Below, one piece after another: positions 1-64,000 of a stretch of 64,000 nt of DNA. Origin of the DNA: Flavobacterium azooxidireducens (GTDB taxonomy: Bacteria; Bacteroidota; Bacteroidia; Flavobacteriales; Flavobacteriaceae). The notes beneath the pieces are model-generated. The model did not search any database. It was given only the letters and a program-made list of their open reading frames with translations, and was not told the DNA's origin. Every line of letters starts with the position of its first letter. The first letter of the stretch is position 1. The DNA lies in contig NZ_CP096205.1 of NCBI RefSeq assembly GCF_023195775.1, forward strand, positions 2,606,001-2,670,000, in the 5' to 3' direction. The position numbers and the translations under genes are program-made.

Positions 1-3000
1 ATCACAAATAGGCATGATGTCATTAATTTCGATTATGGGTTTGTTGTAAAGTGTTAAATCCAATTCTACAATTTGAAAACAGGTATTTGGAGAATCAATC
101 CTGATATAGATAATTTTATTTCCGGTTAAAAGTTCAAAGTTGGTTGTATTTGCAATTTCGTCTGAAGTAATTTGATTTTCAGCACCATTTAGTGAATGAT
201 AATAATGGAAAACATTTCCGTTAGAAGCAATTAATTCAGAGTTATAACTTGTTAAATCAATTATTTCAACACCATCATTTAAATCATCACAAATAGATTC
301 AGTATAATCATTGGCATTTAAAGTATTGATTAAATTTATTGAAACGGCTAACCTAGTTGTACTCTCACAACCATTGAGCGTCTGTGTGGCAAAATAAGTG
401 GTGTTGTCAATCAACAAAGTAGAATCAGGAAGTGGTGTTGTGCTTGTATTGCTTCCATACCAAAGAATGTCTGTGCCGTTTACACCTATTGTTTGTAAAG
501 TGGCGTTTTCGGTAGAGCAAAAATTTTGGTTTGTTGAACCAGTTATTGGTGCGGTATTGTTGATGACGACCGCTATTTCTATTCTATCACTTTCACAGCT
601 GTTGATTGTTTGAGAAGCATAATAGTTGGTTGCGTTTTGTAAAGGAGTATTGTTAGCTAAGATATTTCCATTTAATTGGCTGTCATACCAAGTGATATTT
701 TGTCCAGTAATTAAAATGTCATTTAAAGTAGCATTTTCTTGGATGCAAAAGGTTTGTTGATTATTTCCTGAAGGAAGTGCTACCTGGCTAATAACAATAT
801 TTTGAATTTGAGTGCTAGTATTTCCGTTTCCGTCATCATAGTTCCAAGTAATACTGTAATTTCCTGAATTTGAAAAATCTAGTGAAGAAGTTGTTGTAGC
901 GATAATAGTTCCCGAGCAATTGTCATTTGCTGTAGGAAAGTTTGTAATTACGGTATTGCAATCACCGTTTATGACTGGTAAATTAGAAAGATTTGGTAAT
1001 GGAGCTAGAGTATCTCCAACAATAACATCAATGGTTATTGTATTATCACAATCTCCAGTACCAGTAATTTCACAACTATATTGACCGCTATGACTTGAAT
1101 TTACATTCGTTATGATTGGATTTTGTAACGTAGAGGTAAACCCATTTGGACCATTCCAAAGGTAATTAGTACCACCTGTTGCGTTAAGTTCGAGGTTGCT
1201 TCCAATACAAGTTGGAGTGTTGCTAGTTGCATTTGTAGTTGATTGACAGTCTCTAAATTTAGCTAAATATATGTCAAATAAATTATCTATATTTGGTTGA
1301 TGTGCTCCTGATGTAGCTATTCCAGAGTTACTGTAGGTCATACCAAACAAATAAATATCACTATTGAGGTCTAATTTAATCAATGCGGACTGTTCATTAC
1401 TATTGCCACCATAATATGTACCCCAAATTCTTTGTCCAAATGAATTTAACTTCATAATATAAGATTTACGAGTATTATTTGTTGTTGTTAAATATGCATC
1501 AGGTGTTGTTATACCATTATTTACTCTTGTATGACCTGAAAAATATACTTCATCACTATTATTTGTGTCTATTGATACTACAAGATCAAAAAAATAACTT
1601 CCCCAATTTTTTTGTTGTGTAGCAACATTGAAACTAACAATATAACCTCTTTCAAGATTTGAAAGAGTTGAGCCTGGTTCTAGCGATTCTGGATAGGTGT
1701 CAATAAATGTATCTGAAGATGCAATTCCAGTTGATGATGGTGTTCTTCCACCAAAATATAAATTATCATCTTTCAATTTGCAGGTAACCATATAGCTCTT
1801 ATCGCACAAATAGGTTCCCCAAACTCTTTGTCCAGACAATGTGAATTTTACAATCATATTACTGTTGTTCAATGGGTTTGTTGTTTGATAAGAATTTGGA
1901 GTAGCAATATTCTCATTACTTCTACTGTTGCCACAGACATACAAAAAACCATCATTTGAAACGAAAACACCTATGAAATAATCGCTAAGTGAACCACCAT
2001 AAAATGTTCCCCAAATTCTGTTGCCATTTGTGTCAAATTTAGCAATGAAACCATCATATAAATTAGTACTTGAAGTAGAATTGTTTGATGTTTGATGTGC
2101 ACCAGGAGTAGCAAAAACATCTGTGCTTGAGGTAGATCCAGCTATATAGATGGAATTAGTATCATCAATATATATAGATGATCTTGATTTTTCCTCATTA
2201 CCATTCCCTCCATAATAAGTAGCCCATTCTCTTATACCAAAATCATTTAGTTTAGCTAAAATTAAATCATGATAAGCATTTTTTGTTGGCTGGAAGGAGC
2301 CTGCGGTGGCTACATTTGAATTATACAATTCGTTACATAAAAAATATAAATTGTTATTTGAATCTACTTCTATAGTTGGTAGAGAAGAATTAAAAATACC
2401 GTTGTCAATTAAAAAATATGTGCCCCATAAACGGTTTCCATATGTATCAAATTTTGTAAAAAATAGATTTGAATTTCCTATTAGAGAAGATAAATGAGTC
2501 CCAGCTGTAGCAATGTTGTTAGAACTCATAGTAGCACCGGAGATATAAACATCATTATCTTTGTTAATAGTAATGTCTCCCAAAAAATCATCACCTGCAC
2601 CACCATAATAAGTTCCCCATAACCTTATCGGAACAGGGTCTATAATTATTGTTTTGTCACTTGTTTCAAAACTTGAATTAAATCCAAATGTATTTTTTCC
2701 TATTTGTTTATAATTTACAGATATTTCTTCTTTCTGACTGTGGTTTTCTTTCCAACTTAATGGAATTGTCTCTTCCATTTGTCCAAATCGAACATTGAAT
2801 CTAATTTTATTATCAATTAGTTTAGTTTTGGTTCCATTAAATTTCATATTTATATCTGAAATTTTCCCGCCAGGTTTGATTATAAAATTGTATTCAACAG
2901 GTTTTTCTTTATCATTAGGAATAAAAAAGATTACATCAATGTTATTGTATATATTTTCATACTTAATCGATTGATATTTATGAATTTTAGTTATTCCATT

Positions 3001-3417
3001 TTTTTGAGAGGAATTAGTATAATAGTTATCATAATCGGAAGATTTTCCTGTAGCAACTATTTTAGTAATCGGGTTGGAATTTAAAAAATCAACATCTACA
3101 CGATGAAAAATATATTTACTATCATTTTTATATTTATTAAAATTATCTAATTCAAAACCTGTTACAGGAGTAAAATTAGATTTTTCTTTTTTTGCAGCAA
3201 CTTTCTCAACCTCATAAACATCATACGAAAATCCATTTTCTCTCAATTGAACATTCAAACCATTTGTATTTAAAAGATACTTTACAGCTAGATTAGGTCT
3301 TCCTTTTTGATCAACAATTTGTCCTTTGTTTTCAATAAAACCTATTGAAGAAGATTTATTTTGGCCTAAAACAAAACTTGAAACTAATAATAGAATGGTA
3401 TAAATTAATACTTTCAT
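1..3417 (-). CDS. Large secreted SBBP-repeat (seven-bladed propeller) and Ig-like protein, 3' part outside window
   Basis: The reading frame is open from the ATG at 3415-3417 to the window edge, giving 1139 residues without the C-terminus. It begins with a signal peptide (MKVLIYTILLLVSSFVLG). Next comes an N-terminal domain of the kind that precedes SBBP repeats (it contains FIENKGQIVD). Seven WGTYYGG-like motifs then recur about every 200 bp between about 2630 and 1400, which fits a seven-bladed beta-propeller. The rest is repeated Ig-like/PKD-like segments with Cys pairs. In Flavobacteriaceae such proteins usually end in a type IX secretion (gliding-motility) sorting domain, but that part is not visible here. 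It is probably a cell-surface or secreted adhesin; the ligand is unknown. A TATATTTG -7 box lies on the minus strand at 3441-3448. Confidence 0.85.
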   Translation of the reverse strand, partial: MKVLIYTILLLVSSFVLGQNKSSSIGFIENKGQIVDQKGRPNLAVKYLLNTNGLNVQLRENGFSYDVYEVEKVAAKKEKSNFTPVTGFELDNFNKYKNDSKYIFHRVDVDFLNSNPITKIVATGKSSDYDNYYTNSSQKNGITKIHKYQSIKYENIYNNIDVIFFIPNDKEKPVEYNFIIKPGGKISDINMKFNGTKTKLIDNKIRFNVRFGQMEETIPLSWKENHSQKEEISVNYKQIGKNTFGFNSSFETSDKTIIIDPVPIRLWGTYYGGAGDDFLGDITINKDNDVYISGATMSSNNIATAGTHLSSLIGNSNLFFTKFDTYGNRLWGTYFLIDNGIFNSSLPTIEVDSNNNLYFLCNELYNSNVATAGSFQPTKNAYHDLILAKLNDFGIREWATYYGGNGNEEKSRSSIYIDDTNSIYIAGSTSSTDVFATPGAHQTSNNSTSSTNLYDGFIAKFDTNGNRIWGTFYGGSLSDYFIGVFVSNDGFLYVCGNSRSNENIATPNSYQTTNPLNNSNMIVKFTLSGQRVWGTYLCDKSYMVTCKLKDDNLYFGGRTPSSTGIASSDTFIDTYPESLEPGSTLSNLERGYIVSFNVATQQKNWGSYFFDLVVSIDTNNSDEVYFSGHTRVNNGITTPDAYLTTTNNTRKSYIMKLNSFGQRIWGTYYGGNSNEQSALIKLDLNSDIYLFGMTYSNSGIATSGAHQPNIDNLFDIYLAKFRDCQSTTNATSNTPTCIGSNLELNATGGTNYLWNGPNGFTSTLQNPIITNVNSSHSGQYSCEITGTGDCDNTITIDVIVGDTLAPLPNLSNLPVINGDCNTVITNFPTANDNCSGTIIATTTSSLDFSNSGNYSITWNYDDGNGNTSTQIQNIVISQVALPSGNNQQTFCIQENATLNDILITGQNITWYDSQLNGNILANNTPLQNATNYYASQTINSCESDRIEIAVVINNTAPITGSTNQNFCSTENATLQTIGVNGTDILWYGSNTSTTPLPDSTLLIDNTTYFATQTLNGCESTTRLAVSINLINTLNANDYTESICDDLNDGVEIIDLTSYNSELIASNGNVFHYYHSLNGAENQITSDEIANTTNFELLTGNKIIYIRIDSPNTCFQIVELDLTLYNKPIIEINDIMPICD

Positions 3418-3440
3418 TAGAAAAAAAATAGAAATAATTA

Positions 3441-3448
3441 CAAATATA
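3441..3448 (-). promoter_or_regulatory. Bacteroidota -7 box of the SBBP protein
   Basis: On the minus strand this reads TATATTTG, matching TAnnTTTG, 23 bases before the ATG at 3417. No clear TTG -33 element is visible. Confidence 0.45.
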
Positions 3449-3498
3449 CTTATTTTCTTATTAAAGAAACGTTATGAAAACTATATGTAAAAAAAATC

Positions 3499-3506
3499 TA
3501 TTTTTG
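3499..3506 (+). promoter_or_regulatory. Bacteroidota -7 box of the radical SAM gene
   Basis: TATTTTTG matches TAnnTTTG and ends 14 bases before the TTG start at 3521. This predicts a leader of only about 8 bases, and the position supports the TTG start. No TTG -33 element is seen. Confidence 0.5.
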
Positions 3507-3520
3507 TAAAAAAATCCCTT

Positions 3521-5716
3521 TTGAAAAACCTGCTCCTCATCACACCGCCTTTCACCCAACTGAATACACCGTATCCGGCCACAGCTTATTTGAAAGGTTT
3601 TTTAAACACCAAAAACATTTCCTCCTTTCAAATGGATTTAGGTATCGAGGTGATTTTAGAAATTTTTTCAAAAAAAGGATTGGAAAAAGTGTTTCAGCTC
3701 TCAAGCTTGAAGTTTCAAATTGATGAGAATTGTCAAAGGATTTATGCTTTACAAAATGATTATATTCAAACAATCGATGCAGTAATTTCTTTTCTTCAAG
3801 GAAAAAATCCAACCCTAGCACGTCAAATTTGTTCCGGGAATTTTCTACCCGAAGCTTTTCGTTTTGAGCAGTTGGATGATATGGAATATGCCTTCGGAAC
3901 AATGGGAATGCAAGACAAAGCTAAACATTTAGCTACCTTATACCTCGAAGATTTATCCGATTATATTGTGGCTTGTGTTGATGAAAATTTCGGTTTCAGT
4001 CGTTATGCCGAACGTTTAGGAAGAAGTGCCAATTCCTTTGACGAGTTATACCATCAATTAAATCAAAAACCAACGTATATTGATGAAATTACACTTTCCA
4101 TTTTAAATCAAAAATTGATTGAAGTTCAACCTAAATTGGTATGTCTTTCAGTACCTTTTCCCGGCAATTTATACAGTGCTTTTCGATGTGCTCAATTTAT
4201 TAAAACCAATTTCCCCAACATAAAAACATCGATGGGAGGCGGATTCCCCAACACAGAATTAAGAGATTTAAAGGATAAACGCGTCTTTGATTTTTTCGAT
4301 TTTATTACCTTGGATGATGGGGAATTACCAATAGAGCTTTTACATCGCTCAGTTTGTCATTCCGAAGAAGGAATCTCTTCCATCCAATACAAAAGAACTT
4401 TCCTACTCGAAAACAACGAAGTCGTTTACAAAAACAATTCAACCCAACAAGACTACAAACAGTCCGATGTCGGCACACCCGATTATTCCGATTTGCAATT
4501 AGACAACTATATTTCCGTAATCGAAATTGCCAATCCAATGCACAGTTTATGGAGCGATGGTCGTTGGAACAAACTTACAATGGCTCACGGTTGCTATTGG
4601 GGAAAATGTACATTTTGCGATATTTCACTCGATTATATTAAATTGTATGAACCCATTGCTGCCAAATTACTGGTAGATCGAATAGAAGAACTCATTACTC
4701 AAACCGGCGAAAACGGATTCCATTTTGTGGACGAAGCGGCTCCTCCGGCTTTGATGCGTGAAGTAGCATTGGAAATTCTCCGAAGGAAATTAACCGTAAG
4801 TTGGTGGACCAATATTCGTTTTGAAAAAAGCTTTTCCGCAGATTTGTGTCAATTATTAAAAGCATCAGGTTGTATTGCAGTTTCCGGTGGATTGGAAGTG
4901 GCTTCCGATCGATTATTAGAACTCATCAAAAAAGGAGTAACAGTAGAACAAGTGGCTCAAGTAACCCGAAATTTCACCGAATCCGGTATTATGGTGCACG
5001 CTTATTTGATGTATGGATATCCAACGCAAACGATTCAAGAAACGGTGGATAGCCTCGAAATGGTGCGACAATTGTTTGAATTAGGCGTTTTACAATCCGG
5101 TTTTTGGCATCAATTCGCGATGACGGCTCACAGTCCGGTTGGAATGTTTCCCGAAGAGTTTGGCGTTATTCCACAACAAAACGAAGTTACTTTTGCCAAC
5201 AACGATATTCAGTTTACAGACAAAACCGGAATTAATCATGACAAATTCAGTTTCGGATTAAAGAAATCACTCTTTAATTATATGCACGGAATTTGTTTTG
5301 ATTATGAGTTGCAAGAATGGTTCGACTTTAAAATTCCAAAAACAAAAATCGCTCCTGATTATATTATTTCTTGTTTGGAAAAAGAAGAAAATTTCAACAC
5401 TAAACCAACTTCAAAAATTGTTTGGATAGGAGGAAAGCCATCCGCTGAAAAATTTACAAAATCAAAAAAAGGACAATCGTGGGAAATGATGAAATTGACT
5501 TTTCATACCAAAATTGAAACAGTTGAAATTTCATTAGAAAAAGAAAAAGCAATTTGGTTGATGGAAATTCTCGAAAAAATTTCAATCTCTAATTCTAAAA
5601 CTTTTACTTTTTCACATTTAAAAGAAGATTTTGTAACTCATTTTGAAGATTTCGAATTATTTTGGTATAGTAAAACTATTAAACCTCTTCGAAATGCCGG
5701 TTTATTAGTTTTATGA
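3521..5716 (+). CDS. B12-binding-domain-type radical SAM protein
   Basis: 731 residues. The N-terminal half (MKNLLLITPP at the start; the VPFPGNLYSAFRCAQFI and MGGGFPN region at about 210-245) resembles the cobalamin-binding fold of B12-dependent radical SAM enzymes. A radical SAM core follows. Its cluster motif GCYWGKCTFCD has Cys358, Cys363 and Cys366, so the spacing is CX4CX2C rather than CX3CX2C. Later motifs GLEVASDRLLELIKKG and MYGYPTQT fit the SAM-binding barrel. The start is TTG, chosen because the conserved beta-strand MKNLLLITPP begins there and a -7 box sits just upstream; the first internal ATG would remove it. It stands alone in its operon. The substrate is unknown; a methyltransferase or a cyclisation/rearrangement role are both possible. 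Confidence 0.85.
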   Translation: MKNLLLITPPFTQLNTPYPATAYLKGFLNTKNISSFQMDLGIEVILEIFSKKGLEKVFQLSSLKFQIDENCQRIYALQNDYIQTIDAVISFLQGKNPTLARQICSGNFLPEAFRFEQLDDMEYAFGTMGMQDKAKHLATLYLEDLSDYIVACVDENFGFSRYAERLGRSANSFDELYHQLNQKPTYIDEITLSILNQKLIEVQPKLVCLSVPFPGNLYSAFRCAQFIKTNFPNIKTSMGGGFPNTELRDLKDKRVFDFFDFITLDDGELPIELLHRSVCHSEEGISSIQYKRTFLLENNEVVYKNNSTQQDYKQSDVGTPDYSDLQLDNYISVIEIANPMHSLWSDGRWNKLTMAHGCYWGKCTFCDISLDYIKLYEPIAAKLLVDRIEELITQTGENGFHFVDEAAPPALMREVALEILRRKLTVSWWTNIRFEKSFSADLCQLLKASGCIAVSGGLEVASDRLLELIKKGVTVEQVAQVTRNFTESGIMVHAYLMYGYPTQTIQETVDSLEMVRQLFELGVLQSGFWHQFAMTAHSPVGMFPEEFGVIPQQNEVTFANNDIQFTDKTGINHDKFSFGLKKSLFNYMHGICFDYELQEWFDFKIPKTKIAPDYIISCLEKEENFNTKPTSKIVWIGGKPSAEKFTKSKKGQSWEMMKLTFHTKIETVEISLEKEKAIWLMEILEKISISNSKTFTFSHLKEDFVTHFEDFELFWYSKTIKPLRNAGLLVL

Positions 5717-5839
5717 GTTATAATCTTAATGAACCTTAATTTCTTAATAGTTTAAAGAAAGTAAATGTTTAATTTTTGTTCTTGACTATACTAAATTAGC
5801 GAAATTCTCAACATTATCCTTTACGAAAACGTTATAAAT

Positions 5840-5868
5840 GTGTATTTTTACCTCATTCAAAAATACAC
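5840..5868 (+). promoter_or_regulatory. Perfect inverted repeat just before the carboxylase operon start
   Basis: Two perfect 10-base arms, GTGTATTTTT (5840-5849) and AAAAATACAC (5859-5868), are separated by 9 bases and end two bases before the ATG at 5871. It could be an operator or an mRNA hairpin that covers the start codon. There is no T-run beyond it, so it is not a typical terminator. Confidence 0.5.
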
Positions 5869-5870
5869 GT

Positions 5871-6356
5871 ATGAATCAAAAATTCAGACTTTCGGTCAAT
5901 CAAAGTGAAACCTTTGAAAAAACAGAACAAGATCTTTCTCAATTAGATGCGATAGTTACATCATCTTCAGAATTTCACATTCTCCACAATCACAAGCCAT
6001 TTTCTGCAACAATTACAGAATCCGATTTTCTTAAAAAGACTTATACTGTCGAAGTTAATCAGAATTCTTACACAATCGAAATAGCCAATGAATTAGACAT
6101 TTTGATTAAAGAAATGGGGTTCGAAGTAGGTAAAACCAAACAAATCAATGCCATTAAAGCTCCTATGCCGGGATTAATTTTAGAAATAAACGTTTTGGTT
6201 GGTCAAGAAGTGAAGCAAGGGGATAATTTACTCATTTTAGAAGCGATGAAAATGGAAAATAGTTTTTCATCGCCACGAGATGGAATTATCAAATCGATTG
6301 CTGTTGCTAAAGGTGATGCGGTGGATAAAGGACAATTGCTGATTGAGTTTGAATAG
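5871..6356 (+). CDS. Biotin carboxyl carrier protein of acyl-CoA carboxylase
   Basis: 161 residues from the ATG at 5871. The C-terminal 80 residues form a biotinyl domain with the EAMKMEN motif. The biotinylated lysine is about residue 127, 34 residues before the C-terminus, as is usual for biotin carriers, and is preceded by APMPGLI. The N-terminal part is less conserved and may dock to the carboxylase. It carries CO2 between the next two gene products. An in-frame ATG at 5838 would add 11 residues (MCIFTSFKNTR), but it overlaps the inverted repeat, so I prefer 5871. It is first in a three-gene operon, 51 bp before the biotin carboxylase gene. Confidence 0.9.
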   Translation: MNQKFRLSVNQSETFEKTEQDLSQLDAIVTSSSEFHILHNHKPFSATITESDFLKKTYTVEVNQNSYTIEIANELDILIKEMGFEVGKTKQINAIKAPMPGLILEINVLVGQEVKQGDNLLILEAMKMENSFSSPRDGIIKSIAVAKGDAVDKGQLLIEFE

Positions 6357-6407
6357 AGTCATATTAATAGTATCTAGCTTCAGCTGGATGGAAAAATTAG
6401 TAAAATA

Positions 6408-7862
6408 ATGATAAAAAAAATAACAAAAATACTAGTTGCCAATCGGGGAGAAATTGCCATTCGAGTAATGAAAACCGCTCAAAAAATGGGGATAAAAACA
6501 GTTGCAGTATATTCCACTATTGATAGAAATGCTCCACATGTAAAATTTGCTGATGAAGCAGTTTGGATTGGCGAATCACCTTCCAATCAATCGTATTTAT
6601 TGGGAAGTAAAATCATCGAAGTTGCCAAATCATTAGGTGTTGATGCAATTCATCCCGGATACGGATTTTTAAGTGAAAATGCTGCTTTTGCTGAAGAAGC
6701 AGAAAAAAATAACATCATTTTTATCGGACCAAAATCAAAAGCCATTCACATCATGGGAAGCAAATTAGCCGCAAAAGAAGCGGTGAAAGCCTATGATATT
6801 CCGATGGTTCCCGGTTATGATAAAGCAATTACCGATGTTGGAAAAGCAAAAGAAGTAGCCGCAAAAATTGGTTTCCCAATTTTAATCAAAGCTTCTGCCG
6901 GAGGTGGAGGAAAAGGAATGCGAGTAGTTGAAAAAGAAGCCGATTTTGAATCGCAAATGAATCGAGCTATCAGCGAAGCTACCTCTGCTTTTGGTGATGG
7001 TTCTGTATTTATTGAAAAATATGTAGCCTCGCCTCGTCATATCGAAATTCAAATTATGGCCGATGCTCACGGAAATATTTTGTATTTATTTGAAAGAGAA
7101 TGTAGCATTCAACGTCGTCATCAAAAAGTAGTGGAAGAAGCTCCTTCAGTTGTGTTGACACCGGAATTGCGAAAAAAAATGGGAGAAGCAGCTGTTTTAG
7201 TAGCCAAATCATGCGATTATCTTGGAGCCGGAACAGTTGAATTTTTGTTAGATGAAAATCATAATTTTTACTTTCTGGAAATGAATACTCGTTTGCAGGT
7301 GGAGCATCCGGTAACGGAATTAATTACAGGAGTTGATTTGGTCGAAATGCAAATTCGTGTTGCTAGAGGTGAAGTTTTATCAATCAAACAGGAAGATTTG
7401 CAGATAAAAGGTCATGCACTGGAATTGAGAGTGTATGCAGAAGATACTTTGAATGATTTTTTACCTAGTGTTGGACACTTAGAAGAATATGAATTGCCTG
7501 AAGGCGAAGGAATTCGTGTGGATAATGGCTATGAACAAGGAATGGATGTTCCAATTTATTATGATCCTATGTTAGCCAAATTAATTACCTACGGAGAAAC
7601 ACGTTCAGAAGCCATTCAAAAAATGATTTATGCGATAGATAATTATAAAGTGCATGGAGTTCAAACCACTTTACCTTTTGGAAAATTAGTTTGTGAACAT
7701 GAAGCATTCCGTTCCGGAAATTTTGATACTCATTTTGTCAAAAATTATTATGATACTGATAAATTGAATGAACAACATAGTAAAGAAGCTGAAATTGCCG
7801 CTCTAATTGCCTTAAAACAATACCTTGAAGACCAAAAAATTGTTCGTTTACCAATTCAATAA
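6408..7862 (+). CDS. Biotin carboxylase subunit of acyl-CoA (propionyl/acetyl-CoA) carboxylase
   Basis: 484 residues, the usual length for a separate biotin carboxylase. It shows the N-terminal [15 protein letters not shown] motif, the glycine-rich ATP-grasp loop [14 protein letters not shown], and the catalytic [14 protein letters not shown] segment. It carboxylates the biotin of the upstream carrier using ATP and bicarbonate. It lies 2 bp before the carboxyltransferase gene, so the two are clearly co-transcribed. An AccC role in fatty-acid synthesis is possible. The PccB-like partner and the separate carrier favour propionyl-CoA carboxylase in odd-chain or branched amino-acid catabolism; the substrate is inferred. 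Confidence 0.92.
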
Positions 7863-7864
7863 GC

Positions 7865-9406
7865 ATGGAAAATAAGATAAAAGGATTACAAGATAAATTA
7901 GCAGAAGCCCAATTAGGTGGCGGAAAAAAGAGAATTGAAACACAACATGCTAAGAAAAAATTAACCGCTCGTGAACGGGTAAATTATTTAATGGACGAAG
8001 GTTCTTTTGAAGAAATTGATGCGTTAGTCACACACCGAACCACCGATTTCGGTATGGAAAACGAACAGTATTATGGAGATGGAGTAATCACCGGTTATGG
8101 TACTGTTAACGGAAGATTAGTATTTGTTTTTGCACAAGATTTTACTGTTTTTGGTGGTGCTTTATCTGAAACACATGCCGAAAAAATATGCAAAGTAATG
8201 GACATGGCACTCAAAACAGGAGCACCAATGATTGGGTTGAATGATTCCGGTGGAGCGAGAATTCAAGAAGGAGTTCGTTCGCTTGGTGGTTATGCCGATA
8301 TCTTTTTTCGTAATGTAAAATCGAGTGGAATCATCCCGCAGATTTCAGCGATTATGGGACCATGTGCCGGTGGAGCTGTTTATTCTCCTGCAATGACTGA
8401 TTTTACAATGATGGTAGAAAACACCAGTTATATGTTTGTTACAGGTCCGAATGTTGTGAAAACTGTAACCAATGAAACCGTTACATCCGAAGAATTAGGC
8501 GGAGCAAGTACACATTCAACTAAATCAGGAGTAGCTCACACCACTTCAGCCAATGATATAGAATGTTTGGAAGATGTGAAAAAATTATTGAGTTATTTAC
8601 CACAAAGCAATAAAGAAAAAACGCCTAAAATTCCATTTGTTTTGAATGATGAAATTCGGGAACAATTGATGAATGTTATTCCGGATAATCCAAACAAGCC
8701 GTATGATATGCACGAAGTTATTCAAGGAATAATTGACGAAGATTCTTTCTTTGAAATTCATAAAAATTATGCCGAAAATATCATTGTTGGTTTTGCTCGT
8801 TTGGGAGGAAGAAGTATTGGAATTGTTGCTAATCAGCCGCTATATTTAGCAGGAGTTTTAGATGTAAACAGTTCCGTAAAAGCGGCTCGATTTACACGTT
8901 TTTGCGATTGCTTTAATATTCCATTATTGGTTTTGGTTGATGTTCCCGGATTTTTACCCGGAACCGATCAAGAATGGACAGGAATCATTCGTCACGGAGC
9001 AAAATTATTATACGCTTTAAGCGAAGCAACAGTTCCAAGAGTAACCGTGATTACTCGTAAAGCATACGGTGGTGCGTATGATGTAATGAATTCCAAACAC
9101 ATCGGAGCCGATATGAATTTTGCTTGGCCAACCGCCGAAATTGCCGTAATGGGAGCAAAAGGAGCCAGTGAAATTATCTTTAAAAAAGAAATTGCCGAAG
9201 CTAAAGATCCGGCGGCAAAATTGATTGAAAAAGAATCAGAATATGCTGAAAAATTTGCTACTCCTTATCGTGCAGCTCAACGCGGTTTTATTGATGAAGT
9301 AATTTTGCCGAACGAAACACGTAAAAAATTACTCAAAGCCTTTAGCATGCTCGAACACAAAGAAGTAGAATTGCCAAAACGTAAACATGGTAATATTCCC
9401 TTGTAG
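7865..9406 (+). CDS. Carboxyltransferase subunit of acyl-CoA carboxylase (propionyl-CoA carboxylase beta type)
   Basis: 513 residues, matching the PccB/methylmalonyl-CoA decarboxylase-alpha family. The N-terminus shows [21 protein letters not shown]. The acyl-CoA binding half has [19 protein letters not shown] and [16 protein letters not shown]. The C-terminal half has [20 protein letters not shown] and the oxyanion loop segment [14 protein letters not shown]. It transfers the carboxyl group from biotin to the acyl-CoA, probably propionyl-CoA, giving methylmalonyl-CoA in the cytoplasm. It is the last gene of the operon and is followed by a strong hairpin terminator. No methylmalonyl-CoA mutase or epimerase gene is next to it in this window. 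Confidence 0.92.
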
Positions 9407-9426
9407 AAAATTGAAATAAAATTTTT

Positions 9427-9465
9427 AAAAAGTCAGGAAGATTTATTTTCTTCCTGACTTTTTTT
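9427..9465. terminator. Hairpin terminator shared by convergent genes
   Basis: A 12-base stem (AAAGTCAGGAAG at 9429-9440 pairing with CTTCCTGACTTT at 9450-9461) is followed by a T-run on the plus strand and preceded by A residues, so it can act in both directions. It lies between the carboxylase operon and the DUF465 gene. Confidence 0.85.
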
Positions 9466-9700
9466 AGTTTTTTTGGAGATAAGCATAAATTTCATCTTTT
9501 AAAAAAACACGATCTTTTCTTTTGTGGGTTAATTCATCATCGTTAAGTGGAATTTCACCTTTTTCAATTTCAAAAATTTCATTATCTAGAGAATGATAAG
9601 AAGCTAATAAAACCTGAAACTCTACATTGTGATGATATAAATCTTTAATTTTTTCTGAATATTCAGGAAATTCTTGAAGTATAGGATGTTTGCTAATCAT
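9464..9700 (-). CDS. YdcH/DUF465 family small protein
   Basis: 78 residues, all predicted alpha-helical and highly charged, with FPEYSEKIKDL near the N-terminus and RVFLKDEIYAYL near the C-terminus. These are hallmarks of the DUF465 (YdcH) family of short coiled-coil proteins. The molecular role of the family is not established. The stop codon overlaps the end of the shared terminator. It is a monocistronic gene with 95 bp of non-coding DNA on its 5' side. Confidence 0.8.
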   Translation of the reverse strand: MISKHPILQEFPEYSEKIKDLYHHNVEFQVLLASYHSLDNEIFEIEKGEIPLNDDELTHKRKDRVFLKDEIYAYLQKN

Positions 9701-9795
9701 GAGTAAAGATTGTTTAGTTAATAAATCATACCTCTAAATTACTCACTAAAAAGCAACTATTTAATGACATTTGTCAGTTCATAAAAAAAGAGGAA

Positions 9796-10233
9796 TTAAT
9801 TTTCCTCTTCTTTTTTCTTCTTCTTTTTTGATTTTTTGTTTCCTTTAGCATCTTCAGAAAGTTTAGTAAATTTTTCTATTTGATCTGGCCTTAAAATGCT
9901 TTTAGTTTTTTCATCAAACGTTTTTCTTAGTTCTTCAAATTTTGTTTTTTTATCTTCAGGATTAATCAGAATAGCATTCGCTTTCTCGCTTTCTGCAATG
10001 TTTTCTAAAAGATAACTTTTAACGGCAGCTTCTTGAAAACTATCTAGCGAAAGTTCTTCTTTTAAGTATTTCATCGTTTCTATTACCGGATCTTTTTTTT
10101 CTCTTTGTGGATCTCCTTTGCTATATCTCGACATATCATTTAGGCCTCCACTGCGGTTCATTCCTCTATTCATTTGAGCAGTAGAAGGCAAAATAAATCC
10201 GATTAGGAATAGTATTAAAATAATTTTTTTCAT
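9796..10233 (-). CDS. Small secreted protein with lysine-rich tail, unknown function
   Basis: 145 residues with a clear signal peptide (MKKIILILFLIGFILPSTAQ), so it is probably periplasmic. The middle is helical, with the segment YLKEELSLDSFQEAAVKSYL and a later ILRPDQIEKFTKL. This pattern resembles Spy/CpxP-like helical periplasmic proteins, but the similarity is weak and I would not assign the family. The C-terminus is a run of lysines ending in EEEN. It lies 4 bp downstream of rimO on the same strand, so it is likely co-transcribed. Confidence 0.7.
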   Translation of the reverse strand: MKKIILILFLIGFILPSTAQMNRGMNRSGGLNDMSRYSKGDPQREKKDPVIETMKYLKEELSLDSFQEAAVKSYLLENIAESEKANAILINPEDKKTKFEELRKTFDEKTKSILRPDQIEKFTKLSEDAKGNKKSKKKKKKEEEN

Positions 10234-10237
10234 AATT

Positions 10238-11545
10238 CTAAGTATTTAAAGGTTCACCGTACAAATCAAATTCGGTAGCGTCAATAATTTTTATCATACT
10301 AAAATCGCCCACTTTTAAGTAAAATTTTGAAGCATCAATTAATACTTCATTATCCACATCAGGGCTGTCAAATTCTGTTCTTCCCACAAAATAAGGTCCT
10401 TCTTTTCTGTCGATGATACATTTGAAAGTATGACCAATTTTCTCCTGATTCAAATCCCATGAAATTTGAGATTGAATATCCATGATTTCAGCAGCACGTT
10501 GTTGTTTCACTTCGGCAGGAACATCGTCTTCCAATAAATAGGCGTGTGTGTTTTCTTCATGCGAATAGGCAAAACAGCCTAAACGTTCAAAACGCATTTC
10601 TTCCACCCAATTTTTCAAAATTTGAAAATCTTCTTCCTTTTCACCAGGATATCCAACAATCAAAGTGGTTCTGATAGCTATTCCGGGAACAGCTTCTCTG
10701 AATTCTTTTAAAAGTTTGGTTGTTTTTTCTTGAGTAGTTCCACGTCGCATCGATTTCAGAATGTTATCAGAAATATGTTGTAGCGGAATATCAATATAAT
10801 TACAAATTTTTGGTTCGTTTTTCATTAATTCCAATACATCCATCGGAAATCCGGTAGGGAAGGCGTAGTGAAGACGAATCCATTCAATTCCTTCAATTTT
10901 AACTAAATTTTCTAAAAGTTCGGCTAAGTTTCGTTTTTTATATAAATCTAAACCGTAATAGGTTAAATCTTGAGCAATTAAGATTAATTCCTTTACACCG
11001 TTTTTTGCTAGACCTTCTGCTTCTTTAACCAATTTTTTAATAGGTTGAGAAACGTGTTTTCCACGCATTAATGGAATGGCACAAAAACTACACGGACGGT
11101 CGCACCCTTCGGCAATTTTTAAATACGCAAAGTTTTTTGGCGTTGTGGTTAATCGTTCTCCTAACAATTCATGTTTGTAATCGGCTCCTAATGCTTTTAG
11201 TAAAATTGGTAAATCGGTTGTGCCGAAATACTGATCTACGTTCGGAATTTCTTTTTCCAAATCCGGTTTGTATCGTTCTGATAAGCATCCGGTTACAAAA
11301 ACTTTATCTACAACTCCCTGTTTTTTCTTTTCAACATATTCCAAAATCGTGTTTACCGACTCAGCTTTTGCATTATCAATAAAACCACAGGTGTTAATTA
11401 CCACAATATTTCCTTCTTGCTCATGAACAACATCTTTTCCGCTGGCTTTTAGTTGCCCCATTAGCACTTCGCTGTCATACACGTTTTTAGAACATCCTAA
11501 GGTGATAACGTTGATTTTATTTTTCTTTAACGATTTGGTTCTCAT
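10238..11545 (-). CDS. rimO: Ribosomal protein S12 methylthiotransferase RimO
   Basis: 435 residues. It is a radical SAM methylthiotransferase that adds a methylthio group to the conserved Asp of ribosomal protein S12. The N-terminal UPF0004 domain carries the three auxiliary-cluster cysteines Cys18 (TLGCSKN), Cys53 (NTCGFID) and Cys87 (TGCLSE). The radical SAM motif is GCDRPCSFC with Cys148, Cys152 and Cys155. A C-terminal TRAM-like domain ends the protein. TLGCSKN and the AIPLMRGKHVSQ segment distinguish RimO from MiaB. A TAATTTTG -7 box lies on the minus strand at 11580-11587. Confidence 0.95.
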   Translation of the reverse strand: MRTKSLKKNKINVITLGCSKNVYDSEVLMGQLKASGKDVVHEQEGNIVVINTCGFIDNAKAESVNTILEYVEKKKQGVVDKVFVTGCLSERYKPDLEKEIPNVDQYFGTTDLPILLKALGADYKHELLGERLTTTPKNFAYLKIAEGCDRPCSFCAIPLMRGKHVSQPIKKLVKEAEGLAKNGVKELILIAQDLTYYGLDLYKKRNLAELLENLVKIEGIEWIRLHYAFPTGFPMDVLELMKNEPKICNYIDIPLQHISDNILKSMRRGTTQEKTTKLLKEFREAVPGIAIRTTLIVGYPGEKEEDFQILKNWVEEMRFERLGCFAYSHEENTHAYLLEDDVPAEVKQQRAAEIMDIQSQISWDLNQEKIGHTFKCIIDRKEGPYFVGRTEFDSPDVDNEVLIDASKFYLKVGDFSMIKIIDATEFDLYGEPLNT

Positions 11546-11579
11546 TGTTTTATTCTCTTTTTTAATCTTAAAAGGGATG

Positions 11580-11587
11580 CAAAATTA
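11580..11587 (-). promoter_or_regulatory. Bacteroidota -7 box of rimO
   Basis: On the minus strand it reads TAATTTTG (TAnnTTTG), 34 bases before the rimO ATG. The expected -33 TTG is not obvious. Confidence 0.4.
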
Positions 11588-11615
11588 CGGTTTTATTTGT
11601 GATTAATCGAATTAA

Positions 11616-11650
11616 ATAAAAAAACCATTCACATTACGTAAATGGTTTTT
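11616..11650 (-). terminator. Hairpin terminator after the FadL-like gene
   Basis: A 10-base stem (AAAAACCATT at 11620-11629 with AATGGTTTTT at 11641-11650) has an 11-base loop. On the minus strand the second arm runs into a T-run. It follows the stop of the gene at 11669. Confidence 0.75.
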
Positions 11651-11668
11651 GTAATTATTCTTTATCAA

Positions 11669-13189
11669 TTAGAATTTTATTGTATAACTCAACGTTACAT
11701 TATTATTGATGGCTGTTAATCTTGAAGCATCACTCAAACCCGAACTAATTAAATCAAAATTCATTTTTCTTCTACTATAGGCATAGGCTACATCTAATCT
11801 TGAAATGCCAAAATCGAAACCAATTCCGCCAGAATAACCGGTTAGGTCTCCCATGGCAATATCAACTTTGTATGGACTTTCTTCAAAACGATAACCACCT
11901 CTAAAACTCCATTTTTTGTGCTTAATTTCTCCACCCACTCTAATTTCGGCTGCTGTATCTAAATTATCAGTCATAAAGTTGTTTAGAGATTCTAAATGAT
12001 CATCACTTCTTGGTCTAAAAGTTGTGTTGCTGTAATCTTTCATCGCATAATCTACACTAATCAACGCTTTTTCACCAAAAACATAAGCAAAACTTCCTGT
12101 TAATTTACTTGGTGTTTGAATTTTATACGATTCAAAAACCATAATTACATTTGGATTAAAAATAACGGGATTAAAATCGGGATCACAGTCCGCACAATAA
12201 GCGATCGTTCTTTGTCTAACTTCGTCATTCAAATTATACCAAGTAGGTGATTCGTAGGACAAACCTAATCGTAAACTTTCAGTTATTTTTCCAATTGCAC
12301 CAACACTAAAAGAAAATCCACCACCGTATGTATAAGTTTCAGTATCAAATTGAACAGAACGAAGTCCTGAAGATGAATTGTTGTTATAGCCTTCGTAAAT
12401 GGAAATCGTGTTAGTTAAATCTGTAAAGTGAGCATTCAAATTAAGTCCGATAAAAAGTCTATCTTTAAATGATGTTGCAATGTTTCCGGTAAGTTTTCCA
12501 TTATAACCAGTTGCAACAGTGTAATTTTCCTGAGAATAATTGCCGTTAGTTGGAACATTTGAAACATACAAAGTATTATTAAAAACATCTTCAACAGGAT
12601 TAAAGATATAGGCATTATATCCTAAAAATGCTTGTTGATCAATGAAACTTAATTGATCAAAAAAGGCATTTTCAAGAACTTCTAAAAATATACCACCTTC
12701 ACTAGGCAATCCATTAGCAAATCGTAAAAAATACCCATCGATGGAGTTGTTTGGATTTACACCACGAGTGTAAAACTGATTATCAAAATTAGAATTATTT
12801 TCGTAGTTCAATGCAAAACTAATCTTATTCCATCCGCTTGACGAATTATTATTTTTAAAAACAAAAACAGCACCGGCTTGATTGATATCTAAATCATGAT
12901 CGTTTTCAATGGTATTTGTTCCAAAATAGGTAGAACTGTTTCTAATGTTGAAATTACTAAGTGAAATGGTTGCTTGATTAAAATTAAATAAAGCTGAACC
13001 GGCTGGATTTACATTGATGGCTGATAAATCCCCACCAACGGCACCAAAAGCTCCACTCATTGCTCTAAAGCGAGCAGACCCTGTTAAGTTATCAATTGCA
13101 TATCGCAAGCCTTCATTAGGTGTTATTTCTTGTGAAAATGAAACAAAGCTTGCAAATAGTAAACTTGAAGTAATAAAAATCTTTTTCAT
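11669..13189 (-). CDS. FadL/OmpP1-like outer-membrane transport protein
   Basis: 506 residues with a signal peptide (MKKIFITSSLLFASFVSFSQ). After it come the N-terminal hatch-like motifs SARFRAMSGAFGAVGGD and SAINVNPAG, typical of the FadL/TodX outer-membrane family. The rest alternates hydrophobic and polar residues as in a beta-barrel, and it ends with an aromatic residue (LSYTIKF), as barrel proteins do. It probably lets hydrophobic compounds such as fatty acids cross the outer membrane; the substrate is not deducible. It lies 78 bp downstream of the Trp-rich lipoprotein, with a hairpin between them. Confidence 0.82.
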   Translation of the reverse strand: MKKIFITSSLLFASFVSFSQEITPNEGLRYAIDNLTGSARFRAMSGAFGAVGGDLSAINVNPAGSALFNFNQATISLSNFNIRNSSTYFGTNTIENDHDLDINQAGAVFVFKNNNSSSGWNKISFALNYENNSNFDNQFYTRGVNPNNSIDGYFLRFANGLPSEGGIFLEVLENAFFDQLSFIDQQAFLGYNAYIFNPVEDVFNNTLYVSNVPTNGNYSQENYTVATGYNGKLTGNIATSFKDRLFIGLNLNAHFTDLTNTISIYEGYNNNSSSGLRSVQFDTETYTYGGGFSFSVGAIGKITESLRLGLSYESPTWYNLNDEVRQRTIAYCADCDPDFNPVIFNPNVIMVFESYKIQTPSKLTGSFAYVFGEKALISVDYAMKDYSNTTFRPRSDDHLESLNNFMTDNLDTAAEIRVGGEIKHKKWSFRGGYRFEESPYKVDIAMGDLTGYSGGIGFDFGISRLDVAYAYSRRKMNFDLISSGLSDASRLTAINNNVTLSYTIKF

Positions 13190-13207
13190 GTTTTTTTATT
13201 TTTTCAT

Positions 13208-13251
13208 AAAAATACCCATGTAAAATGATAAGATTTAACATAGGTATTTTT
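13208..13251 (-). terminator. Hairpin between the Trp-rich lipoprotein and the FadL-like gene
   Basis: Arms at 13208-13221 (AAAAATACCCATGT) and 13238-13251 (ACATAGGTATTTTT) pair over 14 positions with one mismatch. It lies 17 bases past the stop of the minus-strand lipoprotein gene and ends in a short T-run, so it is a likely terminator or attenuator. Confidence 0.6.
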
Positions 13252-13267
13252 GATTATTTTTTTTCGA

Positions 13268-14278
13268 TTAACCTCTGCCTCGTCCGCCTCCGCCACCGGA
13301 TGAACGACCTCCGCCACCTCCACCTGATGAACGACCACCTCCAAATGAACCACCTGAATTCGATCTTGAACCTGAGTAGGTTGGTGTAGATGAGCTTCTA
13401 GTTGGTGCTTGGTTTCTAACACTTGGTGAAGGGGTAGAATTATTATTTGAGCGTGTTGAACTATTTCTTACACTACTATTATTTTGGTTTCTCGTGCCAA
13501 CATTATTTGAGTTGTATTGATTTGCTCTTGTAGAGTTTCTTGTAGAAAATTGATTAGAACGTGTGGATGAATTTCTTGTTCCAATATTATTTCTTGTTGA
13601 ATTTCTTCCATTTGTTGTATAGGAGTTTCTACTGTTATATCTTCCACTGTAGTCATTTCCGTAATATCCACCTGTTCTTCTACCACGAGTGTGGGCATAA
13701 TTGTTTCCATAATAGCCGTTGTTCCAGCCATGACCGTACCAGCCATGTCCCCATCCAGGGCCGTACCAATTGTTCCATCCCCAGCCCCAACCTGGTCCAT
13801 ACCAATTGTTCCAACCCCAACCAACATTCCAACCCCAGCCTCCGCCGTACCAATTGTTCCAGCCCCAGCCCATTCCTGGCCCATACCAATTGTTCCAATA
13901 ATTCCAACCCCAATTATTGTCATAAACATTAACAGTTACAGAGGAAGGATTTGAACCCCAAGCGGCATAAGAATCATAATTTCTTTCAGAAGTTACAGTT
14001 GAATCATCTACTGAAGAATAATTTTCAACATCGGTAAAAACTTCTTCTTCGGCATTTAATTGTTTTGATTTAAAATAATTTTGATACGCTTGATTGGTAT
14101 TATTTTGTTCTGCATTGTTGGATGCAACTTGTCTGTTTCCATTAGAACCCCTGTAAACGCCATCATTGTCATAATACGAGGAATTTTGATAGGAACCACA
14201 AGAAACCAACAACATTCCCGAAAAGAATAAAACTAAGCGGGTAATATTATTTGAGCTGAGGTAAAAATTAGTTTTCAT
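13268..14278 (-). CDS. Trp/Gly/Asn-rich repeat lipoprotein, unknown function
   Basis: 336 residues. A signal sequence ends in the lipobox LLVSC (VSCGS), so this is a lipoprotein. Residues about 110-200 are dominated by the repeated words WGWNNWYGPG and GWGWN. Next comes an Asn/Ser/Thr/Arg-rich stretch with repeated TRN and SSTRSN words, and then a glycine/serine-rich tail ending in GRGRG. The whole second half is low complexity. I know of no function. The composition suggests a surface or matrix-binding structural protein. It is divergent from proS, and the promoters share about 100 bp. Other-frame ORFs over the repeat are artefacts of its GC-rich periodic DNA. Confidence 0.75.
   Translation of the reverse strand: MKTNFYLSSNNITRLVLFFSGMLLVSCGSYQNSSYYDNDGVYRGSNGNRQVASNNAEQNNTNQAYQNYFKSKQLNAEEEVFTDVENYSSVDDSTVTSERNYDSYAAWGSNPSSVTVNVYDNNWGWNYWNNWYGPGMGWGWNNWYGGGWGWNVGWGWNNWYGPGWGWGWNNWYGPGWGHGWYGHGWNNGYYGNNYAHTRGRRTGGYYGNDYSGRYNSRNSYTTNGRNSTRNNIGTRNSSTRSNQFSTRNSTRANQYNSNNVGTRNQNNSSVRNSSTRSNNNSTPSPSVRNQAPTRSSSTPTYSGSRSNSGGSFGGGRSSGGGGGGRSSGGGGGRGRG
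13735..13920 (-). repeat. Degenerate tandem repeat coding for GWGWNNWYGPG words
   Basis: The word ACCAATTGTTCCA recurs on the plus strand at about 30-60 base intervals, within locally GC-rich DNA unlike its surroundings. It encodes the Trp/Asn-rich repeats of the lipoprotein. Confidence 0.75.
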
Positions 14279-14306
14279 AATCGTAGCATTTTTATTGTTG
14301 TTATTA

Positions 14307-14314
14307 CAAAAATA
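14307..14314 (-). promoter_or_regulatory. Bacteroidota -7 box of the Trp-rich lipoprotein
   Basis: The minus strand reads TATTTTTG, 28 bases before the ATG at 14278. A TTCGG sequence about 16 bases upstream may be a weak -33 element. Confidence 0.45.
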
Positions 14315-14377
14315 GTTAGTTTTGCCGAACTATTTAGTTAAATTTAGTTAAACAATTTTTATGCCAAATTATTCAAA

Positions 14378-15856
14378 ATGAGCAAAAACCTTACTAAAAG
14401 ATCCGAAGATTATTCAAAGTGGTACAATGAACTTGTTGTCAAAGCCGATTTAGCCGAAAATTCAGGTGTTAGAGGCTGCATGGTTATTAAGCCCTATGGG
14501 TATGCTATTTGGGAAAAAATGCAAGCAGAATTAGATAGAATGTTCAAAGAAACTGGACATTCAAATGCCTATTTTCCTCTTTTTGTACCCAAAAGTATGT
14601 TTGAAGCAGAGGAAAAAAATGCCGAAGGATTTGCCAAAGAATGTGCCATAGTGACGCATTATCGTTTAAAAAATGATCCTGATAATAAAGGAAAATTAAT
14701 GGTTGATCCAAATGCAAAATTGGAGGAAGAATTAATTGTTCGTCCAACCAGTGAAGCGATTATTTGGAGTACTTATAAAAATTGGATTCAATCCTACAGA
14801 GATTTACCATTGTTGATTAATCAGTGGGCAAATGTGGTGAGATGGGAAATGAGAACCCGTTTATTTTTGCGTACAGCAGAATTTTTATGGCAAGAAGGTC
14901 ATACAGCTCATGCAACACAAGCAGAAGCCATTGAAGAATCTGTAAAAATGATGAATGTGTATGCTGAATTTGCCGAAAATTTCATGGCAATTCCGGTTGT
15001 AAAAGGTGTGAAAACTGAATCAGAACGATTTGCCGGTGCTGTTGAAACCTATTGTATTGAAGCGTTGATGCAAGACGGGAAAGCTCTTCAAGCAGGAACT
15101 TCACACTTTTTGGGTCAAAATTTTGCCAAAGCATTTGATGTAAAATTTGCTACTTCAGAAGGAAAACAAGAACATGTGTGGGGAACTTCGTGGGGTGTGT
15201 CAACTCGATTAATGGGTGCGTTAGTTATGACACATTCTGATGATAATGGTTTGGTTTTACCTCCAAATTTGGCTCCAATTCAAGTAGTAATTGTTCCAAT
15301 TTATAAATCAGACGAACAACTTGAAGCAATTACAGCTGAAGTTGATAAATTAGTTTCGGCTTTACGCAAATTAAAAATTTCTGTCAAATTTGATAACAGA
15401 ACGACGCATAAACCGGGATTTAAATTCAATGAATATGAATTAAAAGGTGTGCCTGTTCGAATTGCAATTGGTCCAAATGATTTGGAAAATGGTACTTTTG
15501 AAGTGGCTAGAAGAGATACGTTAACCAAAGAAGTTGTTGCAAAAGATGGTATTGAAACATACATCCTGAATTTATTAGAAACAATTCAGAATAGCATGTT
15601 TACCAAAGCATTAGAGTATAGAAATAGTCACATTACTGAGGTAAATAGTTTTGAAGAATTCAAAGAATTATTAGATTCTAAAGCTGGTTTTTTTGCGGCT
15701 CATTGGGATGGAACTCCGGAAACCGAAGAAAAAATTAAAGAGCTAACCAAAGCAACAATTCGTTGTATTCCTTTGGATAGAGTAGAAGAGGCCGGAGTCT
15801 GCATGTTTAGTGGGAAACCATCAGTTGGAAGAGTGCTTTTTGCAAAGGCTTATTAA
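14378..15856 (+). CDS. proS: Prolyl-tRNA synthetase (short, archaeal/eukaryotic-like type)
   Basis: 492 residues. It charges tRNA-Pro with proline in the cytoplasm. It has class-II aminoacyl-tRNA synthetase motifs: [15 protein letters not shown] (motif 1 area), [38 protein letters not shown] (motif 2) and the [14 protein letters not shown] catalytic region. An anticodon-binding domain ([14 protein letters not shown]) and a C-terminal domain end in GRVLFAKAY. The long bacterial editing insertion is absent, which identifies the ProS type 3/archaeal form common in Bacteroidota. No strong -7 box is visible; the upstream DNA carries a direct repeat of TTTAGTTAAA. Confidence 0.95.
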
Positions 15857-15884
15857 AAAAAATTAAAAAAATAATTTATAACTA

Positions 15885-15914
15885 TTGCGAGTATAAAAAA
15901 TAGTTGTATTTTTG
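15885..15914 (+). promoter_or_regulatory. Promoter of the tRNA-Glu pair
   Basis: TTG at 15885-15887, a 19-base spacer and TATTTTTG at 15907-15914 form a near-ideal Bacteroidota promoter. The predicted start of transcription is about 10 bases before the first tRNA. A perfect 9-base inverted repeat (15884-15892 and 15916-15924) overlaps it. Confidence 0.75.
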
Positions 15915-15932
15915 CACTCGCAATTAGCAATT

Positions 15933-16004
15933 GGCCCGTTCGTCTATCGGTTAGGACGCCAGGTTTTCATCCTGGTAAGGGGGGTTCGATTCCCCCACGG
16001 GCTA
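15933..16004 (+). tRNA. tRNA-Glu (anticodon TTC)
   Basis: 72 bases that fold as a cloverleaf. The acceptor stem is GGCCCGT with ACGGGCT, the anticodon stem is CCAGG/CCTGG, the anticodon TTC is at 15966-15968, and the T-arm is GGGGG-TTCGATT-CCCCC. CCA is not encoded. It differs from the second copy at compensated stem positions. Confidence 0.96.
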
Positions 16005-16049
16005 CAAGTTCAAAGTATAGATTGAAAAGCTTAAACTAGAGGAATCAAT

Positions 16050-16121
16050 GGTCCGTTCGTCTAGGGGTTAGGACGCCAGGTTTTCATCCTGGTAACAGGG
16101 GTTCGATTCCCCTACGGACTA
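16050..16121 (+). tRNA. tRNA-Glu (anticodon TTC), second copy
   Basis: 72 bases. The acceptor stem is GGTCCGT with ACGGACT, the anticodon TTC is at 16083-16085, and the T-arm is AGGGG-TTCGATT-CCCCT. It is 45 bases after the first copy and probably in the same transcript. CCA is not encoded. Confidence 0.96.
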
Positions 16122-16185
16122 CAAATTAGTTGTAAATTAGTTTTATAAAATAAAAGTTGGTGTCTCGATTTTTATTTTGTTAGTT

Positions 16186-16232
16186 AAAACCAAAGTGTTT
16201 GCCTAGGCGAATGTGGGAGGTTTTTCTTTTTT
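16186..16232 (+). terminator. Terminator or leader hairpin between tRNA-Glu and rpsT
   Basis: An outer stem AAAACC (16186-16191) with GGTTTT (16219-16224) encloses an inner self-complementary GCCTAGGC core. It is followed by a T-rich run. It fits an intrinsic terminator of the tRNA unit or an attenuator in the rpsT leader. Confidence 0.5.
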
Positions 16233-16273
16233 AACTAGTATTTATAAATTATTACATCTAAAATTAAAAGAAA

Positions 16274-16525
16274 ATGGCAAATCATAAGTCAGCTTTAAAA
16301 AGAATCAGAAGCAACGAAAAGAAAAGAGTATTAAACAGATATCAACATAAAACTACTCGTAATGCAATCAAAGCATTAAGATTAGCAACTGAAAAATCTG
16401 ATGCAGCCGGAAAATTATCTGCTGTAATCTCTATGATTGATAAATTAGCTAAGAAAAATATCATTCATGATAATAAAGCTTCAAACTTAAAATCAAAATT
16501 AACTAAGCACGTTGCTAAGTTATAA
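16274..16525 (+). CDS. rpsT: 30S ribosomal protein S20
   Basis: 83 residues. The sequence MANHKSALKRIRSNEKK is the classic S20 N-terminus, and the whole protein is basic and helical, as expected for this 16S-rRNA-binding primary assembly protein. It is a single gene with its own strong downstream hairpin terminator. In enterobacteria S20 represses its own translation, and the structured region just upstream (16186-16232) could play a related part here; that is inference. Confidence 0.97.
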   Translation: MANHKSALKRIRSNEKKRVLNRYQHKTTRNAIKALRLATEKSDAAGKLSAVISMIDKLAKKNIIHDNKASNLKSKLTKHVAKL

Positions 16526-16548
16526 TTAGTTACAAGTTATATAATACT

Positions 16549-16579
16549 AAAAAAGCTTTCCATTTGGAAAGCTTTTTTT
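16549..16579. terminator. Bidirectional terminator after rpsT
   Basis: A 13-base stem (AAAAAAGCTTTCC at 16549-16561 with GGAAAGCTTTTTT at 16566-16578) has a 4-base loop and T-runs on both strands. It serves rpsT and the convergent response-regulator gene. Confidence 0.9.
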
Positions 16580-16582
16580 GTT

Positions 16583-16993
16583 TTAAGAATATATTGGTTT
16601 TAAATTTTCAAGCATTTCTACCGTTATTGGTTTTGATAAAAAGTGAGAAACAACATCATATTGTTTCGCTTTGTTGTAGTCTGCCGGGTCAATTGTTGAC
16701 GATAGGATAATTACTTTTGTTTGCGAAAATTCATTTGAATTGGAATTTTTAAATAGATCAAGAAATTCCCAACCATTCATCACAGGCATATTCAAATCCA
16801 AAAAAATCAGTTGAGGTAATTGAATATCGTTATCATTTTGTTTTTGACCAACTAATGATTGAAATAATTCAAAAGCTTCTTGACCATTGTTAGCAAACAT
16901 AACATTTTCGCTAAATTCAGCTTTTTTAATCACTTTTTGGCAGAGCATTAAAGTAATTGGGTCATCATCTACGCACAGTATATTTTTCAACAT
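16583..16993 (-). CDS. CheY-like single-domain response regulator
   Basis: 136 residues comprising a receiver domain only. The acidic pocket is Asp9-Asp10-Asp11, the phospho-acceptor is Asp66 (IFLDLNMP), the switch residues are in ILSST and the conserved Lys is 121 (LSKP). It has no output domain, so it must act by protein contact. Its ATG overlaps the stop of the kinase gene by one base (TAATG), so the two are translationally coupled and form a cognate pair. The stimulus is unknown. Confidence 0.9.
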   Translation of the reverse strand: MLKNILCVDDDPITLMLCQKVIKKAEFSENVMFANNGQEAFELFQSLVGQKQNDNDIQLPQLIFLDLNMPVMNGWEFLDLFKNSNSNEFSQTKVIILSSTIDPADYNKAKQYDVVSHFLSKPITVEMLENLKPIYS

Positions 16994-18711
16994 TATTCTT
17001 TTTTAAATGTTAGTGTAAATTGGGTTCCTTTTCCAACCTGACTTTCAACTTCAATAGAGCCTCCCATAGCTTCAATTTGAGACTTCACAAGATACAATCC
17101 TAATCCTTTGCTATCCGGATAATTGTGGAATCGTTGATAGAGGCCAAATATTTTATCTCCATTTTTATCTAAGTCAATTCCGATTCCGTTGTCTTTGATA
17201 ATCAAATTTACGAAATTTTCTTTCTCCACAGCTTTAATTAAAATCTTTGGTGGTTTATCTTTTGAACGATATTTTAAAGCATTGGACATTAAATTTAATA
17301 TGATGCTTTCCATATAGGCTTTGTTGATATGAATTGAAAGTGTATCATCAATATCAAATTTTATAGTTGGCTTGAAGAGTGTAATTTGATTATTGAGTTG
17401 AAAGAATACGTTTTCAAAGATTTCTTTGATTGAAATATCTTCTTTTAGTATGGAAGGGTTATCTTTGATAATAACCACTTTTACCAAATCTTCAATTGTT
17501 TCATTCAAAAGATGAGTAGAGCGTTTAAATCCGTTTAAAATTTCCTGCAATTCTTCGTTTTCTATGGGAACATCTTCTAATAAATGCAAAAGACCGGTTA
17601 GGTTTGAAAGTGGTGCTCTAAAGTTGTGTGAAGTGATATAAGAAAATTGTTTTAAATCTTTATTATTCTGAGTCAATTCACGAATAAGCTGCTCTCTTTC
17701 GCGTTCCTGATTTTTCTCTTTCGTAACATCACGTTGAATAGAAATCCAATGCGAATGTTCTCCTTCTTTGTTTGTAACCGGAATCATTGAAAAATTCACC
17801 CAATATTCATCTCCATTTTTCTTATAACTGAGCGTTTCAATAAAACATTCTTTATAATTTTTTATGGCTGTGGAAAGTTTTTCCAATTCAACCATATCCG
17901 ATTTTGTACCGGTAAACATAATTGGAGATTTGCCTATTACTTCATTTCCTTTATAGCCGGTCATTTTTGTAAAAGCCGGATTCACGAATATGATGTTTGG
18001 AATTGGATTTTTTGAAGTATCGGTATCTGTAATAACAACGGCTTCTTTAGTTTGTGTAATTACTGTTTCAAGAAGTTTTAGACGTTGTTCTTCCTCTTTT
18101 TGTTTGGTAACGTCCTGAATTGCTCCAATCATTCGGATGGCCTTTCCATCTAAATCTTTTACTAAAAATCCTCTGTCAAAAACATATTTGTAACTTCCGT
18201 CTGCACATTTAAAACGGTATTCATCTTGCCATCGTTCTGTTTTTTGTTCCAGAAAAGAATATAGTTTGACAGACATTTTTAAACTGTCTTCAGGATGAAT
18301 TCTGTCAAACCACCAGCTCGAAGTTGTGCCTACATCTTCCTTTTTATAACCAAAAACTCCATGAATTCCTTTATTCCAGACAAATTCATCTTCTTGAATT
18401 TTCCAATCCCAAATGGTATCACTGGTTGCTTTTGCTACAATATCATATCGTTCATTGGAATCTTTAATTTCACTGTTAATGGTTTGAAGTTGCTCTAAAA
18501 TAGAAATGTTTCTTCTATCGTTTCGGGCAATTACAAATCGAATAAGTAATCCGGCAGCGACAATAAAACTTACATCTTTAATAAAATGAAAAGTAATTAA
18601 ACTGTGAAAATCATTTTTAAAACTTCCTCTCAATATCAAATGCATAACGATAGCTAAAAAAAGCGAAGCAATGATAAAAACAAAAGAGATGATATTTGAT
18701 TTACTTTTCAT
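16993..18711 (-). CDS. Membrane PAS-PAS sensor histidine kinase
   Basis: 572 residues. Two N-terminal membrane helices (about residues 8-28 and 44-62) are followed by a short coiled coil, a PAS/PAC domain (about 86-203, with VFGYKKEDVG), a second PAS/PAC (about 212-332, with MTGYKGNEVIG), a dimerisation domain whose phospho-acceptor is His362 in SHNFRAPLSN, and an ATPase domain (NLMSNALKYRS, DNGIGID, GLGLYLVK). There is almost no periplasmic sensor, so it probably senses through the PAS domains. The TATATTTG box at 18716-18723 is only four bases before the ATG, which predicts a leaderless mRNA. Confidence 0.92.
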   Translation of the reverse strand: MKSKSNIISFVFIIASLFLAIVMHLILRGSFKNDFHSLITFHFIKDVSFIVAAGLLIRFVIARNDRRNISILEQLQTINSEIKDSNERYDIVAKATSDTIWDWKIQEDEFVWNKGIHGVFGYKKEDVGTTSSWWFDRIHPEDSLKMSVKLYSFLEQKTERWQDEYRFKCADGSYKYVFDRGFLVKDLDGKAIRMIGAIQDVTKQKEEEQRLKLLETVITQTKEAVVITDTDTSKNPIPNIIFVNPAFTKMTGYKGNEVIGKSPIMFTGTKSDMVELEKLSTAIKNYKECFIETLSYKKNGDEYWVNFSMIPVTNKEGEHSHWISIQRDVTKEKNQEREREQLIRELTQNNKDLKQFSYITSHNFRAPLSNLTGLLHLLEDVPIENEELQEILNGFKRSTHLLNETIEDLVKVVIIKDNPSILKEDISIKEIFENVFFQLNNQITLFKPTIKFDIDDTLSIHINKAYMESIILNLMSNALKYRSKDKPPKILIKAVEKENFVNLIIKDNGIGIDLDKNGDKIFGLYQRFHNYPDSKGLGLYLVKSQIEAMGGSIEVESQVGKGTQFTLTFKKE

Positions 18712-18715
18712 TACT

Positions 18716-18723
18716 CAAATATA
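18716..18723 (-). promoter_or_regulatory. -7 box of the histidine kinase gene (leaderless start)
   Basis: The minus strand reads TATATTTG, with only four bases to the ATG at 18711, so transcription should begin at or next to the start codon. Confidence 0.45.
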
Positions 18724-18823
18724 AAAAAATTATTCTCTTTTTTTACATTGAAAAGGTAATGCCGTTTTGTTTGTTGAATTTGTATCATAAAAGATGTGGT
18801 ATTTAGTTGTTTTGGAATTTGAA

Positions 18824-20113
18824 TCAGTTTAAAAAATCTTTTAAATCATCGTAGGATTTGATTTTTATACTCTTTTTTTCTTTGTTTATAACGCTTTTAA
18901 TCTGTTTCGGAATTGGTAATTTTAGGTCTAAAGTAGATTCAACAATATCCGAAAATTTAATAGGATGTGCCGTTTCTAAAAACACTCCAATGCAATTTGG
19001 ATTATTGGTTAATTCTTTTTTTAATCCCAAATAACCTACTGCACCATGAGGTTCTGCAATATAATTGAATTCAGCATGTATTTTTTTCATGATGGCAATA
19101 GTTTCTTCATCTGAAAAACGATAGGATGAAAAGTCATTTTTAAAAGCCGATAAATCATGTTGATATAATTCTTGTATTCGGATAAAATTACTCGGATTTC
19201 CAACATCCATTGCATTGGATAAAGTTGCTTTGGAAGGTTGTGGAGAATAAACTCCATTTGTCATAAATCGGGGAACAGTATCATTTTCATTCGTTGAAGC
19301 AACAAAATGTTGAATAGGTAAACCTATTTTTTTTGCTAAAATACCGGCACAAATATTTCCAAAATTCCCACTCGGAACAGAAATAATTAGTGGTTTGTTA
19401 TGTTTTTTCAGCTCTTTATAAGCAAAAAAGAAGTAAAACATTTGCGGTAACCATCTAGCCACATTGATGGAATTTGCGGAAGTTAAATTTTTATGAGCTA
19501 AATCGTCATCTAAGAACGCTTTTTTTACCATGTCTTGGCAATCATCAAAAACGCCATCAACTTCTAATGCGGTAATATTTTGACCAAGTGTGGTTAATTG
19601 TCGTTCTTGAATGTCGCTTACTTTTCCGCTTGGATATAAAATAACAACTTCAACATTACTTACTCCTAAAAATCCACTTGCGACTGCTCCGCCGGTATCA
19701 CCAGAAGTGGCAACCAAAATCGTATTTTTTTGTGATGGATTTTTTTTATTAAAGTAAGCCAAACACCTCGCCATGAAACGTGCACCAACATCTTTAAAAG
19801 CCATGGTTGGTCCGTGGTATAATTCTAATGAAAAAATATTTTCTTCAATTTTAGATAAAGGAAAATCGAAATTTAGCGTTTCAGTAAGAATTTGTTTTAA
19901 ATCGTCTTCAGGAATTTCGTTTCCAACAAATTGTTTGATTGTTTCAAACGCAATTTCTACGTTACTTAATGTTTCAATTTTTTCAAAAAATGAAATAGGA
20001 AGCGATTTTATTTCTTCAGGAAAATATAAACCTTTGTCTGGAGCAAGTCCAAAAACAACAGCTTCTTCAAAAGAAACGGATGGAGCAATTTGATTTAAGC
20101 TTTTATAGTGCAT
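18824..20113 (-). CDS. thrC: Threonine synthase
   Basis: 429 residues. This PLP enzyme converts O-phosphohomoserine to threonine and phosphate. The PLP-binding lysine is Lys107 in GPTMAFKDVGARF. Other family marks are ATSGDTGGAVASGF, the phosphate loop SVPSGNFGNICAG and the N-terminal FGLAPDKGLYFPE. The length fits the longer type-1 bacterial form. The homoserine kinase and aspartokinase genes that often accompany it are not next to it here: the flanking genes are a histidine kinase and a small membrane protein on the opposite strand. Confidence 0.95.
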   Translation of the reverse strand: MHYKSLNQIAPSVSFEEAVVFGLAPDKGLYFPEEIKSLPISFFEKIETLSNVEIAFETIKQFVGNEIPEDDLKQILTETLNFDFPLSKIEENIFSLELYHGPTMAFKDVGARFMARCLAYFNKKNPSQKNTILVATSGDTGGAVASGFLGVSNVEVVILYPSGKVSDIQERQLTTLGQNITALEVDGVFDDCQDMVKKAFLDDDLAHKNLTSANSINVARWLPQMFYFFFAYKELKKHNKPLIISVPSGNFGNICAGILAKKIGLPIQHFVASTNENDTVPRFMTNGVYSPQPSKATLSNAMDVGNPSNFIRIQELYQHDLSAFKNDFSSYRFSDEETIAIMKKIHAEFNYIAEPHGAVGYLGLKKELTNNPNCIGVFLETAHPIKFSDIVESTLDLKLPIPKQIKSVINKEKKSIKIKSYDDLKDFLN

Positions 20114-20234
20114 CGAAAAAGATTATTTTTTATGGTATAAAATCATTATAACAGTTTCGTAAAAGTAAAATAAAACTTTTAATCTTCACAGAAAGTTATA
20201 AAATTAACGACGAAAGGATAATTATAAAATTTTG

Positions 20235-20242
20235 TAACTTTG
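20235..20242 (+). promoter_or_regulatory. -7 box of the small membrane protein gene
   Basis: TAACTTTG ends 15 bases before the ATG at 20258. It overlaps an upstream in-frame TTG at 20240, which it therefore rules out as a start. Confidence 0.5.
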
Positions 20243-20257
20243 TTGAAATTAAAAATT

Positions 20258-20488
20258 ATGAGTCTTAAAACAAAAGCGTTTCTATTTCAATTGATTTCTT
20301 TTGCGGTTTTTTTTATTCCTTTTCGCATTGCAATTGATTATTTTACACCCTTAGAAAGATTTTGGCCTCCTTTTTTTGCATTTATAATTACGCTGATTTT
20401 AGCCCCGAAGTTTCAAGTTGCTAAAACGAAAGAGGGGGAACAATTATTTATGAAATGGATTTTTTTAAAAGGAGTGAAATCAATTTAA
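20258..20488 (+). CDS. Small two-helix membrane protein, unknown function
   Basis: 76 residues from the ATG at 20258. Hydrophobic segments at about residues 6-27 and 34-50 suggest two membrane helices, followed by a short basic cytoplasmic tail (FLKGVKSI). I chose this ATG over the upstream TTG (20240) because the latter overlaps the -7 box. It is divergent from thrC and directly abuts the convergent DUF6048 gene with no gap. I do not recognise a family. Confidence 0.65.
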   Translation: MSLKTKAFLFQLISFAVFFIPFRIAIDYFTPLERFWPPFFAFIITLILAPKFQVAKTKEGEQLFMKWIFLKGVKSI

Positions 20489-21238
20489 CTATTTTTTGAT
20501 TTCTTCAGTTTTTGGCAGGAGTTTCTTTTTGTAAATAGGTATGAAATAGGAAAGTGTATAATTGAAACCGACACCAAAATTTCCTTCATATTTTTTGTTG
20601 AAACCCGGTATGTAAAGATTAGCAAATTCTGATGATTCTTTGTTTCCAATTAGATAATTTATTCTGAAATTGAAACCCGCATAAAAATTTGAAAATAGTT
20701 CTGCTTTAACTCCGGCTACAATTTCTACCCATTGGGCAGATAAACCATCAAACTTTCGTCCAGATATAACTGTTGGCGAATTACCAAAATATGGATTTGG
20801 ATTATATACTCGGTAGGTGATTAATTCTTGATTGAATGTGCTGGCTCCAAAACGCAAACCAATATGAATCATGTTTTCCATGTCTAACCAATTTTCGTAG
20901 GCATTATAATCAAATCCCACTTTAAAATAGGTTCCTGAGGTTGTGAAATTTACACGATCTTCATCAATTGTTCGTTTTTCATTACCAATTTCTCCGGCTA
21001 AATAATATTTTTTTGTTAAGCGATAATCACCAACAATTTCCAGACCTCTATAATCTTCTTGATAGAAACTTTTAGCCAATTTAAGAGCATCAATACCAAC
21101 CCGAAGACCATAACGTTCGGTTTTTGCTGGAGTAATAATGCTGTCTTTTTTTGTTTCCTGAGCCAAAATTGTATGAGAAAACAGAAACAGAAAAAAACTA
21201 AAAATACATTTTGATATGGACATCTTCTTCGGTTTCAA
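20489..21238 (-). CDS. DUF6048-like outer-membrane beta-barrel protein
   Basis: 249 residues, or 244 if the second ATG (21223) is used. It has a signal peptide (FSFFLFLFSHTILAQ) and then alternating beta-strand sequence with GYxxG-like turns, probably a small barrel. It begins RYGLRVGIDALKLAKSFY and continues with a DYRGLEIVGDYRLTKKYYLAGE-type region. The gene follows rlmD and a DUF6452 lipoprotein, a gene order I recall as conserved in Flavobacteriaceae, which supports the family assignment. It overlaps the preceding gene by 41 bp (26 bp from the inner ATG). The function is unknown. Confidence 0.7.
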   Translation of the reverse strand: MKPKKMSISKCIFSFFLFLFSHTILAQETKKDSIITPAKTERYGLRVGIDALKLAKSFYQEDYRGLEIVGDYRLTKKYYLAGEIGNEKRTIDEDRVNFTTSGTYFKVGFDYNAYENWLDMENMIHIGLRFGASTFNQELITYRVYNPNPYFGNSPTVISGRKFDGLSAQWVEIVAGVKAELFSNFYAGFNFRINYLIGNKESSEFANLYIPGFNKKYEGNFGVGFNYTLSYFIPIYKKKLLPKTEEIKK

Positions 21239-21707
21239 CGTTACTTTTGATAATTTCTATATTTTCGATCCAAAACTCAGAATCTCCATCTGGATTTGTT
21301 TTGACAACACCATTAGCTAAGTTTAGATTAAAAAAGCTTTTGAATCCACATGCTCTCGACACATAAATATCATTTACTATATAATTAAACTGGAGAAGGT
21401 CGGTGTTGTTGGCTGCTGTAGTTGCTGTTGAATTAATATTAAAACTATAATTGGTGAAGTTTTCATTGGTTTTAAGTGGCAATTCAATGGTGTCAACTTG
21501 ATTAAAATCGAGTGTTGTGGCCGCACCTTCGCCTTGAATTTTTAAATTGGCAACCAATTTTCGCACGGTGCTGTTATCTTTACTATAAAACTCGATAATT
21601 AGGCGAGGAGTGGTGGGGGTTCCATCAGCACAAATGTCATCCTTTTCACAACTTGAAAAAAAGCAAGTTGTGATTAGCAAAAAGAAAATCATTAAACTTT
21701 TTTTCAT
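21198..21707 (-). CDS. DUF6452 family lipoprotein
   Basis: 169 residues. The signal sequence ends in a lipobox (FFSSC, Cys20), followed by EKDDICADGTPTTPRLIIEF, the characteristic start of DUF6452. The rest is predicted beta-sandwich. The acidic residues after the cysteine may favour export to the outer membrane. Its ATG overlaps the rlmD stop by one base (TAATG), and its own end overlaps the next gene, so the three genes form one tightly coupled operon. The function is unknown. Confidence 0.78.
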   Translation of the reverse strand: MKKSLMIFFLLITTCFFSSCEKDDICADGTPTTPRLIIEFYSKDNSTVRKLVANLKIQGEGAATTLDFNQVDTIELPLKTNENFTNYSFNINSTATTAANNTDLLQFNYIVNDIYVSRACGFKSFFNLNLANGVVKTNPDGDSEFWIENIEIIKSNVETEEDVHIKMYF

Positions 21708-23119
21708 TATTTTTTTTCTAAAAGTACAACATTTTCAACATGATGCGTTTGCGGAAACATATCTACCGGACGAACGCGAGTAACTTTATACAACGAATCC
21801 ATCAAAGCTAAGTCACGGGCTTGTGTGGCCGAATTACAGCTAACATACACCACTTTTTCAGGTGCAATTTTCATGATTTGTTCAACAACTGTTGCATGCA
21901 TTCCGTCACGTGGTGGATCGGTGATAATAACATCGGGTTTTCCGTGTGTGGCAATAAATTCAGCATTAAATACGTCTTTCATATCACCAACAAAAAATTC
22001 GCAGTTGGTAATTTTATTGCGTTTTGCATTTTCTTTGGCATCGGCGATAGCTTCCGGAACGGCTTCTACACCAATTACTTTCTTCGCTTTTTTAGAAACA
22101 AATTGGGCAATTGTTCCTGTTCCGGTATACAAATCATATACCAATTCATTTCCGGTTAAACCGGCAAATTCTCGGGTAATTTTATATAGTTCGTAGGCTT
22201 GTTCCGAATTGGTTTGATAGAATGATTTGGCATTGATTGAAAATTGCAAACCTTCCATTTCTTCCAAAATATATTCTCTTCCTTTGAATAATTTGATGTC
22301 TTGGTCATACAAAGTATCATTTGCTTTTCCGTTAATCACATAAAGTAAAGAAGTGATTTCGGGAAATTTTTCCGAAAGAAAATTCAACACCAATTCACGT
22401 TGGGATTTATTTTCTTTAAAAAACTGAATCAGCACCATGACTTCACCGGTAGAAGTGGTTCGAATCATCAACGTTCTCAATAAACCGCCATGATTTCTGG
22501 CATTGAAAAACGGAATGTTATTTTGTGTAGCGAATTCCTTTAATGAATTTCTAATTGCATTGGAAGGATCTTGCTGTAAATGACATTTTTCTATATCCAG
22601 AATCTTATCCCACATTTTCGGAATATGAAAACCTAACGCATTTCTGTCTTGAATTTCGTTATCATTTTGAATTTCATTTTCGGTAAGCCATCTGCTATCT
22701 GAAAAAGAAAATTCCATTTTATTTCGATAAAAGAACTGTTTTTCTGAGCCTAGAATTTGTTCAAATTCCGGTAATTCAATTTTTCCAATTCGTTTTAAAT
22801 TATTGAAAACCTCATTATTTTTATAAAATAATTGTTGGCTGTATTTCATGTTTTGCCATTTGCATCCGCCACAAACACCAAAATGTTGGCATTCCGGTTC
22901 AACTCTATGTTCTGAAAGTTTTTGAAAATGAATTGCTTTTCCTTCAAAATAGGATTTTCTTTTTTTGAATGTTTGCACATCCACCACATCGCCCGGTACG
23001 ACATTCGGAATAAATATAACTCTTCCATCTTCGGCTTTGGCAACCGAAACACCTTTTGCTCCGGCATCTAAAACGGGTACTTCCGTAAATATAATTTTGT
23101 CTGTATTCTTTCTTCCCAT
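21707..23119 (-). CDS. rlmD: 23S rRNA (uracil-C5)-methyltransferase RlmD family
   Basis: 470 residues. An N-terminal TRAM domain is followed by the iron-sulphur cysteines (CQHFGVCGGCKW and, further on, KCHLQQ). The C-terminal methyltransferase fold has the SAM motif DLYTGTGTIAQF, the catalytic segment TDPPRDGMH and the nucleophilic cysteine in VYVSCNSATQARD. It methylates uracil-1939 of 23S rRNA, or a related site, in the cytoplasm. The -7 box TATTTTTG (23124-23131, minus) is four bases before the ATG, suggesting a leaderless transcript. It is first in an operon with DUF6452 and DUF6048. Confidence 0.93.
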   Translation of the reverse strand: MGRKNTDKIIFTEVPVLDAGAKGVSVAKAEDGRVIFIPNVVPGDVVDVQTFKKRKSYFEGKAIHFQKLSEHRVEPECQHFGVCGGCKWQNMKYSQQLFYKNNEVFNNLKRIGKIELPEFEQILGSEKQFFYRNKMEFSFSDSRWLTENEIQNDNEIQDRNALGFHIPKMWDKILDIEKCHLQQDPSNAIRNSLKEFATQNNIPFFNARNHGGLLRTLMIRTTSTGEVMVLIQFFKENKSQRELVLNFLSEKFPEITSLLYVINGKANDTLYDQDIKLFKGREYILEEMEGLQFSINAKSFYQTNSEQAYELYKITREFAGLTGNELVYDLYTGTGTIAQFVSKKAKKVIGVEAVPEAIADAKENAKRNKITNCEFFVGDMKDVFNAEFIATHGKPDVIITDPPRDGMHATVVEQIMKIAPEKVVYVSCNSATQARDLALMDSLYKVTRVRPVDMFPQTHHVENVVLLEKK

Positions 23120-23123
23120 GGGG

Positions 23124-23131
23124 CAAAAATA
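23124..23131 (-). promoter_or_regulatory. -7 box of rlmD (leaderless start)
   Basis: The minus strand reads TATTTTTG, four bases before the ATG at 23119. The mRNA should start at or next to the start codon. Confidence 0.45.
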
Positions 23132-23175
23132 AGTTATTCGGTACTAAAATTTTAGGGTGTTGTGAATTTTTTACA

Positions 23176-23206
23176 ATAAAAAAACGCCTTCGCTAAAAAG
23201 ACGTTT
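23176..23206 (-). terminator. Hairpin terminator after the first small lipoprotein
   Basis: On the minus strand AAACGTCTT pairs with AAGGCGTTT (nine pairs, one GU), and a T-run follows. It lies just past the stop at 23228. Confidence 0.75.
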
Positions 23207-23227
23207 AAATTTATATTGTTTTTGAGG

Positions 23228-23662
23228 TTATTGGTAAATAATGTCGAATGATCCATCTGTTATCATTATAGTACCGCCACCTTCGCTACTCAAAGAGCCT
23301 GAAAAAGTACCTTTATACCTGCCGTTAGAGTTTTCGGTTACATTTGAACTTTCTGTGTCATTTTCATAATAAGTTCCATCTGTTGTGTAATATATGCCCC
23401 AGATAATGTCTCCAGTAACCCCATATTCAGATTTCAGGATGATTATTTTTGATGCATCACTGCTCATTTTTGCTGTAACTATAACGTCAGAATACCCTTC
23501 ATCTATATAATCCACTTTGTCTACACTAATAATATTGAATTTTTGTTCAACATTATTAAATTTTGCATTGATAAAATTCACATCTGATTTATCATCGTCA
23601 GACGAACAAGAATATATTCCGATTAAAGCAAAACATACTATTAATAAAATTTTATTTTTCAT
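23228..23662 (-). CDS. Small lipoprotein, paralogue of the next gene
   Basis: 144 residues. The signal sequence ends in the lipobox IYSC, followed by SSDDDKSDV. An Asp-rich stretch right after the lipid cysteine matches the lipoprotein-export signal that places Bacteroidota lipoproteins on the cell surface, so surface exposure is likely. The C-terminus (RYKGTFSGSL, then ITDGSFDI) is shared with the gene at 23739. The fold is predicted beta-rich. The function is unknown. It is 76 bp from its paralogue. Confidence 0.72.
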   Translation of the reverse strand: MKNKILLIVCFALIGIYSCSSDDDKSDVNFINAKFNNVEQKFNIISVDKVDYIDEGYSDVIVTAKMSSDASKIIILKSEYGVTGDIIWGIYYTTDGTYYENDTESSNVTENSNGRYKGTFSGSLSSEGGGTIMITDGSFDIIYQ

Positions 23663-23738
23663 AAAAAATCCAGTTTAGTAACACAAATATACTATTTTCT
23701 TATGAATTATTTAACATACATCTCTTAAAAAAATGTTA

Positions 23739-24206
23739 TTAGTGATCTAAATTAAAAATGCCATTGCTAACAGTAATGGTTTGACCATTATTTGGCTCTG
23801 TTAAAACGCCCGAAAATGTTCCTTTTAGCTTGTTTTGAGTACTTTCTGTAACTAATGTTGTAAAAGCACTATTGTTTTGAATATAGGTAAAACCGTTAAT
23901 CGTAATGTTGAATCGCCAAATAGATTCTGCTCCCATTAAACCTTCTTCTGCAATGAATTCGATTGCGTTTAATTCGTTTTGAGTATTGTAGCCTAAGACT
24001 TTGATATCTGTCCATTCAAAACCTGTTTCTTCATTAGAATAAGGTTGTTTTGTAATTACAAGATTTTCAAATTTAACAACTTCACCGTCTATGGTTGCAG
24101 AAACAGTGTTTGATTCAACTGTTGATGGAATGTCATCATCATTATCTGAACAAGATGAAACAGTAAAAAGAAAAAGAATCGGAATGATAAGTAAAATATT
24201 TCTCAT
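23739..24206 (-). CDS. Small lipoprotein, paralogue of the previous gene
   Basis: 155 residues. The lipobox is VSSC, followed by SDNDDDIPS, again an acidic surface-export-like tag. The C-terminus KLKGTFSGVL then VSNGIFNL aligns with the neighbouring lipoprotein, so the pair arose by duplication and then diverged strongly upstream. The middle part is beta-rich (WRFNITINGFTYI). No enzyme motif is visible and the function is unknown. Confidence 0.72.
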   Translation of the reverse strand: MRNILLIIPILFLFTVSSCSDNDDDIPSTVESNTVSATIDGEVVKFENLVITKQPYSNEETGFEWTDIKVLGYNTQNELNAIEFIAEEGLMGAESIWRFNITINGFTYIQNNSAFTTLVTESTQNKLKGTFSGVLTEPNNGQTITVSNGIFNLDH

Positions 24207-24297
24207 GTTTTGTTGGTTTTTATAAAATTACCAAAAAAGATGAGTTTACTAAATAATTTTCGATGAACTGTATAAATAGTCGCTGTTTGGTTTGTTG

Positions 24298-25731
24298 TTA
24301 TGTAAGCATAGCATAGAGCAAAGTCCATGAAATTATTAATATCGGACCAACCAGTCCAATAAATATACCGCCAATTCTAAACTCTTTTTGTTCAATTAAA
24401 CCGGTGCTATAGGCAATAGCATTTGGCGGAGTAGAAACCGGCAATAGTAAAGCACACGATGCACTTAATCCTATTACAAAAGGCAATACCATCGGATCAA
24501 CACCTTCAGTAATACTCATTAGTGAAATAGCAACCGGAATTAAAATGGTTGTTGCAGCCGTGTTACTCATAAAGTTAGACAATGTGACTGTGGTTAATGA
24601 GAAAATGAATAATAACAAATAAAAATTTATATCAAAAGAACTTATTTTCGAAATAAAATAATCAGCTAAACCTTGTTCTTGAATTGCTAATCCTAAAGCA
24701 AGACCTCCGGCAACAAGCATTAATGTATCCCATGGAAGTGAACGAACATCGTCTGCATCAATTATGCCTAACATAGTTAATGCTACTATCGGAATGCCGG
24801 ATACTGCCGCTACGGGTATTCCTGTCCATTGTGATGTTAACCAAAGCGATAATGTTATTATCAAAACAATTAAAACTATTCTTTTTCTAATTTTGTCTTC
24901 TTCGGTATATTCTTCGTCTTGAGCAATTTCTTGTTGTAGGAAGTCTAAGGAAAGTGTTTCTTTTTTAATTTTGTATTTTACTAATAAAATTTTCCAAAAC
25001 ATAAAAATTAAAAGAAAAGCTACCGGAACCCCAATAATCATCCATTCAATAAACGTAATTTTTATTCCAATACCTTCCAAAGCTCCCACAGCAATGGCAT
25101 TTGGAGCAGAACCTATAATAGTTCCCATTCCTCCAATTGCAGCGGCGGTAGGAATTCCTAAAACCAACACTTTAGAAATATTAGAGTCTTTTCCTAATTG
25201 AGTAAATAGCGGCGTTACAGTTGCAATCATCATGGCTGTTGTTGCTGTGTTGCTCATCAACATAGAAATTATAGCAGTTGTCATCATTAAGCCCAGAATA
25301 ATATATTGAGCTTGCGATCCAAATTTTGGAGCTGCTATTTTGAGTAAAAGAAAGTCTAATTTTGTTTTTTTCATTCCTTCTGCAAGAAAAAAACCACCGA
25401 GAAACAACCAAATAACACCGTCTGACCAAGTTTGAACATATCTTTTAGCATCCATTGTATTTTCTTGTCCCATCGTAAATACCAAAAAACCAACAATCAG
25501 AATTCCAACAGCAAAAGGCGGAATTGCCTCTGTGATCCATAATCCTATTGAGAAAAACAATAAAAAAAGAACATAATCTTGCGTTGGGGTAAAAAGCGGA
25601 TCTCGCAATAGTAAGACCAAAAGAATAGAAGTGACAGCAGAAAAAAGAAACATAATCGTTCTGCTTTGTCGTGCAACTTTTAATTGAATTTTTGTAAGTT
25701 GCTTTAACGAATAATTTCTAGAATCGGCCAT
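24298..25731 (-). CDS. DASS (SLC13) family sodium/anion symporter
   Basis: 477 residues with about 11-12 membrane segments. The two repeated Ser-Asn-Thr motifs that form the anion and sodium sites in this family are visible (MSNTATTAMM and MSNTAATTIL), with ITEAIPPFAVGI near the start and the second-half GLSASCALLLPVSTPPNAIA segment. It probably imports di- or tricarboxylates, or sulphate, with sodium across the inner membrane; the substrate cannot be read from sequence. It is a single gene, divergent from rocD across 181 bp. Confidence 0.88.
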   Translation of the reverse strand: MADSRNYSLKQLTKIQLKVARQSRTIMFLFSAVTSILLVLLLRDPLFTPTQDYVLFLLFFSIGLWITEAIPPFAVGILIVGFLVFTMGQENTMDAKRYVQTWSDGVIWLFLGGFFLAEGMKKTKLDFLLLKIAAPKFGSQAQYIILGLMMTTAIISMLMSNTATTAMMIATVTPLFTQLGKDSNISKVLVLGIPTAAAIGGMGTIIGSAPNAIAVGALEGIGIKITFIEWMIIGVPVAFLLIFMFWKILLVKYKIKKETLSLDFLQQEIAQDEEYTEEDKIRKRIVLIVLIITLSLWLTSQWTGIPVAAVSGIPIVALTMLGIIDADDVRSLPWDTLMLVAGGLALGLAIQEQGLADYFISKISSFDINFYLLLFIFSLTTVTLSNFMSNTAATTILIPVAISLMSITEGVDPMVLPFVIGLSASCALLLPVSTPPNAIAYSTGLIEQKEFRIGGIFIGLVGPILIISWTLLYAMLT

Positions 25732-25835
25732 GGGATAAAAATTTAGAGTAAAAGTAAGAACATTATGGAATAACTGACGTGATGGATGTCATTTTATTTT
25801 AACTCTTCACGCAAACGTTTTCAAAGAATATTGCT

Positions 25836-25843
25836 TATTTTTG
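25836..25843 (+). promoter_or_regulatory. -7 box of the ornithine aminotransferase gene
   Basis: TATTTTTG lies about 70 bases before the ATG, giving a leader of roughly 63 bases. No clear TTG -33 element is seen. Confidence 0.45.
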
Positions 25844-25912
25844 CTACTTAATTAGGATGATTTCTCTCCATCAAGTAGGAATTGATATGTATCGTATTTA
25901 AAATTTATTACA

Positions 25913-27157
25913 ATGTCAGTTTTAGAAAAAATCAATTCAGAAGAATTAATTGCTTTAGAAGATCAGCACGGTGCTCATAATTATCATCCGTTACCGGTTG
26001 TCTTAAGCAAAGGAAAAGGGGTTTATGTTTGGGATGTTGATGGTAAAAAATATTACGACTTTCTTTCAGCCTATTCAGCGGTTAATCAAGGTCATTGTCA
26101 TCCAAAAATTGTGAAAGCTTTGATGGAACAGGCTCAAACTTTAACCTTGACATCAAGAGCATTTTATAATGATAAGTTGGGTAAATATGAAAAGTTTATC
26201 ACCGATTTATTTGGTTTTGATAAAGTTTTGCCTATGAATACAGGTGCAGAAGCCGTTGAAACCGCACTGAAGATTTGCCGTAAGTGGGCTTATGAAAAGA
26301 AAGGTGTCGATGAACATCAAGCCGTAATTGTAGTTTGTGAAAATAATTTTCACGGAAGAACAACAACCATTATTTCTTTTTCAAATGATGAAAATGCCAG
26401 AAAGAATTTTGGACCTTACACCGAAGGATTCATAAAAATACCATACGACAACTTAGATGCTCTAAAAAATGTTTTAGAGAATAATAAAAATATAGCCGGA
26501 TTTTTAGTTGAACCAATTCAAGGAGAAGCAGGAGTTTATGTACCGGCCGATGGATATTTATCAGAAGCTAAGGCTTTATGTGCAAAACATAATGTATTGT
26601 TTATTGCTGATGAAGTGCAAACCGGTGTTGCAAGAACCGGAAAATTATTGGCCGTAGATCATGAAAATGTTCAGCCGGATATTCTGATTTTAGGTAAAGC
26701 AATTTCAGGTGGAGTTTATCCTGTTTCGGCAGTTTTGGCTAATAATCATGTGATGAATGTGATTAAACCAGGTCAACACGGCTCTACTTTTGGAGGAAAT
26801 CCGTTAGCAGCGGCTGTAGCAACAGCGGCATTAGAAGTTGTGGAAGAAGAAAAATTAGCTCAAAATGCCGAGAAATTAGGGGAGCTTTTTAGAAGCGAAC
26901 TAAACAACTATATTCAAAACAGTAATATTGTTAGTTTAGTAAGAGGAAAAGGACTTTTAAATGCTATTGTAATTAATGATTCTGAAGATAGTTCAACAGC
27001 TTGGGATATATGTATGAAATTGGCAGAAAACGGTCTTTTAGCAAAACCAACACACGGAAATATTATTCGCTTTGCACCGCCTTTAGTGATGACCGAAGAG
27101 CAATTGCTCGATTGTGTTTCGATAATTATTAAAACGCTTAAAGAGTTTGAAAGATAA
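25913..27157 (+). CDS. rocD: Ornithine aminotransferase
   Basis: 414 residues, a class-III PLP aminotransferase. The PLP lysine is Lys262 in [18 protein letters not shown]. It also has [15 protein letters not shown], the [13 protein letters not shown] Asp-Glu segment and [11 protein letters not shown]. The N-terminal [16 protein letters not shown] is typical of ornithine-delta-aminotransferases. It converts ornithine and 2-oxoglutarate to glutamate-semialdehyde and glutamate in arginine/proline metabolism. It is monocistronic, with its own promoter and terminator. Confidence 0.95.
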
Positions 27158-27192
27158 AAAAAAGGGTGAAAATTTGATTTCACCCTTTTTTA
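27157..27192. terminator. Bidirectional terminator after rocD
   Basis: AAAAAGGGTGAAAAT pairs with ATTTCACCCTTTTT around a 3-base loop, with A/T runs on both sides. It serves rocD and the convergent membrane-protein gene. Confidence 0.88.
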
Positions 27193-27197
27193 ATTTA

Positions 27198-27530
27198 TTA
27201 AACTCCAAATATTTCTCTAATCTTTTCTTGCATTAATTCTTCATCTTGCAAATTTTCAAATCCAATAAGCATAAAAAACCAAATTATAAAAATTAAGAAT
27301 AAAATATTGAGAATTAATCCAATATAATTAATCACTTTTCCTACCTTTAAACTAGAATAATTGCTGTACAAATCAGGATTTTCTTTGTATGATTTTGTAT
27401 TTATATGAGCTAAAATTAAAGCTATTATGTTTAATAGTAGACCAAATATTCCATAACACCAACAAAATAGAATTGAAAAAATACCAAGTATAATTACAGG
27501 TAAGGCGAAGGATAATTTTTGTTTTTCCAT
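27198..27530 (-). CDS. CCC-motif-type small membrane protein
   Basis: 110 residues with two to three hydrophobic helices. The overall pattern fits the CCC-motif membrane proteins of Flavobacteriia: an N-terminal membrane helix, then a cysteine motif plus YG, then LILAHINTKSYKENPDLYSNYSS-like region, and a C-terminal ENLQDEELMQEKIREIFG. Here the cysteine motif is FCWCYG, so the middle cysteine is replaced by Trp. The function of the family is unknown. It lies 26 bp downstream of the DUF2752 gene on the same strand, and the two families often sit together. Confidence 0.75.
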   Translation of the reverse strand: MEKQKLSFALPVIILGIFSILFCWCYGIFGLLLNIIALILAHINTKSYKENPDLYSNYSSLKVGKVINYIGLILNILFLIFIIWFFMLIGFENLQDEELMQEKIREIFGV

Positions 27531-27556
27531 AATGTAATGTTTAATTTGATTGTTGA

Positions 27557-27835
27557 TTAATAATATAAAAGTTTATAAAAATAAGAAAATACCATTATAA
27601 ATGCCGTGGTGATTCCTAAAAAGACAATTATTTTGTGATAGCTTCGTGATTTATCTATCAAACTGACACCGATAAATAAAAAAAATGGAATCATCGAATA
27701 GATGGCAGGATACATATAAAAGGCAGCCTCAAATTCACCTCTAATAAGCAAAACTAACGAACGTTGAATACCGCATCCGAAGCAATCGATACCAAATAAT
27801 TTTTTTGATAAGCAGGGAAGCATGTAGTCTTCCAT
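27557..27835 (-). CDS. DUF2752 membrane protein
   Basis: 92 residues. It matches DUF2752: the N-terminal PCLSKKLFGIDCFGCGIQR motif with three cysteines, then LLIRGEFEAAFYMYPAIYS and two membrane helices. The conserved Cys-Xaa-Xaa-Cys pair (CFGC) may bind metal or be redox-active; this is untested. It is probably co-transcribed with the CCC-motif gene downstream. The start is the ATG at 27835. Confidence 0.8.
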   Translation of the reverse strand: MEDYMLPCLSKKLFGIDCFGCGIQRSLVLLIRGEFEAAFYMYPAIYSMIPFFLFIGVSLIDKSRSYHKIIVFLGITTAFIMVFSYFYKLLYY

Positions 27836-27889
27836 AGTTCCATAATTTTTAAGATTACAATTTTACAAAAAAAAGAGATTGGTTTTTCA

Positions 27890-27922
27890 TTGTTCGGTTT
27901 TTAATTTTAATCTTTACCTTTG
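27890..27922 (+). promoter_or_regulatory. Promoter of the small membrane protein/Smr pair
   Basis: TTG (27890-27892), a 22-base spacer and TACCTTTG (27915-27922) fit the Bacteroidota consensus. The box lies 18 bases before the ATG at 27941. Confidence 0.6.
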
Positions 27923-27940
27923 AAATCTAATTTTTATTTG

Positions 27941-28126
27941 ATGAAAAAAATATTTTTTCTTATCGTTTTAATTGCTGCTTTCTTTGCTTTTTATACACCC
28001 AAAGAAAGTAGTAATTATTCTATCTATATCAAAGTTGCTGCCATTATAATTGTCATGATTGGAGTAATGAAGTTAATGCAAAAAGTGCCTAGTAGAAATC
28101 AAGAAAAAGAAGAGGATGAAATTTAA
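27941..28126 (+). CDS. Small membrane protein overlapping the Smr gene
   Basis: 61 residues from the ATG at 27941. It has an N-terminal hydrophobic segment (KKIFFLIVLIAAFFAFY), a second one (IKVAAIIIVMIGVMKLM) and a charged C-terminus (EKEEDEI). The upstream in-frame TTG start at 27920 is rejected because it overlaps the -7 box. Its end overlaps the Smr gene by 11 bp, so the two are translationally coupled. I recognise no family. Confidence 0.65.
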   Translation: MKKIFFLIVLIAAFFAFYTPKESSNYSIYIKVAAIIIVMIGVMKLMQKVPSRNQEKEEDEI

Positions 28127-28673
28127 CATTGGTGATAAAGTTGCTGCCTTAGATGAAGACATATCCGGTACTGTAGTTTCAATTAAAGATGATCAAATTG
28201 AAGTAGAAACTTCAGATGGATTCTTGATGACATATTTTGTCAACGAATTAATTAAAGAAAACAATTCCAACGAGTTAAATGGTTTTATTTCAAGAGAAAA
28301 AGTAAGTCACGCTATCAAAGAAAAAGTTGAGCCAATTAAACGAAATTTCACCAAAGAAAAGAAGTCTAAGAGAGATGAGTTTGTGTTGGAAGTAGATTTG
28401 CACATCGAAAAATTAGTTCCTTCCAAACGCGGAATGAACAACTATGACATTTTAAATCTTCAAATGGAAACGGCCAAAAGACAACTCGAATTTGCTCAAA
28501 AAAACCGGATGCCAAAAGTCGTTTTTATACACGGTGTTGGCGAAGGTGTTTTAAAAGCTGAACTCGATTTTTTGTTAGGCAGATACGACAACATCACTTT
28601 TCAAGATGCCAACTACCAAAAGTATGGTTTGGGGGCAACTGAGGTGTATTTTATTCAAAAGAAAATGATGTAG
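28116..28673 (+). CDS. Smr-domain protein
   Basis: 185 residues. The N-terminal 60 residues form a small SH3-like barrel (IGDKVAALDEDISGTVVSIK). The C-terminal 85 residues form an Smr domain: LEVDLHIEKL corresponds to the DLHG motif and FIHGVGEGVLKAEL to the HGxGxG motif. Smr domains are known as MutS2-type nucleases or RNA-binding modules. Here the LDLHG motif is DLHI, so nuclease activity is uncertain. It ends 2 bp from the convergent lipoprotein gene. Confidence 0.82.
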   Translation: MKFNIGDKVAALDEDISGTVVSIKDDQIEVETSDGFLMTYFVNELIKENNSNELNGFISREKVSHAIKEKVEPIKRNFTKEKKSKRDEFVLEVDLHIEKLVPSKRGMNNYDILNLQMETAKRQLEFAQKNRMPKVVFIHGVGEGVLKAELDFLLGRYDNITFQDANYQKYGLGATEVYFIQKKMM

Positions 28674-28675
28674 CT

Positions 28676-29722
28676 CTACAAAAGAATTACAAATTCTCCA
28701 AATTCGTAAACGTTACCAAAATTAAAATTAACTTGAATAGGCAAAACGGGAAATGATTTTGTCATCGTAACATTTTTCAATGCAATTTTATGTCTGTGAC
28801 CAATTATCGGACTAAGGTTGTCGGTCGGAATTTCATATTCAATAGTGGTCGTGACTTCAATGATCCCACTTTCACCTGCAACTCCATTGTTCGAAATAAA
28901 CTCTTCAATTGCACTCGGAAAAATTGGAGGTTCAGTTAAACATAAAAACTCATTACTGATAATTCCATTGTAATAAATAAGTTTAAGTAAGTTTGAACTT
29001 CCATTGAGCAAAGCAGTTCTGGGTTCATTTACTGGCGTAACTTCTGGTACAAATAAACTTGGGTCAATGCTTAACGTCAATGCTTGAGGTGGAATATTTG
29101 CAGGAGTTGATGTGCCTATTGTAGGAATTTTAAATAAAAACGAATTATTATTACCGCATTTAGCGATATTCACATTAAAATTTCCTTGTCGCAAAGAAGA
29201 GGTAACATAATCCCCAAAAGCTAATTCGGTAAACAATTGTTGATTTCCGTTTCCGGTATCAAAGTTTACATTCCGTAACACAATTGTATGAGTATATCCT
29301 GTAATTTCTGAAGCATTGGTTGTTTCATTAACTTGTTTGTTTACAAAAGTTGAAATTTCAATTATCCCGGAAAGTGCATTCCATTCATTGGAAACTGTAG
29401 GTGTTGCCGGCGGAATAGTGTTGCAAATTACATTTGCACTCAATGTACCATTGTATAATCGATAAAATACTTTGTTGATGCTGTTAATATCAATTGTTCT
29501 TGGTGTTTCGGCTGGAGTAATTTCATTTTTAAAACTATCTTCAGGAATTTGAAGAATCAAGGCTTCATTATCATTAATTTTATAAATAAAAAAGCCAGAT
29601 TCACCATTATTACAAGAATTGGTGGCAGCATCAGCAAAATCAAAAGATTCTATATTAAAATCGCCATCATCACAGGCATTTAAACAAAACAAAAGCACAA
29701 ATATTCCAACTATTTTTTTCAT
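28676..29722 (-). CDS. Lipoprotein with an internally duplicated domain, unknown function
   Basis: 348 residues from the ATG at 29722 (MKKIVGIFVLLFCLNAC, lipobox Cys17). An upstream in-frame TTG at 29776 would put 18 hydrophilic and aromatic residues before the signal peptide and overlaps the -33 element, so I reject it. The mature protein consists of two similar halves. Each has a segment ending in an EIT/EVTP..E-PRT motif, then a short YYNG/LYNGT strand, a cysteine near T-PP, an SGIIE strand and an HK/HTI.L-NV strand. The fold is probably a beta-sandwich on the outer membrane. It has its own promoter, divergent from the GH97 gene. Confidence 0.75.
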   Translation of the reverse strand: MKKIVGIFVLLFCLNACDDGDFNIESFDFADAATNSCNNGESGFFIYKINDNEALILQIPEDSFKNEITPAETPRTIDINSINKVFYRLYNGTLSANVICNTIPPATPTVSNEWNALSGIIEISTFVNKQVNETTNASEITGYTHTIVLRNVNFDTGNGNQQLFTELAFGDYVTSSLRQGNFNVNIAKCGNNNSFLFKIPTIGTSTPANIPPQALTLSIDPSLFVPEVTPVNEPRTALLNGSSNLLKLIYYNGIISNEFLCLTEPPIFPSAIEEFISNNGVAGESGIIEVTTTIEYEIPTDNLSPIIGHRHKIALKNVTMTKSFPVLPIQVNFNFGNVYEFGEFVILL

Positions 29723-29742
29723 ATCAACTTTAAAATAATAAA

Positions 29743-29776
29743 CAAAAATAGGATTTTTAATTTCACTAAAAAGCAA
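29743..29776 (-). promoter_or_regulatory. Promoter of the duplicated-domain lipoprotein
   Basis: On the minus strand TTG (29774-29776), a 23-base spacer and TATTTTTG (29743-29750) match the Bacteroidota consensus. The box is 20 bases before the ATG at 29722. Confidence 0.6.
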
Positions 29777-29811
29777 TTGAGTTTAATTAGTATGATTTTA
29801 ACCATAATTCT

Positions 29812-29819
29812 TATCTTTG
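29812..29819 (+). promoter_or_regulatory. -7 box of the GH97 gene
   Basis: TATCTTTG matches TAnnTTTG, 23 bases before the ATG at 29843. The -33 TTG is not in the usual place. Confidence 0.4.
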
Positions 29820-29842
29820 ATAACTTCATAAAATGTATCAAA

Positions 29843-31939
29843 ATGAAAAAATCGATTGCCGTTTTTTGCCTAATGTTTGTTGGATTTGCTCACAGTCAAC
29901 AATTAAAATCGCCTGATAATCAATTAGAAATGATTTTCGAACTGAGCAAATCAGGAAAACCATCTTATCAATTAAAATACAAAAATAAAAGTGTAGTTCA
30001 ATCCAGCAGTTTGGGATTGATGCTTAAAAATAATGAAGATTTAATAGATGGTTTTGAAGTAATTAATTCTAAAACCACTTCATTTTCAGATAAATGGAAA
30101 CCTGTTTTAGGTGAGGAAAAAGAAATTATCGATCTACACAATCAATTGGTTGTAGAACTTTTGCAAAAAGCAACTGGCAGAAAAATGAATTTAGTTTTTC
30201 GTTTATTTAATGAAGGATTGGCTTTTAGATATGAAATTCCTACCCAAGAAAAGTTGAATTATTTTGTAATTTCAGATGAAACAACACAGTTTTTATTAAC
30301 CGGAGATCACAAAGCTTTTTGGATTCCGGGTGATTATGATAGCCAAGAATATAGTTATAATGAAACAAAATTATCGCAAATTGATGTTGATAAATTAGAA
30401 ATGAATAACGGTATCGGGATGAAAGGTCCAATGACAAAATCCAGAATTCAATCACCGGTAATGATGAAATCTTCTGATGGATTATACCTTAATATTTTTG
30501 AAGCAGCTGTGGTCAATTATCCAGTTATGCATTTGGATGTGAATACAAAATCATTTTTAATGCAATCGCATTTGGTTCCTAATGCTATTGGCGATAAAGC
30601 CTATTTACAAGCTCCGGCAAATACACCATGGCGAACAATTATGGTGAGTGATGATGCTAGAACAATTCTGGCATCGAAAATGGTTCTAAACTTAAATGAA
30701 CCATCCAAAATTGAAGATACTTCTTGGATTAAACCAATGAAATATGTTGGAATTTGGTGGGAAATGCACGTCGGCAAAGCCACTTGGGATTATGCCGGTT
30801 CACAAAATGCACAAATGGCTCAAGATGCCGAATTAAAACCAACCGGAAAACACGGAGCGACCACCGAAAACACAAAAAAATACATTGACTTTGCGGCAAA
30901 GCACGGTTTTGATGGCGTTTTGGTAGAAGGGTGGAATGTAGGTTGGGAAGACTGGTTTGGCAATTGGAAAGAAAATGTGTTCGATTTTGTCACTTCATAT
31001 CCCGATTTTAATGTGGAAGAAGTCCAAAAATATGCGGAATCCAAAGGAGTAAAAATGATTATGCATCATGAAACATCGGGTTCTGTTTCAAATTATGAAA
31101 GAAGAATGGATCGAGCTTATTCATTTATGAAAAAACATAATTATGATGCTGTAAAAAGTGGTTATGTTGGAAAAATCATCCCAAGAGGTGAGTGGCATGA
31201 CGGACAAGCGATGGTGAATCACTTTAATTATGCTGTAGAAAGAGCGGCTGAATATAAAATTATGGTCAATTCACACGAATCGTCACGTCCAACCGGTTAC
31301 CACAGAACGTATCCAAACTACATCGCAGCAGAAGCAGCTCGCGGGAACGAATTCAATGCGTGGAGTGTTGGAAATCCACCTGCTCATGAAACGATTTTAC
31401 CGTTTACACGTTTTCTTGGTGGTCCGATGGATTATACGCCGGGAATTTTTGAAATTAAAATGAGTCATTACGATGCTACCAAAAAGGAGCAAGTGCACAC
31501 CACGTTAGCAAAACAGTTGGCTTTGTATGTAACGATTTACAGTCCGTTGCAAATGGCAGCCGATTTACCGGAAAATTACGAACGTTATCCGGATGCTTTT
31601 CAATTCATCAAAGATGTGGAAGTAGATTGGGATAAAACGGAAATTTTGGAAGCCGAACCCGGCGATTTTGTTACCATTGCCCGAAAAACAAAAGGAAAAG
31701 AATCATGGTTTTTAGGGGCAATTACTGATGAAAATCCGAGAAGCAGTGAAATTTCGCTGAGCTTTCTAACTCCCGGAAAAAAATACAAAGCCACAATTTA
31801 CCAAGACGGAAAAGATGCTCATTGGGAAAAAAATCCGAAATCCTATTCGATCAAAACCATCGAAGTAACTGCTAAAACCAAATTAAAATTGAATTTAGCA
31901 GCCGGTGGTGGAACAGCGATTAGTTTCTTTCCTTTATAA
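29843..31939 (+). CDS. Glycoside hydrolase family 97 (SusB-like alpha-glucosidase)
   Basis: 698 residues from the ATG at 29843, with a signal peptide (KSIAVFCLMFVGFAHSQ). It has the GH97 N-terminal beta-sandwich, then a TIM barrel containing GVLVEGWNVGWEDWFG, MIMHHETSGS, VNSHESSRPTG and RTYPNYIAAEAARG. By comparison with SusB from memory, the glutamates in HHET and NSHE correspond to residues of the inverting (SusB-type) subgroup. It should release glucose from alpha-glucans in the periplasm. No SusC, SusD or other carbohydrate genes are beside it, so it is an orphan enzyme. The start at 29777 would add 22 non-signal residues and is unlikely. Confidence 0.92.
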   Translation: MKKSIAVFCLMFVGFAHSQQLKSPDNQLEMIFELSKSGKPSYQLKYKNKSVVQSSSLGLMLKNNEDLIDGFEVINSKTTSFSDKWKPVLGEEKEIIDLHNQLVVELLQKATGRKMNLVFRLFNEGLAFRYEIPTQEKLNYFVISDETTQFLLTGDHKAFWIPGDYDSQEYSYNETKLSQIDVDKLEMNNGIGMKGPMTKSRIQSPVMMKSSDGLYLNIFEAAVVNYPVMHLDVNTKSFLMQSHLVPNAIGDKAYLQAPANTPWRTIMVSDDARTILASKMVLNLNEPSKIEDTSWIKPMKYVGIWWEMHVGKATWDYAGSQNAQMAQDAELKPTGKHGATTENTKKYIDFAAKHGFDGVLVEGWNVGWEDWFGNWKENVFDFVTSYPDFNVEEVQKYAESKGVKMIMHHETSGSVSNYERRMDRAYSFMKKHNYDAVKSGYVGKIIPRGEWHDGQAMVNHFNYAVERAAEYKIMVNSHESSRPTGYHRTYPNYIAAEAARGNEFNAWSVGNPPAHETILPFTRFLGGPMDYTPGIFEIKMSHYDATKKEQVHTTLAKQLALYVTIYSPLQMAADLPENYERYPDAFQFIKDVEVDWDKTEILEAEPGDFVTIARKTKGKESWFLGAITDENPRSSEISLSFLTPGKKYKATIYQDGKDAHWEKNPKSYSIKTIEVTAKTKLKLNLAAGGGTAISFFPL

Positions 31940-32082
31940 AGGTAATGGGGAAAAGGTGATAGGTAAATAGGAAAAAATCCGTTCTAATCTATTATAGCGA
32001 AGCTATCAAAATCCGCATAAATCAGCGTTTAGCGTAGCTAATCCGTTAAATCCGTGTTCCATTTACACAATTACAGAAAAAA
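31940..32082. repeat. Intergenic word-repeat block after the GH97 gene
   Basis: No gene is visible. The sequence contains AATCCG four times (31976, 32010, 32040 and 32049) and two tiny hairpins (ATAGC-gaa-GCTAT at 31994-32006 and TTAGC-gta-GCTAA at 32029-32041). Near the GH97 stop it has a GGTAATGGGG...GGTGATAGGT run that resembles the sequence at 43846-43875. I do not recognise a known element. Confidence 0.55.
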
Positions 32083-33207
32083 ATGAACAAAATATTCCTC
32101 GATAACGCCTCAACAACCTCCATCCGTCCCGAAGTAATTCAGGAAATGACCAATGTGATGCAAACTGAATTCGGAAACCCATCTTCCACGCACAGTTTTG
32201 GTCGTGGTGCAAAAGTGATTTTGGAATCGGCCCGAAAAAGTATTGCTAAACAATTGAATTGTTCTGCTCAAGAAATAATCTTCACTTCTTCAGGAACCGA
32301 AGCGAACAACTGGATTTTGCGAAATGCAGTTACAAAAATAGGTGTTCGACGAATTATTTCAACCAAAATTGAGCATCATGCAGTTTTGTATCCCATTTTA
32401 GAACTACAAAAAGAATTTGGAATTGAAGTTGAATTTTTAACGATCATGTCTAACGGACAAATCGATTATTTGCAATTAGCCACTTTGTTGGAAGATCCAA
32501 AACCTACGTTAGTAAGTTTAATGCACGTGAACAATGAAACCGGAGTGGTGTTAGATTTGAATCGGGTAGGCGAGTTGTGCAAACCCGCAAATGCCTATTT
32601 TCATTCGGATACAGTACAATCCATCGGTAAAACAGAAATTGATTTGCAGGAAATTCAAGTTGATTTTTTAGTGGCGAGTGCTCATAAATTTCATGGTCCA
32701 AAAGGAATTGGTTTTGCTTACGTAAAGAAAAACACAATCATTTCACCCATGATTTTTGGTGGAGAACAAGAAAAAGGCCTTCGTGCCGGAACAGAAGCCG
32801 TTCATCAAATTGCCGGAATGGCCAAGGCTTTAGAAATAGCTTATCAAAATTTGGATAGTGAAAGAAATGCTATTTTTGAGTTAAAAAAATATACCATTGA
32901 AAAATTATTGAATGAGTTTCATATGGTCAAGTTCAATGGCGGTTTGGAGACGTTTTATTCAATTCTTAATATCCAATTGCCATTTTCACCCGAAAAAACA
33001 GCGATGATTTTGTTTGAATTGGATATGAAAGGAATTGCTGCTTCGCGAGGAAGTGCTTGCCAATCGGGAAGTATCAAACCCTCGCATGTGTTGGCCGAAA
33101 TTTTATCGGAAGATGAACTCAAAAAGCCAAGTCTTCGCATTTCATTCAATCATCAAAATACCAGAGAAGAAATCGATTATTTTATTTCGTGTTTGGCAGC
33201 GATGTAA
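32083..33207 (+). CDS. Cysteine desulfurase (NifS/IscS family)
   Basis: 374 residues. This PLP enzyme removes sulfur from cysteine for Fe-S clusters or tRNA thiolation. The PLP lysine is Lys202 in SAHKFHGPKG, and the catalytic cysteine is Cys326 in the SRGSACQSGS loop. It also has SSGTEANNWIL and the EHHAVL segment. The length matches group-I enzymes. No Fe-S scaffold gene (iscU, sufB) is next to it, so the acceptor pathway cannot be told. pyrD follows 37 bp downstream with its own promoter. Confidence 0.9.
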   Translation: MNKIFLDNASTTSIRPEVIQEMTNVMQTEFGNPSSTHSFGRGAKVILESARKSIAKQLNCSAQEIIFTSSGTEANNWILRNAVTKIGVRRIISTKIEHHAVLYPILELQKEFGIEVEFLTIMSNGQIDYLQLATLLEDPKPTLVSLMHVNNETGVVLDLNRVGELCKPANAYFHSDTVQSIGKTEIDLQEIQVDFLVASAHKFHGPKGIGFAYVKKNTIISPMIFGGEQEKGLRAGTEAVHQIAGMAKALEIAYQNLDSERNAIFELKKYTIEKLLNEFHMVKFNGGLETFYSILNIQLPFSPEKTAMILFELDMKGIAASRGSACQSGSIKPSHVLAEILSEDELKKPSLRISFNHQNTREEIDYFISCLAAM

Positions 33208-33226
33208 ATCAGAATGATTATTTTTG
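33193..33226 (+). promoter_or_regulatory. Promoter of pyrD
   Basis: TTG (33193-33195), a 23-base spacer and TATTTTTG (33219-33226) end 18 bases before the ATG at 33245. The -33 element lies inside the end of the desulfurase gene. Confidence 0.6.
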
Positions 33227-33244
33227 CCCAACAACACAACCATC

Positions 33245-34261
33245 ATGTATAAACTACTTATTCGACCAATTTTATTTTGTTTCGATCCGGAACAAGTGCA
33301 CCATTTTACGTTTTCACTGATTCGGTTTTTGAATAAAATTCCCGGTTTTGGAAAACTTTTTCAATCGATTTATGAAGTTAAAAATCCGAAATTAGAACGA
33401 GAAGTTTTTGGTTTGAAATTCAAAAATCCGGTTGGTTTAGCAGCTGGTTTTGATAAAGATGCCAAATTATACCAAGAATTATCTAATTTTGGTTTTGGTT
33501 TTATTGAAATTGGAACCTTGACACCAAAACCACAAGAAGGAAATCCTAAAAAGCGTTTGTTTCGATTAAAAGAAGATTCGGCCATCATTAATCGAATGGG
33601 TTTCAATAATGGCGGTGTTTTGGAAGCGGTTGAACGATTGAAAAAAAACAACGGGGTTTTAATTGGTGGAAATATTGGTAAAAATAAAAATACACCTAAC
33701 GAAGAAGCTACCTCCGATTACGAAATTTGTTTTGAAGCTTTATTTCCGCACGTGGATTATTTTGTAGTGAATGTAAGTTCACCCAACACACCCAATTTAC
33801 GAGCGTTGCAAGACAAAGAACCGCTGACAAACTTGTTGCAAACCCTTCAAAATTTGAATTTACAAAAGCCAAATCAAAAACCGATTTTACTCAAAATTGC
33901 ACCCGATTTAACGAACGAACAATTATTGGATATTATCGATATCATCAATGAAACTAAAATTGCAGGTGTAATTGCCACGAATACGACACTTTCACGTGAA
34001 GGATTACAGTCCGAAAATAAAACAGAAATGGGCGGACTCAGCGGAAAGCCATTAACCAACCGTTCCACTGAAGTGATTCGTTTTTTGAGTGAAAAAAGCA
34101 ATAAATCCTTCCCAATTATTGGCGTTGGTGGAATTCACTCTGCTGATGATGCTATTGAAAAGTTAAATGCCGGAGCAAGTTTAGTGCAACTTTATACGGG
34201 TTTTATTTATGAAGGACCGGGGTTGATTAAGGAGATTAATAAACGGATTTTAAATAATTAA
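33245..34261 (+). CDS. pyrD: Quinone-dependent dihydroorotate dehydrogenase (class 2)
   Basis: 338 residues from the ATG at 33245. The N-terminal amphipathic helix ([20 protein letters not shown]) associates the enzyme with the membrane, as in class-2 enzymes. The FMN/substrate barrel has [35 protein letters not shown] with the catalytic serine, and [12 protein letters not shown]. It oxidises dihydroorotate to orotate with quinone in pyrimidine synthesis. An in-frame TTG at 33224 overlaps the -7 box and is rejected. The gene is followed by a low-complexity intergenic repeat. Confidence 0.95.
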
Positions 34262-34330
34262 AGTTGTCTGTTTTCAGTTGTCTGTTGACCGTAAATCCTA
34301 ACTGAAAACTGCGACTGCAAACTGCAAACT
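34262..34330. repeat. Intergenic word repeats built on CTG, AACTG and TTGTC
   Basis: The 69-bp gap between pyrD and the LysE-type gene consists almost entirely of short related words. TTGTCTGTTTTCAG is followed by TTGTCTGTTGACC, then AACTGAAAACTG, GCGACTG, CAAACTG and CAAACT, running right up to the next ATG. No promoter is recognisable within it. Confidence 0.6.
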
Positions 34331-34936
34331 ATGTTTACTACTTTCCTCCTCGCATCCATCGCTCTAACACTTTCTCCAGGACCGGATATTATCTATGTCT
34401 TGACGCAGAGTATTTCCCACGGAAAAAAGTTCGGAATTGCCACAGCTGCCGGTTTAGTCACAGGTATTTTGGTGCATACAACCTTAATTGCTTTAGGAGT
34501 TTCGGCAATCATCAAACAATCTGAACTAATTTTTACAGGAATTAAAATTTTAGGAGCTTGTTATTTACTTTGGATAGCGTTTCAAGTATACAAAGCACCG
34601 GCTTCCATTGATTTGAATGGAGATAGTAAACCTAAGAAATCTTTTCTTTCATTATTCAAACAAGGTTTTATAATGAATGTACTTAACCCGAAAGTGACTT
34701 TATTTTTCTTAGCTTTTTTTCCTGGTTTTATAGATGAAAAACTAGGCAATGTAACACAGCAAATCTATCTACTTGGCTTTTTATTTATGCTACAGGCTTT
34801 TGTGATTTTTTCTTTGGTAAGTATTTTAGCGGATAAGCTTACTGTTTTTATTAGAAACAATAATCACTTTGCTATGTTTTTAAAATGGTTTCAAATTGCA
34901 GTTTTCATAGTAATTGCAGTGTTGATTTTAATTTAA
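34331..34936 (+). CDS. LysE/RhtB family amino-acid exporter
   Basis: 201 residues with about six membrane helices. The N-terminal signature LTLSPGPDIIYVLTQSISHG and the central GFIMNVLNPKVTLFFLAFFPGF mark the LysE/RhtB exporter family. It probably exports an amino acid or a homoserine-lactone-like compound across the inner membrane; the substrate is not predictable. Its start codon follows directly after the word-repeat gap, with no visible -7 box, so it may depend on read-through from pyrD. Confidence 0.88.
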   Translation: MFTTFLLASIALTLSPGPDIIYVLTQSISHGKKFGIATAAGLVTGILVHTTLIALGVSAIIKQSELIFTGIKILGACYLLWIAFQVYKAPASIDLNGDSKPKKSFLSLFKQGFIMNVLNPKVTLFFLAFFPGFIDEKLGNVTQQIYLLGFLFMLQAFVIFSLVSILADKLTVFIRNNNHFAMFLKWFQIAVFIVIAVLILI

Positions 34937-34938
34937 AG

Positions 34939-34972
34939 AAAAAATCCTTTTCCAAAATAAATCAGAAAAGGA
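34939..34972 (-). terminator. Terminator of the minus-strand hypothetical gene
   Basis: TCCTTTTC (34945-34952) pairs with GAAAAGGA (34965-34972). On the minus strand it is followed by a T-run, and it serves the gene ending at 34998. It may also slow the convergent exporter transcript. Confidence 0.65.
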
Positions 34973-34997
34973 AATTTCACAAACAAATAACAGACTA

Positions 34998-35483
34998 TTA
35001 GATAGCCTTTTTTACTACATCAAGCCATTTTTCAGCTAATTGATTATCTCTAAAATGTGTGATTTGAATTGGTTTTTCATATTCAAAATCATAAAACTTA
35101 AAAGGAACTCTGGTTTTGTCAGACTTTTTTTCCAGAACAACTTCAACTTTTGTAACCAATTCTTTTTTCGTTGCCGTTTGTGATTGTTCAACTTTTCTGT
35201 GAATTTCACAATGACCAATTTCTTTTAAATCGGCAAAAGTCACAACTTCCGGTTTGGCATTCAAATCAATTAAGACTAGCTTTTTGTTTTGTTCGTCAAA
35301 GGCAACAATTTTATTGTTTATGGTGTCTCGAACATTGAAAGCTTTTGCGTTTCCTTGACTATATTGTTTTAAAATGTTTTCAATTTTTGATTTATTAATG
35401 TGTTGATTTCTCAACAAAAAAGCGATGGGTAAAATAGTAATCAATACTAATCCCAACCCAATTAATGTGGTGGATGTTTCCAT
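34998..35483 (-). CDS. Membrane-anchored protein of unknown function
   Basis: 161 residues. It begins with one membrane helix (TLIGLGLVLITILPIAFLL), so it is anchored to the inner membrane. A cytoplasmic domain follows, with alternating short strands (IVAFDEQNKKLVLIDL) and a C-terminal region with YDFEYEKPIQITHFRDNQLAEKW. It lies upstream of no co-directional neighbour within 60 bp. I recognise no family. Confidence 0.65.
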   Translation of the reverse strand: METSTTLIGLGLVLITILPIAFLLRNQHINKSKIENILKQYSQGNAKAFNVRDTINNKIVAFDEQNKKLVLIDLNAKPEVVTFADLKEIGHCEIHRKVEQSQTATKKELVTKVEVVLEKKSDKTRVPFKFYDFEYEKPIQITHFRDNQLAEKWLDVVKKAI

Positions 35484-35575
35484 TTTTTTTGATTTTTTAA
35501 ATTATTGAATGATAAAAAAGTGAGCTAAACAAATAATGTAAAGCAGCTCAAATTAAACTGATAAAACAGTTTTAA

Positions 35576-35920
35576 TTACCAAAAAAAATGATGGGGAAAC
35601 AAGAGTTTCGAAACTTTCTCACAACGATTGTGGTCTTGTCTCGATAAAAAGGTAGTGAATTTTGAAAGGAAAAACGTTTTACTTTCCTCAAGAACAAAAG
35701 GTAAAAACGATAGTAAAAAAGTAGAACTATCTTTAACAACGTTTTGAAACTGATGTTCTGCAATGGTTTGCTTCGTGCCAACAACTTTAACCGTTTCAAT
35801 TGAACGAACCGATTGTGTTACTGAAGTATTGCTTTCTACAAAAAATGTACTGTCTTTTGCACCCCAAACAAAGAGCATCAAAAGACTGGCTAACGCAATA
35901 CTATTTTTAAACCATTTCAC
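35576..35920 (-). CDS. Small protein with N-terminal signal/anchor, unknown function
   Basis: 114 residues. The N-terminus has a hydrophobic segment (SIALASLLMLFVWGA), so it is exported or membrane-anchored. The mature part is Ser/Thr/Val-rich and ends in the aromatic tail LLFPHHFFW. A hydrophobic-aromatic stretch (STFLLSFLPFVLEE) could form a second helix. It resembles no family known to me, and it could be a lineage-specific gene. Minus-strand alternative starts are less likely. Confidence 0.5.
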   Translation of the reverse strand: MKWFKNSIALASLLMLFVWGAKDSTFFVESNTSVTQSVRSIETVKVVGTKQTIAEHQFQNVVKDSSTFLLSFLPFVLEESKTFFLSKFTTFLSRQDHNRCEKVSKLLFPHHFFW

Positions 35921-35965
35921 GAGACAAATGTATAACTAAGTTATATATCATTTGTTATTTTTTCC

Positions 35966-36000
35966 ATAAAAAAAAACCATCCTGATATAGAATGGTTTTA
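35966..36000 (-). terminator. Terminator of the DUF349 gene
   Basis: AAACCAT (35974-35980) pairs with ATGGTTT (35992-35998), with a long T-run on the minus strand. It follows the stop at 36019. Confidence 0.7.
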
Positions 36001-36018
36001 TAAGTCAAATTTTTGAAA

Positions 36019-38034
36019 TTATTCCTGAGATAAATTTCGCAATTGTTTCAATTTATCTTTCCATGTTTTCAATTCATCTTTGTGTTTTTCGATGTTTTTG
36101 AAAACTTCTTTCACAAGCGGATTATCTTTTTTGGCATGCGTGAAAAACTGAATATTATTTTCCAACTGAAAAATTTCAGATTGAACTTCTTCAATTTTAC
36201 GAATAATAAAAATCTTTTCACCTTCCAGTTTTCTGCTGTCATCCGAACCTGCTAATTGTTCTAATTTGTTAGAAAAACGCATCATATCGCTATCTTTCTT
36301 GCTCAAACTCAATTTTTCGAACAACGCATCCAGAATTTTATTGAACTTTCCTTCAATATGTCTTCTAGAAAACGGAACTTTTCCAAACGATTTCCATTGC
36401 TCAATGTGAGCTTTAATGGCATCTAAATCGGTTTTGTGATCACCAACCAATTCAAAATCTTTCATCGAATCCAAATACGCTTTTTTCTTGTCAAACGCTT
36501 CAATTTCTTCCGAATTTGCGTCGTTTCTTGTCGCTTTCATTCGGTCAAAATACTGATTACAAGCATCTTTAAAATCTTTCCAAACTTTATCAGAATATTT
36601 TCTCGGAACGTGACCAATTTGTTTCCATTCTTCCTGAATTTGTTTCATGAGTGGAGTAGTGGCAGCAAAATCTTCGCTAGCACTCATGGCTTTTGCTTTT
36701 TCAACCAAAGCCAATTTTTTATTCAAATTATCGCTTTGTTCCTTTTTAATGTCTTTGTAAAATGAATTTTTATGCGAATTAAAATTGCGAACAGCCGTTT
36801 TAAATTCTGCCCAAGTTTCCTCATTTATTTCACTCGGAACTCTACCGGCAGAAAAGAAAGAATTGCGTAACGCTTCCACTTTTTCAATATAACCTTGCCA
36901 TTGCGAGTGAGCGGTTACTTCCACTTTTGCTAATTCTTCAATTTCAGCAATAATGGCTTTTTTTCGCTCTAAATTAGCAACTTCTTTTTCTCTTTGATTC
37001 GCAAATAAACCTTCACGTTTATCGTGCATTTGCTTCGTTAAAGCACTAAATTGATTCCAAATTTCTTCACGGTGTTCTCTGTCAACCGGTCCGATTTCTT
37101 CTTTCCAAATGCGGTGCAAATCTTGCAATTCGCGGAAAGCTTTGGTTACATCTTCTTCATTAACCAACTCTTCAACACGTGCAATAATTTTTTGCTTTAG
37201 TTCTAAATTATGTTTAAAATCTAAATCTCTCGCTTCACGGTCCAAATGCAAATAATCATAAAAATTTTCTACATGAAAATGATAATTATTCCAAACATGG
37301 TTATACTTATCTCTCGGAATCGGACCAATATTTCGCCATTCTTCACGCAATTCATTAAAGTGTTTCAATGTATCTTTAATGTTTTCTTGCGGATTAATGA
37401 GGTTTTTAATCTCTTCAACAATTGCTAATCGTCTGTTCAAATTAGCTTGTAAATTGTTTTGCAAACTTTTAAAATGAGCATTTTGCTTTCCTTTAATCAG
37501 TTTGTATAACGAATCAAATTTTGGTTTCAAAGGCAAATGATACTCAAACTCTTCCGTTGTATCCGGATTTTCAGCTATGAATTCATCTCTTTTTTCATCA
37601 ATAAAATGAGTGTATTTCGATAAAAATTCTTTTTTAATTTCCTCCACATGTTCCTTAATCGACATGACTTTTTCAACCGTAGAAAGCTTTTCAAGTTCAT
37701 CAACCAACGCTTCCATCGACATTGAGTGATAATCCAATAGCGGAATATCATGACGGTCTTTCAACGTTTCATCTTCACTTTCTTCCGCATTCGTATCATC
37801 AATAGCATTTAACGCTTTTTGATGTTCACTTTCCGTTTCCGGACTATCATCAGCCAATTCTTCGGCAGAAATTTCTACTACAGCTTCTTCCTCAATTGGA
37901 GCTGTGTTTTCAGTTTCAACTTCATCCGAAACCGCATCAACAGTCTCTTCTACTTCGTTTTTTAAAACGTTTTCTTGATTTCCATCTGTCTCATTCTCAA
38001 TCGGCGACAGGTTATCATTCTTTTCTTCTAACAT
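36019..38034 (-). CDS. DUF349 repeat protein
   Basis: 671 residues. The first 95 residues are very acidic and probably disordered. Then come five DUF349 coiled-coil helical repeats, recognisable by a W-x-IG-x-(I/V)P motif followed by an aromatic-rich helix, starting near residues 205, 280, 357, 440 and 515. Examples are EEWRNIGPIPRDKY and EEWKQIGHVPRKYS. The C-terminus is another coiled coil. DUF349 proteins are cytoplasmic and of unknown role; I infer protein or nucleic-acid binding. It lies downstream of aroE and the structured repeat, and a near-consensus box TATCTTTC is present on its 5' side. Confidence 0.85.
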   Translation of the reverse strand: MLEEKNDNLSPIENETDGNQENVLKNEVEETVDAVSDEVETENTAPIEEEAVVEISAEELADDSPETESEHQKALNAIDDTNAEESEDETLKDRHDIPLLDYHSMSMEALVDELEKLSTVEKVMSIKEHVEEIKKEFLSKYTHFIDEKRDEFIAENPDTTEEFEYHLPLKPKFDSLYKLIKGKQNAHFKSLQNNLQANLNRRLAIVEEIKNLINPQENIKDTLKHFNELREEWRNIGPIPRDKYNHVWNNYHFHVENFYDYLHLDREARDLDFKHNLELKQKIIARVEELVNEEDVTKAFRELQDLHRIWKEEIGPVDREHREEIWNQFSALTKQMHDKREGLFANQREKEVANLERKKAIIAEIEELAKVEVTAHSQWQGYIEKVEALRNSFFSAGRVPSEINEETWAEFKTAVRNFNSHKNSFYKDIKKEQSDNLNKKLALVEKAKAMSASEDFAATTPLMKQIQEEWKQIGHVPRKYSDKVWKDFKDACNQYFDRMKATRNDANSEEIEAFDKKKAYLDSMKDFELVGDHKTDLDAIKAHIEQWKSFGKVPFSRRHIEGKFNKILDALFEKLSLSKKDSDMMRFSNKLEQLAGSDDSRKLEGEKIFIIRKIEEVQSEIFQLENNIQFFTHAKKDNPLVKEVFKNIEKHKDELKTWKDKLKQLRNLSQE

Positions 38035-38172
38035 CGAACAAATGTTTAAGGTTCATATAATAAAGGCGAAAGATAATAAAGAGTAAGCAAAATTCAAAGA
38101 AATCAGACTTTTAAAGTTGTTTTTAGTTTTTTAAGGAGCGAATGGCTCGGGCATTTTCAGCCAACCATGTTC

Positions 38173-38246
38173 CCGCTTTCCGTTCCAATATCTTTGGCAA
38201 AGTTAAAAACTTTGCCAAAGATGATTTCCACTTCAATCGGGGCTAA
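38173..38246 (-). repeat. Structured intergenic repeat, copy A (sense to aroE)
   Basis: On the minus strand it begins TTAGCCCCGATTGAAG (38246 downwards) and continues with GGAAATC. A perfect 15-base hairpin with a 3-base loop follows (arms 38190-38204 and 38208-38222), and it ends ATTGGAACGGAAAGCGGGAA. The outer ends are also partly complementary (CCCG with CGGG). The same end blocks, with another middle, occur at 52872-53010. It lies in the 3' flank of aroE. Confidence 0.7.
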
Positions 38247-38298
38247 TCAGTTATCCGTTTTCGGTCGTCGGTTTTCAGACAACCGACAGCCGACAACG
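38244..38298. repeat. Word-repeat run with GTCGGTT/AACCGAC inverted arms
   Basis: The sequence just after the aroE end is built from CGGTCGTCGGTTTTC and ACAACCGACAGCCGAC words. The 7-base arms GTCGGTT and AACCGAC flank a 7-base loop. It adjoins the structured repeat A. No gene is visible here. Confidence 0.55.
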
Positions 38299-38299
38299 A

Positions 38300-39055
38300 T
38301 CACTTATTCCAAATCTTCCAACCCTTTTCCGCCTGCAAAACCAACATTTCATAACCATTTTTAGTCACGGCATTTTTGGCTTTCGCACGTTTTAGGAATT
38401 CGGTTTCTTCAGGATTGTAAATCAAGTCAAAAGCAATATGTTCTTCCGTAAAAAAGTCATACGGAATCGGTGGAAATTCCTCCAAATTCGGATGCGTTCC
38501 AAGCGGAGTACAATTTATAATGAGCTGATAATTATCAAACGTAGTAGCATTAATGTATTTATAATCTAACGCATCTTCTTTTTTGCTTCTTGAAACAAAC
38601 GTGTACAAAATGCCAAGTTCTTCAAGAGCAAAAGCAACCGCTTTCGATGCTCCACCCGTACCCAAAATCAATGCTTTTTGATGATGTGGTTGCAACAAAG
38701 GTTCCAGTGATTTTTTAAAACCAAAATAATCGGTGTTGTAACCTTTTAACTTGCCGTTTTTTGCAATTTTAATACAGTTAACCGCTCCAATTTTTGTTGC
38801 TTTTTTATTCAGTTTATCTAAAAAGGGAATAATTTTTTCTTTATACGGAATGGTTACATTCAATCCAATTAAATTTGCATTTTCCCGAATCAATTTTGGA
38901 AATTGAGCAATGGTTTGCAAGTCAAAATTTTCATAAGAACAATCTGTAAATTCTTCTTTTTCAAATTTATCTGTAAAATATTTTTTTGAAAAAGAGTAAC
39001 TTATGTTCTTTCCAATTAAACCAAATCGTCTATTTTTTTCGTGTTCGTGCTCCAT
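38300..39055 (-). CDS. aroE: Shikimate dehydrogenase
   Basis: 251 residues, typical length. It reduces 3-dehydroshikimate to shikimate with NADPH in aromatic amino-acid biosynthesis. Substrate residues are visible: SYSFSKKYF near the N-terminus, Lys72 in NVTIPYKEK, Asn93 in GAVNCIK and Asp109 in GYNTDYFGF. The NADP-binding loop is ILGTGGASKAVAFAL with the SRSK segment. Its start overlaps the upstream DUF368 gene by 26 bp, indicating co-transcription. Downstream lie a word-repeat run and a structured repeat. Confidence 0.93.
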   Translation of the reverse strand: MEHEHEKNRRFGLIGKNISYSFSKKYFTDKFEKEEFTDCSYENFDLQTIAQFPKLIRENANLIGLNVTIPYKEKIIPFLDKLNKKATKIGAVNCIKIAKNGKLKGYNTDYFGFKKSLEPLLQPHHQKALILGTGGASKAVAFALEELGILYTFVSRSKKEDALDYKYINATTFDNYQLIINCTPLGTHPNLEEFPPIPYDFFTEEHIAFDLIYNPEETEFLKRAKAKNAVTKNGYEMLVLQAEKGWKIWNK

Positions 39056-40043
39056 ACCATTCTAATCCTAAAACAAGTACTATTCCAATAATTATATAAA
39101 AAACAGCCCAATAAGTATCGGCTGACATTTCGGGTAAATAACGTTTGTAAGTTGCCACAATATGATTTCCGTTTCTATCAACAAGAAGATTTCCATTTTG
39201 TGTGGCATAAATTTTATGTTTCCAAGGCCAAACTACACCTAGCGAACCAATAATAAAACCTAAAATAGACGCATAAGTTACTTTCTTAAAATGTTTAATC
39301 AAATAACTTAGTAAGTTAGAGAACGTGACTAAACCAGTCAATGACCCAAGCGTAAAAGCTACCAAAACTTTTAGTAAATGAATCCGTGACGGATCATCAA
39401 TAAAACTAAAATCGCCCACAAAAATATCGGCTATAGTATCATATAATGAATTGACAGAATCAACTAAAAGTAACACATAATTTCCCATCAACATCATAAT
39501 AAATGATCCGGAAAGACCAGGTAAAGTCATTCCCGAAACGCTAATAATTCCACACAGAAATACAAAAAGTAAGTTAGAGTTTTCAGTAGCAGGATCAAAA
39601 AAACTAATACCAATTCCTAGTAGAGCACCAACAATCAAAGCCGTTCGAGCCGTTTTTGTCCAAGCTCCTTCAAAATCTTTATTGATATAATAAATTGAGC
39701 CAATTATCATCCCAAAAAAACATGCCCAAACTTGAATTTCATAGCGGGTAAGCAAAAAATCCAATATTTTGGAAATACTAAAAAAACTGATGATGATACC
39801 CAGAATCAATAATGACAAAAATGGTCCGTTGATGTAACGATAAAAACTTTTGAATCTTCCTGCGATTAAAAACCTGAAAGCGGTTTTGTTTACTCGTTTA
39901 AAGGAATAAATGAATTCTTCATAAAAACCTGCCACAAAAGCAACAACACCACCGGAAACACCTGGGATTTTATTAGCCAATCCCATTGCAATCCCTTTTA
40001 GGACAAGAAAAATTTTATCGGAAAAGGAACGTTGAACTTGCAT
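39030..40043 (-). CDS. DUF368 family membrane protein (PopT-type undecaprenyl-phosphate translocase)
   Basis: 337 residues with about 9-10 membrane segments. The hallmark repeated motifs are GIAMGLANKIPGVSGGVVAF near the N-terminus and GMTLPGLSGSFIMMLMGNY in the second half. DUF368 proteins (PopT) are reported to flip undecaprenyl phosphate, the peptidoglycan and O-antigen carrier, back to the cytoplasmic face. This is the second of two tandem paralogues and abuts the first with no gap. An inserted hydrophilic segment near residue 275 (TQNGNLLVDRNGNH) is unlike its partner. It overlaps aroE. Confidence 0.85.
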   Translation of the reverse strand: MQVQRSFSDKIFLVLKGIAMGLANKIPGVSGGVVAFVAGFYEEFIYSFKRVNKTAFRFLIAGRFKSFYRYINGPFLSLLILGIIISFFSISKILDFLLTRYEIQVWACFFGMIIGSIYYINKDFEGAWTKTARTALIVGALLGIGISFFDPATENSNLLFVFLCGIISVSGMTLPGLSGSFIMMLMGNYVLLLVDSVNSLYDTIADIFVGDFSFIDDPSRIHLLKVLVAFTLGSLTGLVTFSNLLSYLIKHFKKVTYASILGFIIGSLGVVWPWKHKIYATQNGNLLVDRNGNHIVATYKRYLPEMSADTYWAVFYIIIGIVLVLGLEWYGARTRKK

Positions 40044-41009
40044 TTATTTAGAGAATTTTACGGCTACTTTTTCAAGAATAAATATAGTCAAAAATCCGAA
40101 AACCATCAAAACAATTGCAATAAGGAGTTGGTTGTCTCCTTCAAAATGTTGTGGTAAAATACTTTTTTCTAAAAACGGGACTTCAACTCCGTGCGAATCA
40201 ATTCGTGTGGAAAGCACTTTTTTCCACGGCCAAACTTTGTTTAAGGAACCTAACATAAATCCGGTTAGTAAGGCTAAAGTTAAATTTCTATGATTGTCAA
40301 ACATCCAATGCAACACTTTTGAAAAGAGTTTTAGTCCTAAAAGTGCTCCAATTGCAAACGTACCTAATTTTAAAATGGCTTGACCCAATAGTTGCCAATT
40401 CATAGCTAAAATAGCTTCTCTAAATTGATTGATTGTTCCAATTACAACGGCATAGGAACCCATTAATAATAATATAAATGCACCGGAAACGCCCGGCAAA
40501 ATCATCGCAATAATAGCTATAAATCCAGAAAGAAAAAGATAGGGATAACTATCCGGAGAGGCAATAGGTTCTGCGATTGTGATGTAGTAGGACAAAATTG
40601 TGCCCACAAGAAAAGTTATAATTATCGGAATAGAAATTTTTGTAATTTGTTTACCTACAAAAACAATGCTGGCAATTACTAATCCAAAGAAAAAAGACCA
40701 AACCAAAATGGGTTGCGTAGCAAGTAAATGTGTTATTATTTTTGAAAAAGTTAAAATACTAATCGCAATTCCGGTTACCAGAGCGAGTAAAAAACTTCCA
40801 TTAATTTGTTGCCAAGCGATTTTGAATCCGTTTTTTTTCCATGAAGAGAAAAAAGAAAAATCAACTTTGTTGATGGTGTCAATCAATTCTTGATAAATGC
40901 CTGAAATAAAAGCAATTGTTCCGCCGGAAACTCCCGGAACTACATCGGCAGCTCCCATCGCCAAACCTTTGAGCGTTATTAAAAAATAATCGGGGAAAAG
41001 TTTTCTCAT
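40044..41009 (-). CDS. DUF368 family membrane protein (PopT-type), tandem paralogue
   Basis: 321 residues with the same fold as the next gene: GLAMGAADVVPGVSGGTIAF near the start and AMILPGVSGAFILLLMGSY in the second half. It probably transports undecaprenyl phosphate across the inner membrane. The two copies have diverged (ADVVPG against NKIPG), so they may handle different carriers or form a heteromer. Its ATG is directly preceded by a perfect terminator-like hairpin and T-run (41010-41043), leaving little room for a normal leader. Confidence 0.85.
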   Translation of the reverse strand: MRKLFPDYFLITLKGLAMGAADVVPGVSGGTIAFISGIYQELIDTINKVDFSFFSSWKKNGFKIAWQQINGSFLLALVTGIAISILTFSKIITHLLATQPILVWSFFFGLVIASIVFVGKQITKISIPIIITFLVGTILSYYITIAEPIASPDSYPYLFLSGFIAIIAMILPGVSGAFILLLMGSYAVVIGTINQFREAILAMNWQLLGQAILKLGTFAIGALLGLKLFSKVLHWMFDNHRNLTLALLTGFMLGSLNKVWPWKKVLSTRIDSHGVEVPFLEKSILPQHFEGDNQLLIAIVLMVFGFLTIFILEKVAVKFSK

Positions 41010-41043
41010 AAAAAAATGCGTTCCGCTATTGAAACGGAACGCA
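41010..41043 (-). terminator. Hairpin and T-run abutting the DUF368 start codon
   Basis: A perfect 9-base stem (TGCGTTCCG at 41017-41025 with CGGAACGCA at 41035-41043) is followed on the minus strand by seven T residues and then immediately the ATG at 41009. It can terminate the TPR gene transcript or act as an attenuator for DUF368. Confidence 0.75.
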
Positions 41044-41081
41044 AATTAGGGAAAATTTTTATAATTATATTCTAAATTATG

Positions 41082-42479
41082 CTAAGATTTCAAATGTTTT
41101 GTAATTGCATTTTGAACTATTTTTTTATCCCAAACCACGGGAAAAAGTTCTTCTAACAAAGTTCTGTTATTGGCATTTAAACGCAGGCCGTTTGTAAGGT
41201 GGAATTTTCCTTTGTCGTTTTGTTGTAACATATAATACATTCCGGCCAAACGGTATTCTACTTGATAATCGTCCGGGAAAAATTCGGATGCTTGCAATAA
41301 AGTCTGAATAGCACTGTCAAATTCGCCTAAAAACTGAAGAATATCAACCCAAAATAACCACGTATCTAATTGAGCATCGCCAAATTCTACTGCTTTTCGG
41401 TAGCCAAATTCAGCTTCTTCATAAAAGTTCATGTGGCGATTGATTGTGGCATATCGTTTCCAATACAATTGATTTTCGTTATCAATAGCTAACGCTTTAT
41501 TTACATAATACAAAGCTTTTTGAAAACTTTTCATTCGAATGTAAAAGTCGGTAATCGCTATCCAACCTTTATCCAACAACGGATCTTCGTGAACAGTTTG
41601 GTTGTAGAATTTAATGGCTTCGGCTTTATTACCTAACTTTTCGTGACATTTTCCAATTCGCAGCAATGCGTAAGATGTTGGATCTTCTAATTCTATGGTA
41701 CGTTCGTAGGCTTCAATTGCTTCTTCAAAACGTTTTAGTTTTTCAAGCGATTTACCTTTTTCCATGAAAGCACCAATAAATTCATCGTCAATTAGGGTCG
41801 CATAATCAAAACAACGCAATGCATTTTCGTAGTTTTTGATGCTGTAACTCAATCTTCCTTGTTGGTGCCAAGCGATTTCGCTGTATGGATTTTTTTCGAT
41901 ATAACTTTCTAAATAGGCAATAGCGTCTTTTTGTTGGTCAAGAAATTCAAAACAATATACGACGTTATACAAAGCTGCTTGGTCTTCGATATCTACTTCT
42001 AAACATCGGATAAAATTGAATTTGGCCAATTCTAAATTGTCCATAAAGAGATATTCCATTCCCATTAAATTATACACATCGGCATAATCATCGGTAAATT
42101 GTAATGCTTTTTCTAATTCTTCAATTGCTTTTTCGTGTTGGTCACGTTTAGAATAAATGTTAGCTTTTTGAATGTAAATCTCTTCATTGTGGGGTTCAAT
42201 GGCATACAACTCGTTGAGCATTTTTTCTGCTACTTCAAGTTTGTCATCATAAATCAACATTTCAATTTGAACCAGTTTTAAACCGGTTGATCTTGGGTGT
42301 TGTTCGAGAGCTAATTTCAAGGCTTTTTTGGCCAGAGATGCTTTGCCCATATCAAGATAGTGAAGAATAATTTCTTCAAATTCCTCGGAATCGAAAAAGA
42401 AAACTTTATTGGTTTTCAACATCGATTCAAATCTCGATAAGGATACGTTGTAATCGTCTTCTTCGTGACTTAAATGCAT
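41082..42479 (-). CDS. Tetratricopeptide-repeat protein
   Basis: 465 residues with at least ten TPR units in a row, for example EEIYIQKANIYSKRDQHEKA and ADVYNLMGMEYLFMDNLELA, covering about residues 45-440. There is no signal peptide, so it is cytoplasmic. TPR arrays mediate protein-protein contacts; the partner is unknown. It starts with MHLSHEEDDYN and is followed by the hairpin terminator ahead of the DUF368 genes. Confidence 0.85.
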   Translation of the reverse strand: MHLSHEEDDYNVSLSRFESMLKTNKVFFFDSEEFEEIILHYLDMGKASLAKKALKLALEQHPRSTGLKLVQIEMLIYDDKLEVAEKMLNELYAIEPHNEEIYIQKANIYSKRDQHEKAIEELEKALQFTDDYADVYNLMGMEYLFMDNLELAKFNFIRCLEVDIEDQAALYNVVYCFEFLDQQKDAIAYLESYIEKNPYSEIAWHQQGRLSYSIKNYENALRCFDYATLIDDEFIGAFMEKGKSLEKLKRFEEAIEAYERTIELEDPTSYALLRIGKCHEKLGNKAEAIKFYNQTVHEDPLLDKGWIAITDFYIRMKSFQKALYYVNKALAIDNENQLYWKRYATINRHMNFYEEAEFGYRKAVEFGDAQLDTWLFWVDILQFLGEFDSAIQTLLQASEFFPDDYQVEYRLAGMYYMLQQNDKGKFHLTNGLRLNANNRTLLEELFPVVWDKKIVQNAITKHLKS

Positions 42480-42653
42480 ACTCGATTGTTTTAAAATTAT
42501 CCTTCTCTAAATTAGGAAAGGAATGCTCTGATTCTATTTTTTTGTTGAATTGTTGTAAACAATTTAATTAACAGCTTTTTTTAGAGTAATTAGCGACTAG
42601 TAATTAGTAATTAGTGTTGAAGCAAACAACAATTTAATTAAAAATAAAAACTT
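42480..42653. repeat. 174-bp gap holding a TAATTAG word repeat
   Basis: No gene is visible. The centre (about 42583-42616) reads GAGTAATTAGCGACTAG then TAATTAGTAATTAGTG, three copies of TAATTAG. The 5' flank of the TPR gene has an AT-rich stretch with TAATTTAG on the minus strand as a weak -7 candidate. Confidence 0.45.
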
Positions 42654-43841
42654 TTACATTTTTCTACTTACTTCCTCTAGGGCTTCCAACAAAATGCTAC
42701 AACCTTCTCTAATTTCCTCTTCAGAAATAGTTAATGGAGGTGTAATTCGGATTGCTCTTCCTTCAAAAAGCAACCAAAAAAGAATTAATCCTTTGTCTTG
42801 GCATTTAAAAATTACTTCGTTAGTAATTTCCGGTGTTTCCACCATTGCGGCCAACATTAATCCTTTTCCTCTTATATCTTTTATCAAAGGATGTACCAAA
42901 AGTTGTCTAAAAAGCTTTTCTTTTTCTAAAGTTTGTGCCATTAGGTCGGTTTCAGTGACTTCCCGAAGGGTTGCCAGACAGGCTGCGGCTATGACAGGAT
43001 GTCCGCCAAAAGTGGTAATATGGCCTAATTTTGGGTCGTGACTCAATAAATCCATGTATTTGGCTTTGGCAGTAAAAGCACCAACCGGCATTCCGCCACC
43101 CATTCCTTTTCCCATAATAACTACGTCGGGAACAACATTATAGTTTTCGAAACCAAACATTTTTCCGGTTCTTCCGAAGCCGGGTTGAATTTCGTCTATG
43201 ATTAATAAAGCACCTACTTCGTCACATCGTTGTTTGATTTTAGTCAAAAAACCATTTTCCGGCTGAATAAAACCTGCACCACCTTGAATACTTTCTAAAA
43301 TTACTCCTGCGGTTTTGGTTGTTATTTTTTGAATGTCTTCTAAATTGTTAAACGTAATAAAATCGACATCCGGAATAAGCGGACGAAAGATTTGTTTGCG
43401 TTCTTCAAAGCCCATCACACTCATTGATCCCATCGTGTTGCCATGATATGCATTGAAACAGGAAATGAGTTGACTTCTTCCGGTTACTCTTCGGGCGAGT
43501 TTTAATGCACCTTCGGTGGCTTCGGTTCCGGAATTAACTAAATAGGTTTTGTTGAGTGGTTCAGGCATGTTTTGTGCCAATAATTTGCAAAATTCAACGG
43601 CTGGATGTTGAGCATATTCGCCATACACCATGACGTGTGAATATTTGTCTAATTGATCTTTAATGGCTTGGTTTACTCTCGGGTGCTGGTGACCCAAACT
43701 ACAAGCAGAAACACCCGCTACAAAATCTAAATATTTTTTGTTGTTGGTGTCATAAATGTAACTTCCTCTGGCATGCGAAACTTCCATCGCAAGCGGATAG
43801 GGTGAGGTTTGAGCTTGATATTTAAGGAAATCTTCTTTCAT
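42654..43841 (-). CDS. Class-III PLP aminotransferase (acetylornithine-aminotransferase-like)
   Basis: 395 residues. The PLP lysine is Lys245 in VIMGKGMGGGMPVGAF. It also shows LVNSGTEATEGALKLAR, the IIDEIQPGFGRTGK Asp-Glu segment and GHITTFGGHPVIAAA. It could act on acetylornithine, succinylornithine or another omega-amino substrate. It is not beside arginine-synthesis genes but between a TPR gene and an OstA-like gene, so the substrate remains open. Word repeats flank it on both sides. Confidence 0.85.
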   Translation of the reverse strand: MKEDFLKYQAQTSPYPLAMEVSHARGSYIYDTNNKKYLDFVAGVSACSLGHQHPRVNQAIKDQLDKYSHVMVYGEYAQHPAVEFCKLLAQNMPEPLNKTYLVNSGTEATEGALKLARRVTGRSQLISCFNAYHGNTMGSMSVMGFEERKQIFRPLIPDVDFITFNNLEDIQKITTKTAGVILESIQGGAGFIQPENGFLTKIKQRCDEVGALLIIDEIQPGFGRTGKMFGFENYNVVPDVVIMGKGMGGGMPVGAFTAKAKYMDLLSHDPKLGHITTFGGHPVIAAACLATLREVTETDLMAQTLEKEKLFRQLLVHPLIKDIRGKGLMLAAMVETPEITNEVIFKCQDKGLILFWLLFEGRAIRITPPLTISEEEIREGCSILLEALEEVSRKM

Positions 43842-43920
43842 GAATGGTAATGGGTGATAGGTATTGGGTGATGGAATAGTTTTTCAACTCGCAACTCGCA
43901 ACTTTTTAACCCGCAACGTT
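43842..43920. repeat. Word-repeat gap (GGTGATAGG and GCAACTC runs)
   Basis: The 79-bp gap holds GGTAATGGGTGATAGG then TATTGGGTGATGG, followed by CAACTCGCAACTCGCAACT and ACCCGCAACG. The first run resembles the sequence at 31941-31965. No gene or promoter is evident. Confidence 0.55.
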
Positions 43921-45549
43921 CTAACTATCTCTTTTCTTTTCCGCTTCTTGTTCTTCCAACGTTTCTTTTCGAACTTCCATGGGGAGATTTTCTTTTTCGT
44001 CTTCCGCTTTTTTCTCCTCGATCATTTTTTGTTCATATTCATTTTCTTCAGGAGGAAAAATATCGTCTTTTGTTTTTATTCGTTCATCGCCACGCCAAAT
44101 GAATCCTTTTAGTTTTCTGGCATTTTCGGGGAGTTCTGCTTCGGGATAAATTTCTCCTTCAATTTGTTTTATAAATGTAATGGTTTCAATTTGATTTTCA
44201 TCAAGTATCATATTGATACTACTACTTTTGCTTTTGTTGATGCCAATGAGCTCTTGCAAATCATTTCGCATGTAATAAATCACTTCGGTATTTTTTATCA
44301 CATCTACTTCATATAATTTATTATCTCTGAATTTGCCATAGAGATTTAAACCTTTCACTTGATTATAGCCGGTGCCAATGGTATCTTTTGAAGCGATAAA
44401 TGTATTGTTTAGAACCTTCAAGGAATCGAGCTTTTCTGTTTCTTTATTGGAAATTAAGTGCATGATATCACCCGTCATTTGGTTGTCAAAATTCCACATG
44501 ACTGGATTTTTTATTAATTTAGTAATACCAGTTTTTTCGTCGGAATGAAGCGAATCACATTTTCCACTCATGTCGATTTTAAAAAAACGAACATTATTAA
44601 AAGCTCTTACGACACGATTTTCGGGTTTTCCGGTTACGATTAATTTTTTTCCGTGAATGTATAATGTATCTTTTTCCACCAAAGTCATCGCAACAGCTCT
44701 TTTGGTCATCATTAATGAGTCTTTAAGTTTATAAACTTCCCCATAATGACCTTTTACAATACTATTGTTGATGGAATCGGTGACTTTTACATTTCGGGTG
44801 GCTGAGGCAAATTCGCGATTTCGATCATAATACAAACTATCTCCTTCAATCAATCTATTGTTGTATTTGATGTAGGAGTTTTTTACAAAATGAGAAAAGT
44901 TTTTCTTCGTATCATAAAAACCTTTTTCGGTGTAAATATAATTTGCTTCGCTAGTAATGGTTGATGGACCAAAAAGATAGGCGTGACCTACATTTTCATA
45001 GTAGTCCAAATGATTGGTTTTGATTACATATTTTGGATTAGTAATGGTTACAGCGTTTCGAAACTGATACATTTTTCGCTGAATTACATAAGTTCCAGCT
45101 TGGCTAACCAACGTATTTTCTTTATCTGTAATTGTTCCGCCGGTTTTGTAAAAAGCTTGTTGAGAATTACGGTCAAAATTCAGAACTTCTGTTTTTAAAG
45201 TAGAGCTTGGCGAACTCATAATCACATTTCCGGAAGCGTAGGCTTGTTTGTTTTCTCCATTATATTCGGCATATGTACTGGTCATTGTGATGGTATCGCC
45301 TTGAATCATTCGTACATCGCCAAACGCTTTGATATAATTTTCTTTTTTAAATAAATAGGCTTTGTTGCAGAACATAACCGCTCCGTCATGACTAACTCGA
45401 ACATTTCCGGTTAGTAAAACAGCATCGGGGTATAAATCTTCATCTACATCAAAAAATTCGGAGTATTCCACAAAGATTTCTTTGCTTTTTTGTCCCCAAC
45501 TTTGTTGAAAGCTCATCAAACAGAAAACGATAAAAAGAATAGTTCTCAA
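43921..45549 (-). CDS. OstA-like (LptA-domain) secreted protein
   Basis: 542 residues with a signal peptide (RTILFIVFCLMSFQQSWGQ) and a chain of OstA/LptA beta-jellyroll units, seen as LTGNVRVSHDGAVMFCNKA, KAFGDVRMIQGDTITMTS and AYASGNVIMSS. It probably binds lipopolysaccharide in the periplasm during transport to the outer membrane. The C-terminal 50 residues are highly charged (KKAEDEKENLPMEVRKE). The start is TTG at 45549; a -7 box TAATTTTG (45564-45571, minus) lies 14 bases upstream, and no ATG precedes the signal peptide. Confidence 0.85.
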   Translation of the reverse strand: MRTILFIVFCLMSFQQSWGQKSKEIFVEYSEFFDVDEDLYPDAVLLTGNVRVSHDGAVMFCNKAYLFKKENYIKAFGDVRMIQGDTITMTSTYAEYNGENKQAYASGNVIMSSPSSTLKTEVLNFDRNSQQAFYKTGGTITDKENTLVSQAGTYVIQRKMYQFRNAVTITNPKYVIKTNHLDYYENVGHAYLFGPSTITSEANYIYTEKGFYDTKKNFSHFVKNSYIKYNNRLIEGDSLYYDRNREFASATRNVKVTDSINNSIVKGHYGEVYKLKDSLMMTKRAVAMTLVEKDTLYIHGKKLIVTGKPENRVVRAFNNVRFFKIDMSGKCDSLHSDEKTGITKLIKNPVMWNFDNQMTGDIMHLISNKETEKLDSLKVLNNTFIASKDTIGTGYNQVKGLNLYGKFRDNKLYEVDVIKNTEVIYYMRNDLQELIGINKSKSSSINMILDENQIETITFIKQIEGEIYPEAELPENARKLKGFIWRGDERIKTKDDIFPPEENEYEQKMIEEKKAEDEKENLPMEVRKETLEEQEAEKKRDS

Positions 45550-45563
45550 AAGTATATTTTTGC

Positions 45564-45571
45564 CAAAATTA
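45564..45571 (-). promoter_or_regulatory. -7 box of the OstA-like gene
   Basis: The minus strand reads TAATTTTG, 14 bases before the TTG start codon at 45549, predicting a leader of about 8 bases. Confidence 0.45.
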
Positions 45572-45645
45572 CTAAAAATGAGGTAAGGACAAGATGTGTT
45601 AAGAATTATTTAGGTAGAAAATGCCATTTTTACCATTTATAAACC

Positions 45646-45675
45646 TTGCTTTATCTTTAAAAAAAGTTATTTTTG
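45646..45675 (+). promoter_or_regulatory. Promoter of the small membrane protein and lipoprotein pair
   Basis: TTG (45646-45648), a 19-base spacer and TATTTTTG (45668-45675) match the consensus closely. The ATG at 45700 lies 24 bases downstream. An in-frame TTG inside the -7 box (45673) is therefore not the start. Confidence 0.7.
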
Positions 45676-45699
45676 AAGGAAGAACCAACTTATACAACT

Positions 45700-46032
45700 A
45701 TGCTTAGTTTGCTTTTTATCTATTTTTTGGGAAAATCGTTTTATTCACTTGCAGAAAAGCATAAGCAAAACGAATGGCTTTATGCAATTCTTGGCGTTTT
45801 ATCCTATTATGTGGCAACTTTTCTATTTGCATTTATTCTGATTGGATTAGAATTGCTTTTTTCTTTAGGGATTGAAGAATATTCAGATAAAGCTTTTGGT
45901 TTTATCACGATTCCGTTTGGATTATTGGGTTGTTGGGGATTTTATAAACTTTTAGAACACAAATGGAAGAACATGATTCAAGTAGAAATTGAAACCATTG
46001 ATGAAATAGGCAAAAACCAAAACGAAGAATAA
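45700..46032 (+). CDS. Small membrane protein, unknown function
   Basis: 110 residues from the ATG at 45700. Three hydrophobic segments are visible, at about residues 1-15, 29-55 and 65-82, and the C-terminus is charged. The start is set by the promoter just upstream. It is 15 bp before a lipoprotein gene, so they share a transcript. I recognise no domain; the middle segment is rich in Leu and Phe. Confidence 0.65.
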   Translation: MLSLLFIYFLGKSFYSLAEKHKQNEWLYAILGVLSYYVATFLFAFILIGLELLFSLGIEEYSDKAFGFITIPFGLLGCWGFYKLLEHKWKNMIQVEIETIDEIGKNQNEE

Positions 46033-46047
46033 CCTCACTTAATTTTT

Positions 46048-46920
46048 ATGAAGCTTTTCAAATTATCTATATTGTATTTTATTTTGTTTATTTCTTGTTC
46101 GTCTAAAACGGATTCAGGAGAAAAAATTGCAACTCTTTTTGATTTTCCAAAAGATATAAGCGAAGTTTCAGGCATAACATTCCATAATAATTTGATTTGG
46201 AGTATTCAAGATAGTGGCAACTCGAATGAGATTTATGGTTTTGATGAAACCGGAAAAGTAGTAGAACAAATTGAAGTTCAAAATGCAGAGAATATTGACA
46301 GGGAAGCAATCACTTCAGACAAGCAAGGAAATCTTTACATAGGTGATTTTGGTAATAATGACAACGATAGAAAAGATTTAGTCATTTACAAATTAGCATC
46401 TTCAGACTACAGCGAAGTTTCAGAAAAAATCACTTTTTACTATCCTGAACAAACTGATTTTCCGGCTAAGAAAAAAGAAAAATTATATGATTGTGAAGCC
46501 TTTTTTCTCTATCAAAATGCATTTTATTTATTTACCAAAAACCGAAGCAAAGGTTTTGATGGAACGACATTAATTTATAAAATTCCGGCTGTCGCAGGAA
46601 ATCATCCGGCACAATTTATTGGTAAGTTTAAAACCTGTTCTAATTATAATTCTTGTGTAATTACCGGAGCAGCTATTAGTCCAAATGAAAAGCAAATTGC
46701 ATTATTAGGACATGATCGTGTTTGGTTGATTGAAAATTTTAAAGGTGATGATTTTCTTTCGGGAACTACTATTTCTGAGTTAGAATTGAATCATTACAGC
46801 CAAAAAGAAGGCATTTGTTTTAAAGACAATGAAACACTTTTTATAGCCGATGAGCGAAGCAAAAAAATAGGAGGGAAGCTGTATGAAGTTTCTCTTTCAA
46901 CCTTAAAAAGTTCCAACTAA
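46048..46920 (+). CDS. Beta-propeller-like lipoprotein, unknown function
   Basis: 290 residues. The signal sequence ends in FISC (lipobox), followed by SSKTDSG. The rest shows propeller-like repeats (EVSGITFHNNLIWSIQDSG, DREAITSDKQGNLYIGDFG, DCEAFFLYQNAFYLFTKN), a pattern resembling SdiA-regulated/YjiK-like proteins. It is likely an outer-membrane lipoprotein that binds a ligand or partner. Its 3' end overlaps the convergent PAP2 gene by 18 bp. The function is unknown. Confidence 0.75.
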   Translation: MKLFKLSILYFILFISCSSKTDSGEKIATLFDFPKDISEVSGITFHNNLIWSIQDSGNSNEIYGFDETGKVVEQIEVQNAENIDREAITSDKQGNLYIGDFGNNDNDRKDLVIYKLASSDYSEVSEKITFYYPEQTDFPAKKKEKLYDCEAFFLYQNAFYLFTKNRSKGFDGTTLIYKIPAVAGNHPAQFIGKFKTCSNYNSCVITGAAISPNEKQIALLGHDRVWLIENFKGDDFLSGTTISELELNHYSQKEGICFKDNETLFIADERSKKIGGKLYEVSLSTLKSSN

Positions 46921-47796
46921 TCCCAATTGATTGTGCCCCATTCTCAAATTCCAGGAAATTTTATTTTTTCTTTCTTCGGGATTGAGTTTATATTTATTGT
47001 CTCTTTTTAGATAAGAATCCACACATTCCACAATGGCCACACTCATCACTGTACTTAAAAATACATCGGAAGCCCAGTGTGCTCCTTGCCAAATTCTGGA
47101 TACAGGGGACACCATTCCTAAAGCATAAAAGCCTCCTTTTATCCAAGGACTACTAAATTGTTTAGATAATGCATAACAAGTGGTGACTGATAATGCCGTG
47201 TGTCCCGAAGGGAAAGAACTAAAAGCCGGAGTGCCGTTAAAAGGATCAAAATAATCGTGTCCTAGTCCAGTGCTGGGTCTTGCACGTCCGGCAACTGTTT
47301 TCATAACTTGTTGCAGTAACCCGCTCACACTGGCAGATGTTATCATAAGGACACCGGTGTAGCGAATTTTTTCATTATTTGAGAGTAAACCAACCAAATA
47401 AACACTTCCTGTTAAACCATAATTTACCAATGGTTTTCCAAATCTAAAACCAAATTCACTCACAGAATGTGGAATGTCTTTATCTTGTCTTCTAAAAAAA
47501 TTACTTATTTCTTCATCTGAAAGATATAAAATTCCGGTTCCAACCAACGTTCCGCCAAAATAAGCAAAGTCTTTTTTGTCCCATCGCGTGGGTTGTGCAA
47601 ACGTGTAAAGAAATCCGTTTGCACCATTTCGAGCATCATATTTTAGTTTTTGCCAAATGGTCTCTTTTACAATTGTATCATTTTTAATTTCGCTAAAAAC
47701 AAGTGTGTCGCGTTGAATGGATAAGGTATCCGTTTGGGCATAAATAAAATGTTGACAGGCAAAAAATACAATAAAAAGTTTGATGAATTTATCCAT
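46903..47796 (-). CDS. PAP2-type phosphatase (lipid phosphatase family)
   Basis: 297 residues with a signal peptide and several membrane helices. The three PAP2 motifs are intact: K166 to R173-P174 (KTVAGRARP), PSGH at 196-199, and SR at 233-234 with His240 and Asp244 (SRIWQGAHWASD). It should dephosphorylate a lipid phosphate such as undecaprenyl pyrophosphate, phosphatidate or a lipid A phosphate on the periplasmic side. It starts 15 bp after the stop of the large metallophosphoesterase gene on the same strand, so the two form an operon. Confidence 0.9.
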   Translation of the reverse strand: MDKFIKLFIVFFACQHFIYAQTDTLSIQRDTLVFSEIKNDTIVKETIWQKLKYDARNGANGFLYTFAQPTRWDKKDFAYFGGTLVGTGILYLSDEEISNFFRRQDKDIPHSVSEFGFRFGKPLVNYGLTGSVYLVGLLSNNEKIRYTGVLMITSASVSGLLQQVMKTVAGRARPSTGLGHDYFDPFNGTPAFSSFPSGHTALSVTTCYALSKQFSSPWIKGGFYALGMVSPVSRIWQGAHWASDVFLSTVMSVAIVECVDSYLKRDNKYKLNPEERKNKISWNLRMGHNQLGLVGTF

Positions 47797-47810
47797 AAAT
47801 TTAATAAAAA

Positions 47811-50800
47811 TTAAAATCCAAATCCTAGTCCAAAGGCAATTCTGTTTCCGTCTTGGCTGTTAAAAAAAGTTAGACGGGCTGTTACTAAATCTAATCCGTT
47901 AAGCCAAATTCCACCACCCACAGATTGATGCCATTTGTTTGAATCTTCTCCATCCAACCAAACTCTTCCATAATCATATCCGCCTAGAATTCCGTAACTC
48001 ATTGGGACAATACTTTTTATTTTGCCAATATTCCAACGTAAATCAGTGCTTTGAAAGAAAGATTGTTTTCCGAGAAAGCGTTCGTTTCTGTAACCTCTCA
48101 AATCATAATCGCCTCCCAAGGTTGCTCCTTGATAGAATTCAAAATTGTTATTCAAAAGCATTTTTCCTTTCAATAACGTTCCGAGTACTAATTTATTGGA
48201 TTTGGTTAATTTATGACTAAATCCTAATTCACTTTCTAAATAAGTAAAATTTCTTTTTGAATCGGATAAATTGGTTTTCCATGTTCCTTGAATCGAAAAT
48301 AGCATTCCAATTGTTGGATTGGCTTCGCGATCATAATTTTTAAAAGCATAGTTGAATGAAACTCCGGCAAATTGCTGGTAGTCAAAAACTTCAGGATTGA
48401 TAGCTCCGGGTTCGTTGATAAAACGATTGGAAGTTCCTTCCACTTCAATGTTTTCAAAGGAAGTTTGAATGGTAACTTCACTTCCAAATCGGCCCACATA
48501 TTTAAGTGAAGGAGCAAATTTAAGAATTTGAATTCGAACACGATTATAATCCATTCCTTCTTCACTGTCAAAATTTTCAGTTTCATTTCCGTAACCAAAA
48601 TAATTGATGCTGAAATTTGGAGTAGTATAACGGGCTTCCATTTCTAAATTCCATTTGCCAATTATTCGGGTAAAACTATTTTTATAACCTAATTCTACAC
48701 CTTCGGTGGCAAAATAATAATTGGCACTCAAATTATGCTTGGCGGTGTAAGGATTGTTAATAAAACCTTGTTTAACATAACTATACGTTCCGCCAATTTT
48801 TACACCATCATCCGGATTAAAACCAATCATAGGTAATAGAAATGTATGATTGTATTTGGGTTTTTTGTAATGGTATTCATTTAGTTCATAATCATCTTTT
48901 AAATGAATTGCCGTGCAGTTTTCAGCATTTACATTGTTTTTCTTTGATTTATAATCGTAGATTTTTACTTTTTTACCGTTTTCAACCACATAATTATCAT
49001 GATTTTGTCCGCCAATTAATCGGATGATGATGTTGTTTTTGGCTTTTCCTTTTACTTCAAATTGATCGTCGTCATCCAAGCCATAAATCCAAATTTCTTT
49101 GGTTTGTTTTTTATTATAGGTTTTCGAAAATTGAAATTCTTCGCCGTCTTTTTTCAATCGAAACCATGAAACTTTTGTATTTCCTTCGGATAAACGTTCA
49201 ATTAGAAATTTGTCTTTTTTATCGGTTCCTGTCAGAATTATTCTTTTTTGAAGTAAATCATAATAACTCAAAGCAAAATTTTCCAATCCTTTTTTTCTGA
49301 ATTTTAGTTTGGTTTTAATTTCGTTTGTTGTTTCATCGTCTTTTATTTCTAAAGGCAATTTGGAAAATGCTTCATCAATCGCTTCATCAGTCAATTCACT
49401 GATGATATAATTTGCCTGTTTTTTCCAATCGTCTTCTGTTGCATTTTTAATAAAAGCCACATCTAAGCTATGTGCCGAAAAGTTGAACCATTTTTCACTT
49501 GGATAATCAGCTTCAAAATTGGTAATATGTCTAACGCCTGGAATGTTGAGTAGTAAACTAATTAAGTTACCATCCACTTTTGCAAAAGCTTGATCACGAT
49601 CTCTTGGAATGGGTTTGTAAATTACTTTGTCACCTTGTTCAAATTCCGACCAACGCCATTGGTCTTGGTGTCTGTCCCAATCGCCAATGAGCATATCAAA
49701 CAAACGAGCTTTGATGTAGGCTTGTTCATCCACTTGGTATTTTTCATCTTTTCGGATGTTGGCCAAAACGTCGTCTGTTCCTAGAATGGCTCGTGGTTTT
49801 CCATAGCTTTCTAAATCGAGGTGTTCGTCTGTTTGACGTTCTTCTACCAAATATAATTTATCGCCAAACGAATCATTAAATTTCCCTAATCGGTTTTGTT
49901 TTGGGATAAAATACAGTTTAGGATTACTGTGATAAATGCCAATTTTATCTGCTAAATTTCCAATGATAAATGGTGTGAAAGGATGTCCGGAAGTATAAAA
50001 ATCATAAATAAATTCTTCTGCATAGGTATCTTGAAATCCAGCCACGGCATTTTGATCTCTAAAAATAGATTGTAAAAAGCGAGGTGCATTTTTCTTTAAG
50101 GCACGCATGACATAATCTTTTCCGTTTTTATCTTCTAATCGAAGCGATTCCGATTGATTTCCACCACCTGAAATAGTAGGGGTTAATCCTCCATAAAGCG
50201 TGTCAAGTTGAACTGATTTGGCTTCAATGGGTAAACCGTAATAGGGTCTGTAATGTTCTCCCCAAAGAAATTTATAAAACTTACTTTTTTGTGTTGATTC
50301 AGTAGAATAAATAGATGCTTGAATAGTTTTTTCGTTGTTTTCGATGAAATTGGTATTTATTAAACCTTCATTTGGACTTGGAAGATAAACTTCATGAATC
50401 TTTTTTAATTCACTTTCTTCTGAGCTGAAATAGGTTAATAAAGCGGATTGATTTTCAAAAACTTCTAATTTACTATATCCAAATCCGCCAAAAGAAAAAT
50501 CGTTTGCTCCAACAGCTTTAGCTGCTTCGCGTTTAGAAGCTGCTCCACTGATTACTTGTTTTATACCATCATTTTCAATGTATTGCAAATTGTGTTCGTG
50601 ACCGGAAACCACTAAAACATTATTCCGGTTTTGAATCATCGGTTTGATGTTGTTGATGAGGTTTCGATACACTTTGTTTTGCAAATCCTGCGGACTGGCT
50701 CCGGTTGTTTTTCGTAAAAGATTGATTAGTGAGCCAATTATGGGTAATGGAATAGTGTTTTTGATTGGATAAAGGTGCTTTTTTGCCGAAAAAACGCCAC

Positions 50801-51539
50801 CATGCGGACCGTGACTCATTAACGGATGGTGAATGGCCAAAATGGTGAATTTATTTTGATTTTTGTTGATTTCACTTTTCAGTTCGTCAAAAAATTCTAA
50901 TCGGGTTCTGATGTCGCAATCGTCATTCATGGTTGGGTGTTTGTCCCAATCTTGTAGAAACCATTCGCTATCTACCACAATCAAACCAATTTGGTCATTT
51001 ATTTTTACGGTTTCGATGGCACACCCTTTTCTGGGTAGAAATGCTTTTTTTTCATTCAAATACGTTGTGACATATTTTTCTTGTTCGTTTAATCCTTTCA
51101 AACCATTATACCAATCGTGATTGCCAGGCATAAAGATGGTCCTCCCTTTAAATTTTTTAGCGATTTCCAATTGAAGGGTTAATTTTTCTTCGGCATCGGC
51201 TCTGGTTGGATCATTTTGCTCGGCCGGCATTCCTTTGGGATAAATATTATCTCCCAAAAACAATAAAGTATTATTTTTATCCGTTGTGGAGACTTGACTT
51301 TCTAAAAATTTTAGTGTTTGTATCGTTTCGGGATTGGTTGTGTTTCCTGCATCGCCAATTAAGAAAAAAGTATGACTTATTTTGGAGCTGTCAATAATTT
51401 CTTGATGGGAAGAAATGGTGTCTTTTTTTCCGGTTTGAATCGAATGTGTTGCACAGGAAAACAAGAAAAAGGAGGGAAGTAAAACCAACCCTTTTTTATA
51501 ATTTGCAATTAGCTTAATGAAAACCCGAAACATTTTCAT
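47811..51539 (-). CDS. Lipoprotein metallophosphoesterase fused to a kinase-like region and outer-membrane beta-barrel
   Basis: 1242 residues. The lipobox is FLFSC (Cys29). Residues 55-370 form a calcineurin-like phosphoesterase with all metal motifs: IGDAGN (61-66), GDN (96-98), GNHD (139-142), HH (237-238) and GHEH (313-316). Residues about 440-760 are a separate domain with MRALKKN (Lys482/483), IGDWDRHQDQW (618-628) and PIPRDRDQAF (643-652). These resemble the lysine, DRH catalytic and metal-binding loops of Fam20/HipA/PI3-kinase-like folds; this is my inference. From about 880 onwards the sequence is a BamA/surface-antigen-like beta-barrel (LGGDYDLRGYRNERFLG, final F). The order is enzyme, kinase-like linker, barrel. 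It is divergent from the HD-PycTM gene and upstream of PAP2. Confidence 0.8.
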   Translation of the reverse strand: MKMFRVFIKLIANYKKGLVLLPSFFLFSCATHSIQTGKKDTISSHQEIIDSSKISHTFFLIGDAGNTTNPETIQTLKFLESQVSTTDKNNTLLFLGDNIYPKGMPAEQNDPTRADAEEKLTLQLEIAKKFKGRTIFMPGNHDWYNGLKGLNEQEKYVTTYLNEKKAFLPRKGCAIETVKINDQIGLIVVDSEWFLQDWDKHPTMNDDCDIRTRLEFFDELKSEINKNQNKFTILAIHHPLMSHGPHGGVFSAKKHLYPIKNTIPLPIIGSLINLLRKTTGASPQDLQNKVYRNLINNIKPMIQNRNNVLVVSGHEHNLQYIENDGIKQVISGAASKREAAKAVGANDFSFGGFGYSKLEVFENQSALLTYFSSEESELKKIHEVYLPSPNEGLINTNFIENNEKTIQASIYSTESTQKSKFYKFLWGEHYRPYYGLPIEAKSVQLDTLYGGLTPTISGGGNQSESLRLEDKNGKDYVMRALKKNAPRFLQSIFRDQNAVAGFQDTYAEEFIYDFYTSGHPFTPFIIGNLADKIGIYHSNPKLYFIPKQNRLGKFNDSFGDKLYLVEERQTDEHLDLESYGKPRAILGTDDVLANIRKDEKYQVDEQAYIKARLFDMLIGDWDRHQDQWRWSEFEQGDKVIYKPIPRDRDQAFAKVDGNLISLLLNIPGVRHITNFEADYPSEKWFNFSAHSLDVAFIKNATEDDWKKQANYIISELTDEAIDEAFSKLPLEIKDDETTNEIKTKLKFRKKGLENFALSYYDLLQKRIILTGTDKKDKFLIERLSEGNTKVSWFRLKKDGEEFQFSKTYNKKQTKEIWIYGLDDDDQFEVKGKAKNNIIIRLIGGQNHDNYVVENGKKVKIYDYKSKKNNVNAENCTAIHLKDDYELNEYHYKKPKYNHTFLLPMIGFNPDDGVKIGGTYSYVKQGFINNPYTAKHNLSANYYFATEGVELGYKNSFTRIIGKWNLEMEARYTTPNFSINYFGYGNETENFDSEEGMDYNRVRIQILKFAPSLKYVGRFGSEVTIQTSFENIEVEGTSNRFINEPGAINPEVFDYQQFAGVSFNYAFKNYDREANPTIGMLFSIQGTWKTNLSDSKRNFTYLESELGFSHKLTKSNKLVLGTLLKGKMLLNNNFEFYQGATLGGDYDLRGYRNERFLGKQSFFQSTDLRWNIGKIKSIVPMSYGILGGYDYGRVWLDGEDSNKWHQSVGGGIWLNGLDLVTARLTFFNSQDGNRIAFGLGFGF

Positions 51540-51566
51540 AATTTAGTAGAAAATAAAATTTAGTCT

Positions 51567-52748
51567 ATGAATTTGATCCAGCATGCGGAACAATATGTGT
51601 CAACTTTGTTAAAAGAGAAGTTGCCTTCTACTTTTGTTTATCATAATTTTAATCATACAGTTGGTGTTGTTCAGGCGATTACAAAAATTGCAAAGTATCA
51701 ACAAGTGAGTGACGAAGATACTAAAAAAATATTGATTGCTGCATGGTTTCATGATACAGGTTATATACATGGAACAGAAAAACATGAGGTTTCGAGTGTA
51801 CAAATTGCTTCTGTTTTTTTGAAGGAACAAAATTGCGATGAAAAGTTCATTTTAGATGTTTCTAATTTGATAATGGCTACTGTTTTTACGCATCAGCCTC
51901 AGAATGAATTAGAAGAAATTATTCGCGATGCCGATTACTTTCATTTTGCGAATGATAATTATTTAGCCATTTGCGAATTTTTGCGTGAAGAATGGCAGAC
52001 TACTTGTAAAAAAAGTTTTACGGATTTGGAATGGTCTAAAGAAAACTTGCAAATGCTTTCGCAAAAGCATCAATTTTATACTCCTTTTGCGTTAACTTTT
52101 TGGCAACCGATTAAGGAAAAGAACATTACTAGAATTGAGAAAAGAATTAAAAAACTCATGAATAATTTTGACCAAAATTCTACTGAAATTGTCAAAAAAC
52201 CAAAAGAAGAAAAACCGGAACGTGGTATTGATACTCTTTTTCGTGTTACACTTAATAATCACACTCGATTGAGTGAAATTGCCGATAGTAAAGCGAATAT
52301 TTTGCTTTCAGTTAATGCAATCATTATTTCAATTGTGTTGTCTGTTTTGATTCCGAAATTAGACAGTCCGAGTAATTCTCATTTAGTTACGCCAACTTTT
52401 GTTTTGGTTATGTTTAGTGTAGTTTCAATTATTTTTGCAATTCTTTCTACGCGACCAAAAGTAACTTCGGGGACATTTACTCAAAAAGACGTGGAAGAGC
52501 GAAAAGTGAATCTTTTGTTTTTTGGTAATTTTTATAAAATGCCATATAAAGACTATGAAAATGCAGTAAATGAAATGATGAAAGACCGCGAATATTTATA
52601 CAATTCGATGATTAAAGATTTGTATTATTTAGGTTTGGTTTTAGAAAGAAAATATCGTTTACTTCGAATAACTTACAACATTTTTATGGTTGGTATTATT
52701 GTTTCGGTGTTGACGTTTGTGATTGCGTTTAAGAACTCTGGGGTTTAG
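51567..52748 (+). CDS. HD-domain protein with Pycsar-type (PycTM) membrane effector domain
   Basis: 393 residues. Residues 1-195 are an HD-type phosphohydrolase domain: FVYHNFNH (His26/His30), WFHDTGYIHG (His62-Asp63) and IRDADYFHF (Asp121/Asp123) give the metal-binding pattern. A charged linker follows. Residues about 220-393 match the PycTM/DUF5706 effector domain: FRVTLNNHTRLSEIADSKAN, then membrane helices at about 249-264 and 276-293, a cytoplasmic loop with GNFYKMPYKDY, and a last helix at 370-388. PycTM is the pore-type effector of Pycsar phage defence, triggered by cCMP or cUMP. No pyrimidine cyclase is within 10 kb, so the signal partner is absent or distant. The HD domain may cleave the nucleotide. 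Confidence 0.82.
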   Translation: MNLIQHAEQYVSTLLKEKLPSTFVYHNFNHTVGVVQAITKIAKYQQVSDEDTKKILIAAWFHDTGYIHGTEKHEVSSVQIASVFLKEQNCDEKFILDVSNLIMATVFTHQPQNELEEIIRDADYFHFANDNYLAICEFLREEWQTTCKKSFTDLEWSKENLQMLSQKHQFYTPFALTFWQPIKEKNITRIEKRIKKLMNNFDQNSTEIVKKPKEEKPERGIDTLFRVTLNNHTRLSEIADSKANILLSVNAIIISIVLSVLIPKLDSPSNSHLVTPTFVLVMFSVVSIIFAILSTRPKVTSGTFTQKDVEERKVNLLFFGNFYKMPYKDYENAVNEMMKDREYLYNSMIKDLYYLGLVLERKYRLLRITYNIFMVGIIVSVLTFVIAFKNSGV

Positions 52749-52820
52749 TCCTCACCCCAACCTTTTCCATCCGCCTTCGGACGGGACAAGAAGGAGAGGG
52801 AGACGATGTGGTTAGAAATG
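52749..52820. repeat. GGAG/CTTCGG-type intergenic run after the HD-PycTM gene
   Basis: Directly after the stop the sequence reads CCTCACCCCAACC, then CCGCCTTCGGACGGG (a short hairpin, TCCGCCTTCGGA), then GAAGGAGAGGGAG. The pyrimidine-rich start and purine-rich end are partly complementary. It is locally GC-rich and has no coding potential. Confidence 0.45.
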
Positions 52821-52871
52821 CAATATTTTTGGTTTTAAACTTCTCGGATTTTTCTTAGTAGCACAATGCCC

Positions 52872-53010
52872 TAGCCCAGATGGCAACGGAAATCCTGTTG
52901 AAATGAAAGCCTATTTTTTCTTGGGCTAACAGAGCGACCAAAGGAAGCTCCTGTTTAGACCTTAGAAAAAAAGGATTTCATGAAAGAGATTGGAGTGAAC
53001 AGCTGGATTA
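52872..53010 (+). repeat. Structured intergenic repeat, copy B (sense to HD-PycTM)
   Basis: It starts TAGCCCAGATGG (52872) and the block runs to GGAAATC (52894). It ends with a block from GAGATTGG (52987) to AGCTGGATTA (53010). The two ends match copy A at 18 of 23 and 17 of 25 positions. The middle differs completely and forms an imperfect long hairpin: GAAATCCT pairs with AGGATTTC, and TTCTTGGGCTAACAG with a near complement ending TTAGAA. It sits between convergent genes, in the 3' flank of the HD-PycTM gene. Confidence 0.7.
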
Positions 53011-53023
53011 GTTTCTGATTATT

Positions 53024-55387
53024 TTATTTCAACTCATCCAACAATTCTTGGTAGGAGTATTTTTTATCTGAAACTTCGGTGTTTAAAACTTTTACTCTAA
53101 ATGCTTTTAACCCGGAAACACCTTGTAAATCTTCTACTTCAAATCGTTCTAAAGTAGGTTCCAAGACTTTTTTAAATTGAAGGTATTTAATGTATTTTAA
53201 ATATTCTGCTTCTTCTTGATTGTGCGAATAAACGATGGTGATTTTTTCTTTTTCGGTGATGCGTTTATCGGTTCCCTTGATATTGGCTTTGTCGATACGT
53301 TTTTTCACGACTTCGTAGCGGGCATTGTAGGAGCCATCTACATCAAATCGTTTTTCATCCATTCTGAAACGGATTGATATGGGCGAGCTAAATACTAAAA
53401 TTAACGATGTTACATCCAATGAATAGGGCAGTGTGTCTTTGATGCGATGGTGTTCCAGTTCCATTTCACAAAGGGTTTGCAATTGCCATAATCGGAGGTT
53501 GCTTAGATACATTTTGTCATATGGAATGTTTGGCACAATCGATTCGCCAATGTATAAATTATGCTCTACACCATCGGTTTTAAAACGTTCGTAATAGTGT
53601 GGATAAATTTGTTGAGCTTCGGATTGTTTTGCATCTAACACCGAGGCTAATTTTTTATTGATAACAGAAAGCGTGTGATCAAAATCTTTTCGGGCATGAT
53701 AAAACATGCCGGTTTTGGAGTCAAGACTTTCGTAGTAGGATTTTACTTTTTGTTCATATCTTTTTTCGTTTTGAATTGAGGCTAAAACCGGATGAATTTC
53801 AAGTTCAATAAAATTTTGAATTTGCTGCTCTGAATCTGTCTTTAGAGGTGTATCTAGTTCATTTAGAAGTTCTTGTAATTCAAATTTTCGTTGTTCAACA
53901 ATCAATAAATTGGTGTTCGATTTGAGTGTGTCGAAAATTTCAATGATTGTTTTGAGTTGATTTCTTAAATCGGTTTTAACGGTTTCATTTCGGTGTTCCG
54001 ATGAGCCTTTGATGTCGATTTGTCCGTATAAAGGATAGACATTTTTAAACACAATCTCCTTTAGAATGTAATCTTTGGCGATGGCATTGTTTGTGAAATA
54101 ATTTTTTGCTTCGCGTTTAAATTTCCAATATACACTTGGGTGAATAGTGGTATATTCTTTTTGAATGATGGCTTCCAGTTGATTTTGCATATCTGTAAAA
54201 CTACGCACAATAGTGTCTACCAAAAACGGCATTATTAATTCTAACTTTGTAGCATTAATAGAGTTTATAGCTCTAATTTTGGAAGAGGCCAGTTCAATTA
54301 TTCCTAGTAACTTACCGTCTTTTACAACAGGTGCTAAAAGACAACTTTGGATATTTTGTTTTAAAAGTTGGTTTGCAAATAATTTATTTTGTTCAATTTT
54401 TGCAAACTCATTTACATCGGGAATTATAAAGACATTATGGTTCTCGATTAAAAATTCGTAGGAACATCCGCAAAGAGCATTTTTGCAATCTGCTTCTGGT
54501 TTGTCTAACAAAATAAAACTAGACATATCACTTTCTTTAAAAGCAGGTTTTTCAAACGAATCTTGTTCCTCATTATAGATGGTGAAGCCCATTTTTAGAT
54601 CAGGAATTTTAAAAACGGATCTAAAGATAGAGTAGGCATCTTCGGTATAATCTGTTTTTTTTAATTCCGGACTCAACAAATAGGTTTTTAGATTAGAAAC
54701 GGCATTTTCAACCGTTACATCTACCAATGAAACAATGACAAATCCTTTTAAAATCCATGAATTTGGAGGAAATTTTTGTTTCCAAAGTTCAAAATTGTCA
54801 TAATTGTCAATTAGTTCTTCTATTTCTTTTTGTGAAAGATGGTTTACTTTTTCTGTTGGAAAAATTTCTACAAAATCGGCATTGTATAAGATTCTATAAT
54901 GTCTAACTATTCCGTTGGCATCGGGAATATCATAGAATAATGGTTTACCAAAATCAATGTTTTGGTTATAATGAGCATTGAGAATCAGGCTACAATTCAT
55001 TATATAAAACTGATGTTCATCAAAATCCCTGATATTCATGTCGAATGTTTGTCCGGCATCTTTCAGAATTTTTTTGAATCGCTCAGTATAATTAAATGTA
55101 ATGTTTTGAAAAGGAAGTGTTACGGCTTTAATTTCATTATGTGTTAAAGCTGTTGGAAACAAATCGGCGAGGAGATAATTGATAAGTTCTTCGTTTTCTT
55201 TAATAAAATTTAAGTTGTCGATACCCTCTCTAAGTTCCGGTTTTAATGCAACTTCTTTTAGTATTGCTTTTGCGTAATTAGATCTATAATCAATTGAAGA
55301 CAAGGCAATTTCTTCCAAAATATTGATGACTTTGTGGAAGGAAATAAATGTTTGAAACGGACTTTCGTGAAAGTAATTGTTTTCCAT
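53024..55387 (-). CDS. Large GAF-domain protein, unknown function
   Basis: 787 residues, with no signal peptide or membrane helix. A GAF-like domain lies at about residues 250-410: YEFLIENHNVFIIPDVNEFA, then SCLLAPVVKDGKLLGIIELAS. It contains a cysteine cluster (CKNALCGCS). The N-terminal 200 residues and the C-terminal 370 residues are helical and unassigned. GAF domains bind small ligands or cyclic nucleotides, so a sensor role is possible, but there is no output domain. The protein seems conserved in Bacteroidota as a long orphan. A -7 box TAACTTTG is on the minus strand at 55404-55411. Confidence 0.75.
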   Translation of the reverse strand: MENNYFHESPFQTFISFHKVINILEEIALSSIDYRSNYAKAILKEVALKPELREGIDNLNFIKENEELINYLLADLFPTALTHNEIKAVTLPFQNITFNYTERFKKILKDAGQTFDMNIRDFDEHQFYIMNCSLILNAHYNQNIDFGKPLFYDIPDANGIVRHYRILYNADFVEIFPTEKVNHLSQKEIEELIDNYDNFELWKQKFPPNSWILKGFVIVSLVDVTVENAVSNLKTYLLSPELKKTDYTEDAYSIFRSVFKIPDLKMGFTIYNEEQDSFEKPAFKESDMSSFILLDKPEADCKNALCGCSYEFLIENHNVFIIPDVNEFAKIEQNKLFANQLLKQNIQSCLLAPVVKDGKLLGIIELASSKIRAINSINATKLELIMPFLVDTIVRSFTDMQNQLEAIIQKEYTTIHPSVYWKFKREAKNYFTNNAIAKDYILKEIVFKNVYPLYGQIDIKGSSEHRNETVKTDLRNQLKTIIEIFDTLKSNTNLLIVEQRKFELQELLNELDTPLKTDSEQQIQNFIELEIHPVLASIQNEKRYEQKVKSYYESLDSKTGMFYHARKDFDHTLSVINKKLASVLDAKQSEAQQIYPHYYERFKTDGVEHNLYIGESIVPNIPYDKMYLSNLRLWQLQTLCEMELEHHRIKDTLPYSLDVTSLILVFSSPISIRFRMDEKRFDVDGSYNARYEVVKKRIDKANIKGTDKRITEKEKITIVYSHNQEEAEYLKYIKYLQFKKVLEPTLERFEVEDLQGVSGLKAFRVKVLNTEVSDKKYSYQELLDELK

Positions 55388-55403
55388 TTTGTTGAATCTG
55401 CTG

Positions 55404-55411
55404 CAAAGTTA
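55404..55411 (-). promoter_or_regulatory. -7 box of the GAF-domain gene
   Basis: The minus strand reads TAACTTTG (TAnnTTTG), 16 bases before the ATG at 55387. No TTG occurs at the usual -33 distance. Confidence 0.4.
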
Positions 55412-55472
55412 CAGTTTATTCAATATCGAAAAACTTTTTAGGAGTTTTTTAGTTATAATTAACGATCTGTTT

Positions 55473-56516
55473 TTAGGCGACGTTGCTGAAATTATTTTCA
55501 ACTTGTTCGATGTATTCAGAAGGTGTCATTCCATTTAAATCTTTAAAAACCCTATTAAAAGTAGATTGTTGTGAGAACCCAGCATTTGTATAAATGGATT
55601 CAATGGTATGTTTTTTATATTTTCTTTTATCAAAATCGTTTAATACTTGGTTAATTCTATATTCGTTTACAAAAATTATAAAATTCTTATTGGCTTTTAT
55701 ATTCAATGTTTTAGAAACATAGACATGATTAGTGTTTAGCATTTTTGATAGCATTTTTATGGTAAATTCTGAGTTTTGATACGGTTTTTCACTTTCAAAA
55801 AGTGCAAGAATTTCTGAGTAGAGAATTTCAAATTTATCAGGTTCATTTAATAAATTTCCTTCGCAACTTGCTTTATTTGAATTAGTTAATATTGTGTATG
55901 CGTTTATTTTTTTATTCAGAATATTTGTGCGTTTCCTCTCTAAAGAGACTACTTTATAGAAAAAAAATAAAGAAGCAATCACAAAAAATAGACCGATTGT
56001 AACAGTTATAAGTTGATATTTTATTAAAGTTGTTTGTAAATCGAAAGGAAGTGTTAGAGGTTGTGTAATGTCAAAATAATAGGATATAGGTTGAATTGTA
56101 AAAAACAATATAATAAAAAATAGTGCTAAAAATAGTGTTGTTTTAATCTTTTTTAATGCCGAAGAAATTATTAGTATAGGTATGTAATAGATAAAACAAA
56201 TTAATGAAATGTGACAATGATATAAGCAAAGGTATATAATATTACATATAACATAAAAGGCAATAGGTTTAAAGAATTTATCAAAATTTGATTTAGTTCG
56301 AATTAATAAAACCCAGATAAATATGGTTATTACAAAGGAAAAAAAGTAATAGTAGATATTTGAACCAAGTAATCTATAATTATCTTCTATCGTTACAGTC
56401 AGTATAAATGATAACAGAAACATCAATGAAAAAGAAAAGAATGCAAACTGCGTAAACTGCTCTTTTAATTTATTCATATCATCATTTAATTCAATTTTAG
56501 CAATAGTATTATTCAT
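55473..56516 (-). CDS. Membrane-bound AraC-family regulator
   Basis: 347 residues. About six hydrophobic segments fill residues 25-195, followed by a charged helix (SLERKRTNILNKKI). The C-terminus (about 240-340) is an AraC-type double helix-turn-helix DNA-binding domain with VNEYRINQVLNDF and the signature IESIYTNAGFSQQSTFNRVFKDLNGMTPSEYI. A regulator tethered to the inner membrane would sense a membrane or periplasmic signal and control nearby promoters. It lies divergently next to the large adhesin gene (493 bp gap), so that gene is a candidate target. Confidence 0.88.
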   Translation of the reverse strand: MNNTIAKIELNDDMNKLKEQFTQFAFFSFSLMFLLSFILTVTIEDNYRLLGSNIYYYFFSFVITIFIWVLLIRTKSNFDKFFKPIAFYVICNIIYLCLYHCHISLICFIYYIPILIISSALKKIKTTLFLALFFIILFFTIQPISYYFDITQPLTLPFDLQTTLIKYQLITVTIGLFFVIASLFFFYKVVSLERKRTNILNKKINAYTILTNSNKASCEGNLLNEPDKFEILYSEILALFESEKPYQNSEFTIKMLSKMLNTNHVYVSKTLNIKANKNFIIFVNEYRINQVLNDFDKRKYKKHTIESIYTNAGFSQQSTFNRVFKDLNGMTPSEYIEQVENNFSNVA

Positions 56517-57008
56517 GTTTATACTTTAATTCATTTATGAAAATTTAATGATTAGGAATCATTTTAATGTAAGTAAAATCTTCAATAATTTTTCAAGACA
56601 AAGTAATGTTGTTTTTTGAATTTATCCAATTCAAACCGTGTAGAATTAGTTCTACAGCCCTGTTATTGTTGAGGTTGTGATTTTTTTTTGATTTCTTTAA
56701 CAACTCGATTTTTTTTAAGCTAAAACGTAAATTTATATAGACTAATTATTTCAAAATAGCTGAATTTTGATAGTTTTTATTACATAAAAACAAAATGATA
56801 ACATTGTTTAACTATTTGAAAAACAAGATTTAACGTTGTTTTTTATGAGTTTTTTACGAATTAGCTTATACTTCTTTTGACCGCATTCTTATTCGTAATT
56901 ATGTTTGTAAGCTCACCTATTGTGTAAAATCGGTCTTTTTTTAATCCCAAATAAAAAATGAACAAAAGCAATAAGTAAGAAAATGCTTACTAACCAAATA
57001 TGTAAAAA
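56517..57008. promoter_or_regulatory. Long divergent control region between the AraC regulator and the adhesin
   Basis: 492 bp of AT-rich non-coding DNA. It contains a perfect hairpin (TGTAGAA-ttag-TTCTACA, 56639-56656), several A/T runs and the adhesin promoter at 56877-56907. Two short upstream ORFs lie in the predicted leader (6 codons at 56958-56978; 16 codons at 56983-57033, overlapping the adhesin start). Confidence 0.5.
56877..56907 (+). promoter_or_regulatory. Promoter of the giant adhesin-like gene
   Basis: TTG (56877-56879), a 20-base spacer and TATGTTTG (56900-56907) match the Bacteroidota consensus. Transcription from here gives a leader of about 95 bases before the ATG at 57009. 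Confidence 0.6.
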
Positions 57009-60000
57009 ATGGAAACAAAAATTACAGTATTAATTTTAATAAGTTTAAGCGTAATCGTGCTACTATTATTACTTGTTAAAATTTCAGATATTAATCATAA
57101 TTGCATCGACATGAAGAAAAATAAAAATTTAGAAAAAGCATGTGTATTGAAATATGCATTTTTTTTGAAAGCAATTTTAAGCTTGCTATTTGCTCTAAAT
57201 ATTCAAACAGCAACTGCACAGAATTGTACACCTCCTCCTGTTGGTTGTAGTAATGTAGATTTTAGCAATTCATTTTTGGATAGCAGTAATCCTAGTACTT
57301 TGGAGTACGATAATATAGTATCTTCCTATCATGGTACTATATCAAGACAAACAGACGGAAAAGTTTTGGTTTGGGGAGAAGGTATGGCAAGTGATGGTAC
57401 ATCGCATGTGTTAATACCTACAGAGGTAAATAGCACAAATTATCCTGGACTAACTGGCTCTGTTTTAAGATTCACTGTTGGTTCAAACGGTATTACTAAA
57501 ACTCAACATGCCGTATTAACAACTACGGGGCTTTTTGTTTGGGGTACCACTGACGTTCTTGTTTCATCAAGTATTAAGAATACAAACGCTTTTGGACCAA
57601 TAACTGTAAATGGAAATTCAACAGGACTTCCTCCGGGAGTTTCTCCGGGAGATGTAAAAATGTTGTTTGGATCCTTTGCAACCTTAGTAATAACTACTTG
57701 CAACGGAAATGTATGGGTATTATCATTTAGAGGAAATAAAAATGGAGATAATACAATAGATAATGCTGAAAATAATTTAGTATGGCATAAAGTAAAGATT
57801 AATGATACAACTGATCTTACTAATGTGGTTGCTGCAAGAGGAGTTGCATTTGGCTTAATGGCATTAACTTCAAATGGTCAGATATATACATGGGGTACGA
57901 GTTGTTACCTGGGAGACGGAACAGCAACTGCATCAAGAACATACGCTACACAAATGACTCTTCCTGCTTTGCCAGCAGGTGTTGTGCCAAAAATGATTGG
58001 CATGCAGGAAGATGGAATTAATATCTCCAATTTTTCTGATACAACTCCATTAGATCTTAGCTATTATTTATTGGCTTCTAATGGTAGTTTATATACTTTA
58101 GGTGATAATACTAGGAAACAATTAGGTAATTTTAGTACAGTGGATAGCACAACTTGGGTTCGTGCACAATCATCTTCGGGTATAGACTTTACAAATATTG
58201 TTTGGTTCAGCCCAATAGAACATGATAGATGTGGAAGTAATGTTGGTCCGGCCATTAATGTAATTACAACAGCAGGTGAACTTTATGCTTGGGGTGTAAA
58301 CAGTTCATATATGCTAGGATTACCAGTTTCTTCAACTGATTCTTCTGGAAGTGGTTATTCTGCAGCGGGTCTTTATGATCCTACTTTAATGCCAGGAAGT
58401 CTTTCGGCTACCGATAAAATCTTAGCAGTAGAAACAGGTGGTCATACCACTATAGCTATCAAGCAGTGTACTTCACAATTTGGTTATGTTGGTCATAGAA
58501 CAATGGGAAGTATGGGTGATGGGAATTCAGGAAGTGCACATGAAAATATTTATAATTTTAGCGACACTGCTGTTTTGAATTTGTGTGGAGCAACGACCAA
58601 ACCGGAGGTACAAAATATTGTAAGGGATTGTTCGTCTAATACAGTTGATTTAAGTGCTGCTTATTTAGGAGGATCTAATTTACCAGCAAATACTCAACTC
58701 GTTTGGTACACAAGTCCATTGCGTATCGAAGGAACATTAGTTGCTGATCCATCTTCTGTTGGTTTAGGCAATTACTATGCTTTTTATGAATCATCTGTAG
58801 GAAATTGTAGTACTCCACCAGCTTCAAATGTGGTTTCTGTAACAGCTGCTACATGTATTTCTGTAGTTTCAGATATCTCATGTTCAAACAACGGAACATT
58901 TGATGATGCAACCGATGACTTCATGATTTTCCAATTAGATCCGGCAACAAGTTCAAATTATACTGTTACTGCAACGTTTGGTGGAAGTCCGGTTACAATA
59001 ACAACAATGGATGATGGTGCTTCAACAAATGTTTTTGGTGGAGTGCCAACTTATTTTAAAATTCCAAATGGAACTTTAGGAGCAGGTGATTTTACGATTA
59101 TCATTACACCAATTGCAGGTCCTACAGAAACATTGACAGTTACTAATACTGGAACTTGTTCAGTAGAATGTGTAACTGCTTCTACTGGAAATGTGATCAG
59201 ACATACATTCTATTCTCCATACTTAACTACAGAATTAAACGCATCTGCCATAGTTCCAAAATTTGATGAAGGAACTAATCGCCAACTAACAAGCGTGAAA
59301 GTTGATTATGGAATTAACTTTTTTGGAAATTTACGAATAGCAGTTGAAAATGCTACTGGTGCAAATTATAGATTTAGAAATTTTGCATTTGTACAATTTG
59401 ATATTGCTGGAAACAGTTTTACAAATACTACAGATATCTTAACAAATCCAGATTATCCAGGATTTACACTTTACCCTTTTGGAACCACTGTTTTGCCATT
59501 TGATCAAACGTATCAAAATAGTGTGACCTATACCACAGCTGCAGATTTAGCTAATTATGTTGGATCAGGAACACTGACTAATAATATACAAACTGCAATT
59601 GGATTTTCAGGTACTGGTGGTGCCGTTACATCATCTTCAACCAGAGCAATGTATTTCTATACTGTAGAATATACCTATAATTGTATCAACCCAATAGTAG
59701 CGGTAGATGATACGTATGGCCCAGTTGCAAGTTCATCTTCGCCAACAACTATTGGTAATGTATATGAAAACGATACTTTAAATGGCATAGCAGTTGTTCC
59801 ATCAGAAGTAACATTAACATCTACACCAACACCACAATTGTCTATCAATCCTACTACAGGTGAAGTAACAATTGCGGCAAATACACCTCCAGGAACTTAC
59901 ACTATCAATTATACAATTTGCGAATATGCAAATCCAACAAATTGTGATACGGCAACAGTGACTGTTACAGTTTTTGACCCTTGTGCTATCACGGCTTCTA

Positions 60001-63000
60001 ATCCGGATTCTGATGGAGATGGTGTTAGTGATTATTGCGATTTAGATAGTGATAATGATGGTATATTAGATACAGAAGAAGGTTTTATATGTCTTACAAA
60101 CGTGTCAACCGTAAATAATGCTCCATCTAGTATTAGTTTTGACGGTCTTACAATCAGTTATGCAGCAGACGGTACGGCAAATACATACACAGCACCTGGT
60201 GTAGGATTCGCAGGTTTAGAGCCAGAACAAGGTGTTACTATAGATTACAACTTTTCTCCAAGTGTTATTGATATGAAAATTTGGGTTACAGATATAGATA
60301 ATCAAGAGTTTATGAAAATAAACTATTATGATCAAAACAATAACAGAATACCTGATTTAAGACCTTATATCACTGAGAATGTAGGTAATCCTAAAAATAT
60401 ATATATTGATGCTGATTATGGTTTATTAATAGATCCTCTGGTTTTTCAGGGAGCGGCTTCCCTTGACAATTATGTTGAGATTACCACTCCGTTTTTTGTG
60501 AGTAGGGTTGAGATTACCCATAATAACGTTAAGGCAAATGGAAATCCTTATCAGGTAACTAGTTCAACTCCAGAAATATATATCAAAGGCTTATGTTACT
60601 ATTTAGATACCGATGGCGATGGAATTCCAGATTATTTAGATTTAGACAGCGATAATGATGGCTGCCCCGATGCTGTGGAATATTATGGTTCACTTGGTGC
60701 TGTTGGTACAGATGGAAATGATTACTATGGCAATGGCAACCCACCTGCAACGAATCCTAATGGTACTGTAATTGGAGCTTCTTATACAGGCAATTATACA
60801 AATGCACTAACCGCAACGCAAATCATAGTAGATTCACATCCGAATAATGTTTCAACTAATTTAGGCTCAACGGTTACCTTTAGTGCTTCTGCTACTGGAA
60901 TAAATACGAATACCTTTAATCTAGGTACACCAAATTACACTATACCCCCTGCTACCAATTCTACTGCAGGATTGTTATTTCAATGGCAAGTTAGCACAGA
61001 TGGTGGAAGTTCATGGGTAAACGTTTCAAACGGAGGGCAGTATAGTGGTGCAACTACAAATTCCCTTACTATTAGTAATGCTTCCTTAAGCCAAAATGGT
61101 TATCAATTTCAAGTTATAGTTAGCCATGCAATGCATGTTTGTACAACAATTTCTAATAGTGCCACTCTTGCGGTGGTAGATCCATGTTTAATCACAGCAT
61201 CAAACCCAGATACAGATGGCGATGGAATTAGTGATTTTTGTGATGATGATGATGATAATGATGGTATTTTAGATACAGATGAATGTAGTAATACTTATAA
61301 CGATATGCTTGCTGCTTTTAGTAGCGGACAAGCAATTGATATTGTTCCGTCTCATTTTGGATTGGCTTTAAATCAAAAAAATCAAAATGTAACACAAGAT
61401 TTAAGCCATTTATATGGCTATCCTTCAAACTCAGGAGCTGTAATAATTTCTATTACAAATGCTTCTGTTCATCCAACATCAGATGCATGGTGGACAAAAA
61501 ATGGAGAAGCTCCATCAGTATGGAATGTAACAGGGGCAATGAGTGCCTTTGTTGTGATGTCTCATGATACTAGATACTATGCAAACGATAGTAAAACTTT
61601 CCATATATATGATTCAACAAATGTAATACCTGTTACTACACCTGGATTCGAAAATCAATTACCAGTTGTAGGTCAATGGGATACAAATGAAAGTTCAACA
61701 CAAAAAACACTAATAAATCTTGATAATAACTCAGCAACTGAGGAGTTTACGAATTGGAGATTTATAAATATGAACTTTGGTGCAAAATCGTTTGGTTTTT
61801 CAACAACAGTTAGTTTTGCAGATCCAACCTATGCAGTTAATATGTATCTTGAGTGTGATTATGACATGGATGGTATTCCCAACAGATTAGATTTAGATTC
61901 AGATAATGATGGTTGTTCTGATGCAAATGAATATTATAATTCATCAACAGCCGACGGAGGTGATGATGGAGTTTATGGTGTTGGAACTCCTTCTGTAGAC
62001 GCTAATGGTCAAGTTACCACAGCTTCTTACATTGGCGACTATGCAAATGCGATTGATGATGCTGTTGCTACTGCATGTGTTAATTTACCACCATTTGATT
62101 GTGAAGATGGTTTAGGATATATTATAACAAATTCTAATACTAGTGGAGCTCAGATAAATTATATTTCAGGACTTCAGTCGTTCAATTTAACTACAGCTAC
62201 TGTCACGTTGATTGATAATCAACTGATCGATCATCCAACACACCGTTTTGTAAACGCAATCGGTTATAATGTTGTTGATAACTATTTATATGGTATCAGA
62301 CAATATACCAACGAAGTAGTAAGAATTGGTTCAGATGGTAATGTTCAAATTTTACCAACTGTTGGTTCAGTTTTAAATCCAGCTATTCGTTACGAATCGG
62401 GTGATGTTTCACCAGATGGTATCTTGTTTGCTTATAGTACAGATTCTGCTAGAATGTACTCGATTAATTTGAATACTGCTGCTGCAGATTATTTAACACC
62501 AGTTCAAAGAACATCAACTTCTTCGGGTTTAGCATTTGACGATTTCGCTTTCAGTCCAATCGACGGAATGGTTTATGGTGTAACCAGAGGATCTGCAAGT
62601 AGATTATTCCGTTTTAATCCCACAACCAATACGTTTACAAATATTGGTGGTATATCAGGTTTAGCTTCTACAGATGGAGTTACCTATGGTACTGCTTTCA
62701 TGGATAATTTAGGGAATTTGTTTTTTGCAAACAATGTTTCAGGGAACACTTATAGAATTGCTACACCTCATTTAGCAACAGGTAATGTTGCTGCAACTAT
62801 GCTTACCGATTTGAATGTTACTCCAGGCGATGGAGCTCGTTGTCCAAATCAAGCTGTTGATCCAGTAGCAGTAGCAGATACAGGTTGTGCAAATCCAAGT
62901 GGAACTACAAGTTTTGTGGTTGCTACAAATGATAATGTGGGTTCTTATCCAATCAATCCATTATCAACTCAATTTATAGATCCTGTGTCTTCTGCACAAG

Positions 63001-64000
63001 TAACTTCAGTTACTATTGCAGGTCAAGGAACTTTTACAATAAATGTAACAACAGGAGCAATAGATTTTACTCCAGAAGTTGCTTTCACAGGAACAACTGT
63101 TAGTTATGTAATAGCTGATACAGAAGGAAATTATTCTTCACCTGCTGTTTTAACAATTACAGTTTGTCCAGCACCAAGTATCCAAATCACAAAAGATGGA
63201 ACTTACTTTGATGCAGATGCCAATGGCGTAACCAATGTAGGCGACGAAGTACGTTATACCTTCGTAGTAACCAACACCGGAAACGTTCCATTAACCAATA
63301 TCATTGTAAGCGATAACAATGCGGTAGTAAGTGGCGGCCCAATTGACTTAGGAGTAGGTCAGTCAGACAACACAACATTCACAGCAGTTCACGTTATCAC
63401 GCAAGCAGATATCGATGCAGGTTATGTGTATAACTTAGCCATCGCCACAGGTCAAGACCCAGATGGCGAAGATGTAACCGACACATCCACCGATCCAACC
63501 CCATGTGCAACATGTCCGGTAGATCCAGGTTGTCCGGATTGTACTATTACACCAATCAACGCACCAAGTATCCAAATCACAAAAGATGGAACTTACTTTG
63601 ATGCAGATGCCAATGGCGTAACCAATGTAGGCGACGAAGTACGTTATACCTTCGTAGTAACCAACACCGGAAACGTTCCATTAACCAATATCATTGTAAG
63701 CGATAACAATGCGGTAGTAAGTGGCGGCCCAATTGACTTAGGAGTAGGTCAGTCAGACAACACAACATTCACAGCAGTTCACGTTATCACGCAAGCAGAT
63801 ATCGATGCAGGTTATGTGTATAACTTAGCCATCGCCACAGGTCAAGACCCAGATGGCGAAGATGTAACCGACACATCCACCGATCCAACCCCATGTGCAA
63901 CATGTCCGGTAGATCCAGGTTGTCCTGATTGTACTATTACACCAATCAACGCACCAAGTATCCAAATCACAAAAGATGGAACTTACTTTGATGCAGATGC
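57009..64000 (+). CDS. Giant secreted adhesin-like protein (RCC1-like, TSP3, DUF7507 repeats), 3' end outside window
   Basis: Open from the ATG at 57009 to the window edge, over 2330 residues. An in-frame ATG at 57111 begins a complete signal peptide (MKKNKNLEKACVLKYAFF then ALNIQTATAQN); the segment before it (57009-57110) is itself hydrophobic, so the true start is uncertain. Regions in order: RCC1-like propeller (about residues 90-520, with YLGDGTATAS and YAWGVNSSYMLG); Ig/PKD-like segments; four thrombospondin type-3 calcium-binding stretches near residues 1000, 1200, 1400 and 1620 (for example DSDGDGVSDYCDLDSDNDG); a DUF6923-like propeller (about 1690-1950); and then DUF7507-type 130-residue repeats from about 2054. 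It is a likely cell-surface or type IX-secreted adhesin. The sorting domain, if any, is beyond the window. Confidence 0.85.
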   Translation, partial: METKITVLILISLSVIVLLLLLVKISDINHNCIDMKKNKNLEKACVLKYAFFLKAILSLLFALNIQTATAQNCTPPPVGCSNVDFSNSFLDSSNPSTLEYDNIVSSYHGTISRQTDGKVLVWGEGMASDGTSHVLIPTEVNSTNYPGLTGSVLRFTVGSNGITKTQHAVLTTTGLFVWGTTDVLVSSSIKNTNAFGPITVNGNSTGLPPGVSPGDVKMLFGSFATLVITTCNGNVWVLSFRGNKNGDNTIDNAENNLVWHKVKINDTTDLTNVVAARGVAFGLMALTSNGQIYTWGTSCYLGDGTATASRTYATQMTLPALPAGVVPKMIGMQEDGINISNFSDTTPLDLSYYLLASNGSLYTLGDNTRKQLGNFSTVDSTTWVRAQSSSGIDFTNIVWFSPIEHDRCGSNVGPAINVITTAGELYAWGVNSSYMLGLPVSSTDSSGSGYSAAGLYDPTLMPGSLSATDKILAVETGGHTTIAIKQCTSQFGYVGHRTMGSMGDGNSGSAHENIYNFSDTAVLNLCGATTKPEVQNIVRDCSSNTVDLSAAYLGGSNLPANTQLVWYTSPLRIEGTLVADPSSVGLGNYYAFYESSVGNCSTPPASNVVSVTAATCISVVSDISCSNNGTFDDATDDFMIFQLDPATSSNYTVTATFGGSPVTITTMDDGASTNVFGGVPTYFKIPNGTLGAGDFTIIITPIAGPTETLTVTNTGTCSVECVTASTGNVIRHTFYSPYLTTELNASAIVPKFDEGTNRQLTSVKVDYGINFFGNLRIAVENATGANYRFRNFAFVQFDIAGNSFTNTTDILTNPDYPGFTLYPFGTTVLPFDQTYQNSVTYTTAADLANYVGSGTLTNNIQTAIGFSGTGGAVTSSSTRAMYFYTVEYTYNCINPIVAVDDTYGPVASSSSPTTIGNVYENDTLNGIAVVPSEVTLTSTPTPQLSINPTTGEVTIAANTPPGTYTINYTICEYANPTNCDTATVTVTVFDPCAITASNPDSDGDGVSDYCDLDSDNDGILDTEEGFICLTNVSTVNNAPSSISFDGLTISYAADGTANTYTAPGVGFAGLEPEQGVTIDYNFSPSVIDMKIWVTDIDNQEFMKINYYDQNNNRIPDLRPYITENVGNPKNIYIDADYGLLIDPLVFQGAASLDNYVEITTPFFVSRVEITHNNVKANGNPYQVTSSTPEIYIKGLCYYLDTDGDGIPDYLDLDSDNDGCPDAVEYYGSLGAVGTDGNDYYGNGNPPATNPNGTVIGASYTGNYTNALTATQIIVDSHPNNVSTNLGSTVTFSASATGINTNTFNLGTPNYTIPPATNSTAGLLFQWQVSTDGGSSWVNVSNGGQYSGATTNSLTISNASLSQNGYQFQVIVSHAMHVCTTISNSATLAVVDPCLITASNPDTDGDGISDFCDDDDDNDGILDTDECSNTYNDMLAAFSSGQAIDIVPSHFGLALNQKNQNVTQDLSHLYGYPSNSGAVIISITNASVHPTSDAWWTKNGEAPSVWNVTGAMSAFVVMSHDTRYYANDSKTFHIYDSTNVIPVTTPGFENQLPVVGQWDTNESSTQKTLINLDNNSATEEFTNWRFINMNFGAKSFGFSTTVSFADPTYAVNMYLECDYDMDGIPNRLDLDSDNDGCSDANEYYNSSTADGGDDGVYGVGTPSVDANGQVTTASYIGDYANAIDDAVATACVNLPPFDCEDGLGYIITNSNTSGAQINYISGLQSFNLTTATVTLIDNQLIDHPTHRFVNAIGYNVVDNYLYGIRQYTNEVVRIGSDGNVQILPTVGSVLNPAIRYESGDVSPDGILFAYSTDSARMYSINLNTAAADYLTPVQRTSTSSGLAFDDFAFSPIDGMVYGVTRGSASRLFRFNPTTNTFTNIGGISGLASTDGVTYGTAFMDNLGNLFFANNVSGNTYRIATPHLATGNVAATMLTDLNVTPGDGARCPNQAVDPVAVADTGCANPSGTTSFVVATNDNVGSYPINPLSTQFIDPVSSAQVTSVTIAGQGTFTINVTTGAIDFTPEVAFTGTTVSYVIADTEGNYSSPAVLTITVCPAPSIQITKDGTYFDADANGVTNVGDEVRYTFVVTNTGNVPLTNIIVSDNNAVVSGGPIDLGVGQSDNTTFTAVHVITQADIDAGYVYNLAIATGQDPDGEDVTDTSTDPTPCATCPVDPGCPDCTITPINAPSIQITKDGTYFDADANGVTNVGDEVRYTFVVTNTGNVPLTNIIVSDNNAVVSGGPIDLGVGQSDNTTFTAVHVITQADIDAGYVYNLAIATGQDPDGEDVTDTSTDPTPCATCPVDPGCPDCTITPINAPSIQITKDGTYFDAD
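63171..64000 (+). repeat. Near-identical 390-bp tandem repeats in the adhesin gene
   Basis: Units start at 63171, 63561 and 63951 (the last cut by the window). The first two are 390 bp (130 codons) and identical in the parts I compared, apart from G63536 against T63926. Each codes for a DUF7507-like domain starting APSIQITKDGTYFDADANG and ending with a Cys-rich PCATCPVDPGCPDCTI linker. They are richer in GC than the preceding gene sequence. Confidence 0.9.

What the first reader, a model, noticed from the sequence alone, without database searches (positions are those of the whole stretch)
47811..51539. Single protein joins a phosphoesterase, a kinase-like domain and an outer-membrane barrel
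The sequence shows a lipobox, a complete calcineurin-like phosphoesterase, then a separate region with MRALKKN, GDWDRHQDQW and PRDRDQAF, and finally a BamA/surface-antigen-type barrel. The middle motifs look like the lysine, DRH catalytic loop and metal-binding acidic loop of Fam20/HipA/PI3-kinase-like enzymes. If so, the protein could both remove and add phosphate at the cell surface, tethered to its own barrel. The PAP2 phosphatase downstream would be a third phosphate enzyme in the same operon. The kinase assignment is inference; the barrel and the esterase are family knowledge.
Basis: partly seen in the sequence, partly recalled or inferred. Interest (0 to 1): 0.75.

Follow-up and report, generated by a model that had tools for sequence, protein, structure and literature searches.

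The report
Kinase-fold and phosphatase domains on Omp85 barrel
A common but unstudied bacterial outer-membrane protein carries, next to a phosphatase-type domain, an unrecognised kinase-shaped domain, so it may both add and remove phosphate in the cell envelope; its activity is untested.

Summary
The 1242-aa ORF is as described: lipobox Cys29, a purple-acid-phosphatase-like domain (PE, ~50-390), an unannotated middle and a 16-strand Omp85 barrel (906-1242). The middle splits into K (403-769) and a beta-rich domain R (770-905). K has no Pfam or NCBIfam model over cut-off, but its AlphaFold model (pLDDT 89.5) matches kinases: CtkA E 3.3e-6, then HipA, RIO2, COQ8A, more weakly Fam20. Profiles align D622 and D647 with CotH D228 and D251 and with CtkA's DRH loop.

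A profile census gave 139 matches in 112 of 296 genomes of the phylum: PE-K-R-barrel 82, K-R-barrel 41, K-R 8, K 6, others 2. In two genomes of one genus the modules are three consecutive genes (K-R, PE, barrel). Degenerate copies lose the K or PE site in several residues at once; one lies in the window's own genome.

Corrections: PE and K probably face the periplasm, not the surface; PAP2 is a local neighbour (1 of 80 loci); activity, donor and substrate are unknown. A PF00149-plus-Omp85 subfamily was published in 2014. My searches of open-licence papers brought up no earlier recognition of its kinase-like domain.

The parts
51453..51539 (-). Signal peptide and lipobox (residues 1-29; ...FLFS-C29-ATHS)
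   Evidence: Sequence; Cys in 104 of 107 aligned sequences; no acidic pair at +2..+6 after any lipobox found in the census
50370..51392 (-). PE: purple-acid-phosphatase-like metallophosphoesterase domain (residues 50-390; GDAG, GDNIY, GNHD, HH, GHEH)
   Evidence: Pfam PF00149 E 2e-9; phmmer to purple acid phosphatases 1qfc E 1.4e-4 and 2bq8 E 1.8e-4; full model matches GAP50 3tgh E 6.5e-10, aligned part not printed
49233..50333 (-). K: protein-kinase-like domain (residues 403-769)
   Evidence: AlphaFold pLDDT 89.5 for 395-905 and Foldseek to kinases; HHalign to CotH with controls; hmmsearch to CtkA E 0.03; weak Fam20C matches
50160..50168 (-). G458-G459-G460, candidate phosphate-binding loop between two strands (inference)
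   Evidence: G458 126, G459 127, G460 101 of 138; strands either side in the model
50091..50093 (-). K483, candidate ATP-contacting lysine (inference)
   Evidence: 132 of 138, with 3 gaps; last residue of a strand in the model
49659..49682 (-). Catalytic-loop motif D620-W-D622-R-H624-x-D626-Q627
   Evidence: Counts; D622 aligned with CotH D228 and with the DRH of CtkA GNFDRHNGNW
49584..49604 (-). Metal-binding motif R646-D647-R-D649-Q-A-F652
   Evidence: Counts; D647 aligned with CotH D251
48825..49232 (-). R: beta-rich domain of short strands between K and barrel (residues 770-905); no POTRA-like alternation of helices and strands
   Evidence: Secondary structure of both models; an R HMM match follows K in 131 of 139 census matches
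47814..48824 (-). Omp85-type 16-strand outer-membrane barrel (residues 906-1242)
   Evidence: NCBIfam Omp85_fam; 16 long strands counted in the model; full model matches TamA 8us3 E 6.2e-10, BamA 4k3c E 6.8e-10 and the mitochondrial SAM complex 7e4h E 1.9e-9, aligned part not printed

Best explanation
The gene encodes an outer-membrane lipoprotein with an Omp85 barrel, whose long N-terminal part lies on the periplasmic face and carries two phosphate-handling domains. One is a purple-acid-phosphatase-like domain (PE). The other is a new family (K) of the protein-kinase-like superfamily, nearest in fold to CtkA and HipA, with weaker sequence-profile links to CotH, CtkA and Fam20C. Shown by computation: the fold of K, the placing of its two key Asp by alignment, the modular unity of K, PE and barrel, and joint loss of active-site residues in degenerate copies. 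Inferred: the side of the membrane; that K transfers a phosphoryl (or nucleotidyl) group to an envelope substrate held at the barrel; that PE removes phosphate from that substrate or from the spent nucleotide; and that the degenerate paralogues act as regulators or scaffolds. The phosphate donor is the weak step, since free ATP is not expected in the periplasm (recalled).
For: Fold: model pLDDT 89.5, pTM 0.89; 13 PDB matches at E <= 0.001, all from kinase entries, CtkA best. Residues: HHalign K-CotH score 34.4, E 8.6e-4, against 13.9-24.1 for seven controls with K, while the known kinase-fold pair CotH-HipA scores 40.4; CotH D228/D251 placed in 5jd9 by their spacing; the best PDB hit of the profile of 104 K domains is CtkA, E 0.03, DRH on DRH; the only PF06702 Fam20C match in 148 genomes lies in a member of this family, below the cut-off. 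Unit: three consecutive genes K-R, PE, barrel in L152 and L153. Active sites: of 137 K domains, 13 lost both loop (D622/H624) and metal (D647/D649) residues, 5 loop only, 0 metal only, with 8 changes of the label on the tree and at least 7 forced, while R612, D615 and W628 stay in 136, 137 and 133 of 138. PE: 9 of 85 domains have changed ligands, each 3 to 7 of the 8 checked, and none has only one or two.
Against: TM-score to CtkA is only 0.54 (target length) with 10 A rmsd, so it is a remote relative. The CtkA and CotH sequence E-values are marginal, and K versus HipA by profile is no better than controls (score 17.3). No activity, donor or substrate is known, and no ATP source is expected at the site. 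In 11 of the 16 genomes with a degenerate K no intact K copy was found, so catalysis is not always needed. PE has lost ligands while K is intact in 4 of 107 aligned proteins and in 6 of the 9 census cases, and 57 of 139 matches carry no fused PE, so PE is dispensable.
Confidence: 0.6

Rival explanations
1. K keeps the kinase fold but is a nucleotide- or metal-binding sensor or scaffold that does not transfer phosphate; PE is the only enzyme.
For: No periplasmic ATP expected (recalled); 18 of 137 K domains are degenerate yet retained; L019 reads GDWNRH with PRDRD and MKK kept.
Against: The four loop and metal residues are all kept in 119 of 137 K domains and are mostly lost together, as expected of an active site; PE is degenerate beside an intact K in several copies.
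Confidence: 0.25
2. It is a phosphate-scavenging device: PE frees phosphate from organic compounds and K phosphorylates an imported small molecule, the barrel being the pore.
For: PE resembles purple acid phosphatases; the convergent SdiA-regulated gene (PF06977 over its cut-off; phytase-like PF13449 under its cut-off) has a relative in 62 of 80 loci.
Against: Omp85 barrels are not known nutrient porins (recalled); 57 of 139 matches carry no fused PE; the PAP2 neighbour was found in 1 of 80 loci.
Confidence: 0.12
3. It is an Omp85 assembly or translocation factor, with PE and K as regulatory or structural attachments.
For: Full model matches TamA and BamA best; Heinz and Lithgow give a role in protein assembly as the conservative default for unknown Omp85 subfamilies.
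Against: No POTRA seen in the model; PlpD shows that Omp85 scaffolds can carry a periplasmic enzyme domain (abstract); K-R and K also occur without a fused barrel, in 14 of 139 matches, one of them cut by a contig end.
Confidence: 0.15
4. The N-terminal part is displayed on the cell surface (type Vd-like or by lipoprotein flipping).
For: Bacteroidota move many lipoproteins to the surface (passages).
Against: No acidic pair after any lipobox found in the census, 0 of 64 full-length proteins, whereas the F. johnsoniae export signal is SDDFE (passages); the patatin domain of PlpD, once thought to be translocated, is periplasmic (abstract).
Confidence: 0.1

Closest known systems
Omp85-metalloprotease ('Metallo') subfamily of Heinz and Lithgow 2014 (PMC4104836; section 10 and passages seen)
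   Same: PF00149 domain plus Omp85 barrel, described among the non-POTRA architectures; function unknown. That these are the same proteins is my inference; no sequence identifiers were compared
   Different: The paper reads PF00149 as a metalloprotease; Pfam names it metallophosphoesterase. The word kinase does not occur in its main text. Split operon and degenerate paralogues are not in the parts that I saw
CtkA / HipA-like kinases
   Same: Best fold match; GDWDRHxDQW against GNFDRHNGNW
   Different: Not fused to a barrel (recalled); profile-profile score with HipA is at control level
CotH kinases (PF08757)
   Same: Best profile-profile match of the two families compared, in the catalytic half; D228/D251 on D622/D647; IPxDxDxxF pattern
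   Different: K has DRH where the aligned CotH sequences have WDDY or FDGF; the N-lobes are not in the alignment; no CotH was among the 50 listed Foldseek rows
Fam20C secretory kinases (PF06702)
   Same: Matches 2 of 104 K domains, best E 6.6e-4; active and dead paralogues in one genome, as Fam20A and Fam20C (recalled)
   Different: Below Pfam's cut-off; Foldseek Golgi casein kinase only E 5.7e-3
PlpD (patatin-Omp85)
   Same: Enzyme domain joined to an Omp85 barrel, enzyme on the periplasmic side (abstract)
   Different: Patatin instead of PE and K; has one POTRA domain (passage)

Membership tests
Protein-kinase-like superfamily | Two-lobe kinase fold | tested here: met
   high-confidence model; 13 of 13 matches at E <= 0.001 are from kinase entries, but remote (best TM 0.54)
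Protein-kinase-like superfamily | Catalytic Asp and metal-binding Asp at equivalent places | tested here: met
   By sequence-profile alignment only; 3D superposition of residues was not possible
Protein-kinase-like superfamily | Phosphotransfer activity | not testable with these tools
   Needs protein chemistry
CotH (PF08757) | Score over the curated cut-off | tested here: not met
   4 of 104 K domains match, best E 0.026
Fam20C (PF06702) | Score over the curated cut-off | tested here: not met
   2 of 104, best E 6.6e-4; 0 of 148 genomes over the cut-off
HipA_C (PF07804) | Score over the curated cut-off | tested here: not met
   2 of 104, best E 0.19; profile-profile score at control level
Calcineurin-like / purple acid phosphatase | PF00149 over the cut-off and the metal motifs | tested here: met
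   38.6 bits against 21.5; motifs in sequence; that these motifs define purple acid phosphatases is recalled
Omp85 superfamily | 16-strand barrel | tested here: met
   16 long strands; TamA/BamA matches
Omp85 superfamily | Periplasmic POTRA domain | tested here: not met
   R is nearly all short strands; Heinz and Lithgow accept non-POTRA subfamilies

The most novel reading that the evidence does not exclude
A self-contained writer-eraser of phosphate fixed to the inner face of the outer membrane: kinase and phosphatase in one polypeptide (or one operon), working on an envelope lipid, glycan or protein with a donor other than cytosolic ATP, and tuned by catalytically dead paralogues as Fam20A tunes Fam20C (recalled).
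Probability: 0.2. Interest if true: 0.88.

Novelty: new variant of a known kind. Interest (0 to 1): 0.64.

Why it matters
The family is in 112 of 296 sampled genomes of the phylum, and its central domain has no model in Pfam or NCBIfam that scores over cut-off. A kinase-type active site beside a phosphatase on an outer-membrane barrel turns an orphan Omp85 subfamily into a testable enzyme, and raises the question of how phosphate would be transferred where ATP should be absent. The split operon and the dead paralogues give ready handles.

Tried and rejected
Chance motif: rejected by census and fold. The HDAC6 hits of the first profile are weak (E 0.31) and cover only the DWDxH stretch. Direct search of the middle: no Pfam match at E <= 10 for 395-905; in eight relatives no match to K in Pfam or NCBIfam that I believe. 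K versus HipA profiles: no signal. The Pfam scan of 104 K domains lists 39 families, several that I take for chance with E-values like those of the kinases (DUF1598 0.0014, EnY2 0.0037; Gp5_trimer_C in 8 members, best 0.086), so the Fam20C and CotH matches there are weak on their own. PAP2 as part of the system: dropped (some of the 80 loci are cut short, so neighbour counts are minima). The APH family search was run and not used. PMC10281475 (OMP76) proved to be a TonB-receptor-like barrel (passages). The Fisher test (p 1.6e-14) ignores relatedness; the tree has long-branch warnings. Whether PE-less genomes hold a PE gene far from K was not tested; only the fetched flanks were searched. Column labels run one too high from about residue 491; counts here come.

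Rows dropped: L310, cut by a contig end, was left out of the co-loss test (137 of 138). K-R-barrel rows L265 and L303 begin at or near a contig start, so a PE may be missing there. L303 and L310 are near-copies within one genome. A4 holds the window and 103 of 138 census K domains (near-copies, short and degenerate rows dropped); one search also left out degenerate and short rows. A2 took 72 and A3 60 of the 80 loci, all selected by the patterns PRDRDQAF or DWDRHxDQ, so motif counts on them are biased. The 107-row set needed a D-x-[DNSE]-R-H pattern and so left out L166. 28 of 30 CotH and 29 of 30 HipA loci were used. The lipobox scan is a crude pattern of my own.
Full report
Observation. Pfam finds the metallophosphoesterase at 58-316 (E 2e-9) and a borderline barrel match at 1095-1210; NCBIfam gives Omp85_fam at E 2.3e-20, under its cut-off. 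Residues 395-905 alone have no Pfam match at E <= 10. The window lies in a 3.82-Mb single-contig genome; the closest named relatives listed are Flavobacterium. A second copy, 43% identical, lies elsewhere in the same genome.

The phosphoesterase is of purple-acid-phosphatase type: GDAG, GDNIY, GNHD, HH and GHEH are in the sequence, phmmer finds 1qfc and 2bq8 at E 1.4e-4 and 1.8e-4, and Foldseek on the full model finds GAP50 (3tgh, E 6.5e-10).

The middle. Relatives that lack one or other neighbour show where the domains end. In 139 profile matches from 112 of 296 genomes of the phylum, HMMs of the separate pieces give PE-K-R-barrel 82, K-R-barrel 41, K-R 8, K 6 (one cut by a contig end), K-barrel 1 and R-barrel 1. 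K is about residues 403-769. An AlphaFold model of 395-905 with 73 sequences has pLDDT 89.5 and pTM 0.89. Foldseek against the PDB gives 13 matches at E <= 0.001, all from kinase entries: CtkA (best 3.3e-6), HipA, two further bacterial kinase complexes (one named HipS-HipT), RIO2 and COQ8A/ADCK3; the Golgi casein kinase follows at 5.7e-3. Of 429 matches 50 are listed; these are kinases or kinase-fold phosphotransferases by their description, or by recall for YihE, Rv3197, MSMEG_1954 and two ribosome entries. The match is remote (TM 0.54 on CtkA, rmsd 10 A).

Which residues. HHalign of intact K domains with 28 CotH domains scores 34.4 (E 8.6e-4), laying GDWDRH on the CotH WD motif and IPRDRDQAF on IPYDYDNSF. 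Seven controls with K (reversed profiles, PE, barrel, R) score 13.9-24.1, and the kinase-fold pair CotH-HipA scores 40.4. K against HipA scores 17.3, which is control level. In the solved CotH 5jd9 the two aligned Asp are 23 residues apart, as are D228 and D251, whose substitution inactivates CotH (PMC7821199, passages). The profile of 104 K domains finds CtkA first in the PDB (E 0.03), aligning its DWDRH stretch with GNFDRHNGNW. PF06702 (Fam20C) has a single match in 148 genomes, inside a member of this family (1272-aa frame, E 4.8e-4 for that genome, under the cut-off). That the aligned Asp are catalytic in CtkA, HipA and Fam20C is recalled.

Signs of an active site. Of 138 K domains, 18 have lost one or more of D622, H624, D647 and D649, not counting L310, which is cut. 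Of the 137 uncut ones, 13 lost loop and metal residues, 5 loop only and none metal only, while R612, D615 and W628 stay in 136, 137 and 133 of 138. The label needs 8 changes on the K tree, at least 7 by well-supported branches, though several such rows are long branches. The window genome's second copy (L166) is degenerate in both domains (K: H624Q, D647N; PE: D63N, Y100F, N140K, H141S, H316Q). Five of 16 genomes with a degenerate K also have an intact one; 11 do not. PE ligands have changed in 9 of 85 census PE domains, each in 3 to 7 of the 8 residues checked; K is degenerate too in three of these and intact in six. Four of 107 proteins of another set have lost 4 to 7 PE ligands with K intact. 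So each site can be lost without the other.

One unit. In L152 and L153 (two genomes of one genus) K-R, PE and barrel are three consecutive genes on one strand, the first two with a lipobox. In L310 a PE frame lies directly upstream of a K frame that is cut by the contig end. Free K of about 425 aa occurs in five genomes; in the four whose N-termini were printed it begins with a hydrophobic segment.

Topology. The full-length model (43-1242, 61 sequences, pLDDT 87.4, pTM 0.85) has 16 long barrel strands and no POTRA that I can see; its best matches include TamA, BamA and the mitochondrial SAM complex. My lipobox scan finds one in 64 of 82 full-length and 4 of 41 PE-less barrel proteins, with no acidic pair at +2..+6, whereas the F. 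johnsoniae surface-export signal is SDDFE (PMC5080379, passages); the TamL study assigns lipoproteins without the signal to the periplasmic side (PMC12045153, passages). PlpD's enzyme domain is periplasmic (PMC11116518, abstract). I therefore place PE and K on the periplasmic face, by inference.

Neighbourhood. Of 80 loci, 71 hold a relative of the divergent HD/PycTM gene somewhere in the fetched stretch, 62 of the SdiA-like gene, 60 of the 787-aa gene and 1 of the PAP2 gene. PAP2 starts after a gap of 14 bases on the same strand in the window and may share the transcript, but is not part of the conserved surroundings.

Known work. Heinz and Lithgow (PMC4104836; section 10 read; passages) defined an Omp85 subfamily with PF00149, called metalloprotease there; the word kinase is not in its main text. 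No listing showed a kinase-like domain in such proteins by title or abstract start; most of the listed papers I did not open, and only open-licence PMC text is covered. Of five plasmid records with K, four annotate it as hypothetical and one not at all.

Verdict. My odds: kinase fold about 0.95; catalysis about 0.5; opposed action with PE on one substrate about 0.2-0.25.

Noticed in passing
G000:C1:2058127-2061759 (L166:6128-9847): A full-length paralogue in the same genome has changed ligands in the phosphatase domain and changed catalytic residues in K, yet keeps the whole architecture.
   Followed up: partly
window 51567-52748: The divergent neighbour joins an HD domain to a Pycsar-effector-type membrane domain (PF18967) and has a relative in 71 of 80 related loci; role unknown.
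   Followed up: no
window 46903-47796: PAP2 phosphatase gene between the finding and the convergent SdiA-like gene; a relative was found in 1 of 80 related loci; its 3' end overlaps that of the convergent gene by 18 bases.
   Followed up: partly
L149 and L150: Clusters of three and two K-R genes in which one copy reads GDWSRR in place of GDWDRH beside copies with GDWDRH.
   Followed up: partly
L147, L148, L159, L160, L302: A free-standing K of about 425 aa, forming one group on the K tree.
   Followed up: partly
window 48825-49232: Domain R looks like a stack of short strands with an RTX-like GGQNHDNY stretch (resemblance recalled); its fold was not searched on its own.
   Followed up: no
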